A DNA stretch of 64,000 bases, taken from Opitutaceae bacterium EW11. GTDB lineage: Bacteria > Verrucomicrobiota > Verrucomicrobiia > Opitutales > Opitutaceae. The DNA is taken from positions 36,654 to 100,653 of the forward strand of contig QAYY01000011.1 of NCBI GenBank assembly GCA_003054665.1. The letters run 5' to 3'. The notes under the pieces were generated by a model. The model was not told where the DNA came from and did not search any database. It saw only the letters and a program-made list of their open reading frames with translations. Positions 1 to 64,000 of the stretch are shown piece after piece; position 1 is the stretch's first letter, and each line of letters opens with the position of its first letter. A program made the translations under genes and the position numbers.

Positions 1-1
1 G

Positions 2-91
2 ACCACGACGGATACGACTACGACAACGCCGACGACGACTCCGACAACCACGACGGACACGACTACGACGACGCCGACGACCACGCCCGTG
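2..91 (+). repeat. Two tandem copies of a 45-bp Thr/Pro/Asp linker repeat
   Basis: From position 2 the reading frame codes for two copies of a 15-residue unit of the form TTTD-TTTTT-P-TTT-P-T; the second copy ends in Val. Aspartates sit at residues 4 and 19, giving a period of 15. It is a low-complexity interdomain linker and may extend upstream of the window. Confidence 0.8.
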
Positions 92-1219
92 GTCACGACG
101 CCGGCCTTCGTCTCCCAATACTCCTCTTCGGATGTTGGTACCGTTGGGGTCGCCGGTAACACCAACTACGAAGCGACCAGTGGCGTTTTCAGCATCAGCG
201 GTGCCGGTTCCGACATCGGCGGTACGGTTGACGCGTTCCAGTTCGCCGCAGCGCCCGTTTCTGGTGACACCCAGTCGACCGTGAAGATCGAGTCCTTTGC
301 GGTTGCAAACTCCACCGCCAGGGCGGGCCTGATGCTCCGCGAGAGCACCACCGCAAACGGCATTTTCGCCGGGGTTCTCGTATCCGGTAGCGGCTCCGTG
401 CAGTTTGTACGTCGCACCATCACCGGCGGGGCGGCCCTGGTCACCGCAGGCAAGACTCTCCCGTTCCCCATCTACCTTCGGTTGAATCGGGTCGGCAGTA
501 TCTTCACTGCGTGGTATTCGTCGAACGGAAGCACCTGGGCAACTCTCGGTAGCGTCGAGTTCTCCATGGCCTCCAGTGCTCGCATGGGGCTTGCGGTGAG
601 CTCGAAGAGCATCTCACAACTCGGTGTGATACGCGCCAGTGCTCCGTCTCTGGATGCCGGATCTTCGACGACGCTCTCGGGCCTCACGGTCTTTGACATC
701 GGAGCTTCGAATGCGAATGCCTCGGCGTCCGCCAGCGGCAATCAGATCTCGCTTACCGGTTGCGGTGACTTTGTCCCTGGCGCGGCCCGCGAATCTCTCG
801 CGCTCCTCGGCAAGAAGAACGCCGTCAATCTTGCGATTGCCACGCAGGTTCTACCGTTCCGCGCGGGAACGTTGCCGAGCCGAGCTGGCCTGACCATTCG
901 CGAGTCGCTCTCCGACAACGCGCGCATGGCGAGCCTCTGCATCGACAGCCAAGGCCGTGTGGTCTTCGAATACCGGACCAGCCCTGGAGGCTTTGCGGTC
1001 ACCACGACCTTCAACGAGACTGCCCGCCATCTGTTGCTTGACCGTGTTGGCAAGGTGATCACCGCGATGGTCTCGGATGATGGAAATACTTGGCGCACGA
1101 TCGCCACGACCTCCATCCGTTACAGCCAAGCGACGTACATCGGCTTGGTCACGGCCAGCAGCCAGGCGTCAACGCCGGTCACGGCCGACTTTGATGGCTT
1201 TGAGGTAGTGACGCACTAA
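2..1219 (+). CDS. Secreted protein, C-terminal part, with two concanavalin-like domains (5' end outside window)
   Basis: The open frame runs into the window from upstream and ends at TAA 1217-1219, so this is the C-terminal ~405 residues of a larger protein. The first ~32 residues are a Thr/Pro/Asp linker made of two copies of a 15-residue unit. Two related domains follow (about residues 36-210 and 220-405). Each has an RAGL-x-x-RES motif (RAGLMLRES, RAGLTIRES) and a later strand pair of the type LxRVGxxxTAxxSxxGxTW. This pattern is typical of DUF1349/LamG-like beta-sandwich domains in secreted proteins that bind or cut glycans. No PEP-CTERM signal is visible at the C-terminus (it ends FDGFEVVTH). 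The enzymatic part, if any, lies upstream. An internal GTG at 89 is not the true start, because the repeat is in frame before it. Confidence 0.75.
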   Translation, partial: TTTDTTTTTPTTTPTTTTDTTTTTPTTTPVVTTPAFVSQYSSSDVGTVGVAGNTNYEATSGVFSISGAGSDIGGTVDAFQFAAAPVSGDTQSTVKIESFAVANSTARAGLMLRESTTANGIFAGVLVSGSGSVQFVRRTITGGAALVTAGKTLPFPIYLRLNRVGSIFTAWYSSNGSTWATLGSVEFSMASSARMGLAVSSKSISQLGVIRASAPSLDAGSSTTLSGLTVFDIGASNANASASASGNQISLTGCGDFVPGAARESLALLGKKNAVNLAIATQVLPFRAGTLPSRAGLTIRESLSDNARMASLCIDSQGRVVFEYRTSPGGFAVTTTFNETARHLLLDRVGKVITAMVSDDGNTWRTIATTSIRYSQATYIGLVTASSQASTPVTADFDGFEVVTH

Positions 1220-1242
1220 TTCAGTTCAGCGGTCTGTACGGG

Positions 1243-1276
1243 AAGCCGCCGTCGGCGTGAGCCGCGGCGGCTTTTT
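1243..1276 (+). terminator. Rho-independent terminator after the secreted protein gene
   Basis: An 8-bp stem AAGCCGCC/GGCGGCTT (1243-1250 with 1266-1273) is followed by a T-run. It lies 24 bp after the TAA at 1217-1219. Confidence 0.85.
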
Positions 1277-1677
1277 GTATGCGGCAAATGAGCGTACCGG
1301 CATCGGAAAGCGTGACCGGACGCTAGGCTGTTGCCTTTGCCAGGGGCCGTGGCGCCTCGATTGGAGGATTCGAACGGGAAAACGAAAGGATATCTGTCGG
1401 AGATTGGCGTTCGAGCGATCTGTCCGTAGGCTAGGCGCGGGCTGGCGATGCTTTCGGAGTCGGTCCGAAATGCTCGTCTTTGCGCACGAGAAGCGGTGAC
1501 GTAGCTCGACGGCGCGCTGGACCGCGGGGGAGTCCATTCGCTTTAGGCGCCATGGCTCCGCTGCTTTGCCGAGGACGTGGTCATCCCGCGTGGGCCGTTG
1601 CTGCGGGATCTCGCGTGTTGAGGGCGTATTCTGGAGTTGGCACCTGGTCCTGTTCGCGCAGTCGAGTCTCAAAAAAC
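1277..1677. other. Intergenic region of about 400 bp, no gene recognised
   Basis: The stretch lies between two terminators that close a plus-strand and a minus-strand gene. Open frames exist on both strands but have arginine/serine-rich, low-complexity translations with no recognisable family. No promoter, RNA gene or repeat was recognised. Confidence 0.5.
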
Positions 1678-1715
1678 AAAAAGGCCCCTCGGCCGAGATG
1701 GCCAAGGGGCTTTTT
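1678..1715 (-). terminator. Terminator of the PEP-CTERM gene (can act in both directions)
   Basis: A long hairpin with stems GCCCC/GGGGC and GGCC/GGCC is flanked by A5 on one side and T5 on the other. It lies about 30 bp after the stop of the minus-strand gene that ends at 1748. The flanking A and T runs would also allow termination on the plus strand. Confidence 0.85.
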
Positions 1716-1747
1716 GCTTCGAATAACGAAAGTAGGTCGGAGACCGA

Positions 1748-2629
1748 TTACTTCTTCGCAAACCGACGACGGAGGACGAGGCCCAGGAGGGCGATGCCGC
1801 CGATCAGACCGTACGTGGAAGGCTCCGGAACCGGGGTGAACGGCGTGCCGTCACTGTGGAAGAACTGAAGTGCAACCATGACGTCGTTGAAGTCACGGTC
1901 AGCGCCGCGGTCCAAACGCCAGTCTTCGAAGCTCAGAAGGTAGGTGCTGACCCAGTAATCCTGGCTGAGAGCATCGATCCACGTGTTGACCATGAGCGGC
2001 TCCTGCGTGAGGCGAGCATTGCCCGGAGCATTGTACGGGTTGCTGTTCGTCTGGTGCAGGCCGGTATAGTAGCCACCGTAGGTCGTGGGCGACGGGTTGG
2101 ACGTGTCGTAGGAACCGGACGCGTTCAGCCAGACGTCGAACGTGCTGGCATCGCCGGCGGCCAACGAGATGTCCACGTAGCTACCGAAGGCAGCCGGGGT
2201 CGGATCGCCAACCGGAATGTCACGCCAGACGGAATACGAGCTCGCAAGATCGGTGGGGTCACCGGTGTAGGTGTATCCGAGATCGTTGAGCCAGCCGGCC
2301 GACTTGCCGAGATAGATGATGCGGGCAAATCCACCTTCGCTATCCAGCGCGGTGAAGATCGAATTCAGACTGGCGCTGGCGCTCGAAGCCCAGTGCAGAC
2401 CGAGACGATTGTCCGGGCTCCCGGTATTCGGGTCCGTCAGGTAGGCGTTCGAATTGAACTGGTAGGCGGCCAGCGAACCGGCGTTGCCCCAGTGCGAGGA
2501 ATCCAGATTCGTGGCGCTGGACGTGATGTTCACGCCGTCCGTGCTCGACGGAGCTGGCAGCGGATTAAGTTGTGCATACGCGGATCCCGCCAGGACAGCG
2601 AGAGCAGCGATGGCTATGACCTTTTTCAT
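1748..2629 (-). CDS. PEP-CTERM sorting-signal protein with DUF4114-like domain
   Basis: A 293-residue secreted protein. Residues 1-19 form a signal peptide (MKKVIAIAALAVLAGSAYA, cut before Gln20). Residues 233-255 carry the acidic EDW...DRDFNDV pattern of DUF4114-type domains. The C-terminus is a complete exosortase signal: PEP at 268-270, a hydrophobic helix 274-286, then RRRFAKK. Proteins of this type are exported by Sec, processed by an exosortase in the inner membrane and delivered to the cell surface or biofilm matrix. It is the last gene of the minus-strand locus; the likely processing enzyme is the exosortase encoded at 41517-43094. No strong Shine-Dalgarno sequence is seen before the ATG. 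A 274-bp gap separates it from the gene upstream, and a GC-rich motif there (2744-2765) suggests its own promoter. Confidence 0.88.
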   Translation of the reverse strand: MKKVIAIAALAVLAGSAYAQLNPLPAPSSTDGVNITSSATNLDSSHWGNAGSLAAYQFNSNAYLTDPNTGSPDNRLGLHWASSASASLNSIFTALDSEGGFARIIYLGKSAGWLNDLGYTYTGDPTDLASSYSVWRDIPVGDPTPAAFGSYVDISLAAGDASTFDVWLNASGSYDTSNPSPTTYGGYYTGLHQTNSNPYNAPGNARLTQEPLMVNTWIDALSQDYWVSTYLLSFEDWRLDRGADRDFNDVMVALQFFHSDGTPFTPVPEPSTYGLIGGIALLGLVLRRRFAKK

Positions 2630-2743
2630 GTGTTTTGACTTGGGTTATCTGAAGCGGTGAGCTGTCGACGCAAAAGGTTAGCACGATGCGCATGTGCGGA
2701 ACCATAGAGACCTTGCTCAACCTTCAGTCAGGCCTCGGATGGG

Positions 2744-2765
2744 CCCCCTGTAAGGGAAACCCTGG
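2744..2765 (-). promoter_or_regulatory. GC-rich motif, copy A, upstream of the PEP-CTERM gene
   Basis: On the minus strand the site reads CCAGGG-TTT-CCC-TTACA-GGGGG. It lies about 115 bp before the PEP-CTERM start codon. The same arrangement (CCAGGG-TT-CCCCC-TAT-GGGG) is found before the exosortase gene. A regulatory role is an inference from position and similarity. Confidence 0.4.
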
Positions 2766-2903
2766 TTTTTTGTGAGCCTACTTGGGGAGTGTTTTCCAGG
2801 TGCCAAATCTCCGGCACAGCCCCTGGATTTTTCGGTAAACGGCGCGGCCAACCGAGTGCGCGGACTTGCACCGCGGGTGCGAAAGCGATCCCCGCGAATG
2901 GGC

Positions 2904-3470
2904 CTACCGAGGGGTGGGGCGGATTCCCATGGGGCGCGCTGGATTGCCGGCCACGATTCCGTTGGGCGGCACATCCTTCGTGACCACGGAGCAGGCGCCG
3001 ACCACGGCGTATTCACCAACCGAGACGCCCGGGAGGATGAAGGCGCGTGCACCAACAAACGCATACGCGCCAACTCGGATAGGGGCCGTCTGAAGGGGCA
3101 GAGCGACCGACGCGAAATCGTGCGTTCCCGTGCAGATATATGCCTCCTGCGCGATGGTCGCCCCTTCGCCGAGCTGAATTTCCGCCAGTGTGTATGCGAC
3201 GGCACCGTCTCCGAGGCACGCCCGGTGAGCCATGGTCAAGTTCCATGGAATCTGGATACGGGCGCGTGGATGCACAAACGGAGTGCCGCTGAGTTTCGCA
3301 CCGAAGCGGCGCAGGACGAACAGGCGCCAAGGGTTAAGCGGTTTGGGAGTCCAGCTGCAAAGCACGGTCCACGCGCCGGTCCAGAGGAGCATTTTGACCC
3401 GCTGGCCCAAGGTCCAAGGAGAAACGTAGGGCGTTGCCTGGGAGTAGGTCTTCCGAAGAGGTGTGCTCAT
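2904..3470 (-). CDS. WcaF-like left-handed beta-helix acetyltransferase
   Basis: A 188-residue member of the hexapeptide-repeat acyltransferases, most like the colanic acid WcaF type, which transfers acetyl from acetyl-CoA to a sugar hydroxyl in the cytoplasm. Irregular hexapeptide repeats run from about residue 85 to 175 (for example IRVGAY, ARAFIL, VSVGEY). They are interrupted by a loop with the candidate catalytic His117 in CTGTHD. The usual end VPPNGIVAGNPAR is present. The ATG at 3470 is chosen because the frame upstream of it (to 3665) overlaps the preceding glycosyltransferase and looks non-coding. It lies 110 bp downstream of that glycosyltransferase. Its likely task is O-acetylation of the locus glycan. 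Confidence 0.85.
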   Translation of the reverse strand: MSTPLRKTYSQATPYVSPWTLGQRVKMLLWTGAWTVLCSWTPKPLNPWRLFVLRRFGAKLSGTPFVHPRARIQIPWNLTMAHRACLGDGAVAYTLAEIQLGEGATIAQEAYICTGTHDFASVALPLQTAPIRVGAYAFVGARAFILPGVSVGEYAVVGACSVVTKDVPPNGIVAGNPARPMGIRPTPR

Positions 3471-3580
3471 GGGCCGGGCTCGATGAGGAATTGCCAGAAT
3501 GGGCGGACAGTTTTTTGCGGAGAACTCGTGATCGGATGTCTGATATCCAGACGGATCATGATCGTTGGGTTGTCGCGCTC

Positions 3581-4699
3581 CTAAGCTTGCTGACGCAGAC
3601 GTTCGAAGTCCTCCAGAAACTGCGATGCGACCGTATTCATCGTGTAGTGGCGGGCATCCGACCACGCTTGTTGCCGGAGGGAGGCGGTTGCGGTCTCGTT
3701 CGCAAAGAGGTCGGCCAGTTCCCTCGAGAGTGCGCCGACAGGATCACTGTCGCGATGGTTGAAGACTCTTCCGTTTTTTCCGTTTCGAACAAAGTCCTGA
3801 AAGCATCCCAAGGCCGAGACGATCGGGGCGCAGCCGGCCGCCATGCCTTCGAGGACGGCCAGACCGAACGTTTCTCCACGTTCCGCAAGAGACGGGTAAA
3901 CGAAGATGCGGGCGCTGGCGTAGTGCTGAATCAACTTCGCTTCGTCGAACACGCGTCCGACAAACTCCACGTTGTTACCGAGCGGAGCGGCCGCGGCTTG
4001 TAGCTGCTTCAGGTAGTCCTCGCCTCCTCCTCCAAAGGCGATTTCCCAAGGGCCAACGATCTTGAGACGCCAGTTGCCGCGCTGTTTGGGGCTGAGTCTG
4101 GCGAACGCCTCGATCAGAAGATGAACACCTTTCTCCGGATGGACGCGTCCGGTGTAGAGAGCGGCTTCCTCTCCTTTCGGCACCTGGGACAGCAGATAGC
4201 GATCGGCGAGCGGATACGGTATGACTCGAACTCGATCTGCCGCAGTCGGGTCTTCTGCGAGAATCGCCTCCCGGATCGGTTCCGAAACGGTTTGAAGCAC
4301 CGCCCGGCGATACAGGCGCATCTGTCCCTTGGGATAGCGGGCGACGTGCACGTAGAGGCGTCCTCGGGATTCTCTGCGTTCCATCCAGGGCAACCAAAAC
4401 GTGTTGGTCACTAGGATATCGGCTTCCGGAAGCACGGCCTTGACCCTCAGTCCATACCAGAAATCCAAGACAGTCCGTTGGGTGAACGTGCGGGGTGATG
4501 AAAACCCGGATACACGACGGTGTCTGACTCCGTCGACGGTTTCCGCGCGAGGAAGCCCGGGAAATGCTCGCGATAGATGAACGACTTCGTGCCCGTGGCG
4601 TGCGAATTCCTTCCCTAGGTTGAACCATACTTTCTCGACGGCCCCCCCCAGCAGAGGCGGGACGGGGAGAAACGCACCCTGGACGATTGTGATTCGCAC
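3581..4699 (-). CDS. GT4 family glycosyltransferase
   Basis: A 372-residue GT-B glycosyltransferase of the GT4 type, expected to be retaining and cytoplasmic, using a nucleotide sugar on a lipid-linked acceptor. The N-terminal glycine motif GGAVEKV is at about 18-24. The C-terminal domain starts near GRVHPEKG (184-191), and the EX7E motif ERGETFGLAVLE lies at 273-284. The GTG at 4699 gives the usual short beta-strand start (VRITIVQ) and lies 4 bp after the stop of the gene before it. The ATG at 4729 is an alternative that would overlap that gene by 26 bp. Donor and acceptor cannot be read from the sequence. Confidence 0.85.
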   Translation of the reverse strand: MRITIVQGAFLPVPPLLGGAVEKVWFNLGKEFARHGHEVVHLSRAFPGLPRAETVDGVRHRRVSGFSSPRTFTQRTVLDFWYGLRVKAVLPEADILVTNTFWLPWMERRESRGRLYVHVARYPKGQMRLYRRAVLQTVSEPIREAILAEDPTAADRVRVIPYPLADRYLLSQVPKGEEAALYTGRVHPEKGVHLLIEAFARLSPKQRGNWRLKIVGPWEIAFGGGGEDYLKQLQAAAAPLGNNVEFVGRVFDEAKLIQHYASARIFVYPSLAERGETFGLAVLEGMAAGCAPIVSALGCFQDFVRNGKNGRVFNHRDSDPVGALSRELADLFANETATASLRQQAWSDARHYTMNTVASQFLEDFERLRQQA

Positions 4700-4703
4700 A
4701 GCT

Positions 4704-5900
4704 TCAAGCCGCCGAAACTCCGTGCGCAATCAAGCCGGAAAGCTGTTCGGACAAGTTCTTTGCCGCGTGCGCCACTTCGAATCTTCGGTCGAAACAGGTT
4801 CGTGCCGCCGCGCTCATCTTCGCTCTCGCGGTCGAATCCATAAGCAACCAACGATGCAGGAGGCGGGCGGTGCCGTCGTCATTCGCCGGCTCCACCAATG
4901 CTGCGTTGTCGGCAACGATTTCCCGCCAGATATTGACGCGGTCCGACAGCAGAACAGGCGTGCCGCTTGCCAATGCTTCGACGACGGCGATGCCGAAGTT
5001 CTCCTGTCGGGACGGAAGGATGAACGCTTCCGCGTTGCGCATCGCACCCCATTTCGCGTCCCCCGTGAGCATGCCGGTCCAGTGAACGTGAGACTCGACT
5101 TCCTGCTCTTTCGCGAGGGCGCGCAATTGCGCCAGGTACGACGGGTCGAGGCATGGACCAGCCAGAACCAAATCGGGAGTCGGGCCGTTCTTGTTCGCGG
5201 CGCGCTCTCGTGAGACACGGCCGTACGCCCGAAGCAGCATGTCGACGCCCTTTTTCGAATGGAGGCGCCCTAGAAAGAGGAAGTAGCGTCGGCTTTCCAG
5301 GGCAGGGAATCGGCTTCGCCAAGCGTTCTGCCAGTCTGCGGGATCGCCGTCGGGCTCTGCCGTTCCGTACGATACGACGCGCTCGTTGCAGCGATAGAGC
5401 GGAAACGTGGTACGAGCCAGACGCCGCTCTTCTTCACAGGTGAAAAACACCGCCCGAGCGTCCCGCAGGATGCGGTGCTCCACTGCGATCCAGTACAGCC
5501 ATTTCTTGACGTGCTTTACCGGATACGTTTGCCGCAGAGTCGGATCAAGCATGCCGTGCGGAAAAACAAAATAGGGGGGACCGCCGGCTTCGCGGGTCAC
5601 CGCGCGCACGGTGCGGCCGAGGTGCTGCCAAAGACCGTGCACGATGATCGCGTCGAAGCTGCGCGCGTTTTTCTCCAACCACCGGCGGAATCTTGGAGAA
5701 TACGAATATCCGCCCTTTGCGGGGCCAGTCGCGTGTACCGATCCGACGAAGCTTTGAAGATAACCCTCAATGGGGTCGTCGACCGTGAGAAACTCGGACG
5801 TGTGTCCCAGGCGTTCCAGCGCGGGAGTGATCGCTCGAAGCCCCGCCACGGGACCGCCCGTTGCCGGATCGACCGAGGCGATGACGCGGAGAATTCTCAT
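4704..5900 (-). CDS. GT4 family glycosyltransferase
   Basis: A 398-residue GT4 glycosyltransferase. The start MRILRVIASVDPATGGP has the GGP glycine motif of group 1 enzymes. HGLWQ and FPHGMLDP in the N-terminal domain resemble WbaZ/PssF-type enzymes. The nucleotide-binding half has FLGRLHSKKG (209-218) and the EX7E motif ENFGIAVVE (300-308). The ATG at 5900 overlaps the stop of the upstream gene as ATGA, so translation is probably coupled. The open frame further upstream is Cys/Arg-rich and unlikely to be used. The sugar specificity is unknown. Confidence 0.87.
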   Translation of the reverse strand: MRILRVIASVDPATGGPVAGLRAITPALERLGHTSEFLTVDDPIEGYLQSFVGSVHATGPAKGGYSYSPRFRRWLEKNARSFDAIIVHGLWQHLGRTVRAVTREAGGPPYFVFPHGMLDPTLRQTYPVKHVKKWLYWIAVEHRILRDARAVFFTCEEERRLARTTFPLYRCNERVVSYGTAEPDGDPADWQNAWRSRFPALESRRYFLFLGRLHSKKGVDMLLRAYGRVSRERAANKNGPTPDLVLAGPCLDPSYLAQLRALAKEQEVESHVHWTGMLTGDAKWGAMRNAEAFILPSRQENFGIAVVEALASGTPVLLSDRVNIWREIVADNAALVEPANDDGTARLLHRWLLMDSTARAKMSAAARTCFDRRFEVAHAAKNLSEQLSGLIAHGVSAA

Positions 5901-7096
5901 GCTTGAGCAGCAGCCACCGTGGCACGTTCTCGTGCCGCGGTCCAATACTGTTGTTCGTACTCGTCGATCATTCGATCCGTGCTCCAGCGAGAGGCTGCGG
6001 CGAGGCCTTCGCTCCGCATTGTTGGGGCATGGGAGAGTTCTGCGGCGATCAAATCGGCTGCGCCGTCAGCATCGGAGGGATCAAGGTATCTCGCAGCGGA
6101 TCCGCCCACTTCCGTCATCGGCGCCCGGTCCGAGGTGAAAACGGGGCAGCCGCAGGCCTGAGCTTCCGCGATCGGCCAGCCGAACCCCTCTTCCCACGAG
6201 GGGAAGATCAGCGCCGAGGCAAGCGAGTAGATGGCTCGTAGTTCTTCGTTCGATACGCTTCGGAGGTGGATGACCTGGCTTCCGCATTCGTGACGGGCGA
6301 GCACTTCCAGTTGTTCGGCGTCGAGCGCGGGCCCGACATAAACCAGTTTCCGCGGGCATGCCGGTCGTTTTTGAAGCTCGCAGAAGATGGAAATCAGGCC
6401 GGTGCGGTTCTTGTACCATTGGGCGCCGCCAATACCGACGAGGAATGGCTCGTCTGCCGGAGAAATAAGCCCGGGAGCAATCCGCTGCCGGGCGAGCAGC
6501 GAGGAAAGAAGCGCCAGCGCTTCCTCTCTGGGCATCGGCCGATACGGGTAGTTCAATCCCATGTAGATCACCGGCGTCGCGGACGGGCCGAGTCCGGCGA
6601 GGCGCTGGAGGTCCAGCTTGGTCTTTTCGGAAACGCAGATCGCGGTCTTGAGCGACTTCAGGCTCGAGAGGATCCAGTTTTGGTACCGTTGCCCTGAACG
6701 TGACAGCCGGCACTGCGGAAACTCCCCCAGCGCGCAGCGAATCGGAAGAAGGTCGTGGCAGGTCACGAGCAGCGGAGCGCCCCGGAAATGCCGCGCGTAA
6801 ACTGCGTTACTGTGGTCCGTGATGTGAAACACCGCGCCGCCGGGAGCCCGCTTCCGCAGAGCTCGTATGTCTCGGGGAAATACAACGAACTTGTCCAGAT
6901 AGCCGAGGTACTTTGGAAGGCCGCCATAGCGGTAATTTTTCACCCAGCGGACAAATCGGGCCTCCGGGCGCCATTGCTCCACCGTCCAGCCGCGGCGGGA
7001 AAAACTCTCCGACAGAACGTCGGAAAAACGACGCATGCTCTCCTGCCGATCGGGCAGGAAATTCGTCACCAGGACCAGGTGGCGCGATTCGCTCAC
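5897..7096 (-). CDS. GT4 family glycosyltransferase
   Basis: A 399-residue GT4 enzyme. The N-terminal domain contains CHDLLPIR (113-120), common in mannosyltransferase-like members that act on lipid-linked oligosaccharides. The C-terminal domain has GGAQWYKNRTG (223-233) and EEGFGWPIAE (302-311), the EX7E motif, followed by the typical GCPVFTSDRAPMTEVGG. The GTG at 7096 shares its last bases with the stop of the upstream gene (GTGA). The 128-residue Arg-rich extension of the open frame reads through the acidic-tail region of that gene in another frame and is not real. Confidence 0.88.
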   Translation of the reverse strand: MSESRHLVLVTNFLPDRQESMRRFSDVLSESFSRRGWTVEQWRPEARFVRWVKNYRYGGLPKYLGYLDKFVVFPRDIRALRKRAPGGAVFHITDHSNAVYARHFRGAPLLVTCHDLLPIRCALGEFPQCRLSRSGQRYQNWILSSLKSLKTAICVSEKTKLDLQRLAGLGPSATPVIYMGLNYPYRPMPREEALALLSSLLARQRIAPGLISPADEPFLVGIGGAQWYKNRTGLISIFCELQKRPACPRKLVYVGPALDAEQLEVLARHECGSQVIHLRSVSNEELRAIYSLASALIFPSWEEGFGWPIAEAQACGCPVFTSDRAPMTEVGGSAARYLDPSDADGAADLIAAELSHAPTMRSEGLAAASRWSTDRMIDEYEQQYWTAARERATVAAAQA

Positions 7097-8493
7097 AGTC
7101 CGCGCATCCGGCGTCGCTGCACTTCGAGTTCGGACGGAGCCTCCGCCTCGGCCTCGTCGTCGGTATCCGGTTCTTCGGATTCGTCTTCCTCGTCGTCGGA
7201 ATCCTCTTCGTTCTCTTCTTCTTCCTGTTCTTCGGGGTGCTTGGTTGCCGCCAAGAGCAGTCCTCCGGTCAAAACGGCGAACCCGAGAACGGTCGGCTGC
7301 GCCCATTGGAAAAAGATGATCGTGGTCGGACCACAGGCCGCCCAGAGCATCAATGGCAGGGTGTCGCGGTCGCGTTTGAGGGCCTGCCAAGCGACAGCCA
7401 GGAGATAAAACGCGACGACTATTCGAAACAGGAGGAAGGCGGAACCGAGCAGAGGGCCGAGCTCGAGGTAGCACTTCGACCACTCGTCTTCCGCGAGGAG
7501 GAATCCGCGTTGTCCGGTGAGGATGCGGGCCGCCACGCTCGAGCCATAGCCCACGCCGTATCCGAAAACGGGTGCCTGGCTCATCAAAGCAACGGGCACC
7601 TCGACCACGCTGGTCACGCGTCCCACCAAGCTGCCCCAGCCGCGCCCTCCGGATTCTTCGGCTGCGATGGTCCAGCGGTCCATGAACGCGTACCGTGCGT
7701 CCTTAAACACCGGAGTGAACGAGAGGGCGAAGACCACGGCAACGCCCACAAGGGCCATTCGAATGATCGCCATGTTGAACACGCCGAGCCGGATCATGCC
7801 CAGAACGAGTGCGATGCCGACCACGCCTGCGGCAATGGCTGTGCCGCGGCTGATGGATATGGGGAGAGCGATGGCCAGCGCCAGTCCGGCGCCGACCAGT
7901 AGCGGCCACCAGAGGCGGCGCTTGCTGCTGGCCTGATGGAGGAAGAAGGCGGTGTAGACGGGGAAAAAGACCGTCGGGCCGATGATGAACGAAAAAAAGC
8001 CAGGCGGGCGGATATGCCCGCCGGCGCCGTGAATCTGCGCATCGGGATCTCCACCCACGCCGCAGTTGATGATCGCGTCGGCCGGCGAACGGAATTGCTG
8101 AACCATCAGCGCCGTCATCGCCATGCCGATCAGCAGCAGCCAGGATCCCATCTTGTCGACGTCCTCACGGTCGAAAACCTCCGCGATGACCCAGATGAGG
8201 GGGAGGTGAAGATAGTTGGTACGCAGGCCGTACGCTAAAACGATGATGTTCGTCTGACCGGCGAGAAACGAAAAGATGACGGACGCGAGAGTCAGGGCGC
8301 CCACCGCGCCGAGGAATGCACTTCGCGGCACTCTGCCGGAGAGGACGGCAAAGGCGTAGATGCCAAGCAGGACCGGGTCTCGTACCACCAGCAATGCGTC
8401 AGCGGCCCCCGGAAAGACCCATTTCCGAAGCGCTCCCTCGAACATGAGCAGGAGCATGTACAGCCAGATCAGCCACTTGGTCAGCTTGAGCAT
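7093..8493 (-). CDS. O-antigen ligase/polymerase-like membrane protein with acidic C-terminal tail
   Basis: A 466-residue protein with about ten or more hydrophobic segments between residues 5 and 415. A periplasmic-type loop at about 135-165 and the motif SQAPVFGYGVGYG (305-317) followed by EDEWSKCYLELG (335-346) match the pattern of Wzy/O-antigen ligase families (GxG near a conserved E-W/N-xYLxxLxxxG). The likely role is joining repeat units or ligating glycan on the periplasmic face. Residues 419-458 are almost wholly Glu/Asp, ending in QRRRMRGL, which is unusual for this family. The ATG at 8493 fits the first membrane helix. It is the second polymerase-like gene of the locus; the other is at 32740-34260. 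Confidence 0.72.
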   Translation of the reverse strand: MLKLTKWLIWLYMLLLMFEGALRKWVFPGAADALLVVRDPVLLGIYAFAVLSGRVPRSAFLGAVGALTLASVIFSFLAGQTNIIVLAYGLRTNYLHLPLIWVIAEVFDREDVDKMGSWLLLIGMAMTALMVQQFRSPADAIINCGVGGDPDAQIHGAGGHIRPPGFFSFIIGPTVFFPVYTAFFLHQASSKRRLWWPLLVGAGLALAIALPISISRGTAIAAGVVGIALVLGMIRLGVFNMAIIRMALVGVAVVFALSFTPVFKDARYAFMDRWTIAAEESGGRGWGSLVGRVTSVVEVPVALMSQAPVFGYGVGYGSSVAARILTGQRGFLLAEDEWSKCYLELGPLLGSAFLLFRIVVAFYLLAVAWQALKRDRDTLPLMLWAACGPTTIIFFQWAQPTVLGFAVLTGGLLLAATKHPEEQEEEENEEDSDDEEDESEEPDTDDEAEAEAPSELEVQRRRMRGL

Positions 8494-8554
8494 GGCTACA
8501 CGGCGCGGCGGGATGGCTTCGGGAAATCTCTGGTCAGCGCTCGCATTGGGCCAC

Positions 8555-9808
8555 TTAGGAGGTGGGCAAGGGCGGTTGGCAAGCTTGTGAGACACACGCC
8601 GCCAGCCGGCTGCCGTAGCCTTCCCATGTGAACGTTGCAGCTTGCACCATCGCGGCTTCGCCCATCCCGCATACGAGAGCCGGATCAGCCGCAAGCGTAT
8701 CCAGTTTTTGTGCGAGAGTCTCCGACGAACGGATGGGCACGATGAACCCTTCCTTGCCATCCGTAATCAGATCTGGCCCCGCCGTGTTGGGAGTTGTCAC
8801 GATCGGAAGACCCATCGCCATGGCCTCGAGCAGCACGAGTCCGAAGCCTTCGAACAGCGACGGGAAAACGAACACGTCGTGGGCCGCCATCTCTGCGAGA
8901 ACTTGCGCATGTGGGCAGGACGGAATCCACCGGACGCGTTTGAGTTCGGCCTCCAGAGCGGGGCAGGGCTCCAGAGGCAGGGTGCCGATGACGGTCAATT
9001 CCACGCCGCGCCCGAGCTTGCGGCACGCCTCAAACAGGTAGGTCAGGCCCTTTCTCTGACCGAGCGATCCGACAAAGATCGCGCGCAGTGGTCCGTCACG
9101 CCGCCGAGCGTCGCGTTTCGGTGCATCGGCCGGACGCGGCGGTGCGCCGTAGGGGATGACGTGAACAGGCGCCCTGAGGGACGGGGCGCTTGCCAGCGTC
9201 TTCAACGTGAACGAACTCGCCACAAATACGGCATCGGCAAGGGCCAACTCCTCGTCTTTCCGAGCCGTCTTTTCCGGGCTGTCTTCGTTTCCAATCAGGG
9301 TGGATGCCCAGGCGGGCTCACGTTGGGCTTCCTCCACCAGGATGTCGCGGGCGGCGCGCCAATAGCCGATGGGTAAGTCGTAGAGCGCCTTCATCCCGCG
9401 CTGCCGTGCCTCGGCAAACGTAAAAGCGGCGCCATCCTCGTAAGCATAGACGCCGTCGAAGTCAGACCGACGGAGCCGCCGCGCGACCCGCCGATCGAGC
9501 GATCGATACACGGCGTCGACGCTCAAAACGCCGTGCTCGTGGCGAGCGAGGCGACCCAGACCGACGCGGTGTGCGAAAAGCCGCCCGAATTCGCGCCACG
9601 GATACGCGTGAAGGCGATCCTGGAGCTGGGAGGGAAACGCACGCCGACGAAGCTGGCTGGCGGCACCGCCCGGCAGGACGCGGTCCCACATCCCTCCGCG
9701 GTAGTTGATGCACGTCCAGAATTCGCCGAGAAGTGCCGCACGCTCCAGGCCGAGGGCGGCATGGCGCACGTTGGCGTTTCCAGTCGGATGCGAAAAGAGG
9801 AGCTTCAT
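8555..9808 (-). CDS. GT4 family glycosyltransferase
   Basis: A 417-residue GT-B enzyme. The N-terminal half (1-210) is divergent, with YDLPIGYWR near 143-151. The C-terminal half is clear: FVGSLGQRKG (245-254), then FPSLFEGFGLVLLEAMAMGLP with the EX7E glutamates at 320 and 328, and TTPNTAGPDLITDG after it. The ATG at 9808 overlaps the upstream stop as ATGA, indicating coupling with the preceding glycosyltransferase gene. Related enzymes add a sugar to a glycan intermediate in the cytoplasm; specificity is unknown. Confidence 0.86.
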   Translation of the reverse strand: MKLLFSHPTGNANVRHAALGLERAALLGEFWTCINYRGGMWDRVLPGGAASQLRRRAFPSQLQDRLHAYPWREFGRLFAHRVGLGRLARHEHGVLSVDAVYRSLDRRVARRLRRSDFDGVYAYEDGAAFTFAEARQRGMKALYDLPIGYWRAARDILVEEAQREPAWASTLIGNEDSPEKTARKDEELALADAVFVASSFTLKTLASAPSLRAPVHVIPYGAPPRPADAPKRDARRRDGPLRAIFVGSLGQRKGLTYLFEACRKLGRGVELTVIGTLPLEPCPALEAELKRVRWIPSCPHAQVLAEMAAHDVFVFPSLFEGFGLVLLEAMAMGLPIVTTPNTAGPDLITDGKEGFIVPIRSSETLAQKLDTLAADPALVCGMGEAAMVQAATFTWEGYGSRLAACVSQACQPPLPTS

Positions 9809-10977
9809 GCTTCGGCGCTCCGCGCCGGCTCGGCGAGAGCGGGGCCGTCGACCGCCGAAAGCCACCGTTCGATCCCTTGCTGTTCGCTAAAATATTCGTC
9901 TAGAGGCTGGCGGAAGGCCTCGGGGGCCGCTGCGGCGCGGGCCCAGGCCGAGGTCAGGTCGTCGAGGTTGTCCGGGGAGAAACAGCAGAGTTTGGGACCC
10001 AGGACTTCGGGGAGGGATGCCGCGCGCGCGGCGATCACCGGAGTGCCGACGCCCCGAGCCTCGACCGGAGGGTAACCAAATCCTTCGTACATCGATGGGA
10101 AAACGAAGAGTTCCGCTTCGGCATAGATGGCGGGCAGGTATCGGTCCGAAACCGGACCTGTGAAAACCACACGATCGCTCGGAATGCCCAGCCGCCGCGC
10201 GGTATCCACCGGATCGATCGAACGCGTGGCTTTGGCGGCGGAGGGAAGCGTTCCTCCGATCACCAGAGGGAGTGCGTTGTCTGAACGCAGGAGCCGGGCA
10301 TAGGCCGCCAGAAGCCGTTCCACGTTTTTGTAGGCGCGGAAACCGCCGATATAGAACCAGTATCTCGACGGCAGCTTGTAGGTTTGTCGGGCCTCCTGCC
10401 GCAGGTTGGCCGAAGGCGATTGGGTAAAAGTGGCGTCGAGCCATGGATGGCTGACGCGGATCTTTTCACCCGGAATTCCGGCGAGGAACGAAAGTTCGGA
10501 TGCGGACCAAGCGGACACCGTCAGAACCGCGGTGGCGCGTCGAGCAGCCCAACGCATGCACCAATGCCGCCAGAGCCTTCGGGGCGAGAAAGGACGTTGG
10601 GCATCGGCGGGCCGGCGCTCGGCGAGCCCGTCGTGGATCACCACATACGCGCGCCGCGGGTGCCGAAACGCGCAGAAGTCCGTGCATGCCACGAAGGCAT
10701 CGTCAGCGTGGTGCTCGGCCGCGTAACGACCGATACGTTGCTGCCACCAGATCTCGGCGCCGAGTGCGTGGCGGACGGGACACCGCCCCGGGACCCAGAG
10801 GATGCGAGACTCAGGAAGACCCCGAGCCAACGTCTGATGCGACTCGGGCAGCAGCACGGAGTATTCGCGCAATGGAGACCTGCGTTCCAGGGCGTGAAGG
10901 AGACGACGGGTGTAGACACCCATCCCTCCGTCTATCCCGAGGGACAAACCGCTGAACAGGAGCCGTGGGGGGGCCAT
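9805..10977 (-). CDS. GT4 family glycosyltransferase
   Basis: A 390-residue GT4 enzyme. Residues 8-22 hold the glycine-rich N-terminal motif (SGLSLGIDGGMGVYT). The donor-binding domain has YIGGFRAYKNVERLL (209-223), TGPVSDRYLPAIYAEAEL (273-290) and YEGFGYPPVE (297-306) with EX7E glutamates 298 and 306. This layout is that of mannosyl- or rhamnosyltransferase-like members. The gene starts 10 bp after the upstream GT2 gene ends and overlaps the next one by 4 bp. Confidence 0.88.
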   Translation of the reverse strand: MAPPRLLFSGLSLGIDGGMGVYTRRLLHALERRSPLREYSVLLPESHQTLARGLPESRILWVPGRCPVRHALGAEIWWQQRIGRYAAEHHADDAFVACTDFCAFRHPRRAYVVIHDGLAERRPADAQRPFSPRRLWRHWCMRWAARRATAVLTVSAWSASELSFLAGIPGEKIRVSHPWLDATFTQSPSANLRQEARQTYKLPSRYWFYIGGFRAYKNVERLLAAYARLLRSDNALPLVIGGTLPSAAKATRSIDPVDTARRLGIPSDRVVFTGPVSDRYLPAIYAEAELFVFPSMYEGFGYPPVEARGVGTPVIAARAASLPEVLGPKLCCFSPDNLDDLTSAWARAAAAPEAFRQPLDEYFSEQQGIERWLSAVDGPALAEPARSAEA

Positions 10978-10987
10978 GCTGGATGGA

Positions 10988-11941
10988 TCAGGTGGTACGA
11001 AAGAGGGAACGGACAGAACGCCCCGCCATTAGCAGCGGGACTTGGGAGAAACGCACGGTGGCTTGCACGAAAGGCCAAGGGCGACGCTCGCGCATGGCGT
11101 CGCGGATAGATGCGATTCCAAATTTGCCGCGCAGGATCAGCGGATGCCACTCGCGGTGAAACCAGCGTGCTTCTCTCACCAGTTTCTGCTGCGCAGGCGT
11201 CAGGTCGTTGCGAGCCGCCCAGAGCGCCTGGAACGCGTCCATCGCGTTTTGGTTCTTGTCGCTGTACAGGGAGGTGTTGGCTCCGTGCCAACGGTAGAGG
11301 TACAGCGGTCTTTGAATCTGGTGGATTTCCCACTGAAGCCCAATGCGGACGAACATATCGACGTCTTCGCAGGTGAACAGCCGGGTGTTGTACTCTCCGG
11401 CCTGTTCGACTGCGGCGCGTCGGAGCAAGGCAAACGGTCCCACGCCGTAGCCGCAGTAAAAGTTAAAGAACGGCACCGGTCCGTCCCGCAGCACCGGGAT
11501 CGGCATTCCGCCCCGGAGTGCGAAACGGTGCGTCTTCCGCCGACCTTGGCGTGTGCCGTTTCCGTCGATGATGGTCGCGCCGCAGAAAACCACACCAGCT
11601 TTCGGGTGAGCGTCGAGGTAGACGGTCAGGTCGGCGAGCGCTGCCGGTTCGAGCAGATCGTCGGCGTCGAGATTGAAGAGGTACTCGGAATCGGCCGAAA
11701 CACGATGAAGGCTGGCGTTGCGCGTGGCGGAGATGCCCTGGTTGCCCTGCGAATAGACCTCGATCCGCGAATCTGCGGCCGAGTAGCGCCGCGCGATTTC
11801 GGCCGTGTTGTCGGAGCTGCCGTCGTCGATGACGACCATCCGCCAGTGCGTATGCGTTTGAGCCTGGACGCTCTCGATCGCTTGGCCGATGTACCGGGCG
11901 GCGTTGTAGGCCGGAGTAAGGACCGTCACCAGTTTGGGCAT
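10988..11941 (-). CDS. GT2 family glycosyltransferase
   Basis: A 317-residue GT-A inverting glycosyltransferase. The nucleotide-binding start VTVLTPAYNAARYIG leads to IDDGS (38-42). The metal-binding motif is LDADD (91-95), and a CED acceptor-base motif lies near residue 197 (TCEDVDMFVRIG). The C-terminal ~90 residues are amphipathic and may contact the membrane or a partner. It lies between two other glycosyltransferase genes with spacings of 10 and 18 bp, so it is part of the same transcript. Donor and linkage are not predictable. Confidence 0.9.
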   Translation of the reverse strand: MPKLVTVLTPAYNAARYIGQAIESVQAQTHTHWRMVVIDDGSSDNTAEIARRYSAADSRIEVYSQGNQGISATRNASLHRVSADSEYLFNLDADDLLEPAALADLTVYLDAHPKAGVVFCGATIIDGNGTRQGRRKTHRFALRGGMPIPVLRDGPVPFFNFYCGYGVGPFALLRRAAVEQAGEYNTRLFTCEDVDMFVRIGLQWEIHQIQRPLYLYRWHGANTSLYSDKNQNAMDAFQALWAARNDLTPAQQKLVREARWFHREWHPLILRGKFGIASIRDAMRERRPWPFVQATVRFSQVPLLMAGRSVRSLFRTT

Positions 11942-11959
11942 GGGAAGGAGTGGCCGGGC

Positions 11960-12793
11960 TCAGAAGAAAGCTGCGAGCCGGAAACGAACGTATTTCCAGA
12001 ACTTCCGTTGGTTTTTCCAGAAGAGCGGGATGGCCGCCGCTGTCTCATAGGCGACTTCCTTCCCGAACCAGAGCTCCGCGGCCTGGCGCACTGCGGGATT
12101 GCGTGCCTCCCGGATGATCTGCTGCAGGACACGTCGGTGGCTGTAGATATGCGCCGTCTCGAACGTTCTGCGCGTGCCGCGGAGAAAATAACATTGTTTG
12201 GGAACGTCGATGCGTGCCAGACGGCCGCCGACATTCATCGCGGTGAATACCAGATGGAGATCTTCGCCCCCATCGAAACGCCCATCGTATCCCCGGAGAC
12301 TGAGAAAGAAAACGCGCCGCCACAGCACGGCCGAAGGCGCGACATTGATCGGCGCGAAGTCTGGGAGCAGGTCGTCCCAAGTAGAACCCCGATCGATTGG
12401 AGCCGTGGCCGCATCGGCAAAAGCGGTTTCCTGTGAATTGGCCAGCCGCACGGGGGCGGCGATGAGGTCTGCGTCCAGGCCGGCAATCAGACGGATGTCG
12501 AAGGGCAAGGGGTGATCGTCACCGTCGATAAAGTCCAGCCACAGGCCCGACGCTTTTTCCGCGGCGAGATTTCGAGCGCGGGACCGCCCCAGATTGGCGA
12601 TCGGTGTGATCACCCGCACGCCACGTTGGTCGAGAAGCTCGGCGAGCGCCGGCGGTGGCGGGTCGTTCGGGTCATCGTTGACGACGAACCACTCCGTGCC
12701 GGGAGAAAAGAGTTCTCCGCAGCCGGCCCACTTTTCCACGAACGACCATTGACGATAGCACGTGGCGATTCTGCTCAGGACGACATCGGGCAT
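11960..12793 (-). CDS. Divergent GT2-like glycosyltransferase
   Basis: A 277-residue protein with the GT-A layout but a shortened first strand region. VVNDDP (37-42) stands where DDGS normally is. NLGRSRARNLAAEKASG (67-83) matches the conserved N-x-G-x-x-x-A-R-N segment. DFIDGDD (87-93) is the metal-binding motif, and GGEDLHL near 181 is the acceptor-side ED motif. It therefore looks like an active family 2 enzyme whose N-terminus has diverged. The C-terminus is rich in aromatic and basic residues (FWKNQRKFWKYVRFR), suggesting membrane association. Confidence 0.75.
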   Translation of the reverse strand: MPDVVLSRIATCYRQWSFVEKWAGCGELFSPGTEWFVVNDDPNDPPPPALAELLDQRGVRVITPIANLGRSRARNLAAEKASGLWLDFIDGDDHPLPFDIRLIAGLDADLIAAPVRLANSQETAFADAATAPIDRGSTWDDLLPDFAPINVAPSAVLWRRVFFLSLRGYDGRFDGGEDLHLVFTAMNVGGRLARIDVPKQCYFLRGTRRTFETAHIYSHRRVLQQIIREARNPAVRQAAELWFGKEVAYETAAAIPLFWKNQRKFWKYVRFRLAAFF

Positions 12794-12862
12794 GGTTAAA
12801 CCCTGACCGGCTGGTGCGGTGCTGAACGGGCGAGCGCTTCGTGCCGAGAGAAGCTACTAGAG

Positions 12863-14020
12863 TCAATCCTTGGCTGGCGCGCCCGATTCGAGGAATTCGA
12901 ACCACCGTTTCGCAACCACTTCGGGAGCAAAAAGTTCATCGTACACGGCCCGCTGAGCTTTCCGGGATGTCTTTCCATTCCAAATACGCTCAACGAGTGC
13001 GAGCGTGTCGGCGAGGACCGATTCGAGGTTGGTGGGCTCTTGCACCAGCACGCAGTTGTCGGTGCTGACGGCGAGTTCGCGCGTGCCTCCACGGTCGCTC
13101 GCGATCCACGGGAGGCCGGCGGACATCGACTCAATGAGGCTCAGCGGCATGCCTTCGTTGTGCTTCGAGTACAGCGCCACGGCATCCAGCTCGCGCAGGA
13201 TTTCTCCGTAGCGGACGAGATCCCGATAGGGACCGTGGTACCGGATTTGCGGATAGGCCCGGAAATAGGATTCCGGAAAATCCGGGCTGGCGCCGTAGAG
13301 GTGCCAGATCACGCTGCGCAATTCAGGCCGCAAGCTCAGGGCGCAGAGCGTGTCGATGCCCTTTGTTGCGATCAGGCGTCCCACAAATCCGAAAGCGAGC
13401 GGCTGCCCAGGGGTGTACTGACCGTCCTTGACCTCATCGACGGTGACAGGGCATGCGGTGAAGTAGGGGAGGAACCGAACATCATTCCGGCCGATGGCCG
13501 CCTCGATGTTCAGTTTGGTCGCGTTACTGCAGGCGACCAACTCCGGGGCATGGGCGAGCACTCGGCGAAACGCCGGGGACCAACTCGTCTGTTCCGCGGC
13601 GTCGGCCGCCGTGTGGTGGTGATGGATGATCCGCGTCTTCCGGCCCGCGGCACGCCAGACCAGGCTCGAAAGGCCGCTCTGACCATTGGTGTAGACGATG
13701 TCCCACGTCTTGGCGCGGGCGAAGAGCGTTTCCTTGCCGAGCCAAAAGAGCTTCTTGCTCGCGCTGGCCGCCTCGCGCGCGAGGGGCAGTTCGCGGAAAT
13801 CGATTCCGTAGTCGATCAACCTCTGCCGCGACGTCTCATTGAGCGAATTACTCGTCGTCAGAAAGCGGACGTGATGACCGCGTTTGGCAGCCTCTTCCGC
13901 GAGCACGCAAACATGGCGTTCGATTCCGCCGTAGGCGGCCATTTGCGGGACGTAAAACAGAAGGTTCACAGCGGTCGGATGTCGGAGTCGGGCAGAAAAG
14001 AAGCATCGTGGCGCAGACAT
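12863..14020 (-). CDS. GT4 family glycosyltransferase
   Basis: A 385-residue GT4 enzyme. MAAYGGIERHVCVLAEEAAKRGH (27-49 region) is the classic N-terminal glycine motif and helix. FGFVGRLIATKGIDT (210-224) opens the donor-binding domain, and NEGMPLSLIESMSAGLP holds the EX7E glutamates 289 and 297. I use the ATG at 14020, preceded by AGGCGAG. A GTG at 13969 (starting VNLLFYVPQ) is an equally reasonable start and would shorten the protein by 17 residues. The gene lies 97 bp after the GT61 gene. Confidence 0.86.
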   Translation of the reverse strand: MSAPRCFFSARLRHPTAVNLLFYVPQMAAYGGIERHVCVLAEEAAKRGHHVRFLTTSNSLNETSRQRLIDYGIDFRELPLAREAASASKKLFWLGKETLFARAKTWDIVYTNGQSGLSSLVWRAAGRKTRIIHHHHTAADAAEQTSWSPAFRRVLAHAPELVACSNATKLNIEAAIGRNDVRFLPYFTACPVTVDEVKDGQYTPGQPLAFGFVGRLIATKGIDTLCALSLRPELRSVIWHLYGASPDFPESYFRAYPQIRYHGPYRDLVRYGEILRELDAVALYSKHNEGMPLSLIESMSAGLPWIASDRGGTRELAVSTDNCVLVQEPTNLESVLADTLALVERIWNGKTSRKAQRAVYDELFAPEVVAKRWFEFLESGAPAKD

Positions 14021-14117
14021 GTGCTCGCCTGCAAGCCGCGGAATCGACCGGCGGCGATGCAATAACCGCTCGCTGTTTTCTCCTGCCGCCAACGCTCCCG
14101 CACCGGAGCTTCCGCCT

Positions 14118-15443
14118 TCAACCGAAAAACGGCCGTTGTGCCGCCTGCTCCCGCACTGCTTCCGCAATCGCGACCTCGAGTTGTTCCGGCACCAAGTCGA
14201 TATCCTGCCGGAGATCCCGGGGCAGTGAACCCGGGGCCGGGCGATTGCCTCGCCCGATGAGCACGGTGTACGAAAGGCCCAGGTTCGCTCCGATCATCCA
14301 GTTGTAGGGCACCACCCAGCCGGGAGCGAAAAACTCGATGACCCGGCAATCGAGATGCGCGAAAAGGACATTGGCCAACGCGGATCCGTTCGGCCCCGCC
14401 ACGATTGCAGCTTCGGAGAACAGTCGCGCGCCTTCCTCGACGGTCAGCTTCGACATCGTCACCTCCTCGAAGCCATAGCGGTCGAGGATCGGACGGATGT
14501 CCGGCTTGTTGATCACTCTCCGGTACGCAGCGTCGGAGCGCCCGACGTACAAGCGCCGCCAAGCCGCGCCAGGGGCAGGTTCTTCCGGGAGAAACAGCTG
14601 GCGAACAAACCGTGTGTCGTCCGCATTGACGCGCATGTCTTCCATGTGGAGCGCGGGCACAATCAGGGTCTCGGCTTCCAGGTGCTGATTGTCGCCGACC
14701 AGAACGATTTTTCGTTCATCGAGACCCGCGCGCCGGAGTGTCTCCTTCTGAAACGGAAGTCCGCGGCATTTGATAAGCACGCGGTCGAATTCAGAAAGCG
14801 AATACCCGGCGCGCTGCAACATGCCTATTCTCGGGAGCAGATCCATCATCCAGTGGTGATAGTTTCCCGCTGCTTCGGGAGTGATGAGCGAAAGCGTGCG
14901 ACCAGGGAGCCATTCCGGCTTCGGCAGCCGGGTGCGGGCGAACGCGCTGTGCAGACGCGGTCCCCAGACGTCCTTCGAAAGAGACGGAATCAAGCGGCCT
15001 TCTCGGGTGAAAACCGAGCCCCCGTAGAACGTCCAGAGACGTCCGCGGTGCAGCTCCGCCACGAAGGTCGCATGGGTGCGTCCGCGTTGCTCCCGGACGA
15101 ACAGATCGTGCGTTTCAGCCTCCCCGGGCATGAAAGGAAGGGCCCGCACGAAGGTGTCTTCGGGGCTGACCACGCGAATGCGCACTCCTTCACCGGGAGA
15201 GCTGCGCACGGGATGGACGTCGTTGCGCGGGAGGTGTAGGGAATCCCTAACTACAGGAAGCGCGCGCAACGTGGAGGCCGCGTGAACTCGCGCTATCCGC
15301 AGCGCCTTCTGCGCTTTTTTGGCCAGACGGATGGACTGCGGTTTGAGATACTTCCACGACGATTTCGCGGCCGGTCGTGAGGGTCGCAAGGAAGCGGCGG
15401 ACGCCGGCGCTGCAGATCCGCTGAGGGCCGAGGAAAGATTCAT
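14118..15443 (-). CDS. GT61 family glycosyltransferase (DUF563)
   Basis: A 441-residue protein. The family signature is seen as EAAGNYHHWMMDLLPRIGML (190-209), a YVGRSDAAYRRVIN segment, and near the end the conserved VAGPNGSALANVLFA with EFFAP. GT61 enzymes are best known as plant and animal xylosyl-, arabinosyl- or GlcNAc-transferases, and bacterial members occur in polysaccharide loci. The first ~75 residues are Ala/Ser/Arg/Lys-rich with no family match. The ATG at 15443 is chosen over a frame opening at 15587 whose extra residues are low-complexity. A 195-bp gap precedes it, so it may have a promoter of its own. Confidence 0.83.
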   Translation of the reverse strand: MNLSSALSGSAAPASAASLRPSRPAAKSSWKYLKPQSIRLAKKAQKALRIARVHAASTLRALPVVRDSLHLPRNDVHPVRSSPGEGVRIRVVSPEDTFVRALPFMPGEAETHDLFVREQRGRTHATFVAELHRGRLWTFYGGSVFTREGRLIPSLSKDVWGPRLHSAFARTRLPKPEWLPGRTLSLITPEAAGNYHHWMMDLLPRIGMLQRAGYSLSEFDRVLIKCRGLPFQKETLRRAGLDERKIVLVGDNQHLEAETLIVPALHMEDMRVNADDTRFVRQLFLPEEPAPGAAWRRLYVGRSDAAYRRVINKPDIRPILDRYGFEEVTMSKLTVEEGARLFSEAAIVAGPNGSALANVLFAHLDCRVIEFFAPGWVVPYNWMIGANLGLSYTVLIGRGNRPAPGSLPRDLRQDIDLVPEQLEVAIAEAVREQAAQRPFFG

Positions 15444-15638
15444 GGTTGCACACGAGTGCGCCTCCCCGACTCGCAGTCGCACCGGCGGTTCCCATCCGGC
15501 TGCAAGTGCACAAGTGCTCCAGCGAGCGGCTCTTCTGGATAGCGAAGCCGGTGTAGTGGTGCCCCGGTTACAGGCGCCGATGCACATTGCACCGCGCGTG
15601 CAGCCGATTTGCCGGAGGGGTGACCCTCAGTCTTCGCG

Positions 15639-16787
15639 TCAGGCGTTGTACTGCAGACTGGCTGCGCTCGACACCAGGCTCTCGATGAAGGCGTAGGCGA
15701 TCCCCGGCAGACGCGCCGAGGGTGTGCTCTTCCGCGCCAGCCGACCGGCCATGAGTTCAGGTGGCATTTCGGAGAGTTTGAAAACGAGCTTGTCGATCGA
15801 CGGGACCTCGATTGGCCGCGTCCGCAGTTCCCAGTCGTCACGCGGTACCACGACCGGCAGTCCATGGTCGATCATCGCGGCCACTGCGCCACTTTTCCCG
15901 ATGAGCGCCCATGGGTGCGTTGCGATTCCGAAATCGAGCGTCTGCAAAAGCCGCGACACCTCAGCAGGGGTCTTTTCTCCGACAACCGTCGCCTGGAGAT
16001 CCTCGCCATACTCCTCGTTCAACGCGGCGAACATCTGCTCTCCGTACGTGCCCATCCGTCCGATACCCAACATCCGCAGCCGGCGGCCGGAAGCTTTGGC
16101 GCCTTCCAGAAGCACGTCGAAGCAGGGTACGGGCGGAAACTGGGGGTGTACGGTGCCGAAGATTCCGCCAATCCATTCGCCGGGTCTCGGGACCTGCGGA
16201 ACGATCTCCGTAATGGAGATGTTGCCGAAGAGCGGTAGCACCTGTGAATGGCATCCTTCTCGAGCCAGCACGGCTTCGTATGTGGCGTTGCTGGTGTGGG
16301 TGACGGTCGGATTTAGCGCCCGGAGAAAATGCATCAAACGCCGTTTCTGGAGCGCACCCCAAGCGATGTTTTTCAGAGGCTCTCCGCGCGAAAGGCCAAT
16401 CCAGAGCTCGTGAAGCATCACATGGACGCTGCGATCACGCCCCAGGCGGCCGAAACCGGCGAGCTCAGGCGGGATGAGTCCCTTGGGATGAAATCCGTAC
16501 GGCACGATGTTCCAGCTAAGCCAGTCGGGATTGAAGGCGTGCACCAACGACTGCACGGCTGCGAACCGTTCGTCCCAACGTTCGCTCGGGCTCAGCCGCA
16601 TGCAGCGCAGGTCGACGGATCGGCCTCGCTGTTGCTCGATTCCTCCTCGAGCAATGTGTTCGTCGTTCACCGCGACGAGCTGGCAGTCATGTCCGTTCTC
16701 CACGCATGCTTCCGCCAGCAGGCGCACGTAATCCCCGACGCCGTCGCGACCGGGCTCGAGCGAGGTGCAGAGGAACAGCAGTTTCAT
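15639..16787 (-). CDS. Probable GT-B (GT4-like) glycosyltransferase
   Basis: A 382-residue protein starting MKLLFLCTSLEPGRDGVGDYVR, with the glycine motif at 13-19 of GT-B enzymes. A central EWIGGIFGTVHPQFP and a C-terminal FGIATHPWALIGKSGAVAAMIDHGLPVVVP stand where GT4 enzymes carry the nucleotide-sugar site, but the classical EX7E motif is absent. It is likely a divergent, possibly metal-independent glycosyltransferase. A 54-bp gap lies between it and the upstream gene, and a CGCTATAGG element (16811-16819) is found about 24 bp before the ATG. Confidence 0.65.
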   Translation of the reverse strand: MKLLFLCTSLEPGRDGVGDYVRLLAEACVENGHDCQLVAVNDEHIARGGIEQQRGRSVDLRCMRLSPSERWDERFAAVQSLVHAFNPDWLSWNIVPYGFHPKGLIPPELAGFGRLGRDRSVHVMLHELWIGLSRGEPLKNIAWGALQKRRLMHFLRALNPTVTHTSNATYEAVLAREGCHSQVLPLFGNISITEIVPQVPRPGEWIGGIFGTVHPQFPPVPCFDVLLEGAKASGRRLRMLGIGRMGTYGEQMFAALNEEYGEDLQATVVGEKTPAEVSRLLQTLDFGIATHPWALIGKSGAVAAMIDHGLPVVVPRDDWELRTRPIEVPSIDKLVFKLSEMPPELMAGRLARKSTPSARLPGIAYAFIESLVSSAASLQYNA

Positions 16788-16841
16788 GGAGCGGCCTCAG
16801 ACATGGAATCGCCTATAGCGTTCGCGACAACCCAGGTCGCG

Positions 16842-17774
16842 TCAGGCCCTTCGATAGAAGCGGCCGATCAGGGCTGCCATCTGGAGTGACGATACCAAAC
16901 GCCGCTTCTCCGCTGGCGTGAATACCTGGATGGGCGAACTGACGTGTTCGATGAATGCCTTGCAGGCTGTGGACGGTGGGTAGCCTCGCAGCGCGTCGCG
17001 AACAAAGCCGCCGCGCCACGGCTTACGCGACCCGATGGCGTGCGAAAGAATGTGACCACCGTGGGCGAAATCCATCGCCTCGGGCCCGGTGCCGTTCACG
17101 ACCGTCGATGACGCCATCAACGCGATGTTCAGTGCGTCCTGATCCGGCGTGTGGAAGAGCGACGTTGCATGCCCTTCTTTGAGATTAGCCAGGGTGCCTA
17201 GACTTGCGCCGACCCGCTCGATCATCCGGGCCCAGAGGGTGAGAAAATCGCGGGAAGCGTGCGGCACGCCGACGAATCCGGCCGAGTAGTAGCGGTCCAG
17301 TTCCGAGCTGACGAGCGGCACCCGCTGCTCGGCCAACCAGTCGCGCCAGGCCAGCCGCATCGGGTGACGCGGCGGCAGGTAGTTGTTCACGTCTTCACAG
17401 AGCGCGATTCCTCCGGTGGCCCATCGCTGAAGCATGTCCCAGGGGCACTTCACCACAATGTCGGGATCGAGATAGAAAAACGTGTCTGCATCGCCAGCAG
17501 GCCCGTTCCACATCTCGAGCATGAACGTCGGCTTGTAGTTCGTGAAATGAACCTTTGCCGCCGTCGGCACGAACCAGATTTCAAAACCGCCGCCCAGATC
17601 CTGGACGGTGATACTGCCGCTCTCGACGCGCGACGCCCTCGCCCAGGGCGGAAGCTCACCTCGATATCCGCAGATGAAGCGCCCGCGGAAGCCCGAGGCA
17701 TGGAGAGAATTGATCAGCGCGGCTGCGCCGAGATGGTAGTGGCCTTCGAAGAGAGTACAGATCGCCGAGGTCAT
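16842..17774 (-). CDS. GT-A fold nucleotide-sugar transferase of unassigned family
   Basis: A 310-residue protein. The N-terminus (SAICTLFEGHYHLGAAALINSL) and the segment DADTFFYLDPDIVVKCPW with a DPD motif (103-105) match GT8-like and related GT-A transferases, in which the DxD binds Mn2+ and UDP-sugar. A late HGGH (in MDFAHGGHIL) may complete metal binding. The ATG at 17774 overlaps the stop of the upstream GT2 gene as ATGA; the long extension upstream of it reads through that gene. I could not assign it to a named family with certainty. Confidence 0.7.
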   Translation of the reverse strand: MTSAICTLFEGHYHLGAAALINSLHASGFRGRFICGYRGELPPWARASRVESGSITVQDLGGGFEIWFVPTAAKVHFTNYKPTFMLEMWNGPAGDADTFFYLDPDIVVKCPWDMLQRWATGGIALCEDVNNYLPPRHPMRLAWRDWLAEQRVPLVSSELDRYYSAGFVGVPHASRDFLTLWARMIERVGASLGTLANLKEGHATSLFHTPDQDALNIALMASSTVVNGTGPEAMDFAHGGHILSHAIGSRKPWRGGFVRDALRGYPPSTACKAFIEHVSSPIQVFTPAEKRRLVSSLQMAALIGRFYRRA

Positions 17775-18679
17775 TGAGCGGACGGCCGAAGGTAGCTGAG
17801 GGCCGTTGCCGCAGTCCAGTACGCCCAGAGGCGGGGGGCAAGCGAGGTGTGCTTGATCGCTCGGCGAAAATAACCCGCAGCGACTCGAGGGTTCTCCCGG
17901 AAGACTATCTGCCCGGCAGCCGTCCAAGCTCCGACAGTCTGCCTTCTCCGTAGCTCCGCCGGCAGCTTCTCCCAATCGACGTGCTGCTCGCAAACCTCTG
18001 CCGAAGCGACAGCCATCGGAGCGGCGTGCCGAGAGAGGGCCGATCCGTGTTTCCGATACCGGCAGGTCACAGTTCCCGTGTAGGCGAATCTTCCGCCCGC
18101 TCTCGCACAGCGGAGCCACATCTCACGATCTTCGACGTAGCGGAATCGCGGATTGAAGCCTCCCACGCGTTTCCAGAGTTCGCGGCGCAGCAGGACGGAC
18201 GAGGGCTGAATCACATAGCTGCCAGTGTAGAGCGACGCTGGAAAGCCGGCGAGATCGGCATCGGAAGGTACGCGCAGCTCCATCTCTTTGCCCGTGTCGC
18301 TGTCGAACAGGATGCAACCTGAGTGGACAAGATCGGCCCCTGTTTCAGAGGCTTTTTCGGCCAGACGAGCTAGGTGCTCCGGAGTCCACAGGTCGTCGGA
18401 ATCGAGCAATGCGATCCAACGTCCCCTCGCGATGCCGATACCCGTGTTGCGCGTTGCCGGCAGACCTTGGTTTACCGATTGAGGCTGGTAGCGTACGGGT
18501 TGCTCGATGCTCGAAGCGAACTCGCGGACGATGTCCTCCGTTCGATCCTTGGAACCGTCCTCCGTGACGATCACCTCAAAATCGTCGAATGTTTGAGCAC
18601 GGATCGACGCGAGCGTTTCGGCCAGGTAGCGCTCGGCTTTGAAGGCAGGGATGCAAACGCTGACGAGCGGGGAGGGCAT
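17771..18679 (-). CDS. GT2 family glycosyltransferase, paralog group member 1
   Basis: A 302-residue GT-A enzyme. VTEDGS (38-43) replaces the usual DDGS with EDGS, followed by NQGLPATRNTG (70-80), LDSDDLW (92-98) and EDREMWLRC near 193-201. The last ~80 residues form a helical extension. It shares long runs with the proteins from 19615, 20776 and, less closely, 21846, so these are tandem paralogs. It overlaps the next gene by 4 bp. Confidence 0.9.
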   Translation of the reverse strand: MPSPLVSVCIPAFKAERYLAETLASIRAQTFDDFEVIVTEDGSKDRTEDIVREFASSIEQPVRYQPQSVNQGLPATRNTGIGIARGRWIALLDSDDLWTPEHLARLAEKASETGADLVHSGCILFDSDTGKEMELRVPSDADLAGFPASLYTGSYVIQPSSVLLRRELWKRVGGFNPRFRYVEDREMWLRCARAGGRFAYTGTVTCRYRKHGSALSRHAAPMAVASAEVCEQHVDWEKLPAELRRRQTVGAWTAAGQIVFRENPRVAAGYFRRAIKHTSLAPRLWAYWTAATALSYLRPSAQ

Positions 18680-18766
18680 GGACGCTAAGCAACAGGAAGA
18701 CGCATGGAGTATCGATTGCGGACGCGGAAGGGGTGTGTCTCGGTTGAACGTTGTCGGGCGGAGGCG

Positions 18767-18790
18767 AAAAAAGCGCCGGGAAGGCCCCGC
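18767..18790 (-). terminator. Possible terminator after the AsmA-like gene
   Basis: On the minus strand GCGGGG-CCTT-CCC-GG-CGC is followed by six T, starting a few bases after the TAA of the gene ending at 18794. The stem has a two-base bulge, so it may be weak and attenuate rather than stop transcription into the next gene. Confidence 0.5.
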
Positions 18791-18793
18791 CCG

Positions 18794-19498
18794 TTACGGT
18801 TTCTTTTTTCCTCCGAGGATCTTTTCGAGACCTCGTTCAAGGGCCCCGCTCTGGATCGCCGCGCGTGCACCCGCCTGAGCTGCCTGGGTCGTCACACTCT
18901 TCATCACCGCCACGGCGAGCTGTTGCGGCGTGAGACCGCCTTCTCGGGTGCCCAGATTCTCGAGCAGGAGATCGGGCATGACAACGGAGCCTTGGTTGTT
19001 TCCGGCGATCGCAGTGATCTTTGCGTTCAGCATGCGGAAGCTCTGGATCTCGATCTTCACCGGTTTGCCGTCCTTGGTTTTCGGGCTGGTCTCGTTGCTT
19101 CCGGTTGCCCGTTGGATGTTCTTCAAGAGGTCCTGGAGATTGCTGCTGGTGATCCGAGTCTCGTAAACAATCTCGGGCTGCTCAATGACGACGCTTCGGA
19201 CGACGATATGATCGCCGAAGAGCGAGCGCGGATCCACGTCGATGCTGATGCGCCCGAGGGAGAATGCCCTCTCGCTGGTCCAGCCCGATGGATTGTCGAT
19301 CGTCAGTTGGGTGAGCGTACCCTGGCCGGAAAAAGGCGAAATCCGGGCCCCCTTCAACTCCACTCTAGACTGCGTGAGCTGCGGGCCCACGCGGTTGACT
19401 CCGCTTTTCACGATGGAGCCAAGCGACGACGCGACGACGAAGAACGCGACGACCGCGATGGCCAGGATGATACCGAGAATGATGAGAAGCTTTTTCAT
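18794..19498 (-). CDS. Membrane-anchored protein with AsmA-like features
   Basis: A 234-residue protein with an N-terminal membrane anchor (residues 3-25, MKKLLIILGIILAIAVVAFF) and a soluble remainder. The pattern GARISPFSGQGTLTQLTIDNPSGW, then SLGRISIDVDPRSLFGDHIVVRSVVIEQPEIVYE, is that of AsmA/DUF748-type proteins: short beta-strands with the phrase I-x-V-x-x-x-S-L-F. Those proteins act at the envelope, some in lipid transport. The C-terminus is helical with Lys-rich GGKKKP. It sits between glycosyltransferase genes, with 116 and 114 bp gaps and a terminator-like hairpin after it, so it may be an independent unit. The function in this locus is unknown. Confidence 0.65.
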   Translation of the reverse strand: MKKLLIILGIILAIAVVAFFVVASSLGSIVKSGVNRVGPQLTQSRVELKGARISPFSGQGTLTQLTIDNPSGWTSERAFSLGRISIDVDPRSLFGDHIVVRSVVIEQPEIVYETRITSSNLQDLLKNIQRATGSNETSPKTKDGKPVKIEIQSFRMLNAKITAIAGNNQGSVVMPDLLLENLGTREGGLTPQQLAVAVMKSVTTQAAQAGARAAIQSGALERGLEKILGGKKKP

Positions 19499-19614
19499 GG
19501 AGACGCAGACGAGCCGGCAACTGACACCGAGGACCCGGTTTGGTGCATCGCAGTCGGCTGGTTTGTCAACGACGAGCGACGGTGATGCCCGGGCGGATTC
19601 CTCGAAGCGAACGT

Positions 19615-20565
19615 CTAGGCTAGGTGGGCCTGAAGTCGGGGCGTTTTCCTGCGCTGCAGCGCGGCTTTGGCCCAGATTCCGAGATTCTTCGCGTTAAAGG
19701 GCTGAAGCCGGACGGCCTGGACGATCACGCGTCGGGCCATGGCAGGGTCTTCGCGCAAGAGCGTTCGGGCTGCCCATCGGTAGAGATTGGCCGGCCGTTG
19801 CCGCCGTAACCGGCTCGGTATGGCGTCCCAATTCGCGTACTGTTCGCACAGACGCGCGCTGTCGACCAACAGTTCGGCGACTCGCTTCGACATCGCCGCT
19901 CCGTGTTTCCGGTACAAACACGTCGCGCCGCCGCTGTAGACGATCCGACCCCCGTTTCGCAGGATGCGCAGCCAGTATTCTGTGTCGTTGACGTGTGGAT
20001 ACTCCGTGGAGACGGCGCCGAGCTTGGTAAAACTGCTTCGGCGAATCATGGCCGACGATGGCAGGATTGAGAGTCGTCCGGTGAAGAGGGCTACGGGGAG
20101 GTGGGAGAGATCCTCGCGGCTGGGAACGGACTTGAGCACGGTCTGCCCGCTCGCGTCGTCGAACCATTCGGTACCCGAGAACACCATCTCGCATCGCGTG
20201 TGACTCGCCGCGGTAAGCATCATGCCCAGGTGCTCTGGGCGCCACAGGTCGTCGGAATCCAGAAACGCGACCCATTCACCGCGGGCGGAGGCGATCCCGG
20301 AGTTGCGCGTGGCGGGGAGCCCTTGATTCCGCTCGTGGCGTTCGAAGAGGACCGACTGACGCACGGACGCTGCAAACGAGCGAACGATTTCTTCGGTCCG
20401 GTCGTTCGAGCCGTCTTCGGTCACGATCACCTCCCAGTCGGTGAAGGTCTGTGCCGCGATCGATCGAAGGGTCGCTTCGAGGTACCTATCCGCGTGGTAG
20501 GCGGGGATGCAGACGCTGACGAGCGGTATGGGCGCTGAAGATGGAGTGTGTCGTTCCCGTAACAT
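19615..20565 (-). CDS. GT2 family glycosyltransferase, paralog group member 2
   Basis: A 316-residue GT-A enzyme with VTEDGS (48-53), NQGLPATRNSG, FLDSDDLW and NDTEYWLRI motifs. Its N-terminus is about ten residues longer than the other members of the group. The tail (LCEQYANWDAIPSRLRR, then a helix with LREDPAMARR) is alignable with the tails of the proteins from 17771 and 20776. It lies 116 bp upstream of the AsmA-like gene. Specificity is unknown; the different variable loop at about 130-190 suggests a different acceptor from its paralogs. Confidence 0.9.
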   Translation of the reverse strand: MLRERHTPSSAPIPLVSVCIPAYHADRYLEATLRSIAAQTFTDWEVIVTEDGSNDRTEEIVRSFAASVRQSVLFERHERNQGLPATRNSGIASARGEWVAFLDSDDLWRPEHLGMMLTAASHTRCEMVFSGTEWFDDASGQTVLKSVPSREDLSHLPVALFTGRLSILPSSAMIRRSSFTKLGAVSTEYPHVNDTEYWLRILRNGGRIVYSGGATCLYRKHGAAMSKRVAELLVDSARLCEQYANWDAIPSRLRRQRPANLYRWAARTLLREDPAMARRVIVQAVRLQPFNAKNLGIWAKAALQRRKTPRLQAHLA

Positions 20566-20775
20566 GGTTCACCGCGCAACCAGGCTGCGCGCGGGCGGCA
20601 GTAGACGCGGGAAACCTCCGATGGTTCGCCGCTTTTGCTCCCCTCAGGAATGATCCCTATAGCGCACTCGTAACCAAAGGCCGCACTTTGCGGCAGAACG
20701 ACCGCCGTAGAAAAGGGTGAACCGGTGGTTACTGCACCTCGCCGGGGCCCGAGCGGGCTTCTGCCCCCAAGCGCT

Positions 20776-21675
20776 CTACACCGTCGCGCTGCGACCCCCC
20801 GGAAGGAGCGTTGCGAGGAAATACGCGCCCGCTTTCGGTGAAAATCCGCCCAGAGCCAGGCAGCGTCGAAAATACTCTCGGGCAAGCAGCGGATTCTCCC
20901 TCAGCAGGATCTGGCCGGCGTACAGATAGAGCGCGGCGGGGTGACGCCGCCGAACGTCGGGCGGGATTGCATCCCAGGCAGCGTAGGTTTCGCAGACTCT
21001 GGCAGACTCCGCGATCAGCGCCGCAGCCTTCCTCGACATTGCCCCCGGGTGCTTGCGATACCGGCAGGTGATTGCACCCGAGTAGCGCGCCTGAATGCCT
21101 CGGCTGGCCAGTCGGCACCAGTACTCCATGTCATTGCAGATCGGATACTCGCTCGAGAATCCACCCGCGACGGCCAGCGAGGTCCGGCGCACCATCGTAC
21201 ACGACGGCTGGATGATCAGGCGACCCGTGAAGAGAGCGACGGGGAACGGTCCGGAATCCGACGGCGGAACGCGCAGATCGAGGTCGTTCCCGGTCGCATC
21301 GTCGAAGACCTGGCAACCCGCGAACACCCAATCGGTCCCGACCGAGGCGTCGAGAAGCCGCTGGAGGTGCTCCGGCTCCCAAAGGTCATCTGCATCCAGG
21401 AAGGCGACCCATTCTCCTCGAGCGGCAGCGATGCCGGTGTTTCGGGTTGCCGGAAGCCCCTGGTTTTGTTCGTGGCGATTGTAGACGACGTTCTGTGGAA
21501 CGCTGGCGGCAAACGCGCGGACGAGCGACTCTGTCGCATCGCGAGATCCATCCTCGGTGACGATGAGTTCCCAGTTGCTGAAGGTCTGCCGTCGGACCGA
21601 TTCCAGCGCCGGCGGGAGGTATTTTTCCGCGCGATACGCGGGCATGCAGATGCTGATAGTCGGCGCGTGACTCAT
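20776..21675 (-). CDS. GT2 family glycosyltransferase, paralog group member 3
   Basis: A 299-residue GT-A enzyme starting MSHAPTISICMPAYRAEKYL, with VTEDGS near 40-45, NQGLPATRNTG, FLDADDLW, and NDMEYWCRL as acceptor-side motif. The tail again has CETYAAWDAIPPDVRRRHPAALY. A much longer open frame upstream (to 22260) reads through the next gene in another frame and is rejected. Close similarity to the proteins from 17771 and 19615 shows gene duplication followed by divergence of the central loop. Confidence 0.9.
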   Translation of the reverse strand: MSHAPTISICMPAYRAEKYLPPALESVRRQTFSNWELIVTEDGSRDATESLVRAFAASVPQNVVYNRHEQNQGLPATRNTGIAAARGEWVAFLDADDLWEPEHLQRLLDASVGTDWVFAGCQVFDDATGNDLDLRVPPSDSGPFPVALFTGRLIIQPSCTMVRRTSLAVAGGFSSEYPICNDMEYWCRLASRGIQARYSGAITCRYRKHPGAMSRKAAALIAESARVCETYAAWDAIPPDVRRRHPAALYLYAGQILLRENPLLAREYFRRCLALGGFSPKAGAYFLATLLPGGRSATV

Positions 21676-21845
21676 GAAGCGGAGGACGACGCGAAGTCTG
21701 CAGGCACGCCCGCCGCTGTCAGCCGGATTCTGCAGCGTAGTTGCGAAACCTTTGACCCCAGTTTTCCCGCTTCTGGAGACACTGGCAGGGAGTAAGGGAG
21801 CGCCTCCGGTGGCTGACACGGCGCCAGCGCCGCAAGCAGGTTTGC

Positions 21846-22727
21846 TCAGCGCGCGCTCTTCAGGGCGGAGAGCGCGTATTGGGCGGCGGCGGCAGGGGAA
21901 AGCGGCTTCAGTTTCCAGGCCTCGGCGAGAATCCGAGCACTGGTTCTGGGGTCCGTCGCACGAAGCAGCCGGCCATAATTGGCTAGTGCATGAGCTAAAT
22001 GGGTCCGTCGCACAGACAGCGCCACCGCACTGAGCGACTGGTATTTCCGGTAGAATGCGACCTCCTGCTCCGCCCAGAGCAGCGTCTTCGCCATCGTGCT
22101 GCCAGCGTGTTTTGAATACGAGCAAGTCACCTTGCCGGTTCCTGCGAAGCGCCCGCCGTTGGCTGCGATTCGGAGCCAGAAATCCCTGTCTTCTCCGATC
22201 CTGAAACCCGCATCCACGGGCCCGGCTTCGCGTGCCGTTGCGGTCCGGAGCGAAACGCACGAGGACGTCATGATCGCGCTCTGCTCAAAGAGGATTCGGA
22301 CAGGATCAGTGTACAGGTCACCCGATGGCAGATAGGCCTCAAGTGCCTCGGCAGAATCGAGGTCAAAAAGCTGGATACCCGAAACGACGAGATCGGCCCC
22401 GCGCCCTAAAGCGGCAGCGGCCTCGGACAAATGATCGGGTGTCCACCAATCATCGGCGTCGAGGAAGGCGGAGCCGACGCCCTCGGCCAGTTCCAGCAGT
22501 CGGGTGCGCGCGGCCGCCACTCCCCGATTCTGGCCGAAGTTTTCGTATCTGACCGGCTGGGACACCGAACTGGCGAAAGCGCGCACGATGGCCTCTGTCC
22601 CATCGTGCGAACCGTCTTCCATCACCACCACTTCCCAGTCGGCGTGGGTTTGCCCTCGGATGCTCTCGAGAGCCTTCCCGATTGTTGCTCCCGCTTTGTA
22701 GGCCGCGATGAGGCAGCTGATCTTCAT
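21846..22727 (-). CDS. GT2 family glycosyltransferase, paralog group member 4 (divergent)
   Basis: A 293-residue GT-A enzyme with VMEDGS near 34-39, NRGVAAARTRLLELA where the others have NQGLPATRN, FLDADDWW, and GEDRDFWLRI. The tail contains a related helical extension. It is the most divergent of the four EDGS-type paralogs encoded between 17771 and 22727, and probably the oldest copy. It starts 10 bp after the epimerase gene, so it is co-transcribed with the epimerase and oxidoreductase, which may supply its donor sugar. Confidence 0.9.
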   Translation of the reverse strand: MKISCLIAAYKAGATIGKALESIRGQTHADWEVVVMEDGSHDGTEAIVRAFASSVSQPVRYENFGQNRGVAAARTRLLELAEGVGSAFLDADDWWTPDHLSEAAAALGRGADLVVSGIQLFDLDSAEALEAYLPSGDLYTDPVRILFEQSAIMTSSCVSLRTATAREAGPVDAGFRIGEDRDFWLRIAANGGRFAGTGKVTCSYSKHAGSTMAKTLLWAEQEVAFYRKYQSLSAVALSVRRTHLAHALANYGRLLRATDPRTSARILAEAWKLKPLSPAAAAQYALSALKSAR

Positions 22728-22737
22728 GCGGCGAAGC

Positions 22738-23826
22738 TCAAATCACGTCGGCTTCCGTGGCGAAGCGGTACCAAGCGAAGCTGCGCCGCATCGCCTCCTC
22801 GAATGAAACAGGCGGGGCGTAGCCGAGCGTTCGGGCCGCCCGTTCATGGGGAAACTTCCACCGGCATTGCTGAAGCAGCGCCATTTCTTCCGTGATGTGC
22901 GGAGCAGGCTGCCCGGGCAAGGACCACGCTTCCGGCGGAGGGGGAGGGTTCCAGGAAGCCAGAAGAGTTTTGGTCGCGCGCTTTAGCTTGAACGGCACGG
23001 CGGGGAGCAGGGATTGCACCCAAGGCTGTGCGACCGTGTTTTCGACCTTGTCTCGGAACGTGCGCTCAAATGCTGGGAGTTCGTTTACCCGATGGACCTG
23101 CTCCATGGCTCGACCCAACAGTTCCGCGGACTTGGTGTAGAAGTCGGCCCACGTCACCGTTTCCGCGTCGCCCACCAGATAGGGTTCGCCGGCGCCGCTG
23201 GTCGCGCTGACGCAGCGCTCGATGGCGTGCACGAGGTTGTCGACGTAGATGCTGTTGCAGATTCCGCGACCTTCGTCGTACAGCCAAGCTCGGTCCGTCG
23301 CGAATTCCGCGGCGAGATCGGCGATCCACCGGGAGCGCGGCCCGTAGACAACGCCGGGGCGTAGCGCGTATCCCTCGAGCTGGTACTTGCGGCACTCCGA
23401 GAAGAACGAAGTTTCCGCCCGCACCTTGGCGTTGTTGTATTCGAGAGAGTGTTTGGTGTGGAGGGGCGTCGCTTCTGTCGTGTCGGGAGCGATTGCCTGG
23501 CCGTGAACCGACGCGCTACTCAGATAAACGACGCGCTTGATCCCGGCGACAGCACACGCCGCACAGAGCACTTCGGGCATGCGTTCGATCTGCACAGGGT
23601 CGCCGATGGCCGCGTGGACCACCACTTCGCATCCCTGCAGGGCTTGGGCGAGCGACGTCTGATCCAGCGCGTCCCCGAGGCGCCACTCGACCGCGAACCG
23701 TGCCGGCAGCGCGAGGCTGGCCGGTTTGCGCACCACAGGAACGACTTGGTGTGTGCCTCCCAGGTGGAAGTGCTCGACCAGCCTGCTGCCGATAAACCCG
23801 TTTGCTCCGATAATGGCGACTTTCAT
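22738..23826 (-). CDS. NAD(P)-dependent sugar epimerase/dehydratase (extended SDR)
   Basis: A 362-residue extended short-chain dehydrogenase. The Rossmann motif GANGFIG is at 7-13, the conserved YLSSASVHG at 101-109, and the catalytic pair YNNAK gives Tyr130 and Lys134. Such enzymes epimerise, dehydrate or reduce nucleotide-sugars in the cytoplasm. The ATG at 23826 overlaps the stop of the oxidoreductase gene as ATGA. The C-terminal ~100 residues are Pro/Trp-rich and may bind the sugar-nucleotide. Together with its neighbour it probably makes an unusual sugar used by the nearby transferases; the exact substrate cannot be read. Confidence 0.87.
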   Translation of the reverse strand: MKVAIIGANGFIGSRLVEHFHLGGTHQVVPVVRKPASLALPARFAVEWRLGDALDQTSLAQALQGCEVVVHAAIGDPVQIERMPEVLCAACAVAGIKRVVYLSSASVHGQAIAPDTTEATPLHTKHSLEYNNAKVRAETSFFSECRKYQLEGYALRPGVVYGPRSRWIADLAAEFATDRAWLYDEGRGICNSIYVDNLVHAIERCVSATSGAGEPYLVGDAETVTWADFYTKSAELLGRAMEQVHRVNELPAFERTFRDKVENTVAQPWVQSLLPAVPFKLKRATKTLLASWNPPPPPEAWSLPGQPAPHITEEMALLQQCRWKFPHERAARTLGYAPPVSFEEAMRRSFAWYRFATEADVI

Positions 23827-24944
23827 GACGCGGCGAGTTGAGTGGCGCGGGTTGCTTCCGTGGGCGTGAACCACGGCTGCGGCAGGAGAGTCCGATTGGC
23901 GTAGCAGGTCTCGATGAATCTCAGGCTCCGCATGCCCTCCTCTCCGTCGACGAGCAGCGTTCCTTCACCACGGATCGCGGCTACCACGCTTCTCAACTGG
24001 TGGATAAAACTCTGCGGATTGGTCGGCGCGGGCCGGATTTCGGAGTCGGGTGTTGCCGGCGTGAGCGGAGTGACCAGCTGGCTGCGCAGACCTGTCGGAG
24101 TGCCGGCGATCTGAATCGTGAGTCCGTTGGCGTCGTTTACCTTCCAAGTGACAACGCCTCGATCGAAGACGAACCGGTATTGATTGGTCGTCGCCCAGTC
24201 CCGGCTGAGGCGAACCAGGCCGCGAGCGCCGCCGTGGTAGTTGAGCTCGAGCCGGGAGTTCGTCTCGAGTCCGCCCATCGCGTCATCAGAATACCGATAC
24301 GTTTCCGGTTCGCCGAGCCACCAGATCAAGAGGTCGAGCACGTGCACTCCGACGTCGAGAAGCACTCCGCCGGGCGTCTGGGTCTTGTTGAAGAAGGATG
24401 GACTCGCCGCCGGCCACCGGAAGGGGCCGCCTTCGCTGACAGTGAAGGAGCGGAGCGTCCCCAGTTGGCCCTCGGAGATCAGCGCCTTGAGGTATTGGCT
24501 CGATGGGAAAAAACGCTTGTAGAGTCCGACCGCGAGAAGACGGTTCGCTTTTTTAGCCGCAGCGATCATTTCCGCGCACTCGTTGGAGGTCGAAGCCATC
24601 GGCTTCTCGCAGAGCACGTGCCAGCCTCGCTCGACACACTCTATGGTCTGTGGCTGGTGAAACCGGGGTGGCGTCGCGATGATCGCCAGCGCGCCTTCGG
24701 TCGCCTTGACCTGTGCTAGCGATTCGACTTGGTGCGCGCCGGGGAATGCCTGCGCCAGTGGCGTGCGGGCGGAGGCCGCCGGGTCGACGAGTGCCTGGAC
24801 CTGCACTTCGTTTCGTTGGGCAAGAACTCGGAGCGTCGGCAGATAAAACTGCTGAGACACGGCTCCGCAACCGACGAGGACGATGGGAAGAGATCGATGG
24901 TCAGGCACAGGCGGAAAAGGGCGGATCCGAGGCGCGGGAGTCAA
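23823..24944 (-). CDS. Gfo/Idh/MocA-type oxidoreductase
   Basis: A 373-residue NAD(P)-dependent dehydrogenase. The nucleotide-binding motif is VGCGAVSQQFYLP (24-36), the conserved EKP is at 113-115 (CEKPMA), and GGVLLDVGVHVLDLLIWW supplies the C-terminal fold signature with the D-x-G-x-H catalytic region. In glycan loci such enzymes oxidise or reduce nucleotide-sugars. The start taken is TTG at 24944, which overlaps the preceding stop as TTGA; a GTG at 24908 is an alternative and would remove a Pro-rich leader. It is coupled to the epimerase gene by a second 4-bp overlap. Confidence 0.86.
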   Translation of the reverse strand: MTPAPRIRPFPPVPDHRSLPIVLVGCGAVSQQFYLPTLRVLAQRNEVQVQALVDPAASARTPLAQAFPGAHQVESLAQVKATEGALAIIATPPRFHQPQTIECVERGWHVLCEKPMASTSNECAEMIAAAKKANRLLAVGLYKRFFPSSQYLKALISEGQLGTLRSFTVSEGGPFRWPAASPSFFNKTQTPGGVLLDVGVHVLDLLIWWLGEPETYRYSDDAMGGLETNSRLELNYHGGARGLVRLSRDWATTNQYRFVFDRGVVTWKVNDANGLTIQIAGTPTGLRSQLVTPLTPATPDSEIRPAPTNPQSFIHQLRSVVAAIRGEGTLLVDGEEGMRSLRFIETCYANRTLLPQPWFTPTEATRATQLAAS

Positions 24945-26107
24945 CGCGGATTGCTACGGACAAGATCCTGCTCGAATTGAGTCTGGATGACATCAGGGGA
25001 GAATTCCCCACGGGCGAGTGCGAGCGTTGAAGCGGAGAACTCCCGCCAGCGTTCAGGCTGAGCCAGGGCGGTTGCCCAGGCTCCGAACTGGATCAATGCA
25101 CCAGGGGGGAAGAAAAGCGGATAGTGGGTCCTTTGGCTCCAGCGACCGATGGCGCTATCTTCCGGAGCGACGATCGCGCAGGGTATTCCCAGGTGCGAAT
25201 ACTCGACGAACTTGCTCGGATAGCTCGTGGCTACCCACGGCATCTCTTCCGATTTCTCCGCGTAGGAAACGAGCAGGCCGGCGGCGTTTTGAACGAGGTG
25301 GTGCAATGCTTCACGGTTGGTCGGAAACTGTTTGATCCAGTCCGCGGGCTCCGCCGCCAAAAAACGTTGGAGTTCGGGTGTATCCCGTGTGAGCAGCGCG
25401 AGGCGCGCGCCGGCGGCGTCTAGGGTCCGTGCTAGTTTCGTCAACAACGGGTACTGCGGCGGCCAGACGAAGCCGGCGTAGTAGACTCGGGGCTTCACCG
25501 TGTACATCGGTTGAAACGCGGCCGGAGTTTCCCAGCCCTCCGGGATCGGAAACAGCACGCGCCGAAAGGCCGCCGGGACGTTGTAGACCTCCGCGAGCTC
25601 GGGCGAGACGAACCAGCACCGGTGCGTCTGCCGGATGATCCACGCGTGCCTCGCGCGGAGCTGCCGCGTTTCCGCCGCATCTCGGGCGAATGCGGCTGCA
25701 TCGTCGTGCACGAGCAGAGTGAAGGGCGCGCCGGATTGCGCGGCGAAGTGGGCCGCAATCTCGGGAGAGAAGTCCGCGTGGGCTGCAAGGTAGCCGAGAA
25801 TCGCATCGGGCGGCGTCGGACCGCAGGCCTTCCGGCACTCGCGAGCCAGCAGCCAAGTGCGGATCGTGCGAAGGATCCTGCTGCGGCTTTGCGGCCGATA
25901 GGGCGGCCAATAGCGGCCGCGATGCGGAAGGTGCCTCACCACCCAGCCCGCGCGCTCGCAAGCCGTGGTGTCCTGGCCGTGCTCCGCGACGATCGTGATC
26001 CTCCATCCATGCTGCGCGAGACGGCGGAGATGCCGCAGCAGAATCACCGGGCTTCCCGTTCCTTCAGCGGGAGTTTGTCCCACGTAGACCAGATGACGTG
26101 TGCTCAT
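24941..26107 (-). CDS. GT4-like glycosyltransferase
   Basis: A 388-residue GT-B protein. The N-terminus VYVGQTPAEGTGSPVILLRHLRRLAQHG has the glycine-loop and first helix. FVSPELAEVYNVP and a late ATSYPSKFVEYSHLGIPCAIVAPEDSA are the usual nucleotide-sugar-side segments of GT4-like enzymes that lack a classical EX7E motif. The ATG directly follows the TAA of the upstream GT2 gene with no gap. It overlaps the oxidoreductase gene by 4 bp. It is likely active on the same glycan; the donor is unknown. Confidence 0.75.
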   Translation of the reverse strand: MSTRHLVYVGQTPAEGTGSPVILLRHLRRLAQHGWRITIVAEHGQDTTACERAGWVVRHLPHRGRYWPPYRPQSRSRILRTIRTWLLARECRKACGPTPPDAILGYLAAHADFSPEIAAHFAAQSGAPFTLLVHDDAAAFARDAAETRQLRARHAWIIRQTHRCWFVSPELAEVYNVPAAFRRVLFPIPEGWETPAAFQPMYTVKPRVYYAGFVWPPQYPLLTKLARTLDAAGARLALLTRDTPELQRFLAAEPADWIKQFPTNREALHHLVQNAAGLLVSYAEKSEEMPWVATSYPSKFVEYSHLGIPCAIVAPEDSAIGRWSQRTHYPLFFPPGALIQFGAWATALAQPERWREFSASTLALARGEFSPDVIQTQFEQDLVRSNPR

Positions 26108-27040
26108 TTACTGAATACGCGGAACGAGCCCAAGACTCGCCTTGGCGACGTAGCTGAGTGTGCTCCAGGTGCGCCGGTCGGTTGGCGCGAGCCGCAGACT
26201 GCGCAGAGCGTACCTCCACGGCGTGCGCTTGGAGGGGAACCGCAGGGAACTGATCGCGAAATCACGCGCCTCGGCTGCCCCAAGCGCAGTTCCAACACCG
26301 GTGCCGGCGAATACCGCCGGGTCGAACGGAAGTCCCCTGGCCCGGTGCGCCTGCTCGAGAACCCAGAGCTTCCGCTTGAGCCGACCTTCGTTGCGCGTGA
26401 AGTTCACGCTCTGCGGATGGTAGCGGTAGTGAAGAAGCACCTCCGGGACATTGGACAGTTTGCCGATTCGGGCGAGACGCAGGTAAAGGTCGAGATCCTC
26501 GACCCACTGGGCCTCGACGCGATACACACCGGCTTTTTCCAGAGCCGAACGGCGCAAGAGAATGACGGGGTGGATCAGAGCCCCGCCGTCGCCGGATAGC
26601 AGGGCGCGTTCAATCGCCGCTGGATCGGTCTCGCGGGGATTCCACTTCACGAGCGCTCCCGACGCATCCATGTAGTTGAAGTAGGATCCGACGCAGACGT
26701 GGTCGGAATGCTCGCGCAAGAAGGCAACCTGACGCTCGAACCGGTTGGGGGTCACCCAGTCGTCGCTGTCCATCCGGGCGATCAACTCGCCGCGGGCGGC
26801 GTCGAGACCGTCATTCAGCGCGCCGACGATTCCGGTGTTGGGGCGACTGATTACGCGGACTCGCGGATCCCGCGAGGCGTAGTCATCGAGGACGGTCTTG
26901 GAACGATCTTTCGATCCGTCGTCGACGGCGATCAGTTCGAAATCGCGAAGGCTTTGGGCGAGGATGCTGTCTACTGCTTCGCGCAGGTAGCGCTCGGCGT
27001 TGTAGACGGGCATCACCACCGAGATTAGCGGCGAGCTCAT
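26108..27040 (-). CDS. GT2 family glycosyltransferase
   Basis: A 310-residue GT-A enzyme of the WcaA/EpsE type. It has ISVVMPVYNAERYL (6-19), VDDGS (39-43), NTGIVGALNDGL, RMDSDDW (89-95) and VEDLDLYLRLA as acceptor-side motif. It is not closely related to the EDGS-type paralogs downstream. It starts 23 bp after the gene ending at 27064 and abuts the next gene. Confidence 0.92.
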   Translation of the reverse strand: MSSPLISVVMPVYNAERYLREAVDSILAQSLRDFELIAVDDGSKDRSKTVLDDYASRDPRVRVISRPNTGIVGALNDGLDAARGELIARMDSDDWVTPNRFERQVAFLREHSDHVCVGSYFNYMDASGALVKWNPRETDPAAIERALLSGDGGALIHPVILLRRSALEKAGVYRVEAQWVEDLDLYLRLARIGKLSNVPEVLLHYRYHPQSVNFTRNEGRLKRKLWVLEQAHRARGLPFDPAVFAGTGVGTALGAAEARDFAISSLRFPSKRTPWRYALRSLRLAPTDRRTWSTLSYVAKASLGLVPRIQ

Positions 27041-27063
27041 CGGTTGTAGGTCATCGGCGAGGC

Positions 27064-28017
27064 CTACGGATGAAACCCGAGCAGCTTGGCGGTCAAGCTG
27101 CGGCTGCGCTTGGCCAGCTGGCGAAGAAGAGCGATTTTCAGGCGAGAGCCGTCGAGGTAAACTTGCCAGTGCACGCGATCGAAGAGGCGATCGGGCGCCG
27201 CCGAGATATCCGGCAGGCGGCTGTTGTCATAGGCGTACGTTCGGAGCCCGTGAACGAAGGCGGGCTGCTCAAACGTGTGGGTCGCGTCCGCCATAAAGCC
27301 GAGGTTCTCGACCAAGTTGACGCTGGAGACGACCGCATGGCGTCGCTCGTAAAGCATGGTGTACACCCATTGGTAATCCCACGCGTCCACCTTGCGTTCC
27401 TGCACGACCCGAAAGGCTCGGGTCAGCTCGTGGAAATAAAGCGGATCGCGAACGTAGTCGCGGATGCCGTCTTTCGTAGATGGGGCGTCCCACCCCTCGA
27501 GATTGAAGCGGTAGGCCTTCCAGGCTCGATTCCACGTTGCCCAGCCCCAGGTGATGTGCGTGAGGGCGGGCACCGCGCCGTACTCACCGGGCAGATACTG
27601 CCCAATGGGATTGTAGCCGGAAATTCCATGCACCTCGGGAACGTCGCGGTACCGCTCAAGCATGTCGGAGCAGAATCGAAAAAAATCGGGACGCGGAAGG
27701 ATATCGTCTTCGATCACGATCGCTTCGCCGAGTTTCTCGAGCGCACGTTCCAAACCTGAAGCGATTCGCTTGCCGGAGCCGAGGTTCACCTCGGAATAGT
27801 CCTTCGTCACTTCGCAGGGCCAGTCGATCAGGCTCTCAACGACTGCACGTGCCTCCGCACAGCGTTTCGGATCATCCGGCTTTGTTGCTCTCGGCCCATC
27901 GGCGACGAGATAGAGCTGGCGTGGTTGTTCGGCGCGAATGGCTGAAAACGTCCGCCGAATGAGTTCGGGTCTATTGAAGAAAATATAGACAATAGGCGAC
28001 TGAACTGGAGTGCGCAT
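27064..28017 (-). CDS. Glycosyltransferase-like protein of the HlpA type
   Basis: A 317-residue protein. The opening SPIVYIFFNRPELIRRTFSAI, then YLVADGPR, and the metal-site motif IVIEDDILPRPDFF belong to a GT-A group often labelled hemolytic protein HlpA or GT2 in databases; the label hemolytic is historical. HITWGWATWNRAW and WDYQWVY are further conserved parts of this group. It probably transfers a sugar in the cytoplasm. It lies 161 bp after the preceding glycosyltransferase gene and 23 bp before the next. Confidence 0.82.
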   Translation of the reverse strand: MRTPVQSPIVYIFFNRPELIRRTFSAIRAEQPRQLYLVADGPRATKPDDPKRCAEARAVVESLIDWPCEVTKDYSEVNLGSGKRIASGLERALEKLGEAIVIEDDILPRPDFFRFCSDMLERYRDVPEVHGISGYNPIGQYLPGEYGAVPALTHITWGWATWNRAWKAYRFNLEGWDAPSTKDGIRDYVRDPLYFHELTRAFRVVQERKVDAWDYQWVYTMLYERRHAVVSSVNLVENLGFMADATHTFEQPAFVHGLRTYAYDNSRLPDISAAPDRLFDRVHWQVYLDGSRLKIALLRQLAKRSRSLTAKLLGFHP

Positions 28018-28178
28018 TGCGGCGAGGCTAGATGTCCAAAGGGCTCATGGGTTCCCGGTGGCGAAATGAACGAATCGCATCTTTGATCAGTTCGGATCCT
28101 GATGGCGAACCGCGATTTCCGTTACCTTGGGATTCTGGGAGCGCGGGGGAATGCCGGGCGTTTCCGGTGAGTCGTGCA

Positions 28179-29489
28179 TCAGGCCCCACGTTGACGATTG
28201 CATCGGGTGAGCGATTCAAGAACTGCGCCGAAGCATTTTTCAGGCGACAGGTTTTCGGAGACACGCGCCTGGGTCCTGGCAGAGAGTTCGTGCCGGAGCG
28301 AGGGATCATCGAGGATGCGAAGAACGCTCTGTGCGAATTCCTCCGGCACGATCGTTTCAAGGACAGCATCTCGGAGGAAAGCGAGACCTTGAAGACCGAC
28401 GGGGGTTGTGACGCAGGCTTTTCCGTGGCTGCAGGCCTCCACGAGCTTGATTTTGACACCCGTTCCCTGGAGAAGCGGGACGACGACCACTTCGGCGTCC
28501 CGGTATTCAGAGTTTAAATCCGGCACGCGACCGCGGAATGAGACGCCTGATATTGGAGCAGAGGGAAGCAGCTCGCAGATTCCCCCGCAGATATGGAGGG
28601 TCGCATCGGGTCGAGAGGCGTGCACGATCGGCCATACCCGCTCGAGGAACCATTCGATTCCCTGGCGATTGGGGCCATTGATTCCGCCGACGAAAAGGCA
28701 CCGTCCGCGTACCGCCGGACCCTTGGCAGAAAGCATCGCTGCGGCTTTGGGAGCCACGACGACCGGTTTGTTCGGCAGCATGGCACGGAAGGCGGCGGCG
28801 TCATCCTCGCTGATTGCGAGGATCGTATCCGCGCGGTCGAGCAGTGCACGTTCTCCTTCCGCTGTCGCGGGGGACAACTCGTGGTCCACCTTTGCGGCCG
28901 AATGCGGCGTGAGATTCAACCGGTGCGAAGCGACATCGTGAGTCAGCACCAGCTTGTTCAGCCCGGATTCCCCCTCCAGGAGGGGCGTCATCCAGCAATA
29001 GTTGGCGAGAAGGGCATCGGGTTTGAAGTGATCGCGCTCCTCTCGGAAGTACCGCGCTTCAGCTGCTGTCGGGAGTGCGCTCCACTCGGGCCCTGGTTCG
29101 GGTTGGGTGATCTTGTAGACTGTCCTGGGAGTCGTTCCTGCAACGGCGCCGCTGGCCGTGTGATCCACGCCGCGCCAGAGACCGGTGTGTATCAACAGGG
29201 CTTTGACGCTGCTCAGGACGCGCGCCTTGTAGGATCCCCACCAAAAAAAGCGAAAGGGTCCCACAGCCAGACTGCCGATGATCTTGAGGCGATACACTCG
29301 TGCGATCCGCCGGGGCACCCGCCACCAACCGCGCCGAACGAAGGCTCCTTCGGCGTGGACCCAGGCAACCTCGATCGTGATTCCATTGGCCGCGAGGTAG
29401 GAGAGAAGGTCGAAGAGGTACGCGCCGGCGCCGTCGTTTTCCGGCAACGGCGAATGACGTGTGACAACTAGGAGTCTCGGACGCGGCAT
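28179..29489 (-). CDS. GT4 family glycosyltransferase
   Basis: A 436-residue GT-B enzyme of the group with a long N-terminal half. LLVVTRHSPLPENDGAGAYL (5-24) opens it, LANYCWMTPLL marks the acceptor domain, and LFVGGINGPNRQGIEWFL starts the donor domain. The end VVVPLLQGTGVKIKLVEACSHGKACVTT is typical of this subgroup, with Gly-x-Lys-x-K in place of the first EX7E glutamate. The start ATG at 29489 lies 65 bp after the Wzt-like gene. Confidence 0.86.
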   Translation of the reverse strand: MPRPRLLVVTRHSPLPENDGAGAYLFDLLSYLAANGITIEVAWVHAEGAFVRRGWWRVPRRIARVYRLKIIGSLAVGPFRFFWWGSYKARVLSSVKALLIHTGLWRGVDHTASGAVAGTTPRTVYKITQPEPGPEWSALPTAAEARYFREERDHFKPDALLANYCWMTPLLEGESGLNKLVLTHDVASHRLNLTPHSAAKVDHELSPATAEGERALLDRADTILAISEDDAAAFRAMLPNKPVVVAPKAAAMLSAKGPAVRGRCLFVGGINGPNRQGIEWFLERVWPIVHASRPDATLHICGGICELLPSAPISGVSFRGRVPDLNSEYRDAEVVVVPLLQGTGVKIKLVEACSHGKACVTTPVGLQGLAFLRDAVLETIVPEEFAQSVLRILDDPSLRHELSARTQARVSENLSPEKCFGAVLESLTRCNRQRGA

Positions 29490-29554
29490 GGAAGCGGGAG
29501 AAGGAATGCCGGCAGAATCAGACTAGACGTGGGGGTGTGCGCCCCCGACGCCGG

Positions 29555-30796
29555 TTATCCGCTCACGGATACGGAGGGCGGAAGACGGCAGCCTCCGAAG
29601 CCGCGATCGCTGATCGTGTCGTGCTTGCTGGTGATGACTTCCCACACTGCGAATCGCGGAAGGATATCGTGGCAATTGGCCCCTGAAACGGCCGCGACAC
29701 TGAGGCAATACTGCGCCGGGTGCAGCGGCATGTAATCGAGATGGAGGTTCACCAAGTGTCGCCCGCGAGGGAGCGTGAGCGGTGCGGCTTGCGTGTCCGA
29801 ATCCAGCGTCAACACGCGGTTTCCGTCCATCGTGTCGAAGCCGACGCCGATCATGACGTCCTTGACCGACTCGAAACACTCGAGCGTGACCTCGAGATTG
29901 AGGGGGTCGCCGTAGCTGAGCGCAGGCGTGCCTTTGGCATCCACGTGCACGATTTTGCAGGTGCGGCCTCGACCGTGGTCGCGGGGCAAGGAGGACGTAT
30001 CGATCGCGTGAGCAGATTCGCCCAGCTTGAATTCGCGATTGTAGTGATCGATCGCGGACTCCACGTCGATCGGAGGCGTGGCAAGACCTTTGCTGAGCAC
30101 GACGCAGCGCTCGCACAGGCGGCGCACCGCCGGCATGTGATGACTGACGAACAAGATGGTGCGGCCGTCGCTGTTGGCGACCTGCTGCATTTTCCCGAGG
30201 CATTTCTGCTGGAAAGCTTGATCTCCGACGGCGAGGACCTCGTCGATGATAAGGATCTCCGGCTCCAGATGCGCCGCGACGGCAAAGGCCAGCCGGACAT
30301 ACATGCCGCTCGAATAGCGTTTCACCGGCGTATCGATAAACTGCGAGATCTCGGCAAAATCCACGATCGCATCGAACTTATTGCGAATCTCCGAACGGGT
30401 CATTCCCAGGATTGCGCCGTTGAGGAAGACGTTCTCGCGACCGCTGAGTTCAGGATGAAAACCAGTCCCGACTTCAAGGAGGCTGGCGATGCGGCCACGA
30501 ATCTTGATTTCGCCAGTGGTCGGTTCCGTGATGCGGCTCAGGATCTTGAGGAGTGTGCTTTTGCCCGCGCCGTTGCGACCGATGATGCCGATGACCTGCC
30601 CTGGCTCCACATCGAAGCTGACGTCGCGCAGCGCCCAGAAATCGGTGACTTCTCTTTTGGGCGAGGGCATCGGATCCGGCTTTGAGCGGAAACGGTTCAC
30701 CAGATTCTGCATCTCGTCCCGAAAACTAGTCATGCCGAGCTTCCCCAATCGGTACTTCTTGGAGATGCCTCTTACCTCGATGATCGGTCGTGACAT
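29555..30796 (-). CDS. wzt: ABC transporter ATP-binding protein with C-terminal glycan-binding domain (Wzt-like)
   Basis: A 413-residue ATPase of the polysaccharide/teichoic-acid exporter family. Walker A GRNGAGKST is at 73-81, signature YSSGM at 161-165, Walker B ILIIDE at 181-186, and switch His in VSHH at 218-221. Residues ~245-413 form an extra beta-sandwich domain like that of Wzt, which in O9a-type systems recognises the finished glycan end. It would energise export of undecaprenyl-linked glycan through the membrane partner encoded at 31874-32743. The ATG at 30796 is chosen because MSRPIIEVRGISKKY is the normal family start. A GC-rich motif copy lies about 65 bp before it. Confidence 0.92.
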   Translation of the reverse strand: MSRPIIEVRGISKKYRLGKLGMTSFRDEMQNLVNRFRSKPDPMPSPKREVTDFWALRDVSFDVEPGQVIGIIGRNGAGKSTLLKILSRITEPTTGEIKIRGRIASLLEVGTGFHPELSGRENVFLNGAILGMTRSEIRNKFDAIVDFAEISQFIDTPVKRYSSGMYVRLAFAVAAHLEPEILIIDEVLAVGDQAFQQKCLGKMQQVANSDGRTILFVSHHMPAVRRLCERCVVLSKGLATPPIDVESAIDHYNREFKLGESAHAIDTSSLPRDHGRGRTCKIVHVDAKGTPALSYGDPLNLEVTLECFESVKDVMIGVGFDTMDGNRVLTLDSDTQAAPLTLPRGRHLVNLHLDYMPLHPAQYCLSVAAVSGANCHDILPRFAVWEVITSKHDTISDRGFGGCRLPPSVSVSG

Positions 30797-30860
30797 AGCC
30801 CACGAGAAAGGGCCAAAACACGGCTGCTGGCGAGACACGAAATGCAACGATGCTGCTTTT

Positions 30861-30873
30861 GGGGGAAACCCTG
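30861..30873 (-). promoter_or_regulatory. GC-rich motif, partial copy B, upstream of the Wzt-like gene
   Basis: On the minus strand the site reads GCAGGGTTTCCCCC, with the left part of the motif found before the exosortase and PEP-CTERM genes but without the distal G-run. It lies in a 153-bp gap. The short match makes chance similarity possible. Confidence 0.25.
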
Positions 30874-30949
30874 CATCAAGTGAAAGGCCGGTCGCTCAAA
30901 AAGCGGCCGACCAAGTAGTAGCGGCTGAATCGCGGACTCCGCGATGCGC

Positions 30950-31840
30950 TCAGCTTCGCGCAACGGCAAGTAGCGACTTAAGCGCGTACTTGACGCCCAA
31001 ATACCGAGAAAGAGGACGATCGAATTCGGTCGAAGAAGGCGAATAGGCGGGCTCGAACCAAGCGTTGAGCGAGCGGCCGCCGTCTGATTGAAGCCGTCGG
31101 ATGAAGGCCAGCATTTCGGCCTCATCCCAGATCAGCCTCTTCACGGCAGCCGTAGCGTTTTGTCCGTCGGATTGGTGCGAGAGACAGAGATTCGCCGCGT
31201 AGATCGGCGATGTCTGGTAACTCAAATACTGCCGAAGGAATCGACCGTCATTCTGCAGATACCGATAGGCCATCTCTGGGCCGAAGATACCCATGGAGGT
31301 GACGAGGGGGAACTGGCGGGCTCGGCGGAGGCGCAGCAGAAAGTCGGTGCCGATCGAGAGTGCGTTGAGGGGCTCCTGGCTGCGGAGTATCGCCTTCGCG
31401 GCGTCCAGGTAGAAGTCGATGATCGCTTCGTCGCGACAGAATATGGAAATCGAGTTGTTTACCGTGAGTCGGAATTGGGGCTGCCCCAGCGTTATCCGAT
31501 CCAGCCAAACTTCGCGGCAGAAGGCGTATCGCGAATCGATCGAAAGGACGAATGACTCGGGAGCGAATACCAAGGCGTCGGCATCCAGCCATACGACGCG
31601 ATCCCATCCTTCAGCGAGAAGCTGCTGCGCCGCGACGAGCCGCGCGTAATCCGCGAGAATACACTTGTGGACGGAGGCTCGTTCGCGGAGATCGTCCGGG
31701 ACGAAGTCGAAAAAACGATCGTCGAAGAACCGATACGCGAAACCTTGCCCAGCGGCCCAGAAGCGGACCGATTCCATGCACGCGGCGATCCATGCAGGAA
31801 CGTCGCGCGTGCGAAACGATTGATAGACCACCGTCTTCAC
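30950..31840 (-). CDS. GT-A fold glycosyltransferase of unassigned family
   Basis: A ~296-residue protein. VVWLDADALVFAPES carries a DxD motif typical of GT-A transferases such as GT34/GT77-like families. The surroundings HKCILADYARLVAAQQLLAEGWDRV match the donor-binding region of those enzymes, and GTDFLL near the middle resembles a conserved acidic motif. I take the GTG at 31840; a TTG at 31852 is the alternative. The gene is set between the two ABC exporter genes, 33 bp after the permease and 153 bp before the ATPase, which suggests a role linked to export or chain end modification. Confidence 0.68.
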   Translation of the reverse strand: MKTVVYQSFRTRDVPAWIAACMESVRFWAAGQGFAYRFFDDRFFDFVPDDLRERASVHKCILADYARLVAAQQLLAEGWDRVVWLDADALVFAPESFVLSIDSRYAFCREVWLDRITLGQPQFRLTVNNSISIFCRDEAIIDFYLDAAKAILRSQEPLNALSIGTDFLLRLRRARQFPLVTSMGIFGPEMAYRYLQNDGRFLRQYLSYQTSPIYAANLCLSHQSDGQNATAAVKRLIWDEAEMLAFIRRLQSDGGRSLNAWFEPAYSPSSTEFDRPLSRYLGVKYALKSLLAVARS

Positions 31841-31873
31841 AGCGGGACTCAAGACCCGCCGTGAAGGCTTCGG

Positions 31874-32743
31874 TTACACCGTGTCGACGAAGGTGCGTGC
31901 GGCGCGCTGGAACATCGCCAGTCCCACGACGAAAACGATCACGCTGACGCCGAGTGAAATCCCATAGAAGCCGTAACTGAAGGTGCCGCGGCTCATGGTG
32001 CTGTAACGAAATGCTTCAACGAGCATCGTCATCGGGTTGAGGACCGCGGCCCATTCGAACCCGGCCGGCATTTTCTTAATCAGCGACGAGAGCGGATAGA
32101 TGATGGGCGTCGCATACATCCAGAGCTGAACAAGAAAACCCGAAAGGTGGTGAAAATCCCGATACTTCGCCGTCAGCGCCGACAGCGCCATGCCCACGCC
32201 CAGCGCAAGGAGAGCCATGTGAGCGATGAAAAGCGGCATGAGAAACACCAGACTGTTCGGGGCCAGATCGGCAGCGCGTCCGTTGTAATGGTAGACGACG
32301 TAGATCGCAACGAACGTCACTAGCTGGATTCCGAGGGTGAAAAGGTGTGAGGCTGCCAGAGCCAAGGGTACGATAAGCCGCGGAAAATAGACTTTCCCAA
32401 AAAGGTGGGCGTTTCCGGTAAACGTAGCCGCTGTCGAGCCGAGCACGCTCGAAAAGTAGGTCCACGCCACGAGACCGCACATGTAGAAAAGCGTGGGATC
32501 AAGCCCATCGGTCGAAATGCCGACCACTTTGCCGAACACCAGAGTAAAGACGATGGTGGTGATGACCGGGTTGATGACGAACCAGAGAGGCCCGAGCACC
32601 GTTTGCTGGTATTTCGAAACGAAGTCGCGGCGCACCAGCAGAATCAGAAGGTCGCGATAATCGCGCAGGCCCTTCCAATCGATATTGAGCCATCCCTGAT
32701 TTGGGCGAATCGTGATCTCGAATTCTTGTTGCTGTGTGGTCAT
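31874..32743 (-). CDS. wzm: ABC transporter permease for polysaccharide export (Wzm/TagG-like)
   Basis: A 289-residue ABC-2 type membrane protein. A short amphipathic leader and the family signature DLLILLVRRDFVSKYQQTVLGPLWFVINP are followed by six hydrophobic segments. The internal YRDFHHLSGFLVQLWMYATPIIYP is the conserved loop of the Wzm/TagG family. It would form the inner-membrane channel for lipid-linked glycan, powered by the Wzt-like ATPase. The ATG at 32743 overlaps the stop of the polymerase gene as ATGA; the longer open frame to 33232 is rejected because it runs through that gene. Confidence 0.93.
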   Translation of the reverse strand: MTTQQQEFEITIRPNQGWLNIDWKGLRDYRDLLILLVRRDFVSKYQQTVLGPLWFVINPVITTIVFTLVFGKVVGISTDGLDPTLFYMCGLVAWTYFSSVLGSTAATFTGNAHLFGKVYFPRLIVPLALAASHLFTLGIQLVTFVAIYVVYHYNGRAADLAPNSLVFLMPLFIAHMALLALGVGMALSALTAKYRDFHHLSGFLVQLWMYATPIIYPLSSLIKKMPAGFEWAAVLNPMTMLVEAFRYSTMSRGTFSYGFYGISLGVSVIVFVVGLAMFQRAARTFVDTV

Positions 32744-34260
32744 GAGGAGGTTGTGGGTCGTGACTCTCGGATGGCACGCCGAGGCGTGCTCGACCAACAG
32801 AGAGCCAGAAGCATGGACGCGTATAGCGCGTTGGCCGGAATCTGAAGCGGAAAATCGATCAAAGACTGGACCAAGACCGCAACGAGCCCTCCTAGTGCGC
32901 CTAGAACAAGCGCCGGAGTATCTGGACGGCCCGTGGGTCTTTTTGCATCGCGGCGCAGGCGTCGGACTCCGGTCCAGAGCCCACCGCCGAGCAGCACGCC
33001 CGTCAGAGTGGCTCCCAGAATTCCCCATTCCACAAGCGTTTGAAGAAAGTCTTCGTGGGTGAACTGCAGATACAGGTAGAACGTCCCAACGGCGGGATTC
33101 TCCGCGGATTGGCTGACCGCCGCGATCCATCCGCCGGGACCATAGCCGAACAGCGGGCGGTTCAGAACGACGTTGCACGCGAAGACGTAGGCAGCTCCGC
33201 GGTCTCCAAGAAAGTAGTGGCTCTGATCCCACGGGATCGCCAAGTCGTCGCGGACCAAATCAGGCCACGCGGTTCGAGGGGGTGGGGTGGGCGCCGGCCG
33301 TCCCGTGCTCCCGACGTGCAGCATTCTCCATCGCGATCCCATTTCGCCCAGACGCCCCGATTTGTTGATCGTCCAGAAAGCTCCCGCGACGGCGAGCAAG
33401 GACGCGGCCGCCAGACCCGCTGCCATCCGCCCGGACCAACGGATGGAAGTCCAGGGATGATACACGGCGAAAAGGACAATCAGGACCACGCCTGCAATCA
33501 CAGGCGGAAAGCGGGAAACATGCCCCGCGTGGCCCAGCAGGATGGTTAGCGAGACCAGCGCCCAGGCGACCGCCCGTGCGGGAGGCTGGCCGTCGACCGC
33601 GAATCTACGAAACGAATACAGGGCGAGGCTGGCTGCGAGCGGCCAGGTCAAGTTGATGAAGGCTCCGGCGGAGGTGAAATGGTAGAACGGCCCAAAAAAC
33701 CGGCTGGGCATGTTGTTCAGTGGTTCCTGCCAATAGATTCCTCGCGCTCGAGTCGCGTTTTGAAGCAAGCCGATGAAGACAACCACAGCTCCGCAGGTGA
33801 CCATCGTGATTGGGATCGCTCGCCGCCAAAACGATCGTCTCATCAGGTCGCTCGCCACAACGAGTCCAAGGGTCAGGCCCGACCACAGCAAGGCGATCGC
33901 CCGCGGCGTTCGCAAAATCACACTCTCGGGCCACCGGGCCGCGATTCGCCCGAAATGCTGCTGAGTGAACAGGCTGAGGGGTTCCGTCGAACCGAGCATC
34001 AATCTGGCCCAGACATAAACGACGAATGCGGCGGCGGACACCAACAGGAGCCGCGGCACGTCAGGACGCCGTCTTTCGGTCAAGAGCGCGAGTATCCAGA
34101 GTCCGGCGACGAGATGCAGGCTCATCCCGAGCCAGTGAAGCGGAGCCGGGCGGGTGCATGCGTAGGCTAACGGCGCGACGAACAGGACGAGCGCCAAAGC
34201 TCCTCCGCTCGCATGCGACAGCACCCCGAGCGACGGATGCCTGGAGGAACTGACCGTCAC
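32740..34260 (-). CDS. O-antigen ligase/polymerase family membrane protein
   Basis: A 506-residue protein with about twelve hydrophobic segments. A long periplasmic loop (about 300-360) precedes FGYGPGGW (371-378) and FTHEDFLQTLVEWG (400-413), the hallmark of the Wzy_C/O-antigen ligase superfamily. It may polymerise repeat units or ligate the chain. The GTG start at 34260 is taken; the first hydrophobic helix begins at about residue 18. It lies 25 bp after the co-polymerase gene and overlaps the permease gene, so chain joining and export genes are translated together. Confidence 0.88.
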   Translation of the reverse strand: MTVSSSRHPSLGVLSHASGGALALVLFVAPLAYACTRPAPLHWLGMSLHLVAGLWILALLTERRRPDVPRLLLVSAAAFVVYVWARLMLGSTEPLSLFTQQHFGRIAARWPESVILRTPRAIALLWSGLTLGLVVASDLMRRSFWRRAIPITMVTCGAVVVFIGLLQNATRARGIYWQEPLNNMPSRFFGPFYHFTSAGAFINLTWPLAASLALYSFRRFAVDGQPPARAVAWALVSLTILLGHAGHVSRFPPVIAGVVLIVLFAVYHPWTSIRWSGRMAAGLAAASLLAVAGAFWTINKSGRLGEMGSRWRMLHVGSTGRPAPTPPPRTAWPDLVRDDLAIPWDQSHYFLGDRGAAYVFACNVVLNRPLFGYGPGGWIAAVSQSAENPAVGTFYLYLQFTHEDFLQTLVEWGILGATLTGVLLGGGLWTGVRRLRRDAKRPTGRPDTPALVLGALGGLVAVLVQSLIDFPLQIPANALYASMLLALCWSSTPRRAIRESRPTTSS

Positions 34261-34285
34261 CGATTCGCGGTGCCCTGGCTGCGAC

Positions 34286-36469
34286 TCAGGAACTGACCTT
34301 CTCGGATTGGTATGACTTGTAGTAATCCGACTCGTACGAACCGTAGCCGTCGTATCCGTAGTTCCGAACCGACGATGACGGCACGCAGTTGAGCACCACG
34401 CCGAGTACGTGGATTCCCGACTCGGCGAATTTGTGCAGCGTTTTCTTGATCAGAGCCTTTCGGACCGTCTTGAAACGGCAGACGTAAACCATCTCCGAGC
34501 AGAAGCGGGAGAGCAGCAGCGCATCGGGGAAGACTGCGGACGGCGGAGTGTCGATGACGATGATGTCGTAGTGCTTGGACAGCTTGTTGAAGAGATCGCA
34601 GCTTGCGATCTGGTCGATGACCTCGGTCGGATTCTTGATCGCATCGCCGGCCGGGAGCAGATCGAACGCGGGCCCGATGTTCATGATGCCCATCTTGTGG
34701 GCATCGATCTGCACGTCGGGACGATGGGCGTTCTCTCGCAGCCAGGGAAGGAGGCCAACGCCAGCCGTTGCGCCGAAGTAGCGCCGAAGCGTGGGGCGCC
34801 GAAAATCGCAGTCGACCAGAAGCGTGCGGCGTCCGTGGGCGGCAAAAACCGCAGCAAGATTGCTCGCCGTGAGGCTCTTGCCTTCGCTCGGAACGCTGCT
34901 GGTGACGAGCAGACGTTTCGGGAACGGCACGACCGAGCGGATCTCGATTTCGCTGAAGACGCCGCGATATGCCTCGGAGAGGGAATCGTCTTTACCCAGG
35001 CGGAAGACATTCGGGCGCTCCGTCTCGCTCAGCTTCTTCATGGTCTTGATCCCGCCCAAGAGGACCTGCTCGAGGCCCGCTTCGACATCCGAGGGCGACT
35101 TCACCCGCGTATCCAGAAGGCCAAGACCAAGGGGAATTCCGAACAAGAGGAAAAGGCCGAGCGCGGAAGCCTGGAGGGCGGTGTCCTTGGGTGTGCCGTT
35201 CGCAGGGACGCTCGGTACGTTGGCGCGGTCCAAGATTCGGATGTTCACGTTCTCGAGCCGGCTGACGATCGTGGCTTCTTGAAGCCGGCCTTCGATGCTG
35301 TTGAGCGCTTGATTCTTCCGGTTGTAGTCGTCTTCCAGGAACTTGTAGCGGTCGGTGGCGCGATCGAGTTCCTGGAGTCGCTTCTCAGCATCCGCGAAAT
35401 CCTGCCGGAGTCTCTTCTCGTGCTGACCTGCGACTTCGTACCGGCTGCGAAGCTCTGCAATTGCCAGCTCGATGTTCGCCTGGAGCCGTTTCTCCGTATT
35501 TTCGGTCGCCAGCGCGTTCTCCTTCATCTTCGGGAACTCGTCTAGGTATGTCTCGCTGAGCATCCGGCGCTCGGCTTTGAGATTTTCAAGTTCCCCGCGC
35601 AACGCCCCAACCCCGCCGAAGCTGGCGATCTGAGGAATCTCCATCAGGTCGCGGTTGTTCTTCTGGTACGTCTCTATGGTCTCGAGAATCGTGCGGAGAT
35701 TCGTCTGTTCGAGCTCGATTCCGACCAGCGACTGTCCGAGTTGGACTACCTTTTGGGCGATGACGCCTTTGTTCTCACCCACGGATGCCATGTTGTGACG
35801 TTCACGAAATTCCTGGAGTTCGCGGGTTGCCGCCTCCAGCTGTGAGCGTGTTTCTTCGGCCTGATTCCGCAGCCAGAGAATGGCTGAAGTCGTGCCCGAC
35901 ATCGCCTCATCGAGCATGAAATCAATGTATTTTCGGGCAAACCGGTTGGCGATCAACGCGGCGGCTTCTGGATCACGGTGATAAGCGCCGATCCGGACGA
36001 TCGTGGTGGCTTTGTCGTCCCGAATCTGAATCGCCGAGCGAACGATGTTTCGGACACTTGGAACTGGAGCGTTCGCGTTCTGCGGATCTCTGTAAGGGTT
36101 CTGGATCATCTCGATCTCTTTGGGCGAGAACGACTGCTGGACGTAGTCCAGGAACGTTTCGCTCCGCAGACGGGCGAGATGGGTGTGGAGATCGAGAGAC
36201 GACGAAGTCGTGGTGTCCACGACTTCGGTGATGTTCAGCACCTTCTTCTCTTTCGGTTCGAAGAGGAGCTGCACCTCTGTCCAGTAGACCGGGTCCTGTT
36301 TCGGCTGGGCGAGCACGAACGCCACCGCCCCCAAGGCGCCGGCGATCAAACCGATCCACCAGCGCTCCAAGAACATGTTGAGAAGGCTGCGCGGAGAGAA
36401 ATTGAAGCCCTTGGTGGGTGATTGTGCCTCGTTGCGCTTCGAGGGTGTGGTCTTGGATGCTTTAGCCAT
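34286..36469 (-). CDS. Polysaccharide co-polymerase with BY-kinase domain (Wzc-like)
   Basis: A 727-residue inner-membrane protein that controls chain length and export in Wzc-type systems. Transmembrane segment 1 is at about 37-54, a long coiled-coil periplasmic part at ~190-400, and TM2 at ~433-452. The cytoplasmic tyrosine kinase has Walker A TSSVPSEGKS (523-532), Walker A' LVDCD (551-555) and Walker B IIVID (636-640). The C-terminal tail carries seven tyrosines at 704, 706, 709, 712, 716, 717 and 720, the probable autophosphorylation cluster. The gene follows the Wza-like gene by 29 bp. Having kinase and co-polymerase in one chain is the proteobacterial arrangement. Confidence 0.95.
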   Translation of the reverse strand: MAKASKTTPSKRNEAQSPTKGFNFSPRSLLNMFLERWWIGLIAGALGAVAFVLAQPKQDPVYWTEVQLLFEPKEKKVLNITEVVDTTTSSSLDLHTHLARLRSETFLDYVQQSFSPKEIEMIQNPYRDPQNANAPVPSVRNIVRSAIQIRDDKATTIVRIGAYHRDPEAAALIANRFARKYIDFMLDEAMSGTTSAILWLRNQAEETRSQLEAATRELQEFRERHNMASVGENKGVIAQKVVQLGQSLVGIELEQTNLRTILETIETYQKNNRDLMEIPQIASFGGVGALRGELENLKAERRMLSETYLDEFPKMKENALATENTEKRLQANIELAIAELRSRYEVAGQHEKRLRQDFADAEKRLQELDRATDRYKFLEDDYNRKNQALNSIEGRLQEATIVSRLENVNIRILDRANVPSVPANGTPKDTALQASALGLFLLFGIPLGLGLLDTRVKSPSDVEAGLEQVLLGGIKTMKKLSETERPNVFRLGKDDSLSEAYRGVFSEIEIRSVVPFPKRLLVTSSVPSEGKSLTASNLAAVFAAHGRRTLLVDCDFRRPTLRRYFGATAGVGLLPWLRENAHRPDVQIDAHKMGIMNIGPAFDLLPAGDAIKNPTEVIDQIASCDLFNKLSKHYDIIVIDTPPSAVFPDALLLSRFCSEMVYVCRFKTVRKALIKKTLHKFAESGIHVLGVVLNCVPSSSVRNYGYDGYGSYESDYYKSYQSEKVSS

Positions 36470-36498
36470 AACGCCTGGATGAGGTGGGTTTTAGTTAG

Positions 36499-37203
36499 TT
36501 ACCACAGCCGCTCGGGGACAAAGATGCGGTCACCAGGGTAAATAAGAAAGCTTCGGGGACTATTCCGATCGCCACGTCGTGGATTAAGCATCGATTCAAC
36601 ATCGACCGTGATGACCTTCTCCTCACCGGAGTCTAGAGTACGAGTGACTTTTACCTCGTCGGATTTCGCGGTCGGGCGAAAGCCGCCCATTCCAAGGATC
36701 ACGTCGACGATCTCGACGCTCGAGGACTCCTTAGGCATGCGGTACTTTCCCGTGGATCCTACAGCACCGGCAACCGATACTTCCCGCGAGGCATAGTCCC
36801 GAACCGAAATGGTCACCATCGGCTTCCGAAGGAGTTTCTTTTCGACCAGCAACTTTTCCAGATAGGTCTCTGCTTCGCGTACGGTCCGATCTGCGATTTG
36901 GATGTCGCCGGCATAAGGTATCCGGATGATGCCGCGATTATCGATCCGCTGGGCAGTTGAGAGTGCTCCCTCGTTGAAAATATTCACGGCGATCTCGTCG
37001 CCACGAGAAAGACGGTAAGCCGGATCGGTGATCGGCTCATTTGCCCCGATCACCGTATCTTGGCTCGTTGAGGTGGATGAGTTTCCAGCCGATCCACTTC
37101 TGCCTTTCTGGGGTTCGTTGCCGGCGCCATAGGCGCACGCGCCGAGCAAGCAGCAAACCAAAATGCCGCTGGCAGTGTGGCGAGACAAGCTGCTGTGTTT
37201 CAT
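36499..37203 (-). CDS. Polysaccharide export lipoprotein (Wza-like, Poly_export/SLBB)
   Basis: A 234-residue lipoprotein. Residues 1-22 form a lipoprotein signal with lipobox LGAC, so Cys23 would be acylated. AYRLSRGDEIAVNIF begins the Poly_export domain (about 62-145), followed by an SLBB domain (about 150-225, VSVAGAVGSTGKYRMP) and the end PGDRIFVPERLW. It is shorter than E. coli Wza (about 380 residues), with a single SLBB repeat and no C-terminal helix for the outer-membrane barrel. This probably explains why a separate beta-barrel protein is encoded next to it. The ATG at 37203 is chosen over 37233 because the signal peptide starts there. Confidence 0.92.
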   Translation of the reverse strand: MKHSSLSRHTASGILVCCLLGACAYGAGNEPQKGRSGSAGNSSTSTSQDTVIGANEPITDPAYRLSRGDEIAVNIFNEGALSTAQRIDNRGIIRIPYAGDIQIADRTVREAETYLEKLLVEKKLLRKPMVTISVRDYASREVSVAGAVGSTGKYRMPKESSSVEIVDVILGMGGFRPTAKSDEVKVTRTLDSGEEKVITVDVESMLNPRRGDRNSPRSFLIYPGDRIFVPERLW

Positions 37204-37248
37204 AGATTTGCTGTGAACCCCTGCTGGACCCATGGATCGTGAATTCGG

Positions 37249-38571
37249 TTAGAATACGTTCGTCACAAAAACGCTGATCACGTGACGCGAAAAGTCCTGA
37301 GCGTGTAACCGGTTGATTGGAAGGTAGATTGGGTTGCCGCGACCATTGTTGTCTTCGTAGGAATACGAAGCTCCGGCGCTCCAATACTTCGTGATCGCGT
37401 ATCGACCATCGAGGCTGGCGTTGAACGTGTCATCCTTACGATCAATCCCGCGATAGTTGCGCCAGATATACCCGACGCGCCCATTCAGAGTCGTGAAGTT
37501 GCCCACGCTTTGTGCCACGGCGAAACTCACACGGGTGTTCTCCACAGACAGGTCGTTCGGGCTCAGATCCACCGAACGGCTGGCATTAAGCGTTAGTTTT
37601 GTGCGTTCGCGTGCCTGCCAGGAGACGTTCATATCGCCCGTCAACGTCTTCTGGCCAAGGTCGTTGATGCCGGGATTCCTCGCTTCCTGGTACGTTAACG
37701 AAGCAGAGCTTTCGACCTTGGGGAAACGGGACGGCGGGAGAAATGGACCACGCAGGCCGAGGGAGAAGAAGCTACCTTTCTGTTTCGTCTGCCCATCAAT
37801 GCTTTCCTGCGCTGACCGATTGAGGATGCGGTAGCCGTAGGTCGCCTCGCCCACGAGCTTTCCGACAATGGGACGAGAGAGGGTCGCCGACAGGGAGTTG
37901 GCCTCTTGGTCCAGCTTCGCTGCCAGCGTATTCACGCCGGAGCTGGTGGTGCGGTCATAGCCGTGCGTTAGCCGGAGCGAGGTTTCACCCAGAAAGTCGC
38001 GGTACTGGAAAGAGAACTGATTCCCGTAGAGCTCCTGGTCGCTGTAGAGCTTTCGATTGCTTCGGTTGTAGTTGAAGCTCTCGATCAGTGACGTCTTCAG
38101 CCCGAGTTCATAGGAGAGGCTAAGGGCCCCGCCAAAACTCTTTGTCGGGATGCGGTCCATCACATCGTAATCGATGACAGTGGATTCGTTGTAAGAAAGA
38201 TTTACGCTTCCGGAGAGGCGAGACCCCTCGACGACCGGCAGGCTCGAGCGAAGACCCGCGTTGAAGTTCTCGGTATCGTACTCCGTGTTCCGATCGTAAC
38301 GGAATATCGAAACGCCACCGAAAGCCTCCAGTTCGGCCAACCCTGCTTTGCGGGTGTAGCGGAGTTCCGGATTTAACGTGAGATAATAGTCGTCCTTGCT
38401 GGATAGGTTGCGCGTCCCAATAAAGTAGGAGTCGTAGGTACCCGTTGCTTGGGTTTCCAGCGTGACCGCACCGCGCGCCACTTCCGCGAAACCAAAGCAA
38501 TCGACGGTCGAAGCCATCGCGAGGGCTGCCACGAAAGCCGACGAGTAGACGAAGCGTAGGGGAGTGTTCAT
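37249..38571 (-). CDS. Outer-membrane beta-barrel protein of the exopolysaccharide locus
   Basis: A 440-residue protein with an N-terminal signal segment (about residues 1-30) and alternating beta-strand pattern throughout, ending in a strand with a C-terminal Phe (ISVFVTNVF), the usual signature for BAM-dependent barrel insertion. Repeating features such as RYTRKAGLAELEAFGG, SGSVNLSYNEST and AGASYSYEDNN are typical of barrels in exosortase-linked polysaccharide loci (BBP2/EpsL-like groups). It likely forms the outer-membrane pore that works with the short Wza-like protein, 45 bp downstream. The ATG at 38571 gives the best signal peptide. Confidence 0.82.
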   Translation of the reverse strand: MNTPLRFVYSSAFVAALAMASTVDCFGFAEVARGAVTLETQATGTYDSYFIGTRNLSSKDDYYLTLNPELRYTRKAGLAELEAFGGVSIFRYDRNTEYDTENFNAGLRSSLPVVEGSRLSGSVNLSYNESTVIDYDVMDRIPTKSFGGALSLSYELGLKTSLIESFNYNRSNRKLYSDQELYGNQFSFQYRDFLGETSLRLTHGYDRTTSSGVNTLAAKLDQEANSLSATLSRPIVGKLVGEATYGYRILNRSAQESIDGQTKQKGSFFSLGLRGPFLPPSRFPKVESSASLTYQEARNPGINDLGQKTLTGDMNVSWQARERTKLTLNASRSVDLSPNDLSVENTRVSFAVAQSVGNFTTLNGRVGYIWRNYRGIDRKDDTFNASLDGRYAITKYWSAGASYSYEDNNGRGNPIYLPINRLHAQDFSRHVISVFVTNVF

Positions 38572-38920
38572 GGCAGGTGAGTGATGGGCTGCTATTTTCC
38601 GGCGGTTTACGATAAGCGCAGATTGCGATTCAATTTCAGTTGCTAATGCCATGGTGAAGAGGAGACGACGATTATTTTCCTAACCTACTTAACCCGCTTT
38701 AATCCAGCAGCTGTGAGCATCTTACCGAGCCACGACTGAGAGAGCGAAGCGGCGTCCGACAACGTCTCAACCAAAGCGTTGCAGGCTATTCTGCCCGGTT
38801 CTGCATGCTGCCCGAGGTGTGACGGATACCATGCTCCACATCCCAATCGCAGGCCGCGTATTACGTTCGCCTGCCAAGCTGCCGATGATGCAGGATGCGA
38901 TGATATCGACTGCAACTGAC
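38572..38920. other. Intergenic region of 349 bp inside the locus, no gene recognised
   Basis: The gap separates the TPR gene from the barrel gene, while other gaps in this part of the locus are 4 to 45 bp. No convincing ORF, terminator hairpin or known promoter could be read. Part of it (38670-38700) is locally AT-rich. It may hold a promoter or a processing site. Confidence 0.45.
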
Positions 38921-41512
38921 TTACGAGTCCTTTGTTCTTATTGTTTTAGCGATGGAGTCGGCCAGCGCTGCCTCTTCGGGGAGTGCGCTCGAAGTGTCGA
39001 ATTCGCCAAGTAAGGTCTGTGCCTCCTTTAGTTGGTTCTGTTGAGCGGCCAGCGCTGCCTTGACGAGGCTCAGCTGGAGCGGACCGCGTTCCTTGCCACC
39101 TGACAGCTTGTCGACGAGTTGGACGGCATCGCCGGTGCGGGACTGCTTGTAGAGAGAGAATGCATACACCTTCGTCCGAAACGCATCCGACGGGGCGGCA
39201 TCATAGGCTTCCTTGGCCAGCACGTACGCGCGTGAGACGTTGGTGTTGGTGAGCAAGCTGAAGTAAGCGAAACGCGCCTTGGCATCGTCGTCGTTTGGAC
39301 CGGCGTCCACCCGTAGTTGGTACACGCGCGCCAGGTCCGCCGTCTGGTTGTTCTTCGTGTAATGCTCGATCAACTCGGCGAACGCCTTGGTGTCGCCAGG
39401 GTCGCGCTGATAGATCCTGCTCAGAAGCTCGATATACTCCTGGTTCCATCCCCAACGGTGAGCCAGCTCGGCCAGGGCGCTGAAGTTGGCCGCGCGAGTC
39501 CCGGCGGAGGCGACAGCGATCCTCCACGTGTTGTCGGCTTCACTGGGACGTCCTTGTTGACGCTGGGCGTAGGCGAGGATCGCCTGCCTCAGGAAATCGC
39601 GATTCGCCCAGTTCCCTGTCTGAACCGACGCCTGGAGGTTTTTGTAGTCGTCGGACGCGTACAGGGATTCAGCTAGCTCCATTTCCACCGTCGGTTTCTC
39701 GGCGAGAGCCGGAGGTAGGATGCGCAGCCAGCTCTTGCGATCGGGGGAGGCGGAATTGGCGGAAGTCAAAGCCGCCAGTCGGGCCGCGCTTCCTTGTTCG
39801 CGGCGCGCTTTCTCGACGGACGCCATCGCGTCGGTCAGCAGGCGTCGTTCTTCGGGCAGGAAACCGTCGACCTTGAGAGGCATTGCCATGCTGGCGCCTT
39901 CGTCAAAGCGCCCGGTGGCAATGAGAATAATCGATTGGAGCATGATGCGCTCGGGTACGGTGAGCGCAGCCACTCCCATCCCTTGCATGATATCCAGCGC
40001 CTCTTGGTATTTGCCTTGGCGGTACAAAGACAGCGCCTCCGTCGTGGCGTAGAACGCATTCTTGGGATTGGACTGGTACGCCTCATGGGCAGAGCGGTAA
40101 GCCCGGTCGGTGTTGATGCCGAGGAGCATGCTCGTGTAGGCATAGTTGTTCTTGGAGTCCGTATCGTTGGGGTCGGCTTCCACGATGCGGGCAAAAATGC
40201 GGTTCAGCCCAGCCGTGTTGCCTCGGCTGCGTTCCCAAACGATAAGCTGGTTGCGTATGCTGTGGTTGTTCGGCTCGAGCATGAACCTTTTCCACAGAAG
40301 ATCGAAGCGTTGCTCCTGCCAGTTCCAGCTCGTGACCTGGGCCAAGAGGGTTTGAAGCCGGCGCAGGTTGTTGCCGACCTCAATTACCGCCAGCTTCCAG
40401 GCTTCGTTGAATTCACGGTCGCGTCCGGCGACACGGTAGCAGTAGGCGAGGAGAGCGTATCGGGCGTATTCGTTCTCGGTCCATTTTGCCGCTCGGAGGT
40501 AATCTTCCAGCGCCTGCCAATCTTTCTGGATCAGCAGCGAATAGGCATAGGTGACCTGCACCCCCTCGGACTCCTTGGTCTTCTTGTCGAGCGTATCGAT
40601 CCACTTCCGGGTATCGGCCGCCATGTCATTCCCAATCAGATAGTTCGTCAGGATGATCACCTTCTGCGGGTCAGTCGCGAAGCGCTGCTCGAGCTGAGCG
40701 AGATAGACCTTGAAGCGGCTCGGCGCGAAGCGGCGGTATGCCTCGGCGACCAGCACATCGTTGGTGGCGACGTCGTCTGCCGATCCCGCCAACTGATCGG
40801 CCAGGTCCAGCGACTCGCTGCTGTTCTGGGCCTGCAGTGAGTCGGAGAGCAGAAGCGCCAAGGCACGGGATCGAAGTGCGGGATCCGTGGCCAGATTGCG
40901 AATTTCGGCGCGGATGGAGGGCTTGTTCTCCGCCACACCTTCCAGGAGCCGCAGCTGGGCTAGTTCAAACCGAGCATTGTTGTTGCTCGGCTGAAGACTG
41001 ACCAAGCTCATCAGGTAATATTTGGCCTTCGTGGCGTTGCCGGTGCGTCGCGCCACTTGGGCCGCCAGCTCGAGAAACTCAGGAGACTTGCCTCCTTCCG
41101 CGCCGACCTTGTCGATCACTGCCTCCGCTTCGCGGAAGGCGCGGTACTTCACCGCGAGCTGGATGAACTTCAGACGATTCTCGAACGTGGGCTGAACGTT
41201 AGCGAGATGCTGTTGGTAGAAGATGACATCGGACGTGCCCTGCTTTTCGGAGATCTCCACCGCGAGGCGCCAAGCCTCGACGTTCATCTGGTTGTACTGA
41301 AGTGTCTTTCTGACGGCGAGAATGGCATTGGGGTAGTCACCCTTCTGGAAGTACTCGCGTGCGACGTTGTTTGCCCGGCGCTCGCGCCAGGATTTGAACA
41401 TCGGCTTTCCTATCCAAACCGCGCCCGCGAAACCGCCAGCTAGGACAACGACAAGTGCCGCGAGGATGACAACAATGCGTAGGTTACGATTACGAGGAAG
41501 GAGCTTGGGCAT
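38921..41512 (-). CDS. Membrane-anchored TPR-repeat protein
   Basis: An 863-residue protein with an N-terminal membrane anchor (residues 11-35) and a long run of helical TPR-like repeats facing the periplasm. Repeat marks are visible as ANNVAREYFQKGDYPNAILAVRK, ALSLYRQGKYQEALDIMQG and similar A/G-A-L patterns through to the C-terminus. TPR proteins of this kind (PrsT-like) are regular partners of exosortase and polysaccharide genes and are thought to scaffold the export machinery or the transferases. It starts 4 bp after the exosortase gene stop. No PEP-CTERM signal is present. Confidence 0.85.
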   Translation of the reverse strand: MPKLLPRNRNLRIVVILAALVVVLAGGFAGAVWIGKPMFKSWRERRANNVAREYFQKGDYPNAILAVRKTLQYNQMNVEAWRLAVEISEKQGTSDVIFYQQHLANVQPTFENRLKFIQLAVKYRAFREAEAVIDKVGAEGGKSPEFLELAAQVARRTGNATKAKYYLMSLVSLQPSNNNARFELAQLRLLEGVAENKPSIRAEIRNLATDPALRSRALALLLSDSLQAQNSSESLDLADQLAGSADDVATNDVLVAEAYRRFAPSRFKVYLAQLEQRFATDPQKVIILTNYLIGNDMAADTRKWIDTLDKKTKESEGVQVTYAYSLLIQKDWQALEDYLRAAKWTENEYARYALLAYCYRVAGRDREFNEAWKLAVIEVGNNLRRLQTLLAQVTSWNWQEQRFDLLWKRFMLEPNNHSIRNQLIVWERSRGNTAGLNRIFARIVEADPNDTDSKNNYAYTSMLLGINTDRAYRSAHEAYQSNPKNAFYATTEALSLYRQGKYQEALDIMQGMGVAALTVPERIMLQSIILIATGRFDEGASMAMPLKVDGFLPEERRLLTDAMASVEKARREQGSAARLAALTSANSASPDRKSWLRILPPALAEKPTVEMELAESLYASDDYKNLQASVQTGNWANRDFLRQAILAYAQRQQGRPSEADNTWRIAVASAGTRAANFSALAELAHRWGWNQEYIELLSRIYQRDPGDTKAFAELIEHYTKNNQTADLARVYQLRVDAGPNDDDAKARFAYFSLLTNTNVSRAYVLAKEAYDAAPSDAFRTKVYAFSLYKQSRTGDAVQLVDKLSGGKERGPLQLSLVKAALAAQQNQLKEAQTLLGEFDTSSALPEEAALADSIAKTIRTKDS

Positions 41513-41516
41513 TGGA

Positions 41517-43094
41517 TTAGCGGGCCGCGACTGGCTTCTGGGATGTGTGGACGATCTGTTTCAGCACGTTCTGCAGGGTCGTTTCTGCTTCTTCGAGAGA
41601 GGTTGAATTCAGAATCGAAATACCGAGCACCCGTTGGCCGAGGTTCCGGTGGCCGCGCTTGACCGACTCGATCCGCTCGGAGCCTTCGACCTGCCGATAC
41701 GAAATCTTCTCTCCGTCCGGGGCAGGTCGGTCTTCCAGGATTGCGTGGAATACGTACACAGGTTGGGTGCCTGATTCGAACAGGAAGGCGGTAAACGGGA
41801 TTTCGATATCGCCTGTCTTACAGAGGTAGCGGCCGAACTCGGACTTATACTGCAGCCCGGTCGCAGGCAAGCAAACGGTCGGGTAGTGCGCACCAGAGAG
41901 GAACTTGGACACCCGGCCGGGCAGCCAGCGAATGTAGTACATTTGGAAGCCGTAGCCGTCTGGAGTAACCCAGGACGCCGTCTCGGCCTCGTTGTACTTG
42001 AGAATCGCGCGGGTTCGGTCCGGGAACTCTCCTCGTTTGAAGCTCTTGGCGGTGGTTGGCCAGGCAATCGCCCATTCGCGCGGCGGCCCGAGTTTCTCCT
42101 CATGGTACCGGTACCAGGCTTCGTTTGTGACTTCAGCCGCGACCAGCGCACAGAAACCGAATGCGACGAACGCTGCCGGAAAAGGGGCTGGCGCGGCGGG
42201 GATAGCGGGCGCGTTCGGGTCCGGCAGCTTCCGCGGGCCGAGAACGCTAGCATGGAGCTTTTCGAAGCCCAGCGCCAGGACCCACAAGCTGACAAGGCAG
42301 AGCACCATCACGGCGGTGCCGATAGGATCGTGCCATTTCTCCAAAGTGTGATTCCCGTATGCGCCGCTCAAATACGTCAGCGTCATCGTGCGCCCGATAT
42401 TGAGGGCGAAGGCCACGACGAAGGAGGAAGCCATGAGGAAAATCCGCAGAACGAAATTAAGGCGGTAGAACTCGCCCAAGAAGAGCGACATCATGAACGA
42501 TGTCTGGAGAGAACGGATACCGCTGCAGGCCTCTTCGACGTTCACCCAGCTCGCTCCGATCTGGATGAGGTTACCATGCGCCATGGCTGGGGTGCCCAGC
42601 ATCGTCAGGGCCTCGGCGCTGAACTGGGTATTCCAGCGCGTGAGCGTCTGCACGAGATTCTCCTCCATCCACACGGGCCAGGGAAGGGCGGTGAAAACGA
42701 AGAAGATGGGGAACCAGAAATGCCAGAGATAGCGAAAGCGCCCCATCGCGAACAGCGCCATCGCCGAGAACGCCGCGACGAGGACCGTCAGGTCGAAATT
42801 CACCCGCACCCAGTCAGGGTTCGCCTCGTTGACGATTCGGAGAGGCGTATAGAGCAGAAGCGCTACGGCGGGAATGACCAGCCAGATAGGATGCGGCCGA
42901 TCCGCCGCCGGGGCAGGCCGATCGCGCCACCGTTCCGAGAATAAATACAAGGCGAGGAACGGGACGGCCCATCCGTACGAATAAAGCGTGTTAACGATCC
43001 ATTCCGTGTGAAGACGGTTGAAGAGCAGCAGCCAGAAGAAGCCGATCAGCGCGATGTTGAGGACCAGTATTGGGCGGAGAGAAGGGAGCTTCAT
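41517..43094 (-). CDS. Exosortase fused to an EpsI-type domain
   Basis: A 525-residue inner-membrane protein. Residues 1-285 form the exosortase part with about eight hydrophobic segments and the three catalytic residues: Cys190 in EEACSGIRS, Arg235 in LNIGRTM and His255 in EKWHDP. Exosortases cut C-terminal PEP-CTERM signals by a sortase-like transpeptidation. Residues ~310-525 form an EpsI-like (DUF3485) domain with HYPTVCLPATG (403-413), found fused to exosortases in several lineages. It heads the minus-strand locus; the PEP-CTERM protein encoded at 1748-2629 is a likely substrate. The 427-bp upstream region contains the GC-rich motif copy C and separates it from a divergent glycosyltransferase. 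Confidence 0.95.
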   Translation of the reverse strand: MKLPSLRPILVLNIALIGFFWLLLFNRLHTEWIVNTLYSYGWAVPFLALYLFSERWRDRPAPAADRPHPIWLVIPAVALLLYTPLRIVNEANPDWVRVNFDLTVLVAAFSAMALFAMGRFRYLWHFWFPIFFVFTALPWPVWMEENLVQTLTRWNTQFSAEALTMLGTPAMAHGNLIQIGASWVNVEEACSGIRSLQTSFMMSLFLGEFYRLNFVLRIFLMASSFVVAFALNIGRTMTLTYLSGAYGNHTLEKWHDPIGTAVMVLCLVSLWVLALGFEKLHASVLGPRKLPDPNAPAIPAAPAPFPAAFVAFGFCALVAAEVTNEAWYRYHEEKLGPPREWAIAWPTTAKSFKRGEFPDRTRAILKYNEAETASWVTPDGYGFQMYYIRWLPGRVSKFLSGAHYPTVCLPATGLQYKSEFGRYLCKTGDIEIPFTAFLFESGTQPVYVFHAILEDRPAPDGEKISYRQVEGSERIESVKRGHRNLGQRVLGISILNSTSLEEAETTLQNVLKQIVHTSQKPVAAR

Positions 43095-43521
43095 CCGAGA
43101 GAGGGCGTGCGTAGCTTCAAAGGCCCGCTTTGTTCCCAGCGGTCACGGGACGGACCGAGCGACGACGATCGATTGGGACCAATGCTGCATCGGGAGTCGG
43201 CGCTGGAGCGTGGGGCATGGTCAGAAGGCCTTTGGTTGAAATCGCTGCCGCAGCTGTATTTCAACAACAAACCCCATAGGGGGAACCCTGGTGTGAAGAT
43301 ACGGAATACAGCTGCGCGTTCAGATTCGTCTTCCACCTGAACCCCGCAGGCGGACGGCTGCTGAGGCCCAACACGTTCCTGCTCCACGGGGTGCACGCTC
43401 AAGAATCAGACTCTGCGAACGCTGGGGCGTTTTGCGAACGGAGCCCTCGCGCGGCCGCCGTGGTGAGCACGAGCGTTTTCACTCTGGCAATATCCAAGAA
43501 CGGCTTTACGAAGGCGACCGA
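43095..43521. other. Divergent intergenic region between exosortase and WcaI-like gene
   Basis: This 427-bp stretch must hold promoters for the long minus-strand locus and for the plus-strand glycosyltransferase. It contains the GC-rich motif copy C at 43272-43291. The glycosyltransferase start is preceded by GAAGGCGA as ribosome-binding site. No clear -35/-10 pair or sigma-54 site was recognised. Confidence 0.55.
43272..43291 (-). promoter_or_regulatory. GC-rich motif, copy C, upstream of the exosortase gene
   Basis: On the minus strand the site reads CCAGGG-TT-CCCCC-TAT-GGGG, with a 4+4 inverted repeat CCCC-TAT-GGGG at the right. It lies about 178 bp before the exosortase start codon. Copy A (2744-2765) has the same order of blocks. 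A role as an operator or activator site is inferred. Confidence 0.4.
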
Positions 43522-44793
43522 GTGAAAATCACCGTCTGGGGCATCAATTACGATCCGGAGCCGACTGGAATCGGGCCATTCAACACGGACCTTTGTGCCT
43601 ACTTCGCCGAACGTGGTCACGACGTCAGAATGATCACGACCTTTCCCTACTATCCCTGGTGGAAGAAGCCGCCGGAAGCTCGAGGGAAACTATACAAGAC
43701 GGTGGCGATGAAAGGCGTCACGGTGCTTCGTTGCTGGCACTACGTACCGGCCAAGCCGTCCACGCTAAAGCGTCTGCTCCATGAGATGAGCTTTGTCGTG
43801 ACGTCAGCGCTCAAAGCGCTGTTTCTGCCGCGGCCCGACGTTTTTATTGTCGTCAGTCCGCCACTTTTCCTCGGACCGGCGGCTTTCGCCGTGAGCCGGA
43901 TTCTGCGACGACCGTTTGTGGTCCACGTCCAAGATCTCCAGCCAGATGCCGCACTGGGTTTGGGCATGATCAAACCGGGCCCGGCGGTGCGGGCGCTCTA
44001 TCTGCTGGAGAAGTGGAATTACCGGTGGGCTGCACTCGTCTCGGGCATCTCCCAGGGAATGCTGGACGCGTTCGCACGAAAGGATGTCGCGGCGGAAAAG
44101 ATCTGCATGTTCCCCAACTGGGTCCCAGACGCCAAAACGACCGGCGGGCCCGTGCAGCCGGCCGTTTCTGCCGCTTCCTTCCGAGCAGCGAACCAGCTCT
44201 CTCTCCAGACGCCTTTGATCGCCTATTCTGGAAACGTGGGAATGAAGCAGGGACTTGAGGTGGTGGTGGAAGCAGCGGCAAAGGCGAAGTTGGAGACGAC
44301 GGTCCGCGGCGGATCCGATCTTCGAGCCATTCATTGGGCGATCTGCGGCGAGGGCGCCGCAAAACCTGCGCTGCAGGAAGCGATTCTGCGCACCGGAGCG
44401 GAGTCGGTCCGTCTGTATCCGCTACAACCGGACGATCTCTATCAGGCCCTCTTGCGCGAAGCGGACATTTCGTTGATCACCCAGCAACGGGGCACGGGGC
44501 AGTTCTTTTTTCCGAGCAAGCTCCTGTCGATCCTGCAATACGGCCGTCCTGTGCTCGCGGTGGCGGACGAAAGCAGCGAACTCGCGCGCGCCGTTCACCA
44601 GGGCGACTTCGGCTTGGTGGTGGAGCCAGGAGACGCCTCGGCGCTGCTCGCGGCGGCGGAAAAGATGCTCGCGGCAGACGATCTCCAGCGTGCCGCCTGG
44701 GCTCGGAACGGCCGGGCCTGGGTTGACCAGTTTCGTCGAACTCCCGTCCTATCGGCGTTCGAAGCCCGGCTCGAGACGCTGCGGAAAAGGTAA
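43522..44793 (+). CDS. WcaI-like GT4 glycosyltransferase
   Basis: A 423-residue GT4 enzyme of the WcaI/WbuB group (colanic-acid-type fucosyl/sugar transferases). The family start is ITVWGINYDPEPTGIGPFN, followed by MITTFPYYPWWKKP and, in the donor half, YSGNVGMKQGLE and RGTGQFFFPSKLLSILQYGRPV. The GTG at 43522 has GAAGG seven to eleven bases before it and gives the correct family start, so the upstream ATG at 43432 is rejected. It is transcribed away from the main locus but belongs to it by function. Confidence 0.92.
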   Translation: MKITVWGINYDPEPTGIGPFNTDLCAYFAERGHDVRMITTFPYYPWWKKPPEARGKLYKTVAMKGVTVLRCWHYVPAKPSTLKRLLHEMSFVVTSALKALFLPRPDVFIVVSPPLFLGPAAFAVSRILRRPFVVHVQDLQPDAALGLGMIKPGPAVRALYLLEKWNYRWAALVSGISQGMLDAFARKDVAAEKICMFPNWVPDAKTTGGPVQPAVSAASFRAANQLSLQTPLIAYSGNVGMKQGLEVVVEAAAKAKLETTVRGGSDLRAIHWAICGEGAAKPALQEAILRTGAESVRLYPLQPDDLYQALLREADISLITQQRGTGQFFFPSKLLSILQYGRPVLAVADESSELARAVHQGDFGLVVEPGDASALLAAAEKMLAADDLQRAAWARNGRAWVDQFRRTPVLSAFEARLETLRKR

Positions 44794-44808
44794 ACGTCTC
44801 CTGGCTCG

Positions 44809-44845
44809 AAAAACAGCTGGCCCGCGGACTTTCGTCGCGCGGGCC
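44809..44845 (-). terminator. Hairpin and T-run between convergent genes
   Basis: An 8-bp stem GGCCCGCG/CGCGGGCC (44819-44826 with 44838-44845) is followed on the minus strand by AGCTG and five T. It lies just after the stop of the minus-strand subtilase gene and also just after the plus-strand glycosyltransferase gene. It probably ends transcription of the subtilase gene. Confidence 0.6.
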
Positions 44846-44890
44846 AACCGGTCTATACAGAGCCGCGCCTGGGGGCGCCCTCTGGATTCG

Positions 44891-47800
44891 TCACTCGACC
44901 AGATACACCTCCGCAAGGGCGACACCGGTGGTGTTTCCAACACCGGATACTTGAGCCGTGTAGCTGCCGGGCTGAAGCGTCGCGATAATGACTGCATCCT
45001 TTGAATTGGAGGCGAGTGCGAAGGCATTGACCTTGTTCATCGTCGACAGAATTTCGCCGGCGTTGGGCGCGGAACCCCAATTGTCGTTGCTTTGGATGAC
45101 GGTTTGCCCGCTGAAGAGCTCGAGCTTGGGGTCGGCGAGAACGCCAGAGACATTGTAAGGCGCGTTCCCCAGCGTCGGGCCGATGCCGCGGATGAGGACC
45201 GTCCTCGGTGTCTGGCCACCAATGACGAAGCCGACGATGAGGATGTTCGCTCCTGTGCCTACGTCCGCACGGGCGGAAAGATTTGTCAGACGCGGACTGT
45301 CGGTCGTGTAGACTTCCGTCGCGTCGTAGAACTCCGCGAGAGCGACGCCGGACCCGGAACTGGTGTTGACGTGCGCCGTGTAGGCACCGGGGGCAAGGGA
45401 CGTGCTGATTGCGGCGTCTTTGCTCGTCGGGCTGACGAAGTCGAACGCCCCAGCTCGAGCCATCGCCGGACCAACCAATGGATCGGAACCCCAGTTGTCG
45501 TTCGAGCCAATGACGACTCCGCCGCCATTAAACAACGTGAGGGCGGGATCGGACAATGCGCCGGGAACGTTGTAGGGGGTCGCTGAGAGAGTCGGACCGA
45601 CGCCTCGGATTATGATCGGCTTCTGGTCGCTGCTGCCGCTGATTATCAGACCAACGATCAGCGTCTTGCTGTCGGACCCCGCCACCGCGCGGGCTGACAG
45701 ATTCACGAGCCGACCGATATCGCTTGCCGTGGCGACACTCACCGTGGCCACAGAACTGGTGACGGAGCCCAGCGCGTTGGTCACCACGACGGTGTAGTTG
45801 CCCGCGCTGGCGTTCGTAGCGTTCGTGATCGTGTAGGTCGGCTGCGTAGCGCCGGCAATCGCGACGCCGTTGAGATACCATTGGAAGGCGAGTGGACTCT
45901 GGCCGTTGGTGTTGACGGTCAACGTCACGCTTCCTCCGATCGCGACGGAGCGCGATACGGGTTGCGTGACGATCGTGGGCGCGGTCTTGACCGCAACCCG
46001 GCCGGTGCGCGAGGCGTTCTGCCTGAACTGCGGCCAAGGCGAATTGGCCAGCGCACTTGCCGGCACTGCGTAGAGGAAGCGATCACCGCTGCCGAACAGG
46101 GCGGCGTCCCCACCGAGAAGTACCGACGAGCGGATCTGGCCGCCGGTGAGCCGATTCGAAACCTTCAGCCCGGCGCTGCTGATCGTGTACAGCCGGCCGT
46201 CGGAAGAGCCGATATAGACCAAACCCCCGACGTCCACCGCCGGGGAAGAGGCGCGAATCTCATTCTCGGTGGCGAAGGTCCATTTCTGGATCCCGGCCGA
46301 CGTCAGCGCGTACATCTTTTTGTCGTAGCAGCCAAAGTAGACGGTCCCGTCTGTTGCCAAAGCTGCCGAAGAACTGATCGATCCTCCAGCGGTGAAGGCC
46401 CAACGCTGACCGCCCGTCGGCTCAACGCAGAAGAATTTGCCGCCGAGGGAGCCGATATACACCGCGCCGTCGCTGCCGATCGCGGGTGACGCGTACACCT
46501 GGCCGCCGGTGTTGAACCTCCAGCGGATCGATCCGTCAGTCGGCGAGATCGCGTACAGGTAGTTGTCGTCGGATCCAATGTAGATCGTGCCGTCGGCCGC
46601 GATGGACGGCGAAGAATAGCTCACGCCGGGCACGGAGGCCTGCCAGCGTTCGGTGCCGTCGGCCAGGTAGGCGTGGAGTTTCCCGTCGCCGGAGTGCTGA
46701 TACACGGTTCCGTCCGCAGCAATCGCGGGCGAGGATCCGTCATCGCCGGTCAGTGACTTTTCCCACTTCAGCGTGCCGGTCTTGCTGAACGCAAAGAGAC
46801 CTGCGCTCGTGGAAGCGTACGTCGTTCCGTCGCTTCCCACCGCGGGCGTGTTGACGTCGGCGTTGCCCTTCACCGGCAGCTGCCAGCTCTCAGCGGTCGT
46901 GTTGCTCAGGTGGATCAGGTAGCCGCTGTTGTCCATGGCGATGATCGCATTGTCCGGCGGAAACAGAGGGGAGGAGTTCACCGCGTCGGGCATCCGCCAG
47001 GCGAAGATCGCGTCCATCAACTGAAGGGAAAACTGCCCGGCGCTTCCGTCGAAGCTGTCGATGGCGATGCTGTAGGTGCTGCCTTCGACGGCATCGAACG
47101 ACACAGAGTAGAGGTACGTATCTAGCACCTTGAGCGTGTCGACGGTGCTGCCCGTGTAGACGGCGATAATCGGCGAAAAACTGTCCGTCTGCACGGTGAC
47201 GCTGAACGAGCCGGTCTTCGTGGCAGTCCAGCGGTACCAAACCGTCTGTCCGCTGCCCGTGTAGGTGCTGTATTTCAGCGTCGGCTCCCCGTTCTCCTTG
47301 CTGGCCTGAACGATGGATCCGGTCGCAGTCGCGTTCATGCCCACGAGCGACGTCGCTTGCGCGAAGTCGTCGTTTCCGGGAACGATGCCGAGGCTGAGAA
47401 CGATGGCTCCGGTGGCGCCGCTCTTTCCGTCGACGCAGAAATGATAGGTCGATCCGGCGCGCGCGGCGAACGATACGTGGCTGGTCGTGCGGTTGACGGC
47501 ATCGTCGTTCGAAGCAACCGCGGTCAGGGCGCCGGCCGAACCGGTGTAGACGCCGAGCACGGTGTCGAAGCTGCTTCCGGCCGTATCCAGAATGACGACA
47601 CCTCCCGTCGGAGCCGTCCAGCTCCACCAAACCGTGGCACTTGCCGGCTGCGATCCGACGGCCGGTTCTCCAGCTTCAGCGGTGGCGCCCACGTTGCTGG
47701 AGCGGAGGGTCAGGCCCGAACCGCTAAGCACGGCTCGCTTGGCGAAGTCGTCGTTGAACGGGCGGTTTGTGGTCGATGTGAGGGCCTTCGCCAGATTGAG

Positions 47801-49111
47801 GCGCCCGCCGGTTTGAACCAGGCCGGACAGATTGGACAGAGAGTCGACCGAGCCGAGCAGGCGATTGATCGACTGCCGATAGGTGTCCTGCGGAAACTGA
47901 GCCCTCAACAGCGCCACCGAGCCGGCGACGATCGGGGAGGAGAAGGAGGTCCCGGATACTGTGCGGTATTCCGTGTCGCTGTGATTGCTGGCGGTGAGGA
48001 TGTCGGTTCCAGGCGCCGCCAGTTCGACGATGTTTCCGTAGCTGCTCGAGACGGACAACTGGTCGTTGCGGTCGGTGTTGGCCACGGCGACGAGGTTGTC
48101 GAGGAGGTAGTCGGCGGGATACTCCTTCACGAGTTCCGCGCTGACGCCGTCGTTTCCGGCGGAGGCGACAACCACCACGCCGGCATCTCGGGCGCGTTTG
48201 AGGGCGTCGTACTCTGCGGTCGAATTGCTGGAGCTGCCGTAGCTGATGTTGATCACCTTGGCACCCTTGCTCACGGCATAGTCGATGCACTCGACGACCT
48301 TGGCCGTATCCGCTCCGCCCGTGGCTGCGTCGTCGACCTTGAGCGCCATGACCTTGGCCTGCCACGCCACGCCTGCGATGCCTTTGCCGTTGTTGCCAGC
48401 GGCGGCGACGAGACTCGCGACCGAGGTGCCGTGGCCCTGGTCGTCGTCGGGATTCCCGCCCTGAGAGGAGCTCTTCCCGGCTACGGCATTGATGCCGTGA
48501 ACGTCGTCGATGTAGCCGTCGCCGTCGTCGTCGATCCCGTTCCCCGGGATTTCGCCCGCGTTGGTCCACAGGTTGGCGGCGAGATCCTCATGGGTCAGGC
48601 GAACTCCCGTGTCGATCACCGCAATGATCACGTCTCCTGCGGCCGTGCGGGTGTCCCACCCTGCGACGGCGCCGATGTCGGCGCCCGATTTGCCGCTGTC
48701 CTGCCCCGTGTTCCGCATATACCACTGCTCCGCAAAGCGAGGGTCGTTCGGGGCGGCATGGCGATGGAGCACGTAGTTGGGCTCAACGTATTCGTACAGC
48801 CCCGACGCCTTGAGCTTCTCCATCTCCCGCATCGCGTCGGAACCCGAGGGAAGATCGAGAACGCGGAGATTTCCCAGACGCGGGAAATCCCTCCGGAGTT
48901 GAACGCCTTCCACGCTCTCGCGCGCGGCGATCTGGGACGCCGTCACTCCGGCGCGGGGCTTTGCGATCAGCGTCTGGTCGCGGAAGCCCTGAGTCATCTC
49001 ATGGGCGGTGATGGGGGTGTCGCGTCTTTCGCTGGCTGGACGCGCGTCGGCGAAGAGGCTGCCGACGGCGAGAGTTGTGAACGCGAGAATAGCAGGAACT
49101 CGAGAGATCAC
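44891..49111 (-). CDS. Large secreted subtilisin-type (S8) protease with propeller, Ig domain and two C-terminal modules
   Basis: A ~1,406-residue secreted protein. After a signal peptide (ends near residue 21, GSLFA) and a propeptide, the subtilase domain has Asp167 (AVIDTG), His227 (GHGTSVA) and Ser389 (SGTSFSSP). Two repeated beta-rich domains follow (each with NDDFA...WWSWTAP or WYRWTAT). Then comes a PQQ/WD-type propeller with repeated blades (SSPAIAADGTVY, SSPSIAADGTIYIGS, ASPAIGSDGAVYIGS), an Ig-like domain (PTIVTQPVSRSVAIGG), and two copies of a ~130-residue C-terminal module (VNLSARAVAG... and TNLSARADVG...), ending in ALAEVYLVE. The GTG at 49111 gives a standard signal peptide; the open frame upstream is not convincing. 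It probably digests proteins outside the cell or on the surface. Confidence 0.9.
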   Translation of the reverse strand: MISRVPAILAFTTLAVGSLFADARPASERRDTPITAHEMTQGFRDQTLIAKPRAGVTASQIAARESVEGVQLRRDFPRLGNLRVLDLPSGSDAMREMEKLKASGLYEYVEPNYVLHRHAAPNDPRFAEQWYMRNTGQDSGKSGADIGAVAGWDTRTAAGDVIIAVIDTGVRLTHEDLAANLWTNAGEIPGNGIDDDGDGYIDDVHGINAVAGKSSSQGGNPDDDQGHGTSVASLVAAAGNNGKGIAGVAWQAKVMALKVDDAATGGADTAKVVECIDYAVSKGAKVINISYGSSSNSTAEYDALKRARDAGVVVVASAGNDGVSAELVKEYPADYLLDNLVAVANTDRNDQLSVSSSYGNIVELAAPGTDILTASNHSDTEYRTVSGTSFSSPIVAGSVALLRAQFPQDTYRQSINRLLGSVDSLSNLSGLVQTGGRLNLAKALTSTTNRPFNDDFAKRAVLSGSGLTLRSSNVGATAEAGEPAVGSQPASATVWWSWTAPTGGVVILDTAGSSFDTVLGVYTGSAGALTAVASNDDAVNRTTSHVSFAARAGSTYHFCVDGKSGATGAIVLSLGIVPGNDDFAQATSLVGMNATATGSIVQASKENGEPTLKYSTYTGSGQTVWYRWTATKTGSFSVTVQTDSFSPIIAVYTGSTVDTLKVLDTYLYSVSFDAVEGSTYSIAIDSFDGSAGQFSLQLMDAIFAWRMPDAVNSSPLFPPDNAIIAMDNSGYLIHLSNTTAESWQLPVKGNADVNTPAVGSDGTTYASTSAGLFAFSKTGTLKWEKSLTGDDGSSPAIAADGTVYQHSGDGKLHAYLADGTERWQASVPGVSYSSPSIAADGTIYIGSDDNYLYAISPTDGSIRWRFNTGGQVYASPAIGSDGAVYIGSLGGKFFCVEPTGGQRWAFTAGGSISSSAALATDGTVYFGCYDKKMYALTSAGIQKWTFATENEIRASSPAVDVGGLVYIGSSDGRLYTISSAGLKVSNRLTGGQIRSSVLLGGDAALFGSGDRFLYAVPASALANSPWPQFRQNASRTGRVAVKTAPTIVTQPVSRSVAIGGSVTLTVNTNGQSPLAFQWYLNGVAIAGATQPTYTITNATNASAGNYTVVVTNALGSVTSSVATVSVATASDIGRLVNLSARAVAGSDSKTLIVGLIISGSSDQKPIIIRGVGPTLSATPYNVPGALSDPALTLFNGGGVVIGSNDNWGSDPLVGPAMARAGAFDFVSPTSKDAAISTSLAPGAYTAHVNTSSGSGVALAEFYDATEVYTTDSPRLTNLSARADVGTGANILIVGFVIGGQTPRTVLIRGIGPTLGNAPYNVSGVLADPKLELFSGQTVIQSNDNWGSAPNAGEILSTMNKVNAFALASNSKDAVIIATLQPGSYTAQVSGVGNTTGVALAEVYLVE

Positions 49112-49332
49112 GTTGGGAATGGGATTGAAGCTGTGCCTGGGTTCCCTCCGCGGAAAGCAGGGGCGCGGCTCAGACCGCGTTCCCGCTATCAAACGTTTCT
49201 CAACGCGAACGGCGCAGGGGAACTGCGCCTCCCGTGAAGTTGCCCACACATTTGCGCCAACGCTCGCAAAACGGCCGGTTCACGCAAGTGGGAAATAGTA
49301 TCCACTCGCCACCGGACCGGCACCGTTGGCCC

Positions 49333-51885
49333 TCATTGAGAGGAGGCAAGCCAGGCTGCCAGCTCAGTCTCGTTTTCCACGTGCTGCCCAAGTTGATACT
49401 CTTTTGACAGAAGGCCGGCATAGGCCGGGTCAGCGAAACGGCGGCAGTGGAGGAGGACCCGGGCATGTTGACCGGGAGCGCGCACGAGCCGTCCGAGAGC
49501 TTGATTCACCTTCTGAATACCTGGAACTTGGTACACTCTTCGGAAAGCCACCTCGCGGCCGAGATCGGATAGCGCCGCGAGTCGGGCGCGCTGCACCGCA
49601 TTCACTTCGGGTAAGGCCGGACCGACAATCATCGCGGAACTCACGCGACCGCCGAGGACATCGATGCCTTCGGCGAAGCTGCTTCCCAGCACCAGAAAGA
49701 GCGCATCGGACAGAACCAGAGATTCCTCGACCCAGGCATGCTGGGCGGCCAGATCGGGCAGACGCGGTTGGAGCGAGACGCGGAGCACGGATCCGGAGTC
49801 CGAAAGCGTGCGCTGGATCGCTTCCGCGTAGGAATAGCTCGGGAAGAAAACCGCCACGGCGCGTGTCGTACCTGACGCGGGAGCAGCTGCGCACAGGGTT
49901 TCGATGGTGGATGCGGTGAGTCCGTAAAACCGGCTTCGTTGCTGGTAAGTCGTGTCGACGCGGAGATCCACCGCTACATCGTACGCGCCGTCGCGCCACG
50001 GAGTCTCGGCGCGGATGATCGTCGGCCTGTCGATCTCACGCGCCTCCTCGACCTGCAGCAAGTCCGCGCCGGTTGACAGATGGCGGAAGAGCTTTCGGGA
50101 GTCGCGTTTGGTGAGCGCGCCGAGCCTTTCGTTTCTTTCCATCGCCGCCGGGCGTCGCTCCGGAGGCTCCAGGCCGCAGGAGGCGGCGAATACGTCGGTG
50201 GGCCCGAATGTGGCGCTGGTGAGGAGCGCTGCGCCGAAACTGCGAAGTGCCGGCCCGATCACGGCTCCGGCATCGAGGCACGTCACGGACAGTTCGGCGG
50301 CGCGCGGCACCCACCACAACCTCGGCAGATCCGTTTCCAACTCGGTCAGAAACGCCGGAATCTGCCAGAGCATTTCCGAGATCCGCGAGCCGAGCTCAGC
50401 ATGATCCAGGGGGACCGCGGCGCTGTGCTTGGCGATTGTTTCGAGCAGATGACGGGCGTCATCTTCGTCGTCAGGGGAGAGAGAGTCGGCCGGACGCAGG
50501 TGATGGAGAAAGTGCGTCCAGTGGTCCCACGCGGTGAGAAGCGGGGCGTAGGCGCGCGCTCGATACAGATCCTCGGCTGCCGCAGCCGCGTCGGCCGCGG
50601 AAAACAGGTGCGAGTAGGCGTCGGCGACGCGCGCGGGCAGGTTGTGGGCTTCGTCGACGACGAGCAGCGTGCGCTTCGGATCAAAACCAGGTTGGTCGTA
50701 GAAGAGTCCGCGGTTTCCGGGGGCAAACACGTAATTGTAGTCGCCGATCCACACATCATTGAAGGCGAGTGCGACCCGCGTGATCTCGTACGGACAGATG
50801 CCCGCGGCCTGGCCCGCCTCGCGCAACGCGTCGAGGGATCGATTCGTGTTTTCGAAAAGATAGAATCGGGCGAGATCGCTACGCGCCCAGCGTGCCTCCA
50901 GATCGTGAAGGTAGCGGCAGGCATCATGCACGCAGTGAAACTCGGAGTTTACGCAATGCTCGCGCTTGTTGCGCACGTGCCAGATGGCCACTGACGTGCT
51001 GTTCGCGGATTCGGCGCCCGGGTCGATCGCGGTCATCGCCGTCAGCTGGCGTACGACCTGAAGCTGGCCTGTGGATTTGCTGGTAAGATAGAGCAGCCGC
51101 TCAAACCGGCCGCGTTTCAGCTCGGACAGCGCGGCCTGGAGGATGGCTCCGGTTTTGCCGAAGCCCGTCGGAGCTTCAAAAAACACCAATGGCCGGTTTT
51201 CGAGCGCCTTTTCCAGATCCGCGTGAATGGATTCTTGGCCCGGCCGAAGTGTGGCGAAGGCGGGACGGAAGCTGAGGGATCTTAGCCGTTCGCGGGCGCG
51301 AAGGCGGAGGTTGAGGAACTCCGTGAGCCGCTCCAGCTGGACATGAAACGTCGCTTCGTCGGCGGCGGTAACCGGGATACCCTGGCTCAGACCGCTTCCG
51401 GCCTCGATGAAGACGAGTTCACCGTGCACCGGAGTGCTCGCCTCGAGAGCGGGGTGGATCGGCGCGTGCAGCCTGGCCAGCGCGAGGTACGTCGAGAGTT
51501 GGGCGAAATACGCGGGATACTCGGAGCGAAGCTCTTCTTCGGCCGCGGGCAGCGGACGGAGCACGGTCTTCAACTCCCGCAGTTTTGCGGCCGGTCGGAT
51601 CCGCTGCTCGTTCTCTGCCTGCGCCGGCGGGATCAGCTGATCGATGCGCCCGGTCAGCTTGATCCTCCAACCGCGATGCGCGATCTCACCGGCGATGGGG
51701 ACTTCGAAAAGTGCGGCGGTGTTCTCGCCGCCTACCCGGTCGCGGAACTCCTGGTGCCAGTGAGTCCCGAGCTGGGCGCGCCAGATTCCCTGAGGACCGT
51801 CCCCGCTTTCCCTCGGACCGATCTCGAAATCGGACAACTCGCCCACGCTCAACTGAGCGGTGCGGTCATCGAGGGAGAATTCCAT
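49333..51885 (-). CDS. Rad3/DinG-type DNA helicase with N-terminal PD-(D/E)XK nuclease domain
   Basis: An 850-residue protein. Residues ~40-135 form a Cas4/RecB-like nuclease with GRID (Asp82), RELKT (Glu104, Lys106) and QLSTY (Gln129, Tyr133). The superfamily 2 helicase has Walker A APTGFGKT (238-245) and DEAH (411-414). Cys311, Cys318, Cys323 and Cys364 stand where XPD/DinG proteins hold a 4Fe-4S cluster. The last motif, QVPGIQKVNQALGRLVR, matches motif VI. It should unwind and cut DNA in repair or replication restart. It lies 131 bp after the RecO-like gene; a repair context is plausible. Confidence 0.9.
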   Translation of the reverse strand: MEFSLDDRTAQLSVGELSDFEIGPRESGDGPQGIWRAQLGTHWHQEFRDRVGGENTAALFEVPIAGEIAHRGWRIKLTGRIDQLIPPAQAENEQRIRPAAKLRELKTVLRPLPAAEEELRSEYPAYFAQLSTYLALARLHAPIHPALEASTPVHGELVFIEAGSGLSQGIPVTAADEATFHVQLERLTEFLNLRLRARERLRSLSFRPAFATLRPGQESIHADLEKALENRPLVFFEAPTGFGKTGAILQAALSELKRGRFERLLYLTSKSTGQLQVVRQLTAMTAIDPGAESANSTSVAIWHVRNKREHCVNSEFHCVHDACRYLHDLEARWARSDLARFYLFENTNRSLDALREAGQAAGICPYEITRVALAFNDVWIGDYNYVFAPGNRGLFYDQPGFDPKRTLLVVDEAHNLPARVADAYSHLFSAADAAAAAEDLYRARAYAPLLTAWDHWTHFLHHLRPADSLSPDDEDDARHLLETIAKHSAAVPLDHAELGSRISEMLWQIPAFLTELETDLPRLWWVPRAAELSVTCLDAGAVIGPALRSFGAALLTSATFGPTDVFAASCGLEPPERRPAAMERNERLGALTKRDSRKLFRHLSTGADLLQVEEAREIDRPTIIRAETPWRDGAYDVAVDLRVDTTYQQRSRFYGLTASTIETLCAAAPASGTTRAVAVFFPSYSYAEAIQRTLSDSGSVLRVSLQPRLPDLAAQHAWVEESLVLSDALFLVLGSSFAEGIDVLGGRVSSAMIVGPALPEVNAVQRARLAALSDLGREVAFRRVYQVPGIQKVNQALGRLVRAPGQHARVLLHCRRFADPAYAGLLSKEYQLGQHVENETELAAWLASSQ

Positions 51886-52016
51886 AGCGGTTAGTGGCGG
51901 AAAACGAAAAGACGAGGCTGGACGAACGAGGCTTCAACTCGGGTGCAGCGGTTGGAACGCAGGCGGTTCCGTCCGCGCGGTTTTCCCGAGGCAATGAGCT
52001 TCAATTCGGAGCTGGC

Positions 52017-52631
52017 TCAATCAAGCAGGATCTCGGTCTCGCCTCGCAAATAGTCGTCGAGCTTTCTCTGGAGGCGCGCCACGATTCTGGCATCCGCCGA
52101 TTGCTTCTCGAGCGGCTGGTTCAGCACCTCGGCGAGCGTTTCACGGTCGGCCGGAGGCAGGGTGGGAGCCCAGGCCTGCTTCAAGGGATAGCCTTCGTCG
52201 CGGCAGAAACGGTAGACGCTTTTCAAATACACGATATCCGGCCTCTCGGAGTTGGCGAACGCATCGAACGAGAGCCGCAGGAGGGCGTAGACATCGCCAC
52301 GGCTGTCTTCCGCCACGGGGTTTCGCGCCACCAGGCTGGCGAACGCCGAAGCGAGTCGCAGGCTGTCGTAGCTGCGCCCAATGCCCGACCGGCGCTGAAG
52401 AATGCGGGCTTCCTTGACGAAGAACGCCTGCCCTTGGGTGGGTGCCTCCAGAACGAGCGACGCCTCGTCGAACAGGTCGAGCGCCGATACCGGCGTCGCC
52501 TTTTTCGACAGCCGCTGGAGGGCGAGGACCGCGCCGTCGACCACCGAAAACAGCGTCAGGGTTTGGAACACGTCCGATGGAGGCCGTTTGGCCAACACCC
52601 AGGCATCGGTGGTGTGCGTCGGACCTGCCAC
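52017..52631 (-). CDS. RecO-like DNA repair protein
   Basis: A 204-residue protein. The opening TDAWVLAKRPPSDVFQTLTLF, followed by AVLALQRLSKK, follows the OB-fold pattern of RecO (usually TxAxVLxxRxxGExDxxLTLxT). The next part, LFDEASLVLEA...FFVKEARILQRRSGIGRSYDSLRLASAFASLV, matches the RecO helical domain. The C-terminal ~60 residues lack the usual zinc-binding Cys set. RecO loads RecA with RecR and anneals DNA. The start is GTG at 52631, 16 bp after the DUF502 gene. Identity is by pattern only. Confidence 0.55.
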   Translation of the reverse strand: MAGPTHTTDAWVLAKRPPSDVFQTLTLFSVVDGAVLALQRLSKKATPVSALDLFDEASLVLEAPTQGQAFFVKEARILQRRSGIGRSYDSLRLASAFASLVARNPVAEDSRGDVYALLRLSFDAFANSERPDIVYLKSVYRFCRDEGYPLKQAWAPTLPPADRETLAEVLNQPLEKQSADARIVARLQRKLDDYLRGETEILLD

Positions 52632-52647
52632 AAATCGCGGATGGAGA

Positions 52648-53322
52648 TTACGCCGGCGGGGTGGGAGAGCGCGACCCGTTGGGCCAGCTCGGCAACACTG
52701 CGCCGCCGGAAATGATCATCTTCATGCCGTCGCCGACGGACATGTCCAATTCTCGGATCTCTTCCTTGGGCAGCAGGAGGAGAAAACCGCTGGTGGGGTT
52801 TGGCGTCGTCGGGACAAAAACCGTCCAGAGCTCCGTCTTGGCCTTCGCCTGCGGTTCCCCCTGCGCTTTGTTCGTGAGAAAGCCGATGGAGTAGATGCCG
52901 GCGCGCGGGAACTCGATCAGGACAACTTTGCTGAAGAGCTGCCGGTGCTGGGAACCAAACGTAGCGACGATCTGCTTGACCGTGTTGTAGACGTTTCCGA
53001 CTCCGGGAATGCTCTGGATGAAACGCTCGGCCAGGCCGCCGAAATATTTCCCCAAAACGTATCGCGAGATGTAGCCGAGCACCGTGATCAGCACGATGAC
53101 GACGAACGTCGCGAGGATATTCCAGACCAGGTGCCAATCGCGAATCGACTCCGGGAGATACGGAAAAAAGAGCGGACGGAAACTTCCGCCCACCCATTCG
53201 AACAACCAGGCGAACACGCCCCACGTAACCGCGAGCGGCGCGAGCATGAGCAGTCCGGACAAAAACGTGTTCCGGAGAGAAACCAGGAAAGAAGGGCGCG
53301 GATCGTTGACAGGCTCGGCCAT
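52648..53322 (-). CDS. DUF502 family inner-membrane protein
   Basis: A 224-residue protein with two clear membrane helices (LSGLLMLAPLAVTWGVFAWLF near 20-40 and ILATFVVIVLITVLGYISRYVLG near 70-93). The rest is the soluble DUF502 region with SIPGVGNVYNTVKQIVATF, RAGIYSIGFLT, VFVPTTPNPTSGFLLLLP and the late VGDGMKMIISGG. The family is widespread in bacteria and its function is unknown. The ATG at 53322 is chosen because the frame upstream of it overlaps nothing recognisable and the normal family start has a short polar leader. Confidence 0.93.
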   Translation of the reverse strand: MAEPVNDPRPSFLVSLRNTFLSGLLMLAPLAVTWGVFAWLFEWVGGSFRPLFFPYLPESIRDWHLVWNILATFVVIVLITVLGYISRYVLGKYFGGLAERFIQSIPGVGNVYNTVKQIVATFGSQHRQLFSKVVLIEFPRAGIYSIGFLTNKAQGEPQAKAKTELWTVFVPTTPNPTSGFLLLLPKEEIRELDMSVGDGMKMIISGGAVLPSWPNGSRSPTPPA

Positions 53323-53365
53323 GGCGGGAACGGCGATTAGGTCACATCCCAAGCTTCAGAAACAC

Positions 53366-53393
53366 AAAAAAAACGCGGGCGCCGGGCCAGCGT
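53366..53393 (-). terminator. Terminator after the truncated module gene
   Basis: On the minus strand ACGC-T-GGC-CCGGC-GCC-C-GCGT forms a seven-pair stem with one mismatch, followed by a run of seven T. It lies 24 bp after the stop at 53417 and closes the transcript that comes from 54470. Confidence 0.8.
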
Positions 53394-53416
53394 CGGGAGC
53401 TCAAATTCCAGGCGAT

Positions 53417-53686
53417 TCAAGGCCCTTCGTAGATCTCCAACAGGACCACGCCTTCGCTGTCGTTTTTTCCTGTCACATGCACGGTGTACGTCCCGGGTGC
53501 GAGCGGCCTCTGGTTTTCGTAACGCTTGCCACCGCCGTCATAGATCGTGACCTGCGGCTCCGCGAGGGCTCCCGCGACTCCGTATTGCTCCAAGTGCGGG
53601 CCGAGAGCGCGCAGGTCAGCCCCCATCTTGCGAAGTTCATGGCGGACGCACCCTACGGACGGGCTCCGAAAACTCCCTCCGCGCAC
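53417..53686 (-). pseudogene. Truncated copy of the secreted C-terminal module
   Basis: The 89-residue frame has, from about residue 22, LRALGPHLEQYGVAGALAEP and ends in GVVLLEIYEGP. This aligns with the second half of the module encoded at 53721-54470 (VRAVGPTLEDFGVTGFLRAP ... GLVHLEVYDLP). The first half of the module and any signal peptide are missing; the 20 residues before it are unrelated. It is probably a remnant of a tandem duplication, although expression as a small protein cannot be excluded, as a terminator follows directly. Confidence 0.55.
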
Positions 53687-53720
53687 GTATCCGCCAACCC
53701 AGACTCTTCCGCTGCGGAGG

Positions 53721-54470
53721 CTACGGAAGGTCGTAGACTTCGAGATGCACGAGACCCGCTGCGTCGCCGTTGCTCGAAACCTGCGCAGTGTAGGAGCCCG
53801 GGGAGAGACGCAGAATGGCCCACCCGTCGGCGGCGCCCGGCTTCAAAGGATATGCCCCTGCCGAGAGTTGAGCTTTGGTCAGCTCGATCGGATCCGTCGT
53901 GGTGCTCGTGCAAATCTCGCCTTTGGCGTTGTAGATGGAGAGCGCAGGGGCGCGAAGGAAACCTGTCACGCCGAAGTCCTCCAGGGTCGGCCCGACGGCG
54001 CGGACCAGGATGCGCTTGGTCGCGGATGCATCCGCAGCGTCTTCGCCAACCACAAAACCTGCGGTCAAAGCCTGATCGCCGCTTCCGGCGATTCCGCGGG
54101 TGCTGAACGTCAGCAGGCGGCTGCCCACACCGGCGGCGGTCGCGGAGGGCGTGACCGTGAGCGCGAGTTCCTGCGAGGCGTTCGCCTCTTCACCCATGTA
54201 ACCGACCCGATAGCGGCCGTTGTCTTCCGGAGTGGCCGACTCGATCACCAGCACCCGTGAGTTTGCTCCAGGGATGGGATTGCCGTTCTTGAACCAGACG
54301 TTGCCAGACAGGACGGGAATCGAAAGCACGACCCGTTCGCCGGCAGGGACGGTGATCTGCACGAGGTCCAGCGAAGGAGCGACGCTTGCCTTGTTCAGAA
54401 CGAACTTCGTCTCCGCGCGAACCAGACCGGCGAGAAAGGGGAGAAGGAGGGCGGCGTGATGAAGCCTCAT
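53721..54470 (-). CDS. Secreted protein with Ig-like domain and C-terminal module
   Basis: A 249-residue exported protein. Residues 1-19 form a signal peptide (MRLHHAALLLPFLAGLVRA). An Ig-like domain follows, with the phrase SATPEDNGRYRVGYMG near 77-92. The last ~130 residues form the module seen twice in the subtilase encoded at 44891-49111: STRGIAGSGDQALTAGFVVG, RILVRAVGPTLEDFGV, and the end SPGSYTAQVSS...GLVHLEVYDLP. The subtilase module has NDNWG in the middle; here that part has diverged. The gene is set 33 bp after ybeY. The function is unknown; the module may serve secretion or surface attachment. Confidence 0.75.
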   Translation of the reverse strand: MRLHHAALLLPFLAGLVRAETKFVLNKASVAPSLDLVQITVPAGERVVLSIPVLSGNVWFKNGNPIPGANSRVLVIESATPEDNGRYRVGYMGEEANASQELALTVTPSATAAGVGSRLLTFSTRGIAGSGDQALTAGFVVGEDAADASATKRILVRAVGPTLEDFGVTGFLRAPALSIYNAKGEICTSTTTDPIELTKAQLSAGAYPLKPGAADGWAILRLSPGSYTAQVSSNGDAAGLVHLEVYDLP

Positions 54471-54502
54471 ACGGCGTGGCGGTCGGACCGGAATCCAGTG
54501 TG

Positions 54503-54979
54503 TCAGTGTCGGACTTGCAGCAAAAATCGCGGCAAGGCGTTTGCGGCGCGGAGCACGGTCATCGCCCGTTTCTCGGCGGCCCGCATCTGACGTTTTTTCG
54601 CGGGCTGCAGGTCGTCGTAGCCCGAGAGATGCAGCCAGCCGTGTACGACGTACAGCGTGAGTTCCTCCGAAAAGTCGCGATCGTGCATCCGGGAGTAGTT
54701 CGATGCGGTATCGACCGACACGCAGATTTCGCCAGCGCTCGCGAGCGCGGCATTTCCCTCGAACGTGATCACGTCGGTGATGGTTGGGTCAGAAAGAAAG
54801 TCGGCGTGAATCCTCGCCAGTGCCGGATCGGTCAGGAATGCCAGGGACAGTTCCCCGCCGGGGCATCCTCCGAGGAAGTCTCCGCCGTGTTCGTCCAGGG
54901 TATGCACCACGCGAGAAACCGCCCTGCGGTCGAGCTTGAGTCGCGGATGAGCGTTGTGGACGTGGACGACGCGGGGCAT
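54503..54979 (-). CDS. ybeY: Endoribonuclease YbeY (rRNA maturation)
   Basis: A 158-residue protein. The family motif is present as HGWLHLSGYDD: His113 and His117 are in place, but the third metal ligand, normally His, is Asp123. TDVITF (68-73) and GEICVSVD (83-90) are the other conserved segments. YbeY trims the 3' end of 16S rRNA and takes part in ribosome quality control. The ATG at 54979 is chosen because MPRVVHVHN is a normal family start and the upstream extension is Arg/Pro-rich. It stands after PhoH and PgpH, as in many bacteria. Confidence 0.92.
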   Translation of the reverse strand: MPRVVHVHNAHPRLKLDRRAVSRVVHTLDEHGGDFLGGCPGGELSLAFLTDPALARIHADFLSDPTITDVITFEGNAALASAGEICVSVDTASNYSRMHDRDFSEELTLYVVHGWLHLSGYDDLQPAKKRQMRAAEKRAMTVLRAANALPRFLLQVRH

Positions 54980-55163
54980 TCGCGAGGATTGAGCCAAGCG
55001 CCGTTTCGGGGGCAATGGGAATCTGGGCCGGACTCTGCCCGAGTTTGGAGTCGGACGAAATCGCAAGGCCGCGAGGGTAATCGATCCAAGGTCGCCGAGT
55101 TGCCTCAGCCTCTGCGGCGACGGCGGATTGTCCGTCCGCCGGTGCACGCCAACCGGAGCCCGC

Positions 55164-57560
55164 TCAGGCTTGAGCTTTGGTCGGCGCAGGGGTGCCGGAG
55201 CCCTCTTCGGCCGGGGCGTATCCGACGCGTGAATGCAGCATGTTGAGCAGCGTGAAGGTGAAGCTGCTCTTGATCTTGCTCAGTTCCTCGAAGGTGATCG
55301 GAGCCTCGTCGAGCTGGCCGTCTTCAATGCGATCGCGGAAGATCTGATCGATCAGTTCGCCCAGGTGCTGGGGGGTGACCTTCTTCATCGAACGTGACGC
55401 GGCCTCGACGCCGTCGGCGAGGTGGATGATCGCGCTCTCCTTGAATTGAGGCTTCGGTCCGTCGTACCGGTAGGTGCTCTCGCAGACTTTCGGAGCCTCC
55501 ACCGGCTTCACCAAGCCGGGCGCGACCATGGGAGCGGTGCTTCCTGTGGGGTTGGTGCCATGGCGCGAATCGTTCAGCGCTCGTTGGAAAAAGAAGCGGA
55601 TGAGCGTCGTGCCGTGGTGCTGCTGGATTACGTCGATCACGGCGCGAGGCAGCCGGTGCTTGAGCGCAAGATCGATGCCGTCCTTCACGTGGGCCTTGAT
55701 GATGAGAGCCGAAAGCGAGGGGTTGTTCTCGTCGTGCGGATTGGCGCGATCCCGCTGGTTTTCGGTGAAGTACTCCGGCTTCTTCGTCTTGCCGATGTCG
55801 TGGAAGAGGGCGCAGGCGCGGGCCACGAGCGGATTGGCCCCGATGGCGTTGGCGGCGTTCTCGGAAAGTTGGGCGACGACGAGCGAATGGTGATACGTGC
55901 CCGGCGCCTCCATCTGCATCAGGCGAAGCAGCGGGTGATTGAAATCCGTGAGCTCGAGCAGGGTGATGTCCGTGGTGCGTTTGAAGAGGCCTTCGAGCAC
56001 CGGCAGGACGCCGACAACGATGATGCCGGTCACAAATCCCGTCCCGAGTCCGGCGGCCATCTGCTTGAGGACCGTAATTGCGGGCAGCTGATCGACGATG
56101 CCCATCAGAAGGGCGAACGCGGCGACCGTCACTCCGCCAAGCCCTGCCGCGCGGACGACCCGACCGCGCTTGCGGGCCGAACGGCTGCAGAAGATGGCGA
56201 TCATCGAGGCGACAAAGGTCATCACCAGAATGTCGAGACGGTTGCCGTAGATGACGCTGGCGAAAATCGAGATGAGCAGCGCCATGAACATCGCCGAGCC
56301 GTAGTCGAGCAGGATGGCGACGATCAGGGGCGCCAGAGCGGTCGGCGCGATGTACGGCAGAATCGAAGCCGCCGTGGTGTTGTTGACGAAGAAGGGCAGC
56401 TCACCGAGCCAGAAGCTCAGCCGCACGAGCGCCAGGTTCACGATCACGACCAGGGCGAGCAGCGCCAGTCGGCCGTTGCTTTGGAGCGTCTCCTGATCTT
56501 CGAGGCGGATGTAGAAGACGCTCGCCATCACCATGCCCAGCACGAGGAGCATGCGGCCGAAGAGCTGCAGACCTTGGTCGACGCGGGCGTCGCCGTGTTC
56601 GAGCACGTATTTCCGGTGCGCTTCCAGCATTTCGTACTGGGCGGGAGTAACCCGGGTGCCGGGCTCGATGATCGTTTGTCCGCGATCGACGTGCTCGGTC
56701 ACCGGCTTGATGTCCTGCACCGCTTCGGTGCGAAGCCGGGCGGTGGCCTCGGCGTCGAACATGACGTTCGGCACCAGTCCGTTTCGGAAGATGCGGAAAA
56801 GGGCGTTGGAAACGTCGCGTCCCGACCCTTCCGCCATCAGATTGATGCGGAGGAAGGTCAACGCATCCTCCATGGTCTGGACGGGACGCTGTGTGACTTC
56901 TCCGTTCGGCTTGGTGATTTGGAAGACCGTCACGCCGTCGGGCTTCGTCGAAAGTCCGAGCGTGCGGCCATCCTGCACGCCTTCGTTGTAGATTTCGCGC
57001 AGCGAGAGGAGGCCGTTCTCGATCAGGCTGAAGCGGGTCTTGGCGTCGCCGACCGACATCACCGTGGCCACGTCCTCGGAACTGACGCGATACGGGCCTT
57101 TGGCGTTGAAGGCGTCCACTGCCTCGTTGATCGCGCTGCGGCGTTCCGGCGAGTCTTTGGAGTGTTCGCGATCGATCTTATCGAGCTGTGTGATGAGTTC
57201 GTGGATGTGCGCTTCGAAGAGGCGCAACGGCTCCATTTCGAGCCGGTAAACGGGAGGCAGGCGATTGACGCGCTGCTCTTTGGTCAGGCGGGTTTTTTCC
57301 GCGCTGACGTAGCTGAAGGGGACGCTCGCCACGATCCGCACCGACGCCAGCTGGTTGGGCAGTACCGGCAGATTCAGCGTGTTTACTCCGACGAAACTGA
57401 TCAGGACGATCGCTCCGACGGTCGCGCAGAAGACCAGAATCGCCACCAGACGGCTCGTTTCGAGGAACTCGACCGTGCCTGAAACTTCAGCGGTCTTGCG
57501 CTTGCGCGGCGGGGGTGGTGTCGCACCCGGGAGCAGCCGGAGTTTGGTGAGGATCGACAT
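55164..57560 (-). CDS. PgpH-type 7TM-HD membrane phosphohydrolase
   Basis: A 798-residue membrane protein. One N-terminal helix (about 36-60) is followed by a large extracellular 7TMR-HDED domain (about 70-340), seven hydrophobic segments (about 345-540), and an HD domain with APGTYHHSLVV, ALFHDIGKTKKPEYF and QQHHGT motifs. PgpH of Listeria and relatives degrade cyclic di-AMP in the cytoplasm. An insertion of about 45 residues (NDSRHGTNPTGST onward) lies in the HD domain after QQHHGT. The ATG at 57560 is chosen over 57629 by the family start. The gene lies between phoH and ybeY. Confidence 0.92.
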   Translation of the reverse strand: MSILTKLRLLPGATPPPPRKRKTAEVSGTVEFLETSRLVAILVFCATVGAIVLISFVGVNTLNLPVLPNQLASVRIVASVPFSYVSAEKTRLTKEQRVNRLPPVYRLEMEPLRLFEAHIHELITQLDKIDREHSKDSPERRSAINEAVDAFNAKGPYRVSSEDVATVMSVGDAKTRFSLIENGLLSLREIYNEGVQDGRTLGLSTKPDGVTVFQITKPNGEVTQRPVQTMEDALTFLRINLMAEGSGRDVSNALFRIFRNGLVPNVMFDAEATARLRTEAVQDIKPVTEHVDRGQTIIEPGTRVTPAQYEMLEAHRKYVLEHGDARVDQGLQLFGRMLLVLGMVMASVFYIRLEDQETLQSNGRLALLALVVIVNLALVRLSFWLGELPFFVNNTTAASILPYIAPTALAPLIVAILLDYGSAMFMALLISIFASVIYGNRLDILVMTFVASMIAIFCSRSARKRGRVVRAAGLGGVTVAAFALLMGIVDQLPAITVLKQMAAGLGTGFVTGIIVVGVLPVLEGLFKRTTDITLLELTDFNHPLLRLMQMEAPGTYHHSLVVAQLSENAANAIGANPLVARACALFHDIGKTKKPEYFTENQRDRANPHDENNPSLSALIIKAHVKDGIDLALKHRLPRAVIDVIQQHHGTTLIRFFFQRALNDSRHGTNPTGSTAPMVAPGLVKPVEAPKVCESTYRYDGPKPQFKESAIIHLADGVEAASRSMKKVTPQHLGELIDQIFRDRIEDGQLDEAPITFEELSKIKSSFTFTLLNMLHSRVGYAPAEEGSGTPAPTKAQA

Positions 57561-57632
57561 GGCGGTCTTGGAACGCAGAAGGCGCGACGGAAGGGTTATT
57601 GTAGCATACCGGACGAACGCCGAGCCCAAACC

Positions 57633-58607
57633 TCAGGCGTTTTCCTCCTCGATGATGGGGTTCTTGAAACGGTCGTACGCTTCTATGATCTTGAGTACCA
57701 ACGGGTGGCGCACGATATCCGAGCCGCTGAAATGGTGAAAATCGATACCTGGGATTTCCTGGAGAATCCGGTTTACCTCCAGCAGACCGGACTGTTTGGA
57801 CCGTGGAAGATCGATCTGCGTGATGTCGCCAGTCACCACCATCCGCGACTCTTCGCCGAGGCGGGTGAGAAACATCATCATCTGCTCGGACGTGGTGTTC
57901 TGGGCCTCGTCCAGCACGATGAACGCGTGGCTGAGGGTGCGTCCCCGCATGTAGGCGAGGGGCGCGATTTCGATCATGCCTTTCTCCGTCAGGCGAGCGA
58001 CGTCGTCCCCGTCGAGCATGTCGTGCATCGCGTCGTACAACGGACGGAGGTAGGGAAGGATCTTTTCGCGAAGATCGCCCGGAAGAAAACCGAGAGCTTC
58101 ACCGGCCTCGACGGCGGGCCGGGTAAGGATGATCCGTTCCACTTGGTTCTTGAGCAGGGCGGAGACGGCTGCGGCAACGGCGAGGTAGGTTTTGCCCGTG
58201 CCCGCGGGGCCGATCCCGAACACGACCGGGTTCTTCAGGATCGACTGGAGGTAGAGCTTTTGGCCGAGCGTTTTCGGAACGATCGTCTTGCGGTTCGTTG
58301 CGATCACCAACGGCTCGCCGAAGAGGGCGCGGAGCTGGTCGATCTCGCCGCGTGCGATCGTATCCACAAACCGGTGAAAGTCGGGGGTGCGAATCGATAG
58401 CCCCTGTGTCCTGGCCTCGTTGAGGAACGAAAAGAGCGATTCGGTCTGGTCCACTGCCTGGTCGGGACCCTCGATCTTCAGCCAATCCTCCCGGGTGACG
58501 AGCTTCACCCCGAGGTGCTTTTCGGCGTAGCCCAGGTTTTCGTCGCGCGAACCATACAGCTGGTGCACGTGGCGCGGACTGGGGAAGCGAAGAGTTTTCG
58601 AGGCCAT
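57633..58607 (-). CDS. PhoH-like ATPase (YbeZ type)
   Basis: A 324-residue protein. The first ~95 residues match the KH-like leader of the family (LYGSRDENLGYAEKHLGVKL). Then come GPAGTGKT (133-140), Walker B in IVLDEAQN, and TGDITQIDLPRSKQSGL near the end. PhoH/YbeZ proteins work with YbeY in RNA metabolism. The gene starts 5 bp after the HIT gene and is followed by the HD hydrolase gene at 72 bp, the usual order. Confidence 0.95.
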   Translation of the reverse strand: MASKTLRFPSPRHVHQLYGSRDENLGYAEKHLGVKLVTREDWLKIEGPDQAVDQTESLFSFLNEARTQGLSIRTPDFHRFVDTIARGEIDQLRALFGEPLVIATNRKTIVPKTLGQKLYLQSILKNPVVFGIGPAGTGKTYLAVAAAVSALLKNQVERIILTRPAVEAGEALGFLPGDLREKILPYLRPLYDAMHDMLDGDDVARLTEKGMIEIAPLAYMRGRTLSHAFIVLDEAQNTTSEQMMMFLTRLGEESRMVVTGDITQIDLPRSKQSGLLEVNRILQEIPGIDFHHFSGSDIVRHPLVLKIIEAYDRFKNPIIEEENA

Positions 58608-58612
58608 GCGGG

Positions 58613-59116
58613 CTAAGCGGGGACTTCTCCGCGCTCTTTGCGCGCCGCGCAGTCGAGGCGCTCCCAGGTCGCCTCAAGCGATTGGGGAAGGATGCGCGTC
58701 TGGCCGAGAACCGGCATGAAATTATTGTCGCCGTTCCAGCGCGGCACGATGTGGCCGTGGAGATGAGCGATGCTGCCGCCGGCGGACGAACCGAGGTTGA
58801 AACCGACGTTGTAGCCGTCGGGCTTTAGCGCGACCCGAAGCAGGCGTTTGCCGACGGTGATGATTTGGAAGAGGTCCGCGTTTTCTTCCGGCGAGAGTTC
58901 CTCGATGTCGATCACCTCTCGAAACGGAATCGCGAGCAGATGCCCCGGGTTGTACGGGAACCGGTTCAGCATGAGATATGAGAGCCGGGTTCGATACACG
59001 ATGAGCGCCGCCTTGTCGTCCCCCAACGCGGGCAACTCGGTGAACGGTCGCTGCACCGCCGGAAACCGGGGGGCCTCAATATAATCCATACGCCAATAGG
59101 CGTGCAGTTGCTGCAT
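58613..59116 (-). CDS. HIT family hydrolase (Ap4A-type)
   Basis: A 167-residue protein with the HIT motif HLHGH (118-122, in GSIAHLHGHIVPRW) and an N-terminal part with YLMLNRFPYNPGHLLAIP. Such proteins cut AMP-containing dinucleotides or act as adenylyl hydrolases. The only reasonable start is the ATG at 59116, which gives MQQLHAYWRMDYIEAP, a known form for this subgroup. The longer open frame above it is low-complexity. It heads the HIT-phoH-pgpH-ybeY run and is divergent from fabF. Confidence 0.92.
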   Translation of the reverse strand: MQQLHAYWRMDYIEAPRFPAVQRPFTELPALGDDKAALIVYRTRLSYLMLNRFPYNPGHLLAIPFREVIDIEELSPEENADLFQIITVGKRLLRVALKPDGYNVGFNLGSSAGGSIAHLHGHIVPRWNGDNNFMPVLGQTRILPQSLEATWERLDCAARKERGEVPA

Positions 59117-59348
59117 GTTGAAGGTCGGTGAGTAAACGTCCGGGTCTTCCGATGTCAAAGGTCGGAAATCGATGGGCCCAGCCGCCCGGTCGAGGCGCGG
59201 CCAACGCCGCCGGCAGCTGAGCCAACGATGGGATCCGAACGCACTTGGGCGGCCGGGCGGTGCTGAAGACCGGGGTTGCATTGCTGGAGCGAATCCGGTC
59301 CCCTGGGTGCCTTTTGCGACCGAAGTTCCGGCCGCCAAAGCTGCCACT

Positions 59349-60683
59349 ATGACACACATCACCTCACAGGGACGTCGCCGTGTTGCGATCACTGGCTTGG
59401 GAGCGGTTACTCCGCTCGGCCTGACGACCATGGACACGTGGTCAGGCTTGGTGGACGGACGGAGCGGCGTCGGGCCGATCACGCGCTTCGACCCCACCGG
59501 CTGCCCTGTCCAGTTTGCGGCTGAGGTGAAGGGTTTCGAACCGGCGGCGGCGATCCTGGCGCCCGAAAAGGCGGTGCACCCTCGCGGCGCCGGCAGCGAA
59601 GCCGTGACCGCAGCGGTTTCTCAGAAGGACGCGAAGAAACTCGGTCGTTTCACACACCTGGGCCTTGCCGCCGCGCTTCAGGCGTATGCGGATTCCGGGC
59701 TCGATCAGGTGCGCGACCAGATCCGTCCGGAACGGATGGGCGTCAACATGGGCGTGGGGCTGGGCGGGTTGCCGGAAATCGAGGGCACCCGGGATGCGTT
59801 CCACAAAACCGGATATCGCCGCATCTCGCCGTTTTTCATTCTCCAGGTCGCGCCCAACATCCTTTCGGGACAGACCGCCATCCTGCTCGATTGCCGCGGA
59901 CCGAACATGAGCAACACCGCGGCCTGCGCCACCAGCGGGCACAGCCTTGGTGAGTCGTTGCGCGTGATCCAGCGGGGCGAGGCCGATGTGATGATCGCCG
60001 GCGGCAGCGAGGCGGCGATCACGCCTCTGGCCGTGGGCGCTTTCGCTCAGATGCGAGCCCTCTCCACCAGGAACGACGCTCCGACGGCAGCCTCCCGTCC
60101 CTACGACCGCGACCGCGACGGTTTTGTCATCGGCGAGGGATCCGTCGTGTTTGTGCTGGAGGAACTCGAGCATGCGAAACGCCGCGGTGCCCGGATCTAC
60201 GCCGAACTTGTCGGCTATGCGGCCACGGGAGACGCGTACCACTTGTCGTCGCTCGCACCCGAGGCGGAGGGATCGCGCCGCGCGATGCAGCTCGCGCTGG
60301 ACGATGGCCAGGTCAATGCCGCGGACGTGGACTACGTTTCCGCGCACGCGACGTCGACTCCCGGCGGCGACGCCGAGGAAGGCGCCGCAATCGCCTCTGT
60401 TTTCGCCCCGGCGAAAGAACGCCTGCACGTGAGCGGCATCAAATCGATGACGGGTCACCTGCTCGGCGGAGCCGGAGCTTTCGGCTGCCTTGCCGCCGTG
60501 CTCGCCGTCCACCACGGCGTGATTCCTCCGACCATCAACCTTGAGAACGTCGATCCGGCCTGCGCCGCACTCGGTCTCAATTTCACCCCCAACAAGGCGG
60601 TGGAGAAGCCGGTTCGTCGCGCGTTGGCGAACGCCTTCGGGTTCGGCGGCACCAACAGCTCGCTCGTCGTCGCCAAGATCTAG
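59349..60683 (+). CDS. fabF: 3-oxoacyl-[acyl-carrier-protein] synthase II
   Basis: A 444-residue condensing enzyme of fatty acid synthesis. The active-site triad is Cys193 (NTAACATSGHS), His333 (SAHATSTPGGD) and His370 (KSMTGHLLGGAGA). The start VAITGLGAVTPLG and the end ANAFGFGGTNSSLVV are standard. Between residues ~66 and 92 there is a segment of about 15 extra residues (EKAVHPRGAGSEAV) compared with the usual FabF sequence. No ACP gene is next to it in the window. The ATG at 59349 is used; upstream frames are not family-like. Confidence 0.95.
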   Translation: MTHITSQGRRRVAITGLGAVTPLGLTTMDTWSGLVDGRSGVGPITRFDPTGCPVQFAAEVKGFEPAAAILAPEKAVHPRGAGSEAVTAAVSQKDAKKLGRFTHLGLAAALQAYADSGLDQVRDQIRPERMGVNMGVGLGGLPEIEGTRDAFHKTGYRRISPFFILQVAPNILSGQTAILLDCRGPNMSNTAACATSGHSLGESLRVIQRGEADVMIAGGSEAAITPLAVGAFAQMRALSTRNDAPTAASRPYDRDRDGFVIGEGSVVFVLEELEHAKRRGARIYAELVGYAATGDAYHLSSLAPEAEGSRRAMQLALDDGQVNAADVDYVSAHATSTPGGDAEEGAAIASVFAPAKERLHVSGIKSMTGHLLGGAGAFGCLAAVLAVHHGVIPPTINLENVDPACAALGLNFTPNKAVEKPVRRALANAFGFGGTNSSLVVAKI

Positions 60684-60693
60684 TCTGAGCGGT

Positions 60694-60728
60694 GGCAGGG
60701 GTTTTAGGATCCCGCTGCCCTGTTTTTT
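60694..60728 (+). terminator. Terminator of fabF
   Basis: The stem GGCAG-GGG / CCC-G-CTGCC (60694-60701 with 60711-60719) is followed by CTG and six T, 11 bp after the fabF stop. Confidence 0.8.
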
Positions 60729-60806
60729 ACCACGCCGGACGCCCTGTCTGGAGGTGAGCGCAATCTGCGGCCCGGAACGCCTCGCGGCTCCGGGCACGCC
60801 GGCTGA

Positions 60807-63656
60807 CTACTTTTTCGGCGGTTCCGCGTGTGACTCGGGAATCACGACGAAACGGAAGGCGCGTTGTGTCCCGAGGTATTCACGCGCTAGCGCTTCGACT
60901 TCCTCCTTTTTCATCGACTCGGTATCGGCATAGCGCGACCGGGCCCAATCCAGCCGCTGCGGCTCCTCTTGCGCGCTGCTCAACACGGCGCTGAGCCAGT
61001 AGGCATTGGTGCGGGCGGACTCACGCAGCGCGGTCAGCAGGGGCTTCCGTGCCCGATCGAATTCGTCGTCCGTGATGCCGTGCTTCACGATGTCGTCGCC
61101 GATGGTGAGCACGGTGTCGACGACCTCCTTCGCTTTCGCGGGATCGATGGTGACGTAGGCGAAGAGAAAACCGTAGTTGCGATAGGTGTCGTCGGTCGCG
61201 CTGGCAGCCTCGGGGCTGTAGCTTTCGCCGAGTTTTTCCCGGACCTGCACTCGCAGCCGGTCGCTCACGACATTGGCGAGCAGGTTGAGGCGGCGGGCGC
61301 GTTTCACGTCGCGGGCGTCGGTGGTGGGCCAATACACCGCCACGACGCCTTTCGGGATCTCGGTCGGCACGCGGAATTCCTTTTCGATGGCCGGGCTTGG
61401 TATCGCGACGCGACGTTCCTCCTCGTACGCCGGCTTGGGCTCCCGCTTTGGCAGCGCACCGAACGTCTGGGCTGCTGCCTCGACCGTCTTCTCGGGATCG
61501 ATATCGCCCACGATCGCGATTTCGACGGGCCCTTGGGCGAACTGCGGCGTCAACCAGGCCTTTTCCTCCTCGAGGGTTCGCGCCATCAGCTCCGGCTTCT
61601 GTGGAATGCCGAAACGCGGATCGCCGCTGGCGAGGATGCGCGGGACCTCCAGCTGGAGCGGTCCGCTCGGCGTGTGCTGGAGTTGCTGATACATCGGTTC
61701 GAAGCGCTTCTGCGCCAGGCGCAGCGATTCCGGCCTGTAGCCGGGGTCGGTGAGGAACGCCGCCAGCAGCTGCAGCTGGAGCAACAAATCGGTCTGGTTG
61801 GTCGTTCCGGACAGGACCAGGGCGTCGTTGCCGGCGTGAAATCCCACCCCGAGCGTTTTACCGGCGAGGATACGCTGAAGATCGTCGATGCTGTGTTTGC
61901 CCAATCCGCCCGCGGTGAACACGGCGCTGCTGAAGAACGAGAGCCCGGGCTTGCTGCGCGGCTCGACCAGCTGGCCGGCGCCGACGCGCGCCTGGACCTG
62001 GATTTGTCCCGCCTCGAACGGCGTTTTCTTCAGATTGAGCCGGACGCCGTTGGCGAAGGTGATCAGGTCGAGGTCCAGGTCCTCGACGTGCTTGAGGGAC
62101 GCAATTGCGCCGGGGGGGCCAAAGTCTGTGTAGGCGAACTTTGCGTCGGCGATGGCTTCGTTTTGAGTGAGCTTTTCGGCGGTCGACGCCTCGAACGCCG
62201 CCCGAATCTGTTGAACCGGCTCGGGTTTGTCGGCGAGTTTCGCGTTGCCCATGACGGAAACGTAGCGGCCCGGAGCCGCGAAGGCGGCGCGCAGGGCGGC
62301 GGCGCATTCCTCCGGCGTGACCTTTTCCAACGCTGGGCGGTAGAGCGCGACGTCCGCTTCCGGCGTGGTGAAGACGCTGCCGGTGAGGAAGCCGTGGATC
62401 AGTTCCCCGGCGATGTCTTCGGAGCGCCGCGTCGGCGCCGTCTTCACCGCCTGTTCAAGCGCGTTGATCGTATCGGCGGTGGCCTCGCGGAGCTCCCCAG
62501 GATCGAAGCCGTACTGAAGCGCCCGCCTGAGTTCCTGCTCGCCCACGCGCAACGCCGCGGCCCATTGCTCCGGCTTGCAGCTCACGTCGATCGAGGCGTT
62601 GAGGAAAAAGTCCATGCTCGGATTCGCGCTGGCGCTCGCCCGGATGAACGGGGCGCCCTCCTTTTTCGCCAGGATCTCGAAACGGCGGTTGAGCATGGCC
62701 AGGGCGAGGTCGCGGGGGAGGAGTCGAAGCCGCCGTTCGGACGTGTCGCGCTCATGTGAATACGGAATGATCGTCTGGATCGAGATGTCCGTCGCCGGCG
62801 CCTCCGCTTCGTAGTGATAATTCGTCCGCAGTCCCTCGAAGCGGGCCAGCTGCCCGAGCGACGGATCGGCCGCGGCCGGCGATCGGGCCTGGACGCCGGA
62901 GAGCGAAGCCTTGATCTGTGCTTCCACGGCCGCGCCGTCGAAATCGCCCACCGCGATCACCGCCATGCGCTCCGGACGGTACCAGCGATCGTACAAGGAG
63001 ACAAAACGGCCGCGATCAGCGGTCTCGATCACCTTCTCCAGGCCGATCGGCATGCGTTGGGGGATACGGGTCGAACCCAGGAGAAAATCGAATTCCGCCA
63101 CCGATTGCCGGTACTGGACCGAGTCCCGGGCGCGCTTTTCGCTGAGAATGATCCCGCGCTCTTTTTGAATCTGGTCTTCGGGAAGCAGCAGGCCGCCGGC
63201 GTAGTCGCCGAAAACCCGGAATCCTTCCTCGAGCGTCGGGGCATTCGTATTCGGCAACTCGAGCATGTACACCGTGTGGTCGAAGCTGGTGTAGGCGTTG
63301 GTGTCGCCGCCGAAACTCATGCCGAGCCGCTGGAAATACTCCACCATGGTGCCCGGCGGATAGTGGGTGCTGCCGTTGAACGCCATGTGCTCGAGAAAAT
63401 GCGCGAGGCCGCGCTGGTTGTCCTCTTCCTCCAGCGAACCCGAAGTGACGAGCAACCGCAGACTGGCGCGCTGTTTCGGCTCGTGATTTTCCAGCACGGC
63501 GTAGCGCAGGCCGTTCGGCAGCGTGCCAAACCGGACTCGGGAATCGGGCTTCAGATCGCTCTCTTCGTGACCGAAGATGGGCCGCGGGGTGGGCTGGGCG
63601 GTGGCGGCAAACGGGAAGAGAAACAGCAGAGCGACGAGGATTGGGATGGGGCGCAT
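60807..63656 (-). CDS. M16 family zinc metallopeptidase (pitrilysin-like), secreted
   Basis: A 949-residue protein with signal peptide (residues 1-20, ending AATA). The inverted zinc motif HFLEH is at 86-90, with a candidate third ligand Glu166 in KERGIILSE. The following NAYTSFDHTVYMLELP is also conserved. Two M16 halves make up the length (about 30-480 and 510-940), as usual for the 100-kDa type. It likely degrades peptides in the periplasm. It converges with fabF, and a 7-bp hairpin without T-run (60773-60796) lies after its stop. Confidence 0.94.
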   Translation of the reverse strand: MRPIPILVALLFLFPFAATAQPTPRPIFGHEESDLKPDSRVRFGTLPNGLRYAVLENHEPKQRASLRLLVTSGSLEEEDNQRGLAHFLEHMAFNGSTHYPPGTMVEYFQRLGMSFGGDTNAYTSFDHTVYMLELPNTNAPTLEEGFRVFGDYAGGLLLPEDQIQKERGIILSEKRARDSVQYRQSVAEFDFLLGSTRIPQRMPIGLEKVIETADRGRFVSLYDRWYRPERMAVIAVGDFDGAAVEAQIKASLSGVQARSPAAADPSLGQLARFEGLRTNYHYEAEAPATDISIQTIIPYSHERDTSERRLRLLPRDLALAMLNRRFEILAKKEGAPFIRASASANPSMDFFLNASIDVSCKPEQWAAALRVGEQELRRALQYGFDPGELREATADTINALEQAVKTAPTRRSEDIAGELIHGFLTGSVFTTPEADVALYRPALEKVTPEECAAALRAAFAAPGRYVSVMGNAKLADKPEPVQQIRAAFEASTAEKLTQNEAIADAKFAYTDFGPPGAIASLKHVEDLDLDLITFANGVRLNLKKTPFEAGQIQVQARVGAGQLVEPRSKPGLSFFSSAVFTAGGLGKHSIDDLQRILAGKTLGVGFHAGNDALVLSGTTNQTDLLLQLQLLAAFLTDPGYRPESLRLAQKRFEPMYQQLQHTPSGPLQLEVPRILASGDPRFGIPQKPELMARTLEEEKAWLTPQFAQGPVEIAIVGDIDPEKTVEAAAQTFGALPKREPKPAYEEERRVAIPSPAIEKEFRVPTEIPKGVVAVYWPTTDARDVKRARRLNLLANVVSDRLRVQVREKLGESYSPEAASATDDTYRNYGFLFAYVTIDPAKAKEVVDTVLTIGDDIVKHGITDDEFDRARKPLLTALRESARTNAYWLSAVLSSAQEEPQRLDWARSRYADTESMKKEEVEALAREYLGTQRAFRFVVIPESHAEPPKK

Positions 63657-63783
63657 GTCGGGCCTGACCTTGCGTCAAATTGGAGAAATTGCACGCCGGA
63701 GAATCGGGGAATCCAGCGTACGGCCGTTTTGCAACCAACGCTTGCCCTTAGGGTCCGAAGCGCGGCGAAATAGCCGTCCGTCC

Positions 63784-64000
63784 ATGCTCTGGTTGTATCG
63801 GCTTCTGTTCCTCCCGGCCCTGATTGTCGCGTCGCCTTTCTATTTGGCGCGGATGCGACGGCGAGGCGGGTACAAGCGGCACTTCGGCCAGCGCTTCGGC
63901 TCGGTCCCGAAGCTGCCCGCACGGGAAGCCGGTGTCGTGCGAATCTGGCTACAAGCAGTGAGCGTCGGCGAGATGCTCGCCATCGCTCCGCTCCTGGACG
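63784..64000 (+). CDS. waaA: 3-deoxy-D-manno-octulosonic-acid transferase, N-terminal part (cut by window end)
   Basis: The first 72 residues are visible. A membrane-anchor helix (MLWLYRLLFLPALIVASPFYL) is followed by GGYKRHFGQRFG and WLQAVSVGEMLAIAPLL, the standard WaaA/KdtA beginning. The enzyme adds Kdo to lipid A precursor at the inner membrane. Its presence supports a Gram-negative with LPS. It is divergent from the M16 peptidase gene with a 127-bp gap. Confidence 0.9.
   Translation, partial: MLWLYRLLFLPALIVASPFYLARMRRRGGYKRHFGQRFGSVPKLPAREAGVVRIWLQAVSVGEMLAIAPLLD

Follow-up and report, generated by a model that had tools for sequence, protein, structure and literature searches.

A predicted EndoDinG-type nuclease-helicase in a recO-linked setting in Opitutaceae, with Opitutales relatives that lack the FeS cysteines

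Within a 64,000-nucleotide stretch of the genome of Opitutaceae bacterium EW11 (contig QAYY01000011.1; hereafter the window), we identified a gene whose product joins an N-terminal PD-(D/E)XK nuclease domain to a Rad3/XPD-type SF2 helicase and, judging from its sequence, we consider this protein highly likely to be an active EndoDinG. The initial annotation had taken such a combination to be unusual, on the premise that DinG-family proteins normally lack a nuclease of this kind. Neither point held: a 2025 review (Cheng, PMC11981726, section 3.7) names a subgroup, EndoDinG, for DinG proteins whose N-terminal domain is a PD-(D/E)XK nuclease, a relative with the same architecture has a solved structure (PDB 9KQH), and 66 of the best 80 of our 175 confirmed loci carry the nuclease. 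The fusion is thus a widespread, strictly conserved and already described bacterial protein type, and the window gene is an ordinary example of it that adds a recO-linked genomic setting. With the fusion itself known, the fresh detail, of modest interest, is the apparent loss of the FeS cysteines alongside an intact nuclease in relatives from Opitutales.

A whole-ORF check found the gene to be an intact reading frame with an ATG start, and its parts and neighbors are collected in Table 1. The helicase half is recognized directly by the Pfam models DEAD_2 (E 5.4e-12) and Helicase_C_2 (E 7.4e-20), and XPD and DinG structures are among the best fold matches of the 850-residue protein, as recovered by a fold search and structure alignment. 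The AlphaFold2 model of the full protein, built from a 45-row alignment, reached a pLDDT of 87.5 and a pTM of 0.87, with one poorly predicted stretch at about residues 579-616 that is missing from 14 of the 16 other rows of alignment A1. As a single sequence the nuclease half gave no Pfam match, a phmmer search of the PDB with this domain alone returned 0 matches, and an AlphaFold2 run on the isolated domain, given no alignment, reached a pLDDT of 36.9 and supports no claim. A profile of 31 nuclease domains from the family recovered 9KQH with an E-value of 1.8e-54 and 4IC1 with one of 5.7e-9; the latter is listed as 'Uncharacterized protein', and we take it to be the Sulfolobus Cas4 protein SSO0001. 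Fifteen of the same 31 domains match PDDEXK_1 in Pfam (best E 1.7e-9) and two match Cas_Cas4. The genome's own two PDDEXK_1 proteins match the nuclease-domain profile weakly (E 0.0095 and 0.035, values that come from a tiny sequence set). In the full-length model the N-terminal part is predicted to form a helix (32-54), three strands (59-70, 73-85 and 100-108), a second helix (124-139) and a further strand (153-161). This is the element order expected for a PD-(D/E)XK core, and the model places His44, Glu61, Asp82, Glu104/Lys106 and Gln129/Tyr133 on the matching elements. Profiles, Pfam and model therefore agree in upholding the earlier description of a Cas4/RecB-like PD-(D/E)XK domain joined, nuclease first, to a Rad3-type FeS helicase, with the former occupying the N-terminal 205 residues or so and the latter starting at about residue 206.

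Table 1. Features of the EndoDinG gene and its upstream neighbors (positions in the window)
Feature	Coordinates	Strand	Evidence
EndoDinG-type nuclease-helicase, 850 aa	49333..51885	-	Intact ORF; full-length family-profile match to 9KQH, E 2e-162; AlphaFold2 pLDDT 87.5
PD-(D/E)XK nuclease domain, residues 1 to about 205	51271..51885	-	Profile matches to 9KQH 1-195 and to 4IC1; PDDEXK_1 in 15/31 members; core element order in model
Nuclease active-site stretch, His44, Glu61, Asp82, Glu104, Lys106, Gln129, Tyr133	51487..51756	-	All identical in 66/66 relatives
Rad3/XPD-type SF2 helicase part, residues about 206-850	49336..51270	-	DEAD_2 and Helicase_C_2; XPD structures align from residue ~205
Walker A, residues 238-245 (APTGFGKT)	51151..51174	-	Lys244 in 66/66, Thr245 in 65/66
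FeS region, Cys311, Cys318, Cys323, Cys364	50794..50955	-	Four Cys in 65/66 relatives; reduced or absent in part of Opitutales
DEAH box, residues 411-414	50644..50655	-	Asp411, Glu412 and His414 in 66/66
Arch region, residues about 430-535 (approximate limits, set on alignment)	50281..50598	-	Mostly helical in model
Helicase motif VI, residues 798-802 (GRLVR)	49480..49494	-	Arg799 and Arg802 in 65/66; remaining row gapped
RecO-like gene just upstream, 204 aa	52017..52631	-	TIGR00613 in 8/13 family members, best E 4.1e-7; RecO_N in 7/13; window copy E 0.14
DUF502 protein of same cluster	52648..53352	-	PF04367, E 2.1e-32; homologue in 12/21 loci, window included
YbeY rRNA-maturation RNase of same cluster	54503..55147	-	TIGR00043, PF02130; homologue in 11/21 loci, window included
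PgpH/YqfF-type 7TM-HD hydrolase of same cluster	55164..57629	-	7TMR-HDED, 7TM-7TMR_HD and HD; homologue in 7/21 loci, window included

The catalytic residues bear this out. Asp82, Glu104 and Lys106, which the initial annotation had named as the nuclease site, are where it placed them, and His44, Glu61, Gln129 and Tyr133 complete the site. The four FeS cysteines and the DEAH motif that it noted are also present. A missing metal ligand, for which it had suggested looking by alignment, was not encountered: all seven nuclease residues are identical in each of the 66 nuclease-bearing relatives among the best 80 of the 175 loci, which were confirmed after a genome scan with a helicase-motif pattern (the 14 loci left out of the 80, 13 archaeal and one from Acholeplasmataceae, have no nuclease-domain match). 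In light of this identity we reject a chance motif as the source of the site. The same seven residues recur in 157 of the 159 rows of a wider set, made up of the window protein and 158 of 181 loci; the 23 loci left out are the window's own (L004) and others that lack a nuclease match or are identical to, or contained in, another. Of the two exceptions, L022 begins at a contig edge and L048 has Ser for Glu61 in this set but Glu in alignment A1.

Based on these features we compared the window protein with the known types. EndoDinG is described as having conserved H, E, D, E and K nuclease residues and a CCCC motif (PMC11981726, section 3.7), and endonuclease activity of a Bdellovibrio member is stated in the same review as unpublished data. 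The window protein has the N-terminal PD-(D/E)XK domain with its H, E, D, E and K residues, a predicted CCCC site in the helicase part, an SF2 DinG/XPD motor with the helicase motifs, and full-length homology to a protein of the same architecture whose structure is solved, and it is alike in nuclease residues, CCCC site, motor and domain order to EndoDinG proteins such as Bdellovibrio bacteriovorus DinG. Its identity to EndoDinG members outside Opitutales is 21-25% (alignment A2), and the window branch is divergent. The solved protein is full-length Finegoldia magna DinG (crystal structure 9KQH, released 2025-12-03), whose sequence reads as that of an EndoDinG; it aligns to residues 7-831 of the model (Z 26.9, rmsd 5.3, 715 residues aligned) at about 20% identity and, of the 50 rows in the VIA-align listing, which covers mainly residues 200-850, it alone reaches well into the nuclease domain. 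Chain A of 9KQH has Ala at the metal-ligand position equivalent to Asp82, where 66 of 66 relatives have Asp, and for this reason we read it as probably an engineered mutant, that is, a nuclease-dead construct. Our literature searches found no paper on 9KQH or Finegoldia magna DinG and no activity data for an Opitutales EndoDinG.

Other nuclease and DinG types are set apart by their organization or by score. The Cas4-like protein 4IC1 is a stand-alone chain of 206 residues, in contrast to the fused domain of the window protein, and carries its FeS cysteines within the nuclease. ExoDinG proteins, represented by Staphylococcus aureus DinG (8ZEF, 9II8), share the arrangement of an N-terminal nuclease on a DinG helicase; however, theirs is a 3'-5' exonuclease of another kind, and they align to the window model from about residue 200 only. 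We likewise rejected canonical DinG of the E. coli type (36.8 bits against a cut-off of 598, PRK11747.1) and YoaA (39.1 bits against a cut-off of 680).

We then considered the gene neighborhood. Upstream of the EndoDinG gene and on the same strand are genes for a PgpH/YqfF-type protein, YbeY, another protein, a DUF502 protein and a RecO-like protein; in all, the proteins scanned within 43432-57629 were a glycosyltransferase, an S8 peptidase, the RecO-like and DUF502 proteins, a 249-aa protein, YbeY and the PgpH-like protein. Comparison of stretches of about 14 kb showed a recO-like gene near the EndoDinG gene in 13 of 21 loci, the window included, and in 11 of the 21 it lies directly upstream on the same strand, at most 300 bases away or overlapping. 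It was not found in the stretches of the other 8 loci, although absences of neighbors are soft at this length. The RecO-like neighbor, which the initial annotation had already pointed out, is recognized as such at the level of its family (Table 1); this family is divergent, and the window copy alone matches TIGR00613 weakly. Since RecO_C has no match anywhere in the genome, this protein may be the genome's only RecO. On the downstream side, 44891-49249 codes for a 1452-aa S8 peptidase with a PQQ-like propeller and Ig domains, and in 4 of 20 other loci the EndoDinG gene also has a homologue of this peptidase downstream.

The recO-like neighbor leads us to favor a role in repair over one in defence. 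We posit that EndoDinG would be a chromosomal DNA-repair enzyme, in which an XPD/DinG-type 5'-3' single-stranded DNA translocase or helicase is combined with an N-terminal metal-dependent PD-(D/E)XK nuclease. By analogy with related proteins, from which helicase activity, 5'-3' polarity and FeS assembly are all taken, the motor would load onto single-stranded DNA beside a duplex and travel in the 5' to 3' direction, and the strands would be parted by the FeS/arch region. The nuclease would cut one exposed strand, perhaps a flap, an overhang or a displaced strand, and this cleavage might leave a substrate for the RecO/RecA route of recombination repair. To this mechanism in its entirety we would give roughly even chances; a search of the literature found no paper that gives a cellular substrate for a nuclease-helicase fusion of this kind. 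The role of EndoDinG could also be redundant, because the same genome encodes a separate DinG-like protein and two PDDEXK_1 proteins about 3 kb apart, which look like AddAB (a name that we infer).

A narrower form of the repair reading, and one that does not exclude it, would make the protein a bacterial counterpart of Dna2 that cuts 5' flaps in lagging-strand maturation or end resection. The initial annotation had seen in the fusion a Dna2-like logic built from different parts, and to the extent that eukaryotic Dna2 is also a nuclease-first nuclease-helicase, and that the window motor belongs to a 5'-3' family, the likeness stands. The DALI matches listed for the EndoDinG nuclease domain also include mouse Dna2 (Cheng, PMC11981726). 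Beyond this the resemblance is only loose: the window protein has a motor of the SF2 Rad3 type with the cysteines in the insertion of that helicase, and the neighbors identified around the gene include no replication gene. Dna2 has an SF1 helicase and carries its FeS cysteines inside the nuclease. Based on the Rad3-type SF2 families found and the position of the window cysteines we reject membership in Dna2, and a Dna2-like role, which we regard as a tentative and rather unlikely proposal, would amount to similar work done by other parts.

The distribution of the gene bears on the further possibility that it encodes a nuclease-helicase for defence against phages, along the lines of Hna or of CasDinG of CRISPR type IV. 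The gene is present in 36 of the 37 searched Opitutaceae genomes, its own included, but is patchy outside the family, with 11 of 20 other genomes of Opitutales and 32 of 144 genomes of a phylum-wide draw carrying it (two of the 32 being matches near the limit). Such patchiness would suit a defence system, and the helicase half does match the PADLOC typeIV_DinG model PDLC01439 (E 1.6e-64); this match, however, spans residues 206-831 only, which is the helicase, and with 33.7 bits from the Csf4 equivalog TIGR03117, against a cut-off of 400, we reject CasDinG membership. Hna (9YHN), which also came up in the fold search, resembles the window protein in combining a DinG-like SF2 helicase with PD-(D/E)XK in one chain, of 845 aa, but it is described as lacking an FeS cluster and carrying its nuclease C-terminally (PMC13381803), and the reversed domain order and the four cysteines of the window protein rule out membership. 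Given the frequent position of the gene after recO, a housekeeping setting, and its presence across the family, we hold defence to be very unlikely in spite of the patchiness outside it. Among the best 80 of the 175 loci, fused members are found as far afield as Bacillales, Clostridia, Erysipelotrichaceae, Pseudomonas, Burkholderia, Bdellovibrionota, Acidobacteria, Myxococcota and one Lokiarchaeia MAG. Distant relatives also occur in 16 phage and 15 plasmid records, all at less than 60% identity and with at least 80% query cover in 2 and 3 of them, respectively. Matches to PHROGs are confined to the helicase part. We found no support for the window gene having come from a phage or a plasmid.

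Within the conserved frame of the family, the FeS region varies. Counting only the stretch aligned to residues 308-330 and position 364, we observed four cysteines in 114 of the 159 rows, five in 13, three in 20 and none in 12, and never one or two. The rows with none or three all belong to Opitutales, where they make up 32 of 90 rows (12 and 20, respectively) against 0 of 69 outside, with the order membership of L055-L058 assigned from titles and identity; outside the order at least four cysteines are found in 69 of 69. The window protein retains all four. In all 12 Cys-less members the nuclease set and the residues checked in the helicase motifs are intact, and the FeS region is slightly shorter, with a median of 62 against 68 residues. 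These members are L045, L046, L058, L044, L183, L176, L192, L195, L196, L198, L200 and L205.

This retention also weighs against the notion that the nuclease domain serves as a platform for binding DNA, with no catalysis of its own, on a helicase that works alone. The predicted precedent of pExoDinG, with a dead nuclease domain on DinG (PMC11981726, section 3.6), leaves some room for it, as does a window nuclease read from sequence, but we find it scarcely credible because even very distant relatives are identical in their metal ligands, catalytic Lys and Q-x3-Y motif.

We lean, by a little, towards the proposal that EndoDinG is losing its FeS cluster in Opitutales, such that the four cysteines would have disappeared as a set from several lineages in which the nuclease and helicase sites are still fully conserved, giving rise to an FeS-independent nuclease-helicase. 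State changes numbered six on a FastTree tree of 97 rows and four when 50 of those rows were used for a quick IQ-TREE tree. We are unsure of both the number and the direction of the losses, and regain is possible, because the trees have long branches and weak forks and the Cys-less L205 lies at the base. The Cys-less relatives offer a natural test of the role of the FeS cluster in Rad3-type enzymes and, if the proposal is true, members with four, three and no cysteines would form a natural series that separates cluster-dependent from cluster-independent functions, with the window protein as the four-cysteine reference. Our literature search found no report of a Cys-less EndoDinG, and the strings 'Opitut' and 'Verrucomicrob' do not occur in the main text of PMC11981726, as distinct from its supplementary tables; section 3.7 there treats the CCCC motif as conserved. 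The 20 three-cysteine members (L032, L039-L043, L160-L162, L165-L170, L172, L173, L175, L177 and L180) have another residue in place of the first cysteine and carry a His two positions ahead of the next one, and a cluster held by three Cys and one His is possible in these proteins.
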